Below, piece after piece: positions 1-28,794 of a stretch of DNA of 28,794 nt (position 1 is its first letter; each line of letters begins with the position of its first letter). The position numbers were made by a program, and so were the translations under genes. This DNA is from an uncultured Hippea sp. (GTDB lineage Bacteria > Campylobacterota_A > Desulfurellia > JAADFJ01). The stretch covers positions 1 to 28,794 of the forward strand of contig CAJVZA010000018.1 of NCBI GenBank assembly GCA_913009315.1. The letters run 5' to 3'. The notes below the pieces were generated by a model, which saw only the letters and a program-made list of their open reading frames with translations, was not told the origin of the DNA and made no database searches.

Positions 1-88
1 TTATGAGGTTTTCTATAGACAAGGCAAACTTCTGAAGGACTAACGGGTTAATTCAAAGAAGTTTAACGAAGTATATGGGAAACCTCAT
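1..88. repeat. 88-bp structured direct repeat, left copy
   Basis: These 88 bases are identical and in the same orientation to 28707-28794. From base 3 the unit is bounded by short inverted repeats (ATGAGGTTT at the left, AAACCTCAT at the right). An inner pair AAACTTCT / AGAAGTTT brackets a loop with TAACGGGTTA, so one strand could fold into a nested hairpin. It is either a dispersed repeat at which the assembly broke, or the overlap of a circular assembly; the sequence alone cannot decide. Confidence 0.9.
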
Positions 89-142
89 AAAGCCCGCAGG
101 GAAGTCAAATAAAGGGCAATCTTCAGGGGATTAAATTCTATA

Positions 143-330
143 GGGCACTTCTGTTAATTCTAAGCGTTTTAGATTGAGAGTCCAAATTCGCCTCATCAAG
201 ACGCAAATTGCAGGTAATAACAAGAGCTATTGCCAAAATTTGCAACGCAGAGGAGGCCTGTCTGCGTGCGACGCACAGGCAGACGAATTCGGGACTCAAG
301 ATGATCGTTTACGGATTAACAGAAGTGCCC
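143..330. repeat. 188-bp MITE-like palindromic element
   Basis: A perfect 16-bp inverted repeat (GGGCACTTCTGTTAAT at 143-158, its complement at 315-330) bounds an element without a credible gene. The arms continue as an imperfect palindrome (TTGAGAGTCC near 174 against GGGACTCAA near 291), and a GC-rich hairpin lies near 258-285. Related pieces occur at 6851-6878 and 22958-23057, so this is a dispersed family, probably non-autonomous. An unrelated 14-bp palindrome (ACTAACCGGTTAGT, 334-347) follows directly. Confidence 0.7.
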
Positions 331-364
331 TTAACTAACCGGTTAGTACCTCAAATTTTAATTT

Positions 365-631
365 CTAAATCTCACCCTTTCTTTGACTTCTGTGAATCTG
401 CTTATTGTGCAGTGGTCTCATAGTTTTTGTTTTCCCTTCACATTGATATTCCATATACTGTATCTTATCAAGGCTTTCTATTATAAATTGACGGGTGAAG
501 TTTAATTTCTTTAATTTATCTGTAATGTACTTTACAATCATATAAGCCAGCATTGCCACAAACACATGACCTCTTGTATGCTTTTCTTTCCGTACAAATA
601 TCGGTCTGATCTTTTCCAATGTGGTTTTCAT
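365..631 (-). pseudogene. IS1634-like transposase, C-terminal remnant
   Basis: The 88-codon frame matches the C-terminal end of IS1634-family (DDE, IS4 superfamily) transposases, in particular RPIFVRKEKHTRGHVFVAML near residues 9-28. Full-length enzymes run to roughly 500-600 residues, so almost all of the catalytic region is missing. The frame upstream continues to about base 700 but carries a stop just before the first ATG, which indicates decay rather than a short gene. The last codons (390-421) recur as an inverted 32-bp copy at 28671-28702, and a diverged copy lies at 4348-4378. No intact IS is present. Confidence 0.75.
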
Positions 632-1037
632 AGTTCAGTGTCTATTCCGCGCTTTTTGAACTCTTTTCAGTAAATCCCCTTTAGCATGTTGGTTTTATTG
701 AGATTTGTGGTGAAATTTGTGCGGAAGATTCGTTGTAAAGAGGCGAAAACGCAGGTAAAGAATTTTTGACATACAACACACATCCGAAATACAGACAAAA
801 AATAGGGGATATTTGAACTGCTTTGGCATTTATCGGAAAATATGCTTTCAGTTTGAATAACGAACTATAGAAAAAAAGACTTTCTCAGCAAGCTATTGAG
901 AAACAACCTCGATGATTTAGTATGCTTGAAATTAATTGTAACGGACTATTATTATACCTAAAGATAAATGAGTTGCAATAGAAGGATAAATACGGGCATT
1001 TTTTATCTATCATATATGCTGCTGAAGGAGGATGGAT
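632..1037. other. Gene-free stretch before the glycosyltransferase
   Basis: Apart from more transposase debris up to about 700 (minus strand), I see no gene. A hairpin TTTCTCA (881-887) / TGAGAAA (897-903) has no T-tract and so is not a typical terminator. The ribosome binding site AAGGAGG of the next gene is at 1025-1031. No promoter with convincing -35 and -10 boxes stands out. Confidence 0.5.
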
Positions 1038-2078
1038 ATGAAGATAGCTCAGGTTGCACCATTGTATGAAAGTGTACCTCCCAAGTATTATGGCGGTACC
1101 GAACGCGTTGTTTCTTATTTAACCGAAGAGCTGGTAAATATGGGACATGATGTGACGCTTTTTGCGAGCGGGGATTCCGAAACAAAAGCAAAATTGATAT
1201 CTCCCGTATCCGAATCTTTGCGTCTTGACCGATCGAAGGATCCGATCATTTACCACACACTTTTGCTGGAGAAGGTTCTTCAGAACATAGAATCCTTTGA
1301 TATTGTTCATTTTCACATAGACTGTATGCACTTTCCGCTTGTCAGAAGATGCGGAGCAGCTCATGTGACAACCCTGCACGGCAGATTGGATTTACCGGAT
1401 TTATTATCATTATATAAAGAATTTTACGAACTGCCTGTAGTGTCTATTTCGAACAGTCAACGTGAGCCTCTTCCTAAGCTTAACTATCAAGGCACTGTTT
1501 ATCACGGACTTCCGAAAGATTTATACAATTTTAACGAAACCGGCGGTAAGTATTTAGCATTTCTGGGCAGAATATCTCCGGAAAAAAGACCGGATAGGGC
1601 TATAAAGATTGCAAGAAAAGCAGGGATAAAGTTGAAAATTGCCGCCAAAGTTGATAAAATCGACAAAGAGTACTTCAATACCGAAATCAAACCGCTGCTC
1701 AAAGATCCGAAGATAGAGTTTATAGGAGAGATAGGAGAAAAGGAGAAAGGGAAATTTTTAGGTAACGCTTTGGCGCTTCTTTTTCCTATTGATTGGCTTG
1801 AGCCGTTCGGGCTGGTTATGATTGAAGCGTTTGCCTGCGGAACACCTGTAATTGCGTATAGATGCGGTTCCGTACCTGAAATAGTAGACGACACTGTAAC
1901 GGGCTTTATAGTTGATGATATAAAATCAGCGGTAAAAGCCGTTGGTAATATTGAAAAGATAGATAGAAGAATGTGCAGAAAAGTGTTTGAAAACCGTTTC
2001 AGCGTCTCGCTAATGGCAAAGAATTACCTGAAAATTTATAATAATATAATTTGGAAATATGCAGTTGCGGCTGTATAA
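1038..2078 (+). CDS. Glycosyltransferase family 4 protein
   Basis: Predicted cytoplasmic retaining glycosyltransferase with the GT-B fold, transferring a sugar from a nucleotide-sugar donor; the acceptor cannot be told. The N-terminal half starts MKIAQVAPLYESVPPKYYGG, with the glycine-rich acceptor-side loop. The C-terminal half has the donor site E-x7-E in EPFGLVMIEAFACGTPVIA, then GSVPEIV. About 346 residues is a normal length. The ATG at 1038 is preferred to the one at 1032 because AAGGAGG (1025-1031) leaves 6 nt to it. The debranching-type enzyme starts 9 bp downstream, so both are probably cotranscribed and act in glycogen or other alpha-glucan or trehalose metabolism; that role is inferred from context. 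Confidence 0.88.
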   Translation: MKIAQVAPLYESVPPKYYGGTERVVSYLTEELVNMGHDVTLFASGDSETKAKLISPVSESLRLDRSKDPIIYHTLLLEKVLQNIESFDIVHFHIDCMHFPLVRRCGAAHVTTLHGRLDLPDLLSLYKEFYELPVVSISNSQREPLPKLNYQGTVYHGLPKDLYNFNETGGKYLAFLGRISPEKRPDRAIKIARKAGIKLKIAAKVDKIDKEYFNTEIKPLLKDPKIEFIGEIGEKEKGKFLGNALALLFPIDWLEPFGLVMIEAFACGTPVIAYRCGSVPEIVDDTVTGFIVDDIKSAVKAVGNIEKIDRRMCRKVFENRFSVSLMAKNYLKIYNNIIWKYAVAAV

Positions 2079-2087
2079 GAAGGTGCT

Positions 2088-4238
2088 GTGAATAATAACA
2101 ATACAAACAAATTCTGCATTATCGCACGGTCCCCGGCAGTTGATGAATTTCATCATATTTTAAAATACGGAGATCTGTTTGTAGTATTGAATCGATATGG
2201 AAATATGCAACCTCTAAACTTAACTGAAGGTTTATACTATAAAGATACAAGGTTTTTATCAAAATTAGAGTTAAGATTTGCAGACGCACTGCCTTTATTT
2301 CTTAGCTCGGCGGTAAAATCGGATAATACTGTTTTAACTGTCGATCTTACCAATCCAGATATTTGGAAAGCCGGCAAGTTTATGCCGCGAGGCAGTATCT
2401 ATCTCAATAGAACCAAATTTCTATTCCGAAATCGTTATTATGAACGTATAAAGTTATCGAATTATGGAATCTCAAGAATTGATCTGCCTGTCTCGCTTTA
2501 CTTTAATGCAGATTTTAAGGATATCTTTGAGGTGCGCGGCGCAAAGAGGAAAAAGAGAGGAAAGCAAACCGTTTCAGTGAAAGACAAAGGTATCGAGTTT
2601 GTTTACAAAGGGTTGGATAATATTATCCGCAAAACTAAGATAGAGTTTTCTAAAAAACCTGCCGCGGCAACTCAATTTGGTGTCTCATTTAATATAGCAC
2701 TGGAACCGAAAGAGAAATCAGAAATCTTTCTTACCGTTAGCTGTGAAACTAAGGACAGCAATTACGCCGATCCTGCATACGATTCCGCTTTAAAAAATGC
2801 CAATGAGTTTTTGAACGGTATAAGACAAACCGAATGCAGCATTTCTACATCAAATGAGCAGTTCAATAATTGGATAAACCGATCAATAGCAGATATTCAT
2901 ACAATGATTACTGATACACCCTACGGTTTTTACCCTTATGCCGGAATCCCCTGGTTTTCCACGGTTTTCGGTCGGGATGGTATTATTTCGGCTTTTGAAT
3001 GTCTCTGGGTTAATCCTGCAATTGCAAAAGGAGTATTAAGCTATCTTGCCGATACGCAAGCTAAAGATTTTTCTGACGAATACGACGCAGAACCGGGTAA
3101 AATAGTTCATGAAATAAGAAGAGGAGAAATGGCAAATCTTGATGAGATTCCTTTCAGAAAATACTATGGAAGCGTAGACAGCACACCGCTTTTTATAATC
3201 CTTGCAGCAGCCTATTATGATAGAACAGGCGATATTGAGTTCATAAAATCTATTTGGGATAATATCGAAGCGGCGACTGAATGGATTGACAAATACGGAG
3301 ATATCGACGGTGACGGTTTTGTAGAATACGTAAGACGGCGCGCTAATGGACTCATCCAGCAAGGCTGGAAGGATTCGGCAGATTCTATATTTTATAAAGA
3401 CGGAATAGTTGCAAAACCACCTATAGCATTATGTGAAGTTCAGGCATATGTTTACGGTGCAAAACTTGGTACTGCAAAATTGGCAAGACTCTTAGGATAT
3501 TCCAAGAAATCATCAGACCTTCTCAAAAGTGCGGCAAAGCTTAAAAGAAAATTTGAAGATCTGTTTTGGATAGATGAAATATCTACTTATGCGCTTGCTT
3601 TGGATGGCGACAAAAGGCCTTGCAAAGTTAAAACTTCAAATGCCGGACATTCTCTTTTTACCGGTATAGCATCGCATAACCACGCCAAAAAGATTGCGGA
3701 TCTGCTTTTGAGCCCTGAACTATTTTCAGGCTGGGGAATTCGTACGCTCTCCAACAGAGAAAATCGCTACAATCCGATGTCTTATCATAACGGATCGGTT
3801 TGGCCGCACGATAATGCGCTGATAGCATGCGGTTTGTCGCGTTACGGCTTCAAAGATGAAGTTTTGAAAATTTTTACGTGTATGCACGAAGCTGACGGTT
3901 ATTTTAATCTTCAAAGATTGCCGGAGCTGTTCTGTGGTTTTGAAAGAAAAGCCGGCAGAGCGCCTACGCTTTATCCTGTGGCATGTCCTATACAGGCATG
4001 GTCTGCAGCATCTGTTTTTATGCTGCTGCAAGCCGGCCTGGGATTACATATAGATGCAGAAAAATCAACAATTATGTTTAACAAACCTGCTTTGCCGAAT
4101 TTCTTACAATGGGTAAAAATAAAAAATTTGAGAATAGGGAATAGATTTGCGGACCTGCATCTTCAGCGATCGGATTTGGATGTGGGAATCAATGTCACGC
4201 GCAAACAGGGCAATATCGAGATAGTAGTCATTAAGTAA
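2088..4238 (+). CDS. Glycogen-debranching-type amylo-alpha-1,6-glucosidase
   Basis: About 716 residues in two parts. The N-terminal beta-rich domain (about 20-240) is of the GDE N-terminal type (GNMQPLNLTEGLYYKDTRFL). The C-terminal (alpha/alpha)6 barrel has IPWFSTVFGRDGIISAF near residue 285, then VHEIRRGE, YGSVDSTPLF, QQGWKDSADSI and SYHNGSVWPHDNALIA. These are the conserved blocks of bacterial amylo-alpha-1,6-glucosidases, which remove alpha-1,6 branches. The start is GTG at 2088 with AGAAGG just upstream. It ends 147 bp before the convergent alanine racemase. Many relatives of this family are uncharacterised and may act on other glycosides, so substrate is inferred. Confidence 0.88.
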   Translation: MNNNNTNKFCIIARSPAVDEFHHILKYGDLFVVLNRYGNMQPLNLTEGLYYKDTRFLSKLELRFADALPLFLSSAVKSDNTVLTVDLTNPDIWKAGKFMPRGSIYLNRTKFLFRNRYYERIKLSNYGISRIDLPVSLYFNADFKDIFEVRGAKRKKRGKQTVSVKDKGIEFVYKGLDNIIRKTKIEFSKKPAAATQFGVSFNIALEPKEKSEIFLTVSCETKDSNYADPAYDSALKNANEFLNGIRQTECSISTSNEQFNNWINRSIADIHTMITDTPYGFYPYAGIPWFSTVFGRDGIISAFECLWVNPAIAKGVLSYLADTQAKDFSDEYDAEPGKIVHEIRRGEMANLDEIPFRKYYGSVDSTPLFIILAAAYYDRTGDIEFIKSIWDNIEAATEWIDKYGDIDGDGFVEYVRRRANGLIQQGWKDSADSIFYKDGIVAKPPIALCEVQAYVYGAKLGTAKLARLLGYSKKSSDLLKSAAKLKRKFEDLFWIDEISTYALALDGDKRPCKVKTSNAGHSLFTGIASHNHAKKIADLLLSPELFSGWGIRTLSNRENRYNPMSYHNGSVWPHDNALIACGLSRYGFKDEVLKIFTCMHEADGYFNLQRLPELFCGFERKAGRAPTLYPVACPIQAWSAASVFMLLQAGLGLHIDAEKSTIMFNKPALPNFLQWVKIKNLRIGNRFADLHLQRSDLDVGINVTRKQGNIEIVVIK

Positions 4239-4347
4239 CTTTACTTTGATGCTGTCCGCGCGGGATACCCCAAGATATACCGAAATATATGAGTTTTCTA
4301 ACAATCTGTTGAGGACTCGTTCCCGAAGATTCTCCGTTATTCGGTTT

Positions 4348-4378
4348 CTGCGAACATGCTTATTGTGCGGCGATCTTA
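4348..4378. repeat. Diverged copy of the transposase-tail repeat
   Basis: This stretch matches 390-421 at about 24 of 31 positions, around the shared core TGCTTATTGTGC, and most differences are transitions. Read on the minus strand it gives a peptide (RSPHNK) like the transposase tail (RPLHNK). It lies in the short gap between two convergent genes and is probably an old insertion-sequence scar. Confidence 0.45.
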
Positions 4379-4384
4379 CTATGC

Positions 4385-5569
4385 TTACCTTAGATAGATT
4401 CTCCGCACTCGACTTGTGACCATACAAACTACTTCATAATTGATAGTATTAATTTTAGAAGCAATATCATCTGCGCTGATACACTCGCTGCCTTGTCTGC
4501 CTAAAATTACCACCTCGTCCCCTGTTTTTATTCCCTGGATATTTCCGGCATCCAGCATAGTATGATCCATGCATATGCGTCCTATAATCGGTATTTTGAC
4601 GCCATGCAGCAGCATATTTCCCTTAGATGACAACAGACGATTTAATCCGTCCGCATAGCCGACAGGTACAGTTACTACAGTAGTCGGCCTGGAGGTTTTG
4701 TAAGTGCTGCCATAGCTTATCTTGAAACCGGCTCCAATAGTTTTTGTATGTATAACTCTGGTTTTCAGTGTCATAGCGGGTACAAGCGAAACGCGTTCCT
4801 TATTTACCTCATCAGAAGGATATAAACCGTAAATAGAAATACCGGCTCTTGCCATATTGAGGTGTGTTGCAGGCAAGTCGATAATTGCCGCACTGTTGGC
4901 AGCATGTTTTACGGGTATTTTAATACCCGTAATATCAAGTTCATTTAAAAATTTAATGAATATTTCGAACTGTTTATTGGAATAGGTTTTATCCATGGAG
5001 TCGGCTGTTGCAAAATGGGTAAATATGCCTTCCAGCCTGATATATGGAAGATCGGCCATAGATACTATTTCGTTTATGGCACTTCTGTTTATTGTTGTGC
5101 CGGATGATGAAGAAAGTGCCATTAAGCCCAACCTTCCCATGCCGGTATCTATTTTGATGTGAACTTTGATTGTTTTACATAGAGAAGCAGCATAAGACGA
5201 AAGAGCTGCTGCCGTGTCATAAGAAGAAATTGTCTGAGTTAAATTAAACTCAGCAAGATATTCTGCCATAGATGGATGCGTGTAACTGAAAATAAGGATT
5301 GGAGAATCAATTCCTGCTTTTCTGAGAGTTATACCTTCGTTTATTCTTGCAACTCCGAGACAATCTGCTCCGCTTTGCAAAGCTGTGCGGGCAACCTCCA
5401 CAGATCCATGCCCATAACCGTTGGCTTTAACCACTGCCATAAGATGTGAGGACGGACTTAATATATTTCTCAGCTCGCAAATATTGCGTGCAACGGCATT
5501 AAGATCTATTTCAGCCCATACAGGTGAAAAATTGATTTCCGATTCTTCTTTTCGTTTTAAACTGCTCAT
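4385..5569 (-). CDS. alr: Alanine racemase
   Basis: PLP-dependent fold-type III racemase interconverting L- and D-alanine for peptidoglycan. The Schiff-base lysine is K48 in AVVKANGYGHG. The second catalytic base is Y286 in KISYGSTY. Other family blocks visible are HIKIDTGMGRLG, HAANSAA, ARAGISIYGLYP, VPVGYADGLNR, GRICMDHTMLD and GDEVVILG. The length of 394 residues is normal, with a slightly long N-terminal tail. It lies 55 bp after the N-acylamino-acid racemase on the same strand, last in a run of four genes that handle D/L-amino acids, which suggests co-expression. Confidence 0.97.
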   Translation of the reverse strand: MSSLKRKEESEINFSPVWAEIDLNAVARNICELRNILSPSSHLMAVVKANGYGHGSVEVARTALQSGADCLGVARINEGITLRKAGIDSPILIFSYTHPSMAEYLAEFNLTQTISSYDTAAALSSYAASLCKTIKVHIKIDTGMGRLGLMALSSSSGTTINRSAINEIVSMADLPYIRLEGIFTHFATADSMDKTYSNKQFEIFIKFLNELDITGIKIPVKHAANSAAIIDLPATHLNMARAGISIYGLYPSDEVNKERVSLVPAMTLKTRVIHTKTIGAGFKISYGSTYKTSRPTTVVTVPVGYADGLNRLLSSKGNMLLHGVKIPIIGRICMDHTMLDAGNIQGIKTGDEVVILGRQGSECISADDIASKINTINYEVVCMVTSRVRRIYLR

Positions 5570-5624
5570 ATCCGTTATTGTTTTGTCAAACTAAATATAG
5601 ATAGCATATTTATTTTCCGCTATT

Positions 5625-6752
5625 TTATTTGTTAATATAAGTTTTGCTGCATACGGTAAACTTATCTATCTTGATGCGATTGATACTATAACCGATTCCG
5701 GGCTCGGAAGGTACTTTTATTGTTCCATTATCAGCAGTTACTTCAGGTTCGATTATATCTTCATTCCAATAATGTGACGATGGTGCCGTGTCGCCGGGAA
5801 GGATAAAATTGCTCAGCGTTGTCAATGCAATATTGTGAGCCCTTCCTATACCGGATTCGAGCATGCCTCCGCACCAAACCGGAATTTTCTTTTCAGCGCA
5901 ATAATCATGAATTTCTTTTGCTTCAGTTAAACCGCCGACGCGGCCAATTTTAATATTAATAATTTTACAGCTTCCCAATTTTATTGCTTTTCTGGCATCA
6001 CCCAATGAATGAATACTTTCGTCAAGGCAAATTGGAGTGTTGATTTGCGATTGCAATTCGGCATGGTCGATAATATCATCATATCCTAACGGCTGTTCAA
6101 TCATCATTAGATTAAACTCATCCAACCTTCTTAAAATTTCCAGGTCTTTTAGGGTATAAGCGGAATTGGCATCAACCATAAGAGGAATATCGGGAAAGCG
6201 GTCTCTCACCTTTTCGAGTACATCAATATCCCATCCGGGCATAATTTTAATTTTAATTCTTTTATAACCTTCATCGACATAACGATCAATCAGAGATAAT
6301 AAGTGCTCAATGCTATTCTGAATCCCTATGCTGATTCCAACTTCAATTTCATCTTTTTTGCCGCCCAGAGCTTTCGTCAGTGCGATATTGTTTTTTTTGG
6401 CAAATAGGTCCCAAACAGCGGTTTCTAAAGCAGACTTAGCCATATTATTACGTCGGATATGCATAAATCGTTTGCGTATCTCCTCAGGAGATACTATCGG
6501 ATCTTTAAATAGAAACGGAATTAAAAAATCTTCCATAACGCTTTCATTGGTTTTTACCGTTTCCTCGTTGTACCAAGGCGAAAAAATAGCTACCGATTCA
6601 CCCCATCCGCTATTGCCGTCTTCATCTATGGCTTCAACCAATAGAAATTCTTTTTCTTTCAAAGTACCGAAACTTGTAGTAAATGAATTTTTTAAATTCA
6701 TGCATAATTTGCGCATGACGATTCGATTTAACACTGTTTTTTTGCTGTTCAT
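5625..6752 (-). CDS. N-acylamino-acid racemase / o-succinylbenzoate synthase (enolase superfamily)
   Basis: Muconate-lactonizing-subgroup enolase. The catalytic lysines are K169 in RIKIKI and K268 in INIKIG. The Mg2+ ligands are D194 (VDANSAY), E219 (MIEQPL) and D244 (CLDES). The family is promiscuous, catalysing o-succinylbenzoate synthesis (MenC) and/or N-succinylamino-acid racemization. No menaquinone genes lie nearby, while a GNAT acyltransferase and an M20 amidohydrolase lie directly upstream, the context of the Geobacillus-type D-to-L amino acid pathway, so racemase is favoured. The ATG at 6752 is preferred over an in-frame TTG at 6767, because an AAGGAG-type site sits between them. Confidence 0.88.
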
Positions 6753-6850
6753 TTTTTCTCCTTTCAAATATAAAAATATTGTCGTTAATTCATAAATAAT
6801 TATTTGAGTCCTAAATCCGTCTCTTTTGCGTTTTTATAAGACCGGCTTGC

Positions 6851-6878
6851 ACTCTCAATTTGAAACGCTTAGAATTAA
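6851..6878. repeat. Fragment of the 188-bp palindromic element family
   Basis: On the minus strand these 28 bases match 154-181 with only two differences (shared core TTCTAAGCGTTT ... ATTGAGAGT). The outer terminal sequence GGCACTTCTG is missing, so this is a truncated copy in the gap between the GNAT and racemase genes. Confidence 0.7.
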
Positions 6879-6889
6879 TGGTTTTGTTC

Positions 6890-7741
6890 TTATGAACCTA
6901 TAGACAATTTTTCTTTTTTAACAAAAACATAAAAATAAACGGCGTAGCCGGATATACGCAGAATATCCACGGCTGCGTATCCCTCGTTTATTAACATTTT
7001 AAATATTGCTCTTGTGCCAAGCCGCCAGCTTTTTGCCAATTCGGCATCAACTTTCTTAATCTGCTGAAAGTTGCCCGGAATAGGTAAAAACCATATTTCA
7101 TTATCCGTTTTTCGGTCTGCAATATTATGTTCACAATTTTCTGAAATAATAATCGGGAGTCCTTCCTTATTAATATCAGTATGAAGCAGAACTTTATTCT
7201 CATCAAATTTGATTTTGGAAAGCCATGGCTGCTCTTTATTAACATGATTGCTTGCAATCCACCATTCGGCTGTAAAACGATCTGTAGGCAGTCCGTAATT
7301 CAATTTATCAGCCATCGGTCCGTAGCAGTTCTCAATGTAATGAGCCGCGATAGCATGAAGTCTGTGCAAATTTAAATATGCATTAGTGCCTTCAAGGGGA
7401 TCAAACGTCCAATCAATTAAGCTGTAGCCGATATCATTAGCAACTTTCAACTCCATTTCTTTTAACTTCCTGCCTATCCCAAGTTTTCTATAGTTAGGAT
7501 TAACACCCATCTTATGGGAATGCAAATAAACCATCCCGTTTTTATAACCCGGAAAAGCAAATACAAACCCGACCATTTCCCCGCCGATATATGCACCTAT
7601 TGCAATGCCTCCGTTTCTTATTGTGGCAACCGTATCATTAATTGAGGCCGGATTTTTTTCCCATACCATTTGTTCCACTTTCTGCATTGCCTTCATATCT
7701 TCGACTGAGCTTAGTTGTTTTAAGGAAAACGAATTTACCAT
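6890..7741 (-). CDS. GNAT-family acyltransferase (COG3375-like), probable amino-acid N-succinyltransferase
   Basis: About 283 residues. The acyl-CoA binding core lies around residues 50-110: a beta-4 strand (GFVFAFPGY) and then NPNYRKLGIGRKLKEMEL, whose RKLGIGRKL contacts the CoA pyrophosphate. The downstream block DWTFDPLEGTNAYLNLHRL is typical of the COG3375 group. In characterised operons with an N-succinylamino-acid racemase this partner succinylates D-amino acids with succinyl-CoA; that role is inferred here from the neighbours. The start codon lies 4 bp after the stop of the M20 gene, with GGAGG inside the upstream gene's end, which points to translational coupling. Confidence 0.85.
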   Translation of the reverse strand: MVNSFSLKQLSSVEDMKAMQKVEQMVWEKNPASINDTVATIRNGGIAIGAYIGGEMVGFVFAFPGYKNGMVYLHSHKMGVNPNYRKLGIGRKLKEMELKVANDIGYSLIDWTFDPLEGTNAYLNLHRLHAIAAHYIENCYGPMADKLNYGLPTDRFTAEWWIASNHVNKEQPWLSKIKFDENKVLLHTDINKEGLPIIISENCEHNIADRKTDNEIWFLPIPGNFQQIKKVDAELAKSWRLGTRAIFKMLINEGYAAVDILRISGYAVYFYVFVKKEKLSIGS

Positions 7742-7745
7742 ACCG

Positions 7746-8879
7746 TTAAACCTCCGTTTCTTTTTTTAATGTTTTAAGTACGGCCAAGGTTAAAATTTCG
7801 ATGCCGTTTTTAATTGCTCTGTGATCAAATGTCATATTTGGGCTATGGAGTCCCGGCTTCAGGCCGCAGCCGAGACCAAGCATAGTTGCCTTTATAGAAG
7901 GTCGCTTGAGGGCATAAAAATTGAAATCATCACTGCCCGGCGTCAATAAAGGTTTTTCAAGATTATCCTTTCCCAAGACATCCTGAATCGAAACGGACAT
8001 TATTTTTTCAGCTTGCGGAGAGACTTTTGCAGCTGCAACATTAGACTTATCTGTTAATTTAATCTGCACATTGTAATAATCAGCTGTTGCTTTGATTGCT
8101 CTTTTTACTTTATTCATCAGATCCGACATCATTTCGTTTGTCTGCGCTCTTAGATCTAAACTGAATAACGCAGAGCCGGGTATAACATTAGCGCTTTCAC
8201 CTCCGGCTGTGAATTTAGTAATTTTTACAGAATGCGGTACCATAGGATTTAAATGAATGCAATTCAGCTTTTGAACAATCTCGGCGCCGATTTCTATTGA
8301 GTTGGTTCCGAGATGCGGTCTCGCTCCATGTGAATCAATGCCGACAATTTCACCTTCTATCAAAGCGGTGGCGCCATGAATAATCGAAGGAGAAGCTTTG
8401 CCGTTTTTTATTTCCTGGACCGGCCGCAAGTGAACGCCATACAGATAATCGACATCATCAACTATTTTTTTTTCGATCATCTTTAGTGCGCCGCTTCCTT
8501 TTTCTTCAGCCGGTTGAAAAATAAATTTTATTTTTCCGTTCGGCGGGTGCGGCAATCTTTTGAGAGCGAACAAAACACCCAATACCATCGTCATGTGAGC
8601 ATCATGTCCGCAGGAATGATTAGCGCAGAATTTTCCATTTGTATTTTGCCAGAGAGCATCCATATCTGCTCTGACAGCTACAGTGAGATCGCCTTCGCCA
8701 ATTTCGCCCACAATTCCGGTGCAGTCATCAAATGTTTTTACTCTGCAACCGCTTTCTTTCAAATATTTTTGAATGAATCTTGTGGTGTTATATTCCTTCC
8801 AGCTTATTTCGGGATGTTCGTGTAAATGTTTGAAAATTTCATCTATTTCCGGTTGCGATTTTTTAAAGGTTGTTTGCAT
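7746..8879 (-). CDS. M20-family amidohydrolase, probable N-acyl-L-amino-acid deacylase
   Basis: Metallo-aminoacylase/carboxypeptidase of the M20D type. Metal and catalytic sites visible are NHSCGHDAHM (C90, H92, H95), the EE pair in FQPAEEKGSG (about 125-126), the H in YGVHLRP, and the late H in LHSPN. The dimerization insert includes SHGARPH. Length of 377 residues is normal. In this operon it would remove the succinyl group from N-succinyl-L-amino acids, pulling the racemization forward (inference). The ATG at 8879 is preferred over GTG at 8894 because GAGG sits between them at suitable spacing. It is the first gene of the operon. Confidence 0.9.
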   Translation of the reverse strand: MQTTFKKSQPEIDEIFKHLHEHPEISWKEYNTTRFIQKYLKESGCRVKTFDDCTGIVGEIGEGDLTVAVRADMDALWQNTNGKFCANHSCGHDAHMTMVLGVLFALKRLPHPPNGKIKFIFQPAEEKGSGALKMIEKKIVDDVDYLYGVHLRPVQEIKNGKASPSIIHGATALIEGEIVGIDSHGARPHLGTNSIEIGAEIVQKLNCIHLNPMVPHSVKITKFTAGGESANVIPGSALFSLDLRAQTNEMMSDLMNKVKRAIKATADYYNVQIKLTDKSNVAAAKVSPQAEKIMSVSIQDVLGKDNLEKPLLTPGSDDFNFYALKRPSIKATMLGLGCGLKPGLHSPNMTFDHRAIKNGIEILTLAVLKTLKKETEV

Positions 8880-8907
8880 CTGTTTTTTCCTCACAGTTAT
8901 GAATTAT

Positions 8908-9179
8908 CAGCCTGTTGAAAAATATCATTGCGAGCATTTCTTTCCACGTTGCGAGTATTTTTTCCCAGTCATTGCGAGCGCAGCGAAGCAATCTCGTCTT
9001 TGGACTGCCGCGTCGTTTCACTCCTCGCAGTGACGAAAAATAGATGCCATTACAAACATTTCCCTCTGTCATTGCGAGCGCAGCGAAGCAATCTCAGTTT
9101 CTTCAGTGTATCATAGGCATCCTGCCTGTGGTGAGATCGCTTCGCACAATGACAAATAGGAGTTTTTCAACAGACTCTT
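8908..9179. repeat. MITE-like inverted-repeat element with CATTGCGAGC cores
   Basis: The element starts CAGCCTGTTGAAAAA and ends TTTTTCAACAGACTCTT, which are inverted repeats. Inside are several copies of the core CATTGCGAGCGCAGCGAAGC followed by AATCTC, in both orientations. The same ends and core occur at 26530-26655, and a fragment lies at 11003-11084. There is no credible gene inside. Elements with this core are common in many uncultivated bacteria; the mobilising enzyme is not identifiable here. Confidence 0.8.
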
Positions 9180-9644
9180 ATTATCTGATGTTAGAATTTT
9201 AAATTTATAAATCAATCGGCCTCAGGATATCTCATCGGTTTTAATCATATTCAGATTTGTTGAAACACAGTCATATTTTATATCGACCTCCCTTTTTTTC
9301 TTAAGAGTGCCTCCGCTAATCCGTATGTTTCTTTAGTTTCTATGCTGCAAATTCGCATTATAGACAGCTGTTGTCATATAGAGGCATAACCGATTATACT
9401 TTGCATGCTATTATAACAAGAACGCTTATTTTTAGCAATTCAATAATTCCTGCATGTCCTTGGTATGTACGGATTAATCGAACTTTGATATTTTTGCTCC
9501 TTTGGCCGACTCATAGAGTTCCCTTCTTAATTTGTTCCGTACAAGTCCGGATATGATAAAATTTGCCGTCACGTTGAATGCGGTTCTATCGGATTTGGTT
9601 CGTTTTAGATCAGCACATTGCTCCGCAATCATCTGTCTGTCTGC
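9180..9644. other. Gene-free stretch downstream of the DUF2628 gene
   Basis: I see no gene here. Open frames at 9371-9556 and 9532-9753 lack ribosome binding sites and family resemblance, and the second is antisense to the DUF2628 gene. No clear terminator or repeat stands out. Confidence 0.5.
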
Positions 9645-10145
9645 TTATCCATTTGATAAACCGGAGAATACGCCGGAAATAAACATCCCGCTGATTAAAA
9701 TTCCGATTAAAGTCAGGATGGAGGCTGCCGCTCCTGCCCATATAACCCACTGATTGACTCCGCCATAGACTCGCATGGCGCCTATTCTTTTAGTTTCATC
9801 GGCAGTGCTGTTTTCTATATTCAGTTTAACCTTGTTGTATCGCTTGTAAACAAAATAGCTTCCGTAGCCGCCCATAAGTATGCCGATAATTGTCCATCCG
9901 ATAATAGAAAGCGTAGAAGCTGCAGCAAGATTAATGAGAAAAATAACCCCTGCTTCGATATAGAGCTTACGATATAGAAAAAAGAATATTCCGCCGAATG
10001 CCGCCCAATAGTTCCAATTCCACATTATGCGATCAACGCCGTTGACGCTGTATTTAGCAAAAGTGTTGCGATAGTATTCTGTTTTCTCCGGTTTTCCTAT
10101 AAATGCTTCGAGCATCGCACTTTCATAATCAGAACTCTTAGTCAC
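9645..10145 (-). CDS. DUF2628-family membrane protein
   Basis: A 166-residue integral membrane protein. After a soluble N-terminus of about 40 residues comes the DUF2628 signature, aromatic-rich NWNYWAAFGGIFFFLYRKLY (about 43-62). Hydrophobic spans follow at about 48-58, 64-100 and 133-160, with a charged loop near 101-125. Function is unknown. The start is GTG at 10145 behind a weak AGGGG. The last 8 bp of an upstream lipoprotein-like frame overlap this start, suggesting a former two-gene operon. Confidence 0.8.
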   Translation of the reverse strand: MTKSSDYESAMLEAFIGKPEKTEYYRNTFAKYSVNGVDRIMWNWNYWAAFGGIFFFLYRKLYIEAGVIFLINLAAASTLSIIGWTIIGILMGGYGSYFVYKRYNKVKLNIENSTADETKRIGAMRVYGGVNQWVIWAGAAASILTLIGILISGMFISGVFSGLSNG

Positions 10146-10329
10146 GAATTCCCCTTTTTGCTGCCGTATAATGTAAAAACGATCCTAATCTTGTCTGTAT
10201 CCTTCCGTATAGAACATTCTTTTGAGTATCAAATGTTTTTCCCTGAATTGAAATAATCGTATCGGCAGCAAACAAAGTATAGCTTTGACATCCTGAAATG
10301 GCAAGAAAAAAACTTGCGATAAGTTTGAC
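10138..10329 (-). pseudogene. Small lipoprotein-like frame without a start codon
   Basis: The minus-strand frame encodes KLIASFFLAISGC followed by QSYTLFAAD: a positive residue, a hydrophobic stretch and a lipobox-like ISGC, as in a signal peptidase II lipoprotein. About 50 residues follow, ending IRD and TAA at 10138-10140. The codon where translation should begin is GTC (10327-10329) rather than GTG or ATG, and the frame is stopped not far upstream. The stop overlaps the DUF2628 start by 8 bp, so the frame was probably once translated. Either the start codon has mutated, a rare start is used, or there is a sequencing error. Confidence 0.5.
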
Positions 10330-10354
10330 AAGAATTCCCTGTCGGTTATACTTA

Positions 10355-10440
10355 TTTTGTTAAGTTCAGGGGAACCTTGTGAGATTCACGAACTGTCCCG
10401 CAGCTGTAACCCTGATTCTTCAGGAGATATGCCGCCGGCA
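10355..10440 (+). ncRNA. Cobalamin riboswitch (orphan)
   Basis: The conserved B12-box core is readable: GGGGAACCTTGTGAGATTC, then ACTGTCCCGCAGCTGTAA (matching the family pattern GCTGxCCCGCxxCTGTxA), and CAGGAGATATGCCG at the 3' side. It is expected to bind adenosylcobalamin or a relative and repress downstream genes. The next 260 bases on the plus strand hold no recognisable transporter or cobalamin gene, only the approach to a CRISPR array. A weak hairpin CTCT / AGAG followed by TTTTT (near 10476-10498) could be the expression platform. Confidence 0.8.
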
Positions 10441-10699
10441 AAAGATGTCCGATTTTGCTTGATCAAGACAAGGATCTCTTTATTTTATGAGAGTTTTTAT
10501 AAGAATGAACGGATTTTTTGAAACGGTTAAAAAAGGGGCAGGTTACAGAAATTGATACAACTGCTTGTCATTACTGCAGATTTTGTCTATTGACAGCGAT
10601 AAAAACAGGCATAAGACAGGCTTCAAAGGTGTCGATAACTCCGGGTTACAGAAAAGCAGGCTATAACCTGTTGATACTATTGGTCAGAAAGGGGGCACA
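10441..10699 (+). other. Stretch between riboswitch and CRISPR array, possible leader or decayed gene
   Basis: I see no convincing gene. A 61-codon frame beginning TTG at 10518 has no ribosome binding site or family resemblance, and a 22-codon ATG frame near 10488 is equally weak. Given the orientation of the CRISPR repeats (3' end ATTGCGAC), the leader would lie here. The regulated gene once served by the riboswitch may have been lost from this interval. Confidence 0.4.
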
Positions 10700-10952
10700 G
10701 TGAGAAACGCAGACTTGATGAATAAAGGATTGCGACCCATCTACATAGATTTTCCCTATCTCTAATTCTATCTTATGTGAGAAACGCAGACTTGATGAAT
10801 AAAGGATTGCGACTCTTGTTTGAGGTTCGGTGTGAAACGAATGTCTTTTTGGCGTGAGAAACGCAGACTTGATGAATAAAGGATTGCGACTACTCAAAAC
10901 CTCTATTCTCTTTTTTTTCTTTTCATACTGTGAGAAACGTGGTTGTATTTTG

Positions 10953-10973
10953 TTTCCACCTCGTAGGTGGAAA
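10953..10973. repeat. REP palindrome inserted in the CRISPR array
   Basis: A 21-nt palindrome with arms TTTCCACCT / AGGTGGAAA and a 3-nt centre, followed by TAGGAATAT. It is the same sequence that brackets the RAYT gene at 19276-19929. It sits inside the 184-bp segment splitting the fourth CRISPR repeat. Confidence 0.9.
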
Positions 10974-11002
10974 TAGGAATATGGGACTGCTTCGGCCTTC
11001 GG

Positions 11003-11084
11003 CCTCGCAGTGACGAAAAATAGAGGTCATTGCGAGCGAAGCGAAGCAATCTCAAAAAACGTTGACAATAAAGAGATTACCATG
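11003..11084. repeat. Fragment of the CATTGCGAGC inverted-repeat element within the CRISPR array
   Basis: The sequence CCTCGCAGTGACGAAAAATA, then GTCATTGCGAGCGAAGCGAA and AATCTCAAAAAA, closely matches the interiors of 8908-9179 and, in reverse complement, 26530-26655 (shared TGACAATAAA and GATTACCA further on). The terminal CCTGTTGAAAA repeats are missing, so it is a partial copy, part of the 184-bp insertion. Confidence 0.75.
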
Positions 11085-11201
11085 TGCCTTTGGGTGTTTA
11101 CGATGACGAAGAGGGAAACTAAAACTTGATGAATAAAGGATTGCGACGCATATGTCCAAACTTTTCAGATATAGACAGTTTTTTCCGTGAGAAACGCAGA
11201 C

Positions 11202-11543
11202 ATATTTTACCCATTTCTGCTCAAGGCAGATTTGGGTAAGTAAAAAAGAAGAGTTCGTTTTTGCGAGAATTGGAAGTGATATGCTTCCAACAAACACCCC
11301 AAACGATGGCGTTAACCATTACAAATGGTAAAGATATTTTTTAGAATGCGCTTTTTGTCATTTTCGTCATCCTTATTGTGACTTCGTGTTAACCTATGAA
11401 TTTGTCAAATTTTACTTCATCAGCTAATGTACAGTTATTGCCATGATTTTTTTTGGTTCTTCCTTATAAATTGATGCCTATCTGCTTTCTGTATTTTACT
11501 ACTTTTTACAGTTGTTTGGTTTTTTATGGAGCAATTCGCAGTA
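11202..11543. other. Gene-free stretch between the CRISPR remnant and the glycerol operon
   Basis: No full gene. An open frame runs on the plus strand from the truncated repeat to a TAA at 11329-11331 (ending GVNHYKW); it may be the tail of a lost gene, but I do not recognise it. Hairpins lie at about 11208-11237 (ACCCA ... TGGGT) and 11313-11330 (ACCATT / AATGGT, then a T-run a few bases on), the second a possible weak terminator. Confidence 0.4.
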
Positions 11544-11572
11544 TTGACATTAGGAATATCGAGTTGTATAAT
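11544..11572 (+). promoter_or_regulatory. Consensus sigma-70 promoter of the glycerol operon
   Basis: TTGACA (11544-11549) and TATAAT (11567-11572) both match the consensus exactly and are separated by 17 bp. They lie 44 bp before the ATG of the first operon gene, which has AGGAG at good spacing. Such a strong promoter implies tight repression. Confidence 0.85.
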
Positions 11573-11587
11573 TAAATGTACATACAA
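11564..11587. promoter_or_regulatory. Candidate GntR-family operator overlapping the -10 box
   Basis: Inverted repeat TTGTAT (11564-11569) / ATACAA (11582-11587), spaced by 12 bp and overlapping the -10 box. A shorter palindrome, TGTACA, lies within. The position suits steric repression, and the operon ends with a GntR/UTRA regulator. The pairing is an inference. Confidence 0.5.
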
Positions 11588-11615
11588 TACGGTCAGTTAA
11601 GACAGGAGAACGAAT

Positions 11616-13352
11616 ATGAAACTGAAAAAAATTGAATCGTTATTGAGAAGAAAGGTTTCGAAGAACATAGTCTGCAGTGAATTCCATTCTTCCATCGTTT
11701 TGGAAGGAGAAGTTGAAAAATGGGATGAGGTTATAAGGGCTGGAAAATTAGCAGCAAATAAGGGATATAAAGGCGTTGTAAACAAGATTAAGGTTAAAGG
11801 TTTAGAGATTCCAAAAATGAAACTTCCTTCGATAAGGGATGGTACTTTAGAAGGTAAAAAGTTTGACGTTTTGATCATCGGAGGAGGGATCATAGGTTCT
11901 TCGATAGCAAGAGAGATTTCAAAATGGGATGTTTCCATCGCACTCGTTGACAAAGAAGAGGATGTCGGTACTCATACTTCTTCAAGAAATGACGGGGTAG
12001 TTCATCCGGGGATAGCACCACCCTCAGGCTCAAAAAAAACATTTTACAATGTTCGCGGCAATAAAATGTACACGAGAATTTCGAAAGAGCTGGATATCGA
12101 ATTCAGCAGAAAAGGCTCTCTTGTTCTCTACAACAACAATTTCTTAAAAATAATCAAACCGCTGATCAGGAGCAGGGCTAAAAAGAACGGGGTAGAAATT
12201 TATTTCTTAGATGTTGAGCAGGCTAAAGAGATCGAGCCAAACATAACCGATGAAATAAAAGGAGCGTTCTTTCTTCCAAGTGCCGGTGTGCTTTCGCCGT
12301 ATAAAGCTACTATTGCGTATGCGGAAAATGCTGCTCAGAATGGCGTGAATTTTTTTCTTGAAACTGCAGCTGAGTCGATGGAAGTGAAAAATGGGAAGAT
12401 AATATTCGTGAGTACAAACAGGGGGAAGATATACCCGAAAGTTGTAATAAATGCAGCCGGAAATTTTGCAGATGAAGCGGCAAATATGGCAGGTGACCAA
12501 TGTTTTACAATTCATCCAAGAAAGGGAGAAGAGGTAATTCTTGATAAGAAAAAAGGATGGTTATTGAACTCGATCGTTAGCAAACTAACGATCAACAGAC
12601 ATTCTAACACGAAAGGCGGGGGCCTCATCAAAACTGTGGATGGGAATATCTTAATAGGTCCGAACGCTTACGAACAACCTTATAAAGAGGATTATACAAC
12701 TACACCGAACGGTATAGGCGAGGTTTTGAATAAACATTTGTACACGATAAAGGGTTTGAACAAGGCTGATGTAATAACTTACTTTGCCGGTACGAGAGCT
12801 GCAACCTATGAAGAGGACTTTATAGTCGAAAAATCAGAGTATATAGAGAACTTAATATATGCAGCCGGAATTCAATCCCCGGGGATAACTTCAGCACCTG
12901 CAATAGCTGTAGATGTAGAGAAAATGGCCGTGGAAATCTTAAGAAATTACATGTCAATCAGGAAAAAGAACAATTGGAATCCGAAAAGAGAGGGTATTCC
13001 GCTTGTGAACTCACTACCATACGAAGAGAGAAAAAGGTTGATAGCCCAAAATCCGGATTATGGAGTAATAATTTGCAGGTGTGAAGAAATAAGCAATGGA
13101 GAAGTAATAGATGCTATACATTCGCCTATACCTGCAAGGAGCTTGGATTCCATCAAAAGAAGAGTTAGAGCTGGGATGGGGAGATGTCAAGGAGGCTTCT
13201 GCACTCCTCTTATCATGAAAATTATACATGAAGAAAGCGGAATAAGCATGCTTAAAATAAGTAAAAAGGGCGGAAAGTCGTATATCCTTCGCGAAGAAAC
13301 AAAGAACTCGCTGAGAAGGGTTAAAGCTAAGGAAAAACTTGGAAAAAGATGA
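11616..13352 (+). CDS. FAD-dependent glycerol-3-phosphate dehydrogenase (GlpA-like) with BON-like N-terminus and [2Fe-2S] C-terminus
   Basis: Likely oxidises glycerol-3-phosphate to DHAP. Residues 1-62 resemble a BON domain (SSIVLEGEVEKWDEVIRAGK ... VNKIKVKGL). The FAD-binding Rossmann motif is VLIIGGGIIGSS (85-96), followed by a DAO-type body with NDGVVHPGIAPPSG and INAAGNFADE. The C-terminal BFD-like [2Fe-2S] domain has CRCEEIS and, about 35 residues later, RCQGGFC. The 578-residue length fits the multi-domain form known from Thermotogales glp clusters. The next gene starts 1 bp after its stop. Arginine codons are mostly AGA/AGG and the sense strand is purine-rich, unlike several flanking genes, which hints at transfer. 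Confidence 0.85.
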   Translation: MKLKKIESLLRRKVSKNIVCSEFHSSIVLEGEVEKWDEVIRAGKLAANKGYKGVVNKIKVKGLEIPKMKLPSIRDGTLEGKKFDVLIIGGGIIGSSIAREISKWDVSIALVDKEEDVGTHTSSRNDGVVHPGIAPPSGSKKTFYNVRGNKMYTRISKELDIEFSRKGSLVLYNNNFLKIIKPLIRSRAKKNGVEIYFLDVEQAKEIEPNITDEIKGAFFLPSAGVLSPYKATIAYAENAAQNGVNFFLETAAESMEVKNGKIIFVSTNRGKIYPKVVINAAGNFADEAANMAGDQCFTIHPRKGEEVILDKKKGWLLNSIVSKLTINRHSNTKGGGLIKTVDGNILIGPNAYEQPYKEDYTTTPNGIGEVLNKHLYTIKGLNKADVITYFAGTRAATYEEDFIVEKSEYIENLIYAAGIQSPGITSAPAIAVDVEKMAVEILRNYMSIRKKNNWNPKREGIPLVNSLPYEERKRLIAQNPDYGVIICRCEEISNGEVIDAIHSPIPARSLDSIKRRVRAGMGRCQGGFCTPLIMKIIHEESGISMLKISKKGGKSYILREETKNSLRRVKAKEKLGKR

Positions 13353-13353
13353 T

Positions 13354-14613
13354 ATGAAAAGTTACGATGTGGTGATTCTTGGCGCAGGACCGGCCGGTTT
13401 GGCAGCGGCGATCACTTCAAATGATAATGGCTCAAAAACGCTTGTAATTGAAAGAGAAAATAAACCGGGGGGTATATTAAAGCAATGCATCCATGACGGA
13501 TTTGGGATCGTTAAATTTGGGCAAAGGCTTTCCGGCCCGGAATATGCTTACAAGTTTATAGAAGAAGCGGAGGAGAAAAACGTAGAGATGAAATTTTCAT
13601 CTTTTGTGACGGAGATTAAGAAAAGTGATGAAAAATTCGAGCTAAAGCTTGTTAATTCAGGAGGAATGGAAAAAATAGAAACGAAAAGTATAGTGCTTGC
13701 AACTGGGTGCAGAGAGAGAACAGCAAAACAAATTTTTATCCACGGTTCAAGACCCGCGGGCGTGTACGCAGCAGGTACTGTTCAGTATTTTACCAATATA
13801 ATGGGATATCTCCCGGGGGAAAAATGTGTTATTTTGGGAAGCGGAGATATAGGACTCATAATGGCGAGAAGATTGACTCTGGAAGGAACCAAGGTTCTTG
13901 GAGTTTATGAAGCAAAGCCGGAACCGTCTGGGCTGAAAAGAAATTTGGCACAGTGTCTTGAAGATTATTCAATTCCTTTATATCTTTCACATACCATAAC
14001 CAAAGTCTTTGGCGACGAAAGAGTAAACGCTGTTGAAGTATCTAAAGTTGACAAAAATATGCAACCGATAAAGGGAACGGAGAAGATCATAAAGTGTGAC
14101 ACCGTTATGCTCTCCGTTGGCCTAATACCTGAGAATGAAGTGGCAGAATCTCTTGGCTTAAGGATGGATCCTTCCACAAAAGGCCCTTTGGTGGATCAAG
14201 ATCTCATGTCGGTGAATGTGAGCGGTGTTTTTTCTTGTGGCAATTCACTCCACGTGAATGATCTCGTTGACTATGTGTCCGAAAGTGGAGAAATCGCCGG
14301 CTTGGGTGCCGCAAGATATTCCCTTAGGAAAGAAACTCGCTTGATCACCTTTAATAAGGGGAAAAACTTGCTTTACTTAGTACCACAAAGAATCAACGTG
14401 AAGTCTGAAAACAAAAAGGTAATCTTCTATTTTAGAGTCAAAGCCACAATGAAAAATGTCGAATTTGTGGTGAAACTCGGAAACCATAAGATCTTGAAGA
14501 CAAGATACCTTTATTTGAGTCCACCTGAAATGAAAAGAATAATCTTTGATCTTCCTTCGGATCTCACTGATGACTCTGAATTGGGTTTTGAAGCTTACGA
14601 GGGTGAAAGATGA
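13354..14613 (+). CDS. NAD(P)/FAD-dependent oxidoreductase of the glycerol-3-phosphate dehydrogenase complex
   Basis: Two dinucleotide-binding sites are visible: VVILGAGPAGLAAA (6-19) for FAD, and CVILGSGDIGLIMA near 159-172 for NAD(P). Between them is ATGCRERTAKQIFIHG, typical of the group found beside GlpA-like and DUF1667 proteins. It probably passes electrons between the FAD/[2Fe-2S] subunit and NAD(P) or another carrier. The last 90 residues form a separate unrecognised domain. The ATG at 13354 is preferred over the in-frame TTG at 13339, since it starts directly at MKSYDVVILGAGPAG. Its stop overlaps the next start (ATGA). Confidence 0.85.
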   Translation: MKSYDVVILGAGPAGLAAAITSNDNGSKTLVIERENKPGGILKQCIHDGFGIVKFGQRLSGPEYAYKFIEEAEEKNVEMKFSSFVTEIKKSDEKFELKLVNSGGMEKIETKSIVLATGCRERTAKQIFIHGSRPAGVYAAGTVQYFTNIMGYLPGEKCVILGSGDIGLIMARRLTLEGTKVLGVYEAKPEPSGLKRNLAQCLEDYSIPLYLSHTITKVFGDERVNAVEVSKVDKNMQPIKGTEKIIKCDTVMLSVGLIPENEVAESLGLRMDPSTKGPLVDQDLMSVNVSGVFSCGNSLHVNDLVDYVSESGEIAGLGAARYSLRKETRLITFNKGKNLLYLVPQRINVKSENKKVIFYFRVKATMKNVEFVVKLGNHKILKTRYLYLSPPEMKRIIFDLPSDLTDDSELGFEAYEGER

Positions 14614-14960
14614 AAGAAATTACGTGCACCTTGTGTCCGAATGGGTGTGGTTTAGAAGTTGATGAAAAAGATGGCAAGTGGATAATCAAAGGCAACTTAT
14701 GTTCAATGGGGAAAGAATTTGCAATATATGAAATGACAAATCCAACAAGGTCTGTGTGCACAACCGTTAAAACTGTTTTTAGAGAATTGCCAAGACTACC
14801 GGTAAAAACCGACGGTGAAATCCCCAAAAAATTGGTATTCGATTTTATGGTAGAAATGAAGAATGTAATAGTTGAAAAAAGAGTGTCTGTTGGCGATATA
14901 ATTGTAAAAAACGTTTTGAGTACGGGTGTGAATGTCGTATCCACTTCAAAGATAGAGTAA
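14610..14960 (+). CDS. DUF1667 protein, third subunit of the GlpABC-like complex
   Basis: A 116-residue protein with the DUF1667 cysteine pattern: CTLCPNGCGLEV at the N-terminus and GNLCSMGKEFA near residues 30-40, four cysteines suited to bind a metal or Fe-S cluster. It then has TTVKTVFRELPRLPVKTDGE, a family hallmark. DUF1667 genes follow GlpA/GlpB-like oxidoreductases in many anaerobes and are taken as a small redox subunit. Its start overlaps the previous stop by 4 bp. The acidic and lysine-rich tail is unremarkable. Confidence 0.85.
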   Translation: MKEITCTLCPNGCGLEVDEKDGKWIIKGNLCSMGKEFAIYEMTNPTRSVCTTVKTVFRELPRLPVKTDGEIPKKLVFDFMVEMKNVIVEKRVSVGDIIVKNVLSTGVNVVSTSKIE

Positions 14961-15000
14961 CATTTTAAAGATTTAAAAAATGAATTCGAGGAGAATGCCA

Positions 15001-16557
15001 ATGGGGGAAAAACGAATACTGTCCATTGATTGTGGAACTCAAAGTGTCAGGGCGATGATATTTGATAGTAAAGGAAATTTGATTGCAGAGGACAGAAGGG
15101 AAATTCAGCCTTATTTTTCAAAAAAGCCTGGCTGGGCAGAGCAAAATCCTGAGGTATATTGGCGAAACGCTTGTCAGGCCATGCGTACGGTAAAAGAAAA
15201 CAATCCTGAGGAATGGGGGAAAATTGCGGCTATTGTTGTTACAACTTTGAGAGCTACGGAAGTGCTTTTAGACAAGAACGGAGAGGTGATCAGGCCGTCT
15301 ATCTTGTGGTTAGACCAAAGAAAAGCCAGGTGTAAAGAGCCTTTAAGATTTTCCGATAGGATCATTTTTTCCATCACATCGATGAGAAGAACCATTGAAA
15401 TAATCAGAAAACACTCAACAGCCAATTGGATAAAGGAAAACGAGCCCCAAATTTGGGATAAAACGTACAAATACATGCTAATCTCTGGATTCTTCAATTA
15501 CAAGCTTACCGGGAAGTTTGTGGATTCCATAGCCTCACAAATAGGATTTTTGCCTTTTGACTATAAAAACAAAAGATGGGAGAAATCGAAAAACAGCTGG
15601 AAGTGGTATATTTTCGGTGTAGAACCGGATAAACTTTACAAACTTGTGGAAGCCGGGAGTATCATAGGGAGAGTAGCAAAAAGTGCGGCAGAGGAAACAG
15701 GTCTTAAGGAAGGGTTACCTGTTGTGGCTGGAGGATCAGACAAAGGGTGCGAGACTCTTGGAAATGGGTGCGCAGATCCTTCTTCTGCAAGTCTTAGCTT
15801 TGGAACAACAGCCACGGTTCAAATAACATCTCCAACCTATTTCGAACCGCTGAAGTTTATGCCCTCGTATCCGGCTGTGATCCCCGGGAATTATAACCCT
15901 GAGATTGAAATATTCAGAGGGTATTGGATGATAAGCTGGTTCAAAAAAGAGTTTGCGGAAAAAGAGGTGAAGGAGGCAGGGAAAAGGCACATCAGCGCAG
16001 AGAAGCTGTTGAATCAGAGATTGAACGAGATTCCGCCTGGCTCTCAGGGGCTTATGCTTCAACCCTATTGGGGACCGCATGTAAAAACCCCGGATGCCAA
16101 GGGCTCGATAATAGGCTTTGGAGATGTGCATACGAGGATTCATATATACAGAGCCATCATAGAAGGGATAAACTACGCACTAATGGATGGGCTTGAAAAG
16201 ATCGAAAAAAAATCCAAGGTTAAAGTTCAGAGAATCATGGTGGCGGGCGGCGGCTCTCAGAGCGATGCTATATGTCAAATAACAGCAGATATGTTTAACA
16301 AATCTGTTTACAGGATCAATACGCATGAGGTCTCTGGTTTGGGAGCAGCTATTATTGGATTTGTCGGTATAGGGGTTTATAAGGACTACGAAGAAGCCAT
16401 TAAAAATATGGTTCACTATAAGAGTATTTTTAATCCAAACTCCGAAAATTCCAAGATATACAAGAAGTTGTACAAAGATGTATATAAGAGAATATATCCG
16501 AGCTTGAAGAGAGTATATAAAGGCATAAAGAGAATAACCAATTATCCGGAAATATAA
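15001..16557 (+). CDS. FGGY-family carbohydrate kinase, probable glycerol kinase
   Basis: ATP-dependent sugar/polyol kinase of about 518 residues. The N-terminal phosphate loop is ILSIDCGTQSVRAMIFD. The FGGY_N body includes PSILWLDQRKA and a catalytic aspartate candidate in VVAGGSDKGCE. The C-terminal domain has VMVAGGGSQSDAICQ-type and GLGAAIIG blocks. Context with glycerol-3-phosphate dehydrogenase favours glycerol, but the usual glycerol kinase signature is not exact, and another polyol is possible. The ATG at 15001 follows GAGGAG by 7 nt and is preferred over one at 14980. Confidence 0.85.
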   Translation: MGEKRILSIDCGTQSVRAMIFDSKGNLIAEDRREIQPYFSKKPGWAEQNPEVYWRNACQAMRTVKENNPEEWGKIAAIVVTTLRATEVLLDKNGEVIRPSILWLDQRKARCKEPLRFSDRIIFSITSMRRTIEIIRKHSTANWIKENEPQIWDKTYKYMLISGFFNYKLTGKFVDSIASQIGFLPFDYKNKRWEKSKNSWKWYIFGVEPDKLYKLVEAGSIIGRVAKSAAEETGLKEGLPVVAGGSDKGCETLGNGCADPSSASLSFGTTATVQITSPTYFEPLKFMPSYPAVIPGNYNPEIEIFRGYWMISWFKKEFAEKEVKEAGKRHISAEKLLNQRLNEIPPGSQGLMLQPYWGPHVKTPDAKGSIIGFGDVHTRIHIYRAIIEGINYALMDGLEKIEKKSKVKVQRIMVAGGGSQSDAICQITADMFNKSVYRINTHEVSGLGAAIIGFVGIGVYKDYEEAIKNMVHYKSIFNPNSENSKIYKKLYKDVYKRIYPSLKRVYKGIKRITNYPEI

Positions 16558-16566
16558 GGAGAAAAT

Positions 16567-18285
16567 ATGTCAAAAAATTCCTTTCAACCGAGTTGGTATG
16601 AAGGCATATCGCCAAAGAATTCTTACAGATCTATTTTCAAGTGGGGGGCAAAAGATGAGTTCAAACACCCCAACAAAAGGCTTTATGAACTCATAAAAAA
16701 AACTTTTAACATGACGGACGAGGATTTCAAAAATCCGGAAGACATGGGTTTGGCGGAAGTTTCGTACGACATACCTGTTTCTTTGACAGCCGATCAAATT
16801 CAGTATCTTACCGGCATAGTTGGAAAAGAGAACGTGAAGTTAGACAACTACTCAAGGCTTGAAGTTGCTTACGGGAAAACCATGATAGATCTCATGAGAT
16901 TGAGAAAGGGAATAGTAGAAAATGTACCCGATATGGTTATACTGCCCCGAAACAAAAATGATATAAAAGATATAGTAAAATATTGCAATGAAGGGGAAAT
17001 ACCCATTTACGTTTTCGGAGGTGGCTCTTCAGTAACCAGAGGGTTTGAAGCTGTAAAAGGCGGCATTACCCTTGACATGGGAAAACACATGAACAAGATC
17101 ATAAAGTTTAGCGAAATAAATCAAACTATAACCGTCCAGCCGGGGATGTCGGGTCCTGAACTGGAAAAAGTCTTGAACAATGCACCTGAAATGTTCAAAG
17201 CCAAGAGAAGATACACCTGTGGTCATTTTCCACAATCCTTTGAATATTCTTCTGTTGGAGGATGGGTGGTAACAAGAGGAGCAGGGCAAAACTCCACGTA
17301 CTTCGGGAAGATAGAGGATATAGTTCTCGCTCAGGAGTATGAAACCCCGAGAGGTACCATAAAGACACAAGAATTTCCAGCTACTGCCACGGGCCCGGAT
17401 GTGGATCAGATAATGATGGGAAGCGAAGGGACGTTTGGGATACTCACGGAAGTCACATTGAAAGTGTTTAGATATATGCCCGGAAGCCGCAAAAAGTTCA
17501 GCTTTATTTTTAAAAATTGGCAAGATGCCATGAATGCGACGAGAGAGATAATGCAAGGGCAATTTGGATATCCATCCGTTTTTCGCCTTTCAGATCCTGA
17601 AGAAACGGATGTAGCCATGAAGCTTTATGGAGTTGAGAGCACTTTGATAGATAAGATAATAAGCGCGAGAGGGTATAAACCATTGCAAAGGTGTTTGCTT
17701 TTGGGCTTTGCCGAAGGAGAAAAAGGTTTTTCAAGGCATGTCAGGAAAGAAATAAAAAAGATATGCAGAAAGTACGGAGCTATGTACACAACCGGCTACA
17801 TCACTTCTTCCTGGGAGAAAGGAAGATTTAAGGATCCTTATATGAGGGAAGACCTCCAAGATTACGGTATCATGATAGATACTCTTGAATGCGCAGTTAA
17901 TTGGGAAAATATGGAAAAAGTCCATTCAGGGGTTAGAAAATTTTGTAAGAGCAGACCGAACACGATCGTTATGACTCATATATCTCATTTCTATCCTCAA
18001 GGTACAAATCTCTATTTCATCTTCATCGCAAAAATGGATTCGTTTGAAGAATACCTTGATTACCAGCATGGAATTCTCGATAGTATTCAAAAATATGGAG
18101 CTGCAATGAGCCACCACCATGGGATAGGGAAAATGACAGCTCCATGGCTTGAAGAACAGATAGGAAAAAACCAACTTGACTTGTACAAAGCGCTGAAAAA
18201 ATACTTTGACCCAAATAACATAATGAATCCCGGTGGTACGCTTGCCCTTGATCTTCCATTTGAAGAGAAGAGAAAAGTGGAATGA
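16567..18285 (+). CDS. FAD-binding oxidase, alkyl-dihydroxyacetonephosphate synthase-like
   Basis: VAO/PCMH-fold flavoprotein of 572 residues. FAD_binding_4 lies at about 120-290 with PIYVFGGGSSVTRG near 147-160, QPGMSGPELEKVL, and GSEGTFGILTEVTLKVF. The C-terminal FAD-oxidase domain ends with MSHHHGIGKM (HHH at 516-518) and DPNNIMNPGGTL. The triple histidine is characteristic of alkylglycerone-phosphate synthase, which swaps acyl-DHAP for a fatty alcohol in ether lipid synthesis. Here it sits in a glycerol operon, so it may act on glycerol-3-phosphate/DHAP derivatives or form ether lipids; the exact reaction is open. It begins 9 bp after the kinase. Confidence 0.82.
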   Translation: MSKNSFQPSWYEGISPKNSYRSIFKWGAKDEFKHPNKRLYELIKKTFNMTDEDFKNPEDMGLAEVSYDIPVSLTADQIQYLTGIVGKENVKLDNYSRLEVAYGKTMIDLMRLRKGIVENVPDMVILPRNKNDIKDIVKYCNEGEIPIYVFGGGSSVTRGFEAVKGGITLDMGKHMNKIIKFSEINQTITVQPGMSGPELEKVLNNAPEMFKAKRRYTCGHFPQSFEYSSVGGWVVTRGAGQNSTYFGKIEDIVLAQEYETPRGTIKTQEFPATATGPDVDQIMMGSEGTFGILTEVTLKVFRYMPGSRKKFSFIFKNWQDAMNATREIMQGQFGYPSVFRLSDPEETDVAMKLYGVESTLIDKIISARGYKPLQRCLLLGFAEGEKGFSRHVRKEIKKICRKYGAMYTTGYITSSWEKGRFKDPYMREDLQDYGIMIDTLECAVNWENMEKVHSGVRKFCKSRPNTIVMTHISHFYPQGTNLYFIFIAKMDSFEEYLDYQHGILDSIQKYGAAMSHHHGIGKMTAPWLEEQIGKNQLDLYKALKKYFDPNNIMNPGGTLALDLPFEEKRKVE

Positions 18286-18314
18286 ACAGTTGAAAAATCC
18301 GGAGGAGGTGTAGC

Positions 18315-19016
18315 TTGATACCTTTATACAAAGAAGCGGCGGAGAGTATAAAGTCGTTGATCATAAATGGAAAATGGAAAATCGGAGAGCGCATACCAGG
18401 GGATTTTCAGCTTATGAAAGATTACAACGTTAGCCGGGATACGATAAGAAAGGCGGTTCGTCTGCTTGTCGATGATGGATTCTTGATAAGAAGGCCCGGG
18501 AAGGGAACGTTCGTTTGCAGGAAGAGAAAGTCAGACTTTATGGAACAGTTGATCTCTTTTACCTCTGAGATGATTGTCAGGGGATATGTTCCATCCGCGA
18601 GATTGATAAATTTTGAAGAAATAAGAGCCCCAGCTGAAATTGCAGATAAACTGGACTGTGATCAAAAAGACAAGGTTTATTACGTAGAGAGAATAAGATA
18701 CGTCAACGATATACCTGTAGCCCATGAAAAATCCTACCTCTTAAAAAGTGTAGTTGGAAATCTTGAGAAGCAGGATATAGAAGATTCGATGTACGAATTT
18801 TTAGCATATAAGTTGGAAATAACCTTTACAAGGATGATTCAAGAAATAAAGCCCATGATCCTTGATACTAAATTGGCAAAACTCATGGGAATAGACATTA
18901 TGCCGGTTTTGAATTTAACACGAACTATTTTTACCGAAAAGGATAAACCCTTTTATTATCTATCTTTCATATTTAGAGGAGATATTTACTCCGTAAAAAA
19001 CGAATTAAAATTTTAG
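18315..19016 (+). CDS. GntR-family regulator (HutC/UTRA type)
   Basis: Residues 1-70 form a winged helix-turn-helix (IPLYKEAAESIKSLI ... NVSRDTIRKAVRLLVDDGFL ... RRPGKGTFV). Residues 80-230 form a UTRA effector-binding domain (VYYVERIRYVNDIPVAHEKS). It starts at TTG 18315 behind GGAGGAGG and closes the glycerol operon with a 29-bp gap, so it is probably an autoregulated repressor sensing a glycerol-derived metabolite. A candidate operator lies over the operon's -10 box. The last bases overlap the stop of a minus-strand frame. Confidence 0.92.
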   Translation: MIPLYKEAAESIKSLIINGKWKIGERIPGDFQLMKDYNVSRDTIRKAVRLLVDDGFLIRRPGKGTFVCRKRKSDFMEQLISFTSEMIVRGYVPSARLINFEEIRAPAEIADKLDCDQKDKVYYVERIRYVNDIPVAHEKSYLLKSVVGNLEKQDIEDSMYEFLAYKLEITFTRMIQEIKPMILDTKLAKLMGIDIMPVLNLTRTIFTEKDKPFYYLSFIFRGDIYSVKNELKF

Positions 19017-19165
19017 ACTCGTTTCATATCTTCCTCGTTGGGCACAAATGATACGTATTCTACTTTCCTGCCAATTTCTTCTCGATGATTGAGATAAAAC
19101 ACCAAACGCACTGCTATCGAGATTTTTCCATCCCCCTTTATTTCCACCTCGTAGGTGGAAATAGG
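19013..19165 (-). pseudogene. 5'-truncated gene fragment, convergent with the GntR gene
   Basis: The minus strand is open for 50 codons, ending EEDMKRV and TAA at 19013-19015. It reads like a real protein tail (SIAVRLVFYLNHREEIGRKV ... VSFVPNEED). The frame runs into a REP palindrome (19141-19161) and stops just beyond, with no start codon. A gene was probably truncated when the RAYT/REP unit inserted. I do not recognise the family. Confidence 0.45.
19141..19161. repeat. REP palindrome, outer left
   Basis: Same 21-nt palindrome as at 10953-10973 and 19951-19971 (arms TTTCCACCT / AGGTGGAAA), followed by TAGG. It marks the left border of the RAYT unit. Confidence 0.9.
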
Positions 19166-19219
19166 TTATTTTCCTTTACACCTCAACAATATTATGATAA
19201 TTTGTTTCCCGAGCCTCTG

Positions 19220-19240
19220 TTTCCACCTACGAGGTGGAAA
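19220..19240. repeat. REP palindrome directly upstream of the RAYT gene
   Basis: Same arms with the centre inverted relative to the other copies (TACGA rather than TCGTA). Followed by ACAGGAATAT, the 3' flank also found at the other copies. It ends 20 bp before the AAGGAGG of the transposase, so it would form a hairpin in the 5' untranslated region. Confidence 0.88.
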
Positions 19241-19275
19241 TATGGAAACAGGAATATAAAAAGGAGGGGGAAAAT

Positions 19276-19929
19276 ATGAGCATAAAAAGACAGCTTGTTG
19301 TTGGGAATCTTTATCATATTCTCACCAAAAGCATAGCAGGGTATCAGATATTCAGATTTGATACGGATTATGAGCGAATGTTGGAAATGATGCAGTATTA
19401 TACTTACGAAGATGTGTCGGTTAAGTTTTCCTATTATCATAAATTTAAGGACAATAAGCGCTCTAAAAATATTGTTGATTTTTCAAATTCGGATAAGCTT
19501 ATAGATATAATAGCCTATTGTTTGATGCCGACTCATATCCATTTTTTATTAACGCCTTTAAAAGAAAATGGTGTTTCCGTATATATGAAAAATTTGCTGA
19601 ACAGCTACACGCGCTATTTCAACACAAGAAACAACAGAAAAGGTCCTCTATGGCAAGGAAGATTTAAAAGTGTTTTGGTGGAAAATGACGAACAGCTTAT
19701 TCATTTGACAAGGTATATTCATCTAAATCCGACATCAAGCGGTATTAGTGATCGCCCAGAGGACTGGCAATATTCATCTTACAAGGAATTTATCAACAAA
19801 AGCGATAAACAGCTTTGCAATTTTCAAAATTATATCGATATGATCTCTGAAAGCTATAAAAAATTTGTGGAATCGCGAAAAGAATACCAAAAAGAACTAT
19901 CTATAATAAAGCATTTGATTCCAAAATGA
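19276..19929 (+). CDS. REP-associated tyrosine transposase (RAYT, Y1/HUH family)
   Basis: A 217-residue single-strand DNA transposase of the IS200/IS605-like Y1 group. The HUH motif is LMPTHIHFLL (H87, H89). The catalytic tyrosine is most likely Y114 (or Y111) in NSYTRYFN. Typical blocks follow: GPLWQGRFKSVLV, YIHLNPTSSG and WQYSSYKEF. The ATG at 19276 has AAGGAGG 8 nt upstream; an in-frame GTG at 19234 lies inside the REP palindrome and is unlikely. REP palindromes at 19141, 19220 and 19951 bracket the gene as expected for a RAYT with its own repeats. A fourth copy interrupts the CRISPR array at 10953. Confidence 0.93.
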   Translation: MSIKRQLVVGNLYHILTKSIAGYQIFRFDTDYERMLEMMQYYTYEDVSVKFSYYHKFKDNKRSKNIVDFSNSDKLIDIIAYCLMPTHIHFLLTPLKENGVSVYMKNLLNSYTRYFNTRNNRKGPLWQGRFKSVLVENDEQLIHLTRYIHLNPTSSGISDRPEDWQYSSYKEFINKSDKQLCNFQNYIDMISESYKKFVESRKEYQKELSIIKHLIPK

Positions 19930-19950
19930 TTTTTATTTATGAACCCTTTA

Positions 19951-19971
19951 TTTCCACCTCGTAGGTGGAAA
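19951..19971. repeat. REP palindrome, right border of the RAYT unit
   Basis: Same 21-nt palindrome (arms TTTCCACCT / AGGTGGAAA) followed by ACAGGAATAT, 22 bp after the transposase stop codon. It may double as the gene's transcription terminator, but there is no T-tract. Confidence 0.9.
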
Positions 19972-20144
19972 CAGGAATATTACCTCCTTAGACAAGTTTA
20001 GCATTTACCTTAACTGTTTGTATACAGAAGTGTAACAGGTTCTCATTATATTTGAGGTAATCAGGCGCGCAAAGTTTATAATAGAATTTTGTGTAAAATA
20101 GTATTATAATAATTTGCATTGCGATTTCTTTTTGGGAGGTTAAA

Positions 20145-20564
20145 GTGGGAAATAAGATAATCCAGCATATTCAAATTCGTTTCAGAGATATCGATGCAAT
20201 GGGTCATGTGAATAATGCTGTATATTTTACCTATTTCGAAATAGCGAGAGGCCGGCTTTTTAAAGACCTGTTTGGCTGGAATAATATGACGGAGTTGAAA
20301 GATCTGCCGATTATAGCTGCAAGCAACAGCTGTAATTATAGAAGGCCTCTTTTTATAGGAACGAATATTTCTGCCGAATGCTATGTTTCAAAGATAGGAA
20401 CAAAAAGTTTTACTATTACAACAAAGATTGTGGGTGATGACAAAACGGTGTATGCAGACGGAAAAAGCGTTGTTGTTTTTTATGACTATAAAAATAATAG
20501 ATCAATGGAAATTTCAAAACATTATAAAGAAGTGCTGGAACGGTTTCTTATCAACGATGAATAA
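20145..20564 (+). CDS. Acyl-CoA thioesterase, hotdog fold (4HBT)
   Basis: A 139-residue hotdog thioesterase that hydrolyses acyl-CoA thioesters. The family signature RFRDIDAMGHVNNAVYFTYF (about 11-30) contains the catalytic aspartate of the 4-hydroxybenzoyl-CoA thioesterase type (D in DAMGHVNN). A later YADGKSVVVFYD block closes the fold. It starts with GTG behind GGGAGG. It is the first gene of a five-gene run, and its last 8 bp overlap the start of the MetF gene. A possible promoter (TTGAGG 20052, TATAAT 20077, 19-bp spacer) lies upstream. Confidence 0.88.
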   Translation: MGNKIIQHIQIRFRDIDAMGHVNNAVYFTYFEIARGRLFKDLFGWNNMTELKDLPIIAASNSCNYRRPLFIGTNISAECYVSKIGTKSFTITTKIVGDDKTVYADGKSVVVFYDYKNNRSMEISKHYKEVLERFLINDE

Positions 20565-21441
20565 AAAATATAATCAGGAAGATTTACCGATCAGCATATC
20601 GCTTGAGATCAATCCTCCTGTTGATGCCGATTTTGAAAAGCTGAGAAAAAAGATAGATTCCGTTTCACGTTTTATAGATTTTGTAAATGTAACAAGTTGT
20701 CCTATGGGCAGATTAAGACCAAGTGCTATCGCTTCAGCCAATTTTATTCAGAATAAATGCGGCGTAAAAACCGTTGTTAATGTTACATGCAGAGATAACA
20801 ATTTGCTTGGTTTGGCATCCGACCTTCTCGGAGCAGATATATTGGGAATAAGAAATATACTTGCCGTTACCGGTGATCCTGCTCAGAGTCCGTCCGATTC
20901 GGTTTTTCAAACCGATGTTTTCAGGCTTATAAAACTTGCTGATGACATGAATGAAGGAAAGACATTTTCAGGTAGGATTGCCAGAAAAACAGCATTCAGA
21001 ATCGGCTGCGCTACACTCGTGCCTCCATCTGGCAGTCAGGGTATTTATAACCGACTGATGAGAAAATATGAATCCGGAGCGTCCTTCTGTATAACACAGC
21101 CGATTTATAGTGTTAACTCATTGGAAACATTTCTTGAAATAACCGAATCGATAAAAATTGATAAAATTATAGGACTTATGCCGCTTACAAACTTGAAAAT
21201 GGCAAAATATATAAGTAAAAATGTACCGGGTATTTATGTCCCCGATCAATTTCTGAGGGCATTGGAGCAGAACAAAGAGAGCGCTTATCAGATTGGAGTA
21301 GCTCAGATCAAAGAGATTATTGAAAAGGCAGGCAGCAGAGGGCTGCTGAGAAATATATCCGGTATCCACTTTATGTTTTATAGCAAAGGCGGCGAACTGC
21401 TGGACTGGGCAAAAAATTATTTGAGGAGTATGAATGTTTAA
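20557..21441 (+). CDS. metF: Methylenetetrahydrofolate reductase (MetF-type)
   Basis: A 294-residue flavoprotein of the MTHFR TIM-barrel family, reducing 5,10-methylene- to 5-methyl-tetrahydrofolate. Blocks visible: SLEINPPVDADFEKL, VNVTSCPMGRLRPSA, NVTCRDNNLLGLASDLLGA, ILAVTGDPAQ and FCITQPIY. Translation is taken from ATG 20557, within the end of the thioesterase gene (8-bp overlap); the frame is open further upstream but only antiparallel to real coding. It may serve methionine synthesis or a Wood-Ljungdahl-type one-carbon route; no other one-carbon genes are present to decide. Confidence 0.88.
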   Translation: MNKKYNQEDLPISISLEINPPVDADFEKLRKKIDSVSRFIDFVNVTSCPMGRLRPSAIASANFIQNKCGVKTVVNVTCRDNNLLGLASDLLGADILGIRNILAVTGDPAQSPSDSVFQTDVFRLIKLADDMNEGKTFSGRIARKTAFRIGCATLVPPSGSQGIYNRLMRKYESGASFCITQPIYSVNSLETFLEITESIKIDKIIGLMPLTNLKMAKYISKNVPGIYVPDQFLRALEQNKESAYQIGVAQIKEIIEKAGSRGLLRNISGIHFMFYSKGGELLDWAKNYLRSMNV

Positions 21442-21670
21442 TGATATGATATTGAGAATAATACGGAAAGATCCGTTTTTGCTTGAGGAAAAGATTAAGG
21501 AAACTGCAGAATATATTGTTATGCTTGAAAGGATTGCAGAAGAAAACGGTATTGCCATAGATGATGATGTATTGAGCGATTTAAAAAACAGACATTTTGA
21601 TGAGATAAAAGAGGACAAAAGGCGTTTTCTGATGCAGTTTATAGGTGAGATAATCAGGGAGGAGGGTTAA
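21434..21670 (+). CDS. Small hypothetical protein (78 aa)
   Basis: A charged, helix-rich protein (FLLEEKIKETAEYIVMLERI ... LKNRHFDEIKEDKRRFLMQF). It has GAGGAG 5 nt before its ATG and overlaps the MetF end by 8 bp; Dcd begins directly after its stop. The tight packing and good ribosome binding site support translation. I do not recognise the family; the heptad-like spacing of hydrophobic residues suggests helical packing. Confidence 0.65.
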   Translation: MFNDMILRIIRKDPFLLEEKIKETAEYIVMLERIAEENGIAIDDDVLSDLKNRHFDEIKEDKRRFLMQFIGEIIREEG

Positions 21671-22222
21671 TTGAGTATAAAAAACGATAGATGGATAATA
21701 GAGCAGGCGGAGAAAGGAATGATTGAGCCTTTTGCGGGCAGGCAGATAAGGAAGGGAGTGATAAGCTATGGTGTTTCGAGCTACGGCTATGATATGCGCA
21801 TTTCAGATGAATTTAAAATTTTTACCAACGTTAATAGTTCGATAGTTGACCCAAAACGGTTTTCAGCAAAAAATTATGTGGATTATCAGGGAGATGTTTG
21901 TATTATTCCTCCAAACAGCTTCGCACTCGCCAGAAGCATTGAATATTTTAAGATACCGAGAAAAGTATTGACGGTATGTCTCGGAAAGTCTACCTATGCA
22001 CGCTGCGGTATTATTGTTAATGTTACGCCGTTTGAACCTCAGTGGGAAGGCTATGTTACAATTGAGGTGTCCAATACTACGCCGCTGCCGGCAAAAATTT
22101 ATGCCAATGAAGGCATAGCACAGGTCTTGTTTTTTGAATCGGACGAAGAGTGTATGGTGAGTTATGCCGATAAAAAGGGTAAGTATCAGGGGCAGAAAGG
22201 AATAGTGCTGCCTAAATTATAG
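21671..22222 (+). CDS. dcd: dCTP deaminase
   Basis: A 183-residue trimeric deaminase of the dUTPase-like fold, converting dCTP to dUTP for thymidylate synthesis. The signature [16 protein letters not shown] is near residue 36, followed by [20 protein letters not shown] and [15 protein letters not shown], which hold the nucleotide-binding and catalytic glutamate residues. The start is TTG at 21671, immediately after the previous stop, with GGAGGG upstream. Whether it is mono- or bifunctional (with dUTPase activity) is not clear. Confidence 0.93.
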
Positions 22223-22230
22223 GAGGATAG

Positions 22231-22956
22231 ATGTCGGGTCACAGCAAATGGAGCAATATAAAATATAAGAAGGCGGCGGAAGATGTCAAAAGAGGCAAAA
22301 TTTTTACCAAACTTATAAAAGAGATAACGATAGCCACGAGAATCGGCGGAAAAGATCCGGATTCTAATCCGCGTTTGAGAATTGCGATTGACAGAGCCAG
22401 GTCTGCTAATATGCCGAGAGACAATATAGATAGAGCTATAAAAAAAGGGTCTGGAGAGCTCGGAGGAGTTAAATTTGAAAATATCGTTTACGAAGGATAT
22501 GCCACGGCAGGTATTGCCGTGCTTGTTTTTGCAAATACCGACAATAAAAACAGAACTGCTTCAATCATAAGAAGTGCATTCAACAAATTTGGTGGAAATC
22601 TTGGAGAAACCGGATGCGTTAACTGGATGTTTGAACAAAAAGGAGTTATCTCATTTGACTTGAGTATCGATGAAGATAGTCTGATGGAAAAAGCTATAGA
22701 AGCCGGAGCGCTGGATATCAAAGAAAATAAAGAAAACAATTGTTACGATGTATATACCGATCCCAAGGAACTTTATAAAGTAGTCGGTGAATTGGAAAAA
22801 CAGGGTTTAAAATCTCAAGATGCGTTTCTTGATGAAATTCCTCAAACTAAAGTAGAACTAAGTGAAGAGGATAAGCAAAAGGTAAGAAAACTTGTTGAGA
22901 AGTTGGACGAACTTGATGATGTTGATGATGTTTATACCAACTGTGATCTTTATTGA
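22231..22956 (+). CDS. YebC/PmpR family protein
   Basis: Full-length 241-residue YebC. The conserved start SGHSKWSNIKYKKAAEDVKR, the GKDPDSNPRLR, NMPRDNIDRAIKKG and YEGYATAGIAVLV blocks and the C-terminal VEKLDELDDVDDVYTN are all present. Members have been described as DNA-binding regulators and, more recently, as factors acting on ribosomes stalled at proline-rich stretches. It lies 8 bp after dcd with GGAGG upstream. The usual partner ruvC is not adjacent. Confidence 0.95.
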   Translation: MSGHSKWSNIKYKKAAEDVKRGKIFTKLIKEITIATRIGGKDPDSNPRLRIAIDRARSANMPRDNIDRAIKKGSGELGGVKFENIVYEGYATAGIAVLVFANTDNKNRTASIIRSAFNKFGGNLGETGCVNWMFEQKGVISFDLSIDEDSLMEKAIEAGALDIKENKENNCYDVYTDPKELYKVVGELEKQGLKSQDAFLDEIPQTKVELSEEDKQKVRKLVEKLDELDDVDDVYTNCDLY

Positions 22957-22957
22957 T

Positions 22958-23057
22958 GGCACTTCTGCTAATCCAAGAACAATTTTCTTAAACCCGAATT
23001 AGTCTCCTCTTTTTTGTAAGTCCAAACAAGGGATTATCACCGGCTAATTAGGGTGCC
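22958..23057. repeat. Copy of the GGCACTTCTG palindromic element
   Basis: GGCACTTCTGCTAATCC at the left matches the terminal sequence of 143-330 with few changes, and GGCTAATTAGGGTGCC at the right is a partial inverted match. At about 100 bp it is a short or deleted copy. It starts 2 bp after the yebC stop. Confidence 0.55.
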
Positions 23058-23352
23058 AATTTAAATATCCTAAATTAATAGAGGCGTTTTTAACTCTTCC
23101 TGTGTATATAAATAAAGACCGATAAGCTTGATGACTTTGCGAGAAAACTCCCCCCTTTTTTTTATTGACAACACTCTAATTTCAATCAGAGATTGCTGTT
23201 GGCGCCTACAAAACAAGCAAAATGAAGCAACCTGATCAAGACCGCTGCAGTTTTATCGGCAGCAACAAAATAATAAAAGTTGTTGTGGGCAACTACCTCG
23301 TCTCGTCCGTTTTCTCGTTTTGCAAAAGACAGCTATAACCATGCGGGTAAAT
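23058..23352. other. Gene-free stretch between convergent operons
   Basis: No gene, tRNA or clear terminator seen in about 295 bp. A C- and T-rich tract at 23149-23164 is the only notable composition. Confidence 0.4.
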
Positions 23353-24321
23353 TTATAAATTATATTCAGACATCAGACTGTTCGCTTCTTTTGTCCTGCC
23401 CAAAGCTGCCAAGGCCGCAACCTTTCCTTTGATTACAATCTTATCTGTGCTGCTTTTCAAAATATTATCGAAGTGATTAAGTGCATCATCGAATTTTCCA
23501 AGATCAAGTTCTACAAATGCCAAGCTGAGCATGGCTGCACTATTTTTATCATCCATTTGCAGTATGTATTTATAAATCTTATATGCCTCATCAAGACGTT
23601 TATGATCTGCAAGCTGTGCCGCCAGATGCATCCAGCATAATTTGTCATCGCTTAATGAGCCGTCGATTGCAAGAAATGCAGCCTTAATTTGCTCATCGGC
23701 GTCGAAAAGATCAGGTGCCGTGTGAGATGGCATAAGGATATCAAAATGCCAGTTGAGCAGTCTTGTTGCAGAATTCAATAGCAGCTCCTTGTTTCCCACA
23801 GAAAGATCAACATTGGCAACAAACCAGTTATCCGTATCACTTCTCAATACAGTATGTCCGCTGAAAAGCAGCTTTTTGTCAAAATCGGCAAAACAGACTG
23901 ATCCCGGAGTATGTCCCGGAGTATGGATTGTTGTAATTTTGAAATCATTTAGATCAAATTGCTGACCATCTTCAATGATCTCCACTGTTATATCACTGCG
24001 GCGTTCTATTGTTTCTTTCATTCTAAAGTTTCCGAGTTTAGCCCATAAAAAATCGGATCTGTGTATATAAATGATTGGAGAACATTTTTCCAGAATATCA
24101 ACAAGACCGCCTATATTTTCGAAATGTCCATGCGTTAAAAATATCTTTTCTATCTTTTTTGTATCAAATTTTTCATCTATTTTACGAGAAATGTTGATAA
24201 GATTTCCCGCGTCTATCAAAGTTTTGCCTTCATCGAGCAGATAAACATTCGAGGAACTCGATTCTTCCTCTATCATCCATACGCTTGGCAAATCCTTTCT
24301 GAATTCCGATAAATCAATCAT
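23353..24321 (-). CDS. Metallo-beta-lactamase-fold protein with C-terminal TPRs and altered metal motif
   Basis: Residues 1-205 show the MBL fold: TLIDAGN, FLTHGHFENIGG (61-72), HTPGHTPGSVCF (133-144), LLFSGHTVL (151-159) and MPSHTAPD (197-204). The usual HxHxDH is HGHFEN here, so D68 is replaced by E and H69 by N, and the bridging aspartate is H156. Residues 220-320 carry tetratricopeptide-like helices (AYKIYKYILQMDDKNSAAML ... DDALNHFDNIL). Hydrolase activity is therefore uncertain. The gene begins 3 bp after the HisI-like gene and closes the operon. No close namesake comes to mind. Confidence 0.8.
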   Translation of the reverse strand: MIDLSEFRKDLPSVWMIEEESSSSNVYLLDEGKTLIDAGNLINISRKIDEKFDTKKIEKIFLTHGHFENIGGLVDILEKCSPIIYIHRSDFLWAKLGNFRMKETIERRSDITVEIIEDGQQFDLNDFKITTIHTPGHTPGSVCFADFDKKLLFSGHTVLRSDTDNWFVANVDLSVGNKELLLNSATRLLNWHFDILMPSHTAPDLFDADEQIKAAFLAIDGSLSDDKLCWMHLAAQLADHKRLDEAYKIYKYILQMDDKNSAAMLSLAFVELDLGKFDDALNHFDNILKSSTDKIVIKGKVAALAALGRTKEANSLMSEYNL

Positions 24322-24324
24322 ATA

Positions 24325-24717
24325 TTATCCTTTAAATATAAATTCCGGGTAAATTAAACGAGGATCAAATTCAGGTTTTTCGCTATTTTCCCAGTGTTTT
24401 CCGTTGAGTTTTCTATAAAAGCAGCCATGATATCCTTTGTGGCATGCACCTCCCGAGGGCTTCACAGATATAAGAAGGGCATCATTGTCGCAGTCAACTT
24501 TTATGTTTAACACCTTTTGAGTATGCCCCGAACTGTTTCCTTTTTTCCACGGTTTGAATTTGACGGGACTAAAATAGTGAATAAAGCCTGTTTCTAAGGT
24601 TTTAGCAAACGATTCTTTATCCATTTGAACAAGCATCAGAACATTCTTATCCTGATCCGTTATAACAACATCTATGAATCCGTCTTTCCATCTCAGGCTA
24701 TCTATTATCTCTTTCAT
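24325..24717 (-). CDS. HisI-like phosphoribosyl-AMP cyclohydrolase domain protein
   Basis: A 130-residue stand-alone PRA-CH domain. Features retained: LETGFIHYFS, WKKGNSSGHTQKVL, the Mg2+-binding DCDNDALLISV, and the Zn2+ cysteines in GGACHKGYHGCFYRKL. The usual arginine-rich SRSR before the tryptophan is replaced by SPVKFKP. In histidine synthesis HisI opens the ring of phosphoribosyl-AMP, but no other his gene is nearby; the neighbours are two MBL-fold proteins, spaced 3 and 4 bp. Either it is a detached HisI or the fold serves another purine- or pterin-like substrate. Confidence 0.8.
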   Translation of the reverse strand: MKEIIDSLRWKDGFIDVVITDQDKNVLMLVQMDKESFAKTLETGFIHYFSPVKFKPWKKGNSSGHTQKVLNIKVDCDNDALLISVKPSGGACHKGYHGCFYRKLNGKHWENSEKPEFDPRLIYPEFIFKG

Positions 24718-24721
24718 GCTG

Positions 24722-25636
24722 CTAACACTTTATTGTTAATGAGGAACCTACGGCGCTTATATGATAGCTGTCAATCTCACCCATCAATTTACAGTGAGCT
24801 TTTATACCTGTACAGTGACCTGCAATTACCCACTCGGGCTTCTCATTTTTTATTGCCAAAGTTGTTTTTTCTATTATATCGGGAGATGCCTTTCCAAGAT
24901 GAAATCCCCCTATGACGGCTCTCAGATTCATCTTTGTCAATTTTTTTGCGCTATTGATTATATTGACAATTCCTCTGTGAGAGCAGGAAGAGATGACGAT
25001 TACCCCTTTACTCGTAGGAATAAAAATCGAATTTTCATCTGTGAAAGGATCAGGTTGGGTATCGCCTTTGACCTGCCTGTATGCGCCTTTCATTATTTGC
25101 TCAAAATCAGTTGTTCTTTCAACGACACCGCTGTTGAAAAGACCATCGATGAATTGCGTAGACGCATCAAGTATATTGATTTTTGCCCCCGCATTTTTCA
25201 GGTTCTCAAGATTGATTGACCACGGACCTATGCTGCCCTTGGGAGTTTTAAGCAGTTTTGGAAAGACGGTATCGGCTCCGATAAACAGTTCTACCTCTTC
25301 TTTCTTTAAAGAACTGACATTGTCAATTAACTTTTCAAGTCCGCCAAAGTGATCGGGGTGCGCATGCGATAAAAAGATACCGTCAATCGTTGATAAATCA
25401 ACAGACAAAGCCTCAAGATTGTTTTTTAGAGCAAGAAACGAATGCGATGCATCCATAAGAAGTCTATATGGTGAATCGGAAACGCTATCAATAAGAATTG
25501 ACAATCCATGTCCGGCAATAAGCGGTTTTTTAAGTGCCCCGGGCTTAATGCGTTTCAGACCGTTGAAGTCATCTAAAAAAAGATCAATATAGTTATCTAC
25601 TACAATAGTAATCTTAAGCTGTTTCAGTGACATCAT
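24722..25636 (-). CDS. MBL-fold metal-dependent hydrolase (COG1237 type)
   Basis: About 304 residues. The metal site is intact: FLSHAHPDHFGGLEKL (about 89-104), SSCSHRGIVNII, VIGGFHLG and AGHCTG near the C-terminus. These are the hallmarks of COG1237 proteins, often annotated as 7,8-dihydropterin-6-methyl-4-(ribofuranosyl)aminobenzene 5'-phosphate synthase; their reaction in bacteria is mostly unknown. ATGs at 25636 and 25633 are both possible behind AGGAG; the first overlaps the stop of the truncated upstream gene (ATGA). It is the first intact gene of a three-gene operon with the HisI-like and MBL-TPR proteins. Confidence 0.85.
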   Translation of the reverse strand: MMSLKQLKITIVVDNYIDLFLDDFNGLKRIKPGALKKPLIAGHGLSILIDSVSDSPYRLLMDASHSFLALKNNLEALSVDLSTIDGIFLSHAHPDHFGGLEKLIDNVSSLKKEEVELFIGADTVFPKLLKTPKGSIGPWSINLENLKNAGAKINILDASTQFIDGLFNSGVVERTTDFEQIMKGAYRQVKGDTQPDPFTDENSIFIPTSKGVIVISSCSHRGIVNIINSAKKLTKMNLRAVIGGFHLGKASPDIIEKTTLAIKNEKPEWVIAGHCTGIKAHCKLMGEIDSYHISAVGSSLTIKC

Positions 25637-25848
25637 TCATCTCCTTCGGCTTTAATGATTTTCCCTGCGCTCAAAAAATATTTATGCTCGGCAACTCCTG
25701 CGGCGAGGTTTTCTCCGCGTGCTTTTATTACAATAGCATGATTTTTTCTTTTTGCCAGTTCTCCGGGAAGCAGAAACAGACTTTTAGCAGCCTTTCCGTA
25801 AAGTCTTTCCGTTGGATATAACCTCCCTGTCTGTTTTTGCAGTAGGTT
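25633..25848 (-). pseudogene. 5'-truncated gene fragment heading the MBL operon
   Basis: The minus strand is open for 71 codons after a TAG at 25849-25851 and ends TGA overlapping the start of the COG1237 gene. The peptide looks genuine (GRLYPTERLYGKAAKSLF ... ARGENLAAGVAEHKYF) but has no ATG, GTG or TTG with a ribosome binding site at its head. The coupling overlap suggests it was the upstream operon partner whose 5' part is lost. Family not recognised. Confidence 0.5.
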
Positions 25849-26019
25849 CTACACCTTAGCTCTCCTGTAAATCTGTATTAAGCTTTGGGCTCAGTATAGT
25901 GAGTGCAACATTTTAATCCAAGCACTTCACTTACCAAATAAACATTCTATCTTCTTCTATATGAAGGAGAGTCTTAAAAAGCACATCATGATAAAGATAT
26001 AATGTCAGAAGATTGATTG

Positions 26020-26043
26020 AATGTCTAATGTTGAGACGCGACC
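26020..26043. repeat. 24-bp inverted repeat, left copy, flanking the cassette island
   Basis: Perfect inverted match to 28539-28562. It reads AATGTCTAATGTTGAGACGC then GACC. From base 26022 it starts TG, and the partner ends CA, as insertion-sequence ends often do; the shape recalls IS21-family ends, but that is tentative. A related piece (GAGATGCGACCTCAGACTAC) is at 26655-26674. Confidence 0.75.
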
Positions 26044-26160
26044 CCAGACTACGACCCTTACTGCGTGCCTTATTTAAAAACGAAGGATGAGATTGTATTA
26101 AAAACTGTATTTCCTGATAGAAGATTTAAAAAGTTTGCGGGAGGCAAGAATGATGAATAA
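26035..26160 (+). pseudogene. Truncated toxin-like gene, C-terminal fragment
   Basis: The frame gives PDYDPYCVPYLKTKDEIVLK and TVFPDRRFKKFAGGKNDE, then TAA overlapping the antitoxin ATG by about 8-11 bp. That overlap, and toxin-before-antitoxin order, is usual for small type II pairs with CopG-like antitoxins. An in-frame TGA at 26032-26034, within the inverted repeat, cuts it off, so the N-terminal part is gone. Toxin family not determined. Confidence 0.55.
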
Positions 26161-26443
26161 AAGGCAAGAGTTTAAATATATTGATAACGAAGAAAAAGAA
26201 ATTGTAGAGTCTTTAAAGGATATTGATGTAAATTCAATTGAAAACGATGCCAAACATATAAAACAATTAGAGAAATCCGCAAAAGATTATATAGCAAAGC
26301 AGGACAAAACAATAACTCTAAGAATATCATCAGATGATCTGAATAAACTGAAATCAGTCGCAGCAAAAAAAGGTCTGAGATATCAAACGTTCATTAAAAG
26401 CATTATACATCAGCATATTTCTGATTATACAGATGCTGTATAG
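26150..26443 (+). CDS. CopG/ribbon-helix-helix-like antitoxin
   Basis: About 97 residues. The N-terminal half is acidic and helix-prone (FKYIDNEEKEIVESLKDI), typical of the toxin-binding arm. The C-terminal KTITLRISSDDLNKLKSVAA followed by GLRYQTFIKSIIHQ is a ribbon-helix-helix-like DNA-binding part of the CopG antitoxin group. GGGAGG (26139-26144) supports ATG 26150 or 26153 rather than the TTG at 26135. Its toxin partner upstream is truncated, so it is an orphan antitoxin. A perfect palindrome lies 68 bp downstream. Confidence 0.82.
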   Translation: MMNKRQEFKYIDNEEKEIVESLKDIDVNSIENDAKHIKQLEKSAKDYIAKQDKTITLRISSDDLNKLKSVAAKKGLRYQTFIKSIIHQHISDYTDAV

Positions 26444-26510
26444 TAAAGGTTGCTTAACAGGAAAACAAAAATTTATTGCAACATATAAAAACCTAATACG
26501 TGAGATATTA

Positions 26511-26527
26511 GTTCACAAATTGTGAAC
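26511..26527. promoter_or_regulatory. 17-nt perfect palindrome, candidate operator
   Basis: GTTCACAA-A-TTGTGAAC is a perfect 8-bp dyad around one base. It lies between the antitoxin gene and the inverted-repeat element. It could be a binding site of a helix-turn-helix regulator; no gene start follows closely, so its target is unknown. Confidence 0.4.
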
Positions 26528-26529
26528 TT

Positions 26530-26655
26530 AAGAGCCTGTTGAAAAACTCCTATTTGTCATTGTAAGCACCGAAAAATGCGTGGTAATCCTTTTATTGTCA
26601 GTATTTTTTGAGATTGCTTCGCTGCGCTCGCAATGACCTTTATCAACAGGCTCTT
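26530..26655. repeat. MITE-like inverted-repeat element, compact copy
   Basis: Terminal inverted repeats AAGAGCCTGTTGAAAA (26530-26545) and TTATCAACAGGCTCTT (26640-26655). The interior holds the inverse of the CATTGCGAGCGCAGCGAAGC core. At 126 bp this is the cleanest copy in the window and defines the element's ends. It sits immediately before the integrase remnant and may have helped to disrupt it. Confidence 0.85.
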
Positions 26656-26679
26656 GAGATGCGACCTCAGACTACATTT

Positions 26680-26810
26680 CATTTGCTTGAATCAGGCTAT
26701 GATATATGATATAGGAACAATACAAGAATTATTGGGACATAAAAATGATTTATACTCATGTAATTAATCAACAAAGAGGGAAAAGGGTAAGAAGCCCTGC
26801 AGATTCTTAA
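26680..26810 (+). pseudogene. Integron-type tyrosine integrase (IntI-like), decayed C-terminus
   Basis: Three segments in shifted frames rebuild an integrase end: HLLESGYDI (26680-26706), TIQELLGHK (26717-26743) and MIYTHVINQQRGKRVRSPAD followed by S and a stop (26745-26810). The GH of the catalytic box and the tyrosine nucleophile in IYTHV are visible, and the RVRSPAD tail is typical of IntI. Frameshifts and a lost stretch of a few codons between LLGHK and MIY make it non-functional, and everything upstream is missing. The gene points toward the cassettes, the orientation seen in reverse-integrase integrons such as that of Treponema denticola. Confidence 0.8.
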
Positions 26811-26986
26811 TTTAGTTGCCCAAAGGAGCAACATATGCAAAATAAAAAAGAAGGAAAGACATGAGTAATTTAACTAATAATAAACAGTTAAATAAAACAA
26901 GCAGTATAAGTTTAGGTAGCCGAGAAGAGCAACAACTGCTATTTTCATTAGTATACCTAATCTTATATTATGTGTGAAAGGGAGAG
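26811..26986 (+). other. Spacer between integrase remnant and first cassette, where attI would lie
   Basis: No gene. GTTAAAT at 26887-26893 fits the GTTRRRY core at which cassettes insert and could mark the attI/first-cassette junction; other near-matches exist, so this is weak. The ribosome binding site GGGAGAG of the VOC gene is at its end. Confidence 0.35.
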
Positions 26987-27379
26987 ATGGTGAAAGTTTC
27001 CGCTATTGATCATATTGTGCTTACGGTTAAGGACATTGATACGACTGTCCAGTTTTATGAATCAGTATTGGGTATGAGCAAAGAAACCTTTGGAGAAGGA
27101 AGGGTTGCATTAAAGTTCGGTAAACAAAAAATCAATTTACATGAGTATGGTAATGAATTTGAGCCAAAGGCAAATAATCCAAAACCAGGCTCAGAGGATT
27201 TGTGTTTTATTACTGACACTGAATTAGCAATTGCAATGGCTTATGTAAAAAATAGAGGCATTGGGATTATTGAGGGACCTGTTAAACGAACAGGGGCATT
27301 AGGACCAATTATTTCCTTTTACTTTCGTGATCCAGACGGTAATTTAATCGAAGTAGCAAACTATAAGAAAAACACATAG
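26987..27379 (+). CDS. VOC-family (glyoxalase/dioxygenase-like) protein, cassette gene 1
   Basis: A 130-residue vicinal-oxygen-chelate protein with two beta-alpha-beta-beta-beta modules. Module 1 is AIDHIVLTVKDIDTTVQFYE ... KINLHEYG and module 2 is CFITDTELAIAMAYVKNRG ... YFRDPDGNLIEVANY. Candidate metal ligands are the H of IDHI, the H of NLHEYG and the E of LIEV. Substrate is unknown; relatives include antibiotic-resistance and detoxification enzymes. ATG 26987 follows GGGAGAG closely. Its stop lies at the left edge of attC1, as in a gene cassette. Confidence 0.88.
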   Translation: MVKVSAIDHIVLTVKDIDTTVQFYESVLGMSKETFGEGRVALKFGKQKINLHEYGNEFEPKANNPKPGSEDLCFITDTELAIAMAYVKNRGIGIIEGPVKRTGALGPIISFYFRDPDGNLIEVANYKKNT

Positions 27380-27445
27380 CAAGGCGCTACACCGGACGGC
27401 AATTATGCTCCGCTCCATTGTCACCGGTGAGTTTTGCTGTTAGCT
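27374..27445. other. attC recombination site 1
   Basis: AGCAAGGCGCTACACCGGAC and, in its second half, TCACCGGTGAGTTTTGCTG then GTTAGCT (27439-27445) match the classical attC pattern: an imperfect palindrome with ACCGG / CCGGT arms, a central loop and the 3' R' box GTTRRRY. The left R'' box is slightly off (TAGC instead of TAAC). Length about 72 bp. Confidence 0.88.
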
Positions 27446-27523
27446 CGCTCATGCGGCATTGCACGAGTGATGGAATGAGAGCACAACACCAATGCCAATT
27501 CTGATGAACAGGAGGAATCATTA

Positions 27524-27880
27524 ATGAATGAAAAGCTTAGCCAACAACTTTTCGAGCTTGAACCGAATATCCGCTATGTCGCTGTGAACCAAAACGGCCG
27601 GATCGTGGAGATGGAGCAAAGTCCGCAGCACCCTACTTGCAATCCGCACGAAACCGACCGAATGGAGGAGATGATTGTTAATCCCATTGTGCTGGAAATC
27701 ACAAGACGGCGTGGCAACATCGACATGAACGGAATCCGCTATGTAGTCATCAAGTACGGCACGCAGTACCAGTTGCTCATGCCCTACAAAGAGGGTCACG
27801 TTTCCATCGGTATAGAATTGGAGGACGACCCGAGAGAGATCGCACGCAAGGTGGCAAAGTACCTGAAGCTGCCAATATGA
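27524..27880 (+). CDS. Roadblock/LC7-like protein, cassette gene 2
   Basis: A 118-residue protein with GGAGG 8 nt before its ATG. The pattern RYVAVNQNGRIVEMEQS, a polar loop with two histidines and a cysteine (QHPTCNPHETD), then a helix and RYVVIKYGTQYQLLMPYKEG and VSIGIELEDDPREIARKV, suggests a roadblock/longin-like alpha/beta fold related to DUF6659-type archaeal proteins; this is a fold impression only. The gene is visibly richer in G+C (about half) than its neighbours, which fits a cassette of different origin. It lies between attC1 and attC2. Confidence 0.75.
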   Translation: MNEKLSQQLFELEPNIRYVAVNQNGRIVEMEQSPQHPTCNPHETDRMEEMIVNPIVLEITRRRGNIDMNGIRYVVIKYGTQYQLLMPYKEGHVSIGIELEDDPREIARKVAKYLKLPI

Positions 27881-27899
27881 GACAAATCCGCAAACGGCC

Positions 27900-27973
27900 G
27901 GCTAACCAATCATTTGAGAATAACCGGTTTCCCGCCGGTCGCTCCAAACCAGCCCCTCAATTCTTCGTTATAC
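27900..27973. other. attC recombination site 2
   Basis: Starts GGCTAACCAATCATTTGAG (R'' plus L''), has a central CCGGTTTCCCGCCGG hairpin, and ends CTCAATTCTTCGTTATAC (L' plus R', with GTTATAC at 27967-27973). Arms are complementary with a bulge. About 74 bp. Confidence 0.85.
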
Positions 27974-27998
27974 CCATAGAAAATAAGGAGGTAAATTC

Positions 27999-28331
27999 AT
28001 GAACCAAGTGTTTCCGGAACCGATTAGAAACCTTCCGAAAGCTGATATACCGCTTGACGGAATAACCGCATATCTGTCGCAATCAGACACTCATCAGATA
28101 TTATTCATGCAGTTTGAAGAAGATGTTAATTTACCTGAGCATTCTCATGCTGCCCAAATGGGAATAGTATTGGAAGGAAAGATTGATTTGGTAATCGGTG
28201 GTGAAAAACAATGTTTTACAAAGGGAGATCGGTACTATATTCCCGAAGGTGTGAAGCATTCTGCTAAAATACATGCAGGATACGCAGATGTGACGTTTTT
28301 TAATGAGCCGAATCGCTATTCAAAGAAATAA
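27999..28331 (+). CDS. Small cupin-domain protein, cassette gene 3
   Basis: A 110-residue single cupin_2 barrel. Motif 1 is LPEHSHAAQMGIVLEGKIDL (residues 44-63), with metal-ligand histidines in EHSH. Motif 2 is KGDRYYIPEGVKHSAKIHAG, with a further histidine. It may bind a metal and a small ligand; substrate unknown. AAGGAGG lies 8 nt before the ATG. It is bounded by attC2 upstream and a partial attC downstream, so it is a cassette gene. Confidence 0.87.
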   Translation: MNQVFPEPIRNLPKADIPLDGITAYLSQSDTHQILFMQFEEDVNLPEHSHAAQMGIVLEGKIDLVIGGEKQCFTKGDRYYIPEGVKHSAKIHAGYADVTFFNEPNRYSKK

Positions 28332-28336
28332 CATCT

Positions 28337-28358
28337 GGCATAACAAATCATTTCAACG
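28337..28358. other. attC site 3, partial
   Basis: GGCATAACAAATCATTTCAA matches the 5' half (R''-L'') of a typical attC. The complementary 3' half with GTTATGC is not found in the next 60 bases; GGCTAACGCCGCTGCTAAA at 28362 looks like the start of another such site. The cassette boundary has therefore been rearranged. Confidence 0.65.
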
Positions 28359-28408
28359 TATGGCTAACGCCGCTGCTAAATTCGATCGTATACTCGAAAG
28401 GAGATAAG

Positions 28409-28528
28409 ATGATAGTTAAATCAAAAGAAGCAAAAAGAAATAGTTTTTATGGGGTTGATTTTGTTGTATTGTCGCATGGGCAGAAATCAATGGTTACTAA
28501 AATGCTATATAAATCAGATGACAAATAG
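28409..28528 (+). pseudogene. Truncated cupin-like cassette gene
   Basis: ATG 28409 behind GGAG opens 39 codons (MIVKSKEAKRNSFYGVDFVV ... KSMVTKMLYKSDDK) and then a stop. The sequence resembles the N-terminal strands of another cupin family, whose metal-binding HSHP motif should follow right after KSDDK but is missing. The break lies about 10 bp before the 24-bp inverted repeat at 28539, so the gene was cut by that event. Confidence 0.6.
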
Positions 28529-28538
28529 GAAAAATAGC

Positions 28539-28562
28539 GGTCGCGTCTCAACATTAGACATT
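28539..28562. repeat. 24-bp inverted repeat, right copy, flanking the cassette island
   Basis: Perfect inverted match to 26020-26043. Immediately beyond, the minus strand has a 25-codon open tail (28554 to about 28634, ending LEEKRNV and TAA inside this repeat), possibly debris of another gene. No target-site duplication is visible next to the two copies. Confidence 0.75.
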
Positions 28563-28670
28563 TCTCTTTTCTTCTAATGCTTTTACTATTGTTCTGACCG
28601 TCTCTGAAACTATTCTATATTTTTCAATCTTTTTTTAAAATTTCCCAACAGCTTTAGAAGCGGCAGCATA

Positions 28671-28702
28671 ATGAGACCACTGCACAATAAGCAGATTCAC
28701 AG
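28671..28702. repeat. Inverted copy of the IS1634-like transposase tail
   Basis: Matches 390-421 perfectly in the opposite orientation (32 bp, starting ATGAGACCACTGCACAATAA). The rest of the transposase is absent on both sides. It leads directly into the terminal 88-bp repeat, so the two may belong to one mobile element. Confidence 0.75.
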
Positions 28703-28706
28703 CTTT

Positions 28707-28794
28707 TTATGAGGTTTTCTATAGACAAGGCAAACTTCTGAAGGACTAACGGGTTAATTCAAAGAAGTTTAACGAAGTATATGGGAAACCTCAT
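28707..28794. repeat. 88-bp structured direct repeat, right copy
   Basis: Identical to 1-88. See the left copy for its nested inverted repeats. Confidence 0.9.

Follow-up and report, generated by a model that had tools for sequence, protein, structure and literature searches.

A probable fossil chromosomal integron in an uncultured Hippea sp., with an integrase remnant on the strand of its cassettes

Integrons are bacterial gene-collecting platforms. Close to one end of a contig from an uncultured Hippea sp. (GenBank assembly GCA_913009315.1, contig CAJVZA010000018.1), the remains of a recombinase gene lie upstream of several small genes on the same strand. Are these the remains of an integron and, if so, of one in which the integrase originally ran toward its cassettes? 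The window analysed here is the whole stretch of 28,794 nucleotides. Positions 26679-28538 very probably represent a fossil chromosomal integron locus, made up of the end of an IntI pseudogene (~42 codons) and four captured cassettes. The features of the locus and of the repeats that flank it are as follows.

26020-26043, + strand: copy of the 24-nt inverted repeat AATGTCTAATGTTGAGACGCGACC, left boundary of the block; perfect inverted pair with 28539-28562
26527-26658, no strand assigned: MITE-like repeat with terminal inverted repeats, adjoining the integrase remnant on its 5' side
26679-26809, + strand: IntI C-terminus remnant, pseudogene with two frame-breaking indels (translations; TIGR02249; IntI profile)
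26887-26893, + strand: weak candidate attI core GTTAAAT, between the remnant and cassette 1
26987-27379, + strand: cassette 1, protein of the glyoxalase/bleomycin-resistance superfamily, 130 aa, frame intact (PF00903, 48.8 bits)
27374-27445, + strand: attC site 1, overlapping the cassette 1 stop codon; R'' is TAGC, not TAAC (R3 48.8 bits, E 6.5e-9)
27524-27880, + strand: cassette 2, orphan protein, 118 aa, frame intact (composition; no family match)
27900-27973, + strand: attC site 2, ~20 nt after the stop of cassette 2 (R1 23.8 bits, E 0.0056; R3 17.7 bits)
27999-28331, + strand: cassette 3, cupin-domain protein, 110 aa, frame intact (PF07883, 36.2 bits)
28338-28393, + strand: decayed attC site 3 of reduced length, beginning 7 nt past the cupin stop (R1 24.3 bits, E 0.0044; R3 16.7 bits)
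28410-28529, + strand: cassette 4, 39-codon 5' gene fragment ending just before the right-hand repeat (sequence)
28539-28562, - strand: inverted copy of the 24-nt repeat, right boundary of the block; perfect pair with 26020-26043

In translation, three frames at 26679-26809 read HLLESGYDI, IGTIQELLGHK and MIYTHVINQQRGKRVRSPADS (the third-frame part is also given as MIYTHVINQQRGKRVRSPAD), amounting to 42 codons from the C-terminal end of IntI. The reading frame is disrupted twice, by a duplicated 7-nt stretch and by the loss of ~14 nt, and the intI remnant is thus a pseudogene. A joined reading of the three frames served for family and profile comparisons only. The top NCBIfam family for this reading is TIGR02249 (integron integrase) with 28.3 bits, against 16.2 bits for XerC. 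When compared with purpose-built profiles, it scored 61 bits with diverse IntI, 50 bits with Campylobacterales IntI and 35 bits with non-IntI tyrosine recombinases. An earlier note on this DNA had recognised an IntI-type integrase C-terminus upstream of the cassettes and proposed an IntI profile run on the region; the scores agree with that assignment, and, across the 42 residues available for sequence comparison, the remnant resembles IntI more closely than it does Xer or phage recombinases. Its tail is like the canonical NRGGKGVRSPAD of intact IntI from other lineages, and an RVRSPAD-type tail was not seen among the non-IntI tyrosine recombinases inspected. The gene segment for the IntI-specific patch is missing from the remnant, and the locus holds no functional intI with that patch, 26679-26809 being a frameshifted scrap. 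Directly 5' of the remnant lies the 20-nt motif GAGATGCGACCTCAGACTAC (26656-26675), which has a near-identical copy at 26033 and is probably part of a repeat rather than of intI.

Two covariance models were used for attC sites. Model R1 was built from 30 reference attC (Campylobacterales, Methylococcales and plasmid integrons), none from the source genome, and was run over the 28.8-kb window unfiltered and on both strands. Model R3 was built from 20 reference attC, a GC-rich set that includes IMG/VR sites and three attC of the source genome (C3, C23, C69) and none from the window. E-values for attC are rough, given the short calibration. A hand-made attC scanner was dropped as unspecific, and the covariance models took its place.

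The two attC sites named beforehand, at 27374-27445 and 27900-27973, were both matched at their exact coordinates by models that contain no window sequence, and a third was added at 28338-28393. Site 1, with its altered R'', was missed by R1. Besides sites 2 and 3, R1 gave no match above 10.1 bits on either strand of the unfiltered window, and with R3 the score following those of the three sites was 8.7 bits. No Rfam family matches the window attC sites. All three lie on the + strand within ~1 kb, and each coincides with a stop codon or follows one closely, the usual position of attC in integrons. Site 1 belongs to a GC-rich family of 70-72-nt attC represented by a Methylococcales symbiont (L045) and by IMG/VR contigs (L190, L193), a family that also takes in the sites on C3, C23 and C69 and the first site on C1.

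Some of these sites, taken singly, might suggest chance hairpins or terminators among ordinary genes. Sites 2 and 3 are modest matches (only ~24 bits, E ~0.005), and site 3 did not fold. Site 1, however, has an E-value of 6.5e-9 and shares 59 of 72 positions with an attC of known type on an IMG/VR contig (82% identity; z ~13 against shuffles), which refutes such a reading for this site. Moreover, the three sites follow stop codons on the same strand, and everything else in the window scores below 11 bits (R1, R3). We therefore regard chance hairpins as extremely improbable. In bottom-strand folding, the reference attC of L193 and the C3 site reach the canonical form. Window site 2 keeps its outer TAAC/GTTA pairs. 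Site 1, which differs from the rest of its attC family by substitutions in R'' and the outer stem, has lost the outer arm and misses the canonical fold, as does site 3, for which single-strand folding was no better than that of shuffled sequences. Sites 1 and 3 fall short of a functional attC, in which R and L boxes are paired and bases are extrahelical.

Downstream of the remnant there are, as the earlier note had described, small same-strand genes separated by attC; we count four cassettes, and an attC closes each of the first three. Cassette 2 has no Pfam/NCBIfam match and no counterpart in 385 other genomes. Its G+C content (50%) is unlike that of the remaining window (39%) and was thus counted in favour of a captured cassette. 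Cassette 4 is cupin-like by eye, with no Pfam match of its own. The same cassettes were not found elsewhere between attC sites (viral contigs; cassette 2 in the 385 genomes; the cupin in 24 relatives), so these particular cassettes are only putatively mobile. The spacer from the remnant to cassette 1 is 177 bp long (26810-26986), and no repeat copy was detected in it. It contains a single GTTRRRY, where ~0.14 would be expected by chance, and this is the candidate attI core.

The established integron mechanism would imply that each cassette was captured through its attC: IntI would have acted on the folded bottom strand of this site, recombining it with attI or with an adjacent attC. The integrase would then have decayed while the cassette genes persisted, with frames intact in three of the four. 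As far as sequence can tell, the local integron system is probably dead, since only a scrap of the integrase is left, attC 1 lacks the R'' core, attC 3 is shortened and folding is poor; the decayed state proposed previously is thus upheld. Compared with a complete integron, the attC array behind small same-strand genes is present and a functional intI is absent.

Three attC in ~1 kb with no functional intI also describe an integron remnant or CALIN, a cluster of attC sites lacking integron-integrase (IntegronFinder, PMC9024848). As in a CALIN, small genes on one strand are separated by attC and there is no functional intI nearby; unlike a CALIN, the window locus retains a recognisable intI scrap beside its cassettes, and its attC are decayed. 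The recombinase scrap and the cassettes might nevertheless be unrelated, an integrase-less cassette cluster having landed by other recombinase debris. The attC sites on C1 and C23 likewise have no detected intI nearby. Here, however, the debris is of IntI type and only 177 bp from the first cassette, and chance adjacency is unlikely; we consider unrelated neighbours improbable and retain the fossil integron as our reading.

The block is bounded by repeats. Further copies of the 24-nt repeat are present on C26, C54 and C29, making it a genome repeat family; on C29 the family forms a short hairpin element, and its copies in the window are at 26020-26043 and 28539-28660. The genome contains roughly a dozen sequences related to the MITE-like repeat. 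Repeated sequence runs from the right-hand 24-nt repeat to the contig end, and window positions 28666-28794 and 1-88 carry a repeat with dozens of genome copies that is also found at many contig ends and probably explains the contig breaks. Since the flanking repeats are common to dozens of other contigs, the block belongs to the source genome. Other genes in the window include one resembling a REP-associated tyrosine transposase (19234-19929) and a CopG/BrnA-type antitoxin gene (26085-26443), upstream of which the apparent last codons of a BrnT-type toxin are cut by the left-hand repeat.

The earlier note had taken the organism to show no integron apart from this locus. This is not the case: IntI remnants are found on C14, C69 and C3, and a search for further attC gave sites on C1, C3, C23 and C69. 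The source genome is a draft (~88% complete), and the genome-wide attC counts are lower bounds from a prefiltered search, in which R1 missed two window sites seen in the full scan. With R1, which contains no source-genome sites, C23 scored 27.6 bits, C3 21.6 bits and C69 20.2 bits; R3 scores of these three are high by construction. The sites on C1 scored 52.6 and 38 bits with R3. On C14 there is a near-complete IntI pseudogene (G000:C14:32253-33195; L014 8251-9208, - strand) of 240 bits with an interrupted reading, and its contig ends just upstream of the IntI N-terminus, the side on which one would look for a cassette array. An IntI fragment on C69 retains part of the IntI-specific patch, and the IntI scrap on C3 lies on the strand opposite its cassettes, the conventional layout. 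An intact intI had also been sought elsewhere in the genome; the IntI-specific region was found, in the C14 pseudogene, and an intact gene was not, with no match over the TIGR02249 cut-off. The locus is one among several scattered integron remnants in this genome.

The attC cluster on C1 (G000:C1:47393-48789; L209 ~6700-9200) contains genes that by eye resemble toxin-antitoxin pairs (MazEF-like, ParE/RelE-like), and a HicAB-like pair was named by eye on C69; toxin-antitoxin pairs are common integron cargo. On C23 (L159), the reading frame from position 3 contains FFFNDTATTEIYTLSLHDALPIS, which we take to be the translation of an Illumina adapter, and this contig is possibly chimeric at its start. 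A recombinase scrap on C50 was rejected as an IntI remnant (non-IntI 40 bits against IntI 29 bits), a scrap on G001:C45 looks to be of the same kind, and one on C2 is very short, too short to assign as IntI or not.

Across the class, R3 at E 0.05 or better has matches in 11 of 25 genomes, including seven in the same-genus G001, and no surveyed genome of the class has an intI over the family cut-off. In G015, of the same class, an intI N-terminus stands at a contig edge with attC upstream on the opposite strand, again the conventional layout. The closest kin found of the C14 pseudogene are IntI from chromosomal integrons of Campylobacterales (Sulfurimonas, Sulfurovum; L040-L117), with 72% identity in the best segment. 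These integrons are conventional in orientation where the array is visible and have AT-rich attC; the tail of their IntI is KSPLDF, against RVRSPAD in the window remnant.

The layout at the window locus is different. As it stands today, the intI remnant lies upstream of the cassettes and on the same + strand across 26679-28538. The earlier note proposed a reverse-type integron: the same-strand geometry holds, and an original reverse type is plausible but unproven (42 codons, AU p ~0.5). Such an arrangement has precedents, since Treponema integrons are reverse (PMC3607928) and Spirochaetota IntI generally are too (PMC9668308). As in the reverse integrons of Treponema (PMC3607928, PMC7691350), intI is upstream on the cassette strand; unlike them, it is a 42-codon pseudogene, attI is only a weak candidate, and AU tests neither assign the remnant to a reverse lineage nor exclude it from one.

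Orientation was also surveyed, as read from coordinates, for intact IntI from diverse genomes (L212-L251). By the position of attC, 12 are conventional and four reverse (G368, G217, G226, G231), the latter with attC downstream on the same strand. Contig breaks within 800 bp of intI occur upstream in 7 of 40 and downstream in 9 of 40, which a repetitive array would explain. In a quick tree, a 14-member IntI clade (SH-aLRT 98) comprises three of the reverse cases, the nine downstream breaks and two unassigned members; the fourth reverse case, G368, falls outside it. Reverse integrons thus seem to fall mostly within a single IntI clade. With 42 residues, the window remnant is too short to be placed in a tree: AU tests gave p 0.50 for the reverse clade, and 0.59 and 0.61 when it was grouped with other clades. 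Its closest pairwise matches do not agree, L161 being outside the reverse clade and L170 and L189 inside.

Taken as contiguous, the sequence would be most simply read as a reverse-type integron, with the integrase C-terminus pointing at the cassettes. We put a true reverse integron as in Treponema, whose integrase originally ran toward attI and cassettes, at close to an even chance: the same-strand order continues across sequence with no detected repeats, reverse integrons are real, and three of the four surveyed cases fall in one supported clade, while AU tests that do not place the remnant, the mixed matches and the single weak attI candidate count against it. Alternatively, the integron might have been conventional, and a later inversion or deletion would have brought the C-terminal part of the integrase onto the strand of the cassettes. 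The remnant is tiny, the genome is rich in short repeats that occur in either orientation, with two such repeats standing at the block edges, and the C3 remnant, the Campylobacterales integrons related to C14 and G015 are all conventional. Against this, no repeat copy was detected at 26810-26986, and the event would need a repeat-free junction; we give this history a little less than an even chance. The unbroken spacer without detected repeats plausibly favours, if slightly, an original reverse orientation.

Decayed integrons with retained cassettes are already known, as are reverse integrons; the host lineage is new, and a second, reverse-type integron in this lineage would possibly be new as well, if real. 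Somewhat below even is our estimate that a reverse-type integron was once present in the class independently of the Campylobacterales type on C14, at least two integron lineages having entered and died in one genome with their cassettes kept. The tie of reverse orientation to one IntI clade could be tested with larger data. With no integrase over the cut-off and attC in 11 of 25 genomes, integrons appear to arrive, die and leave cassettes in this small class, a lineage suited to studying how cassettes outlive their integrase.
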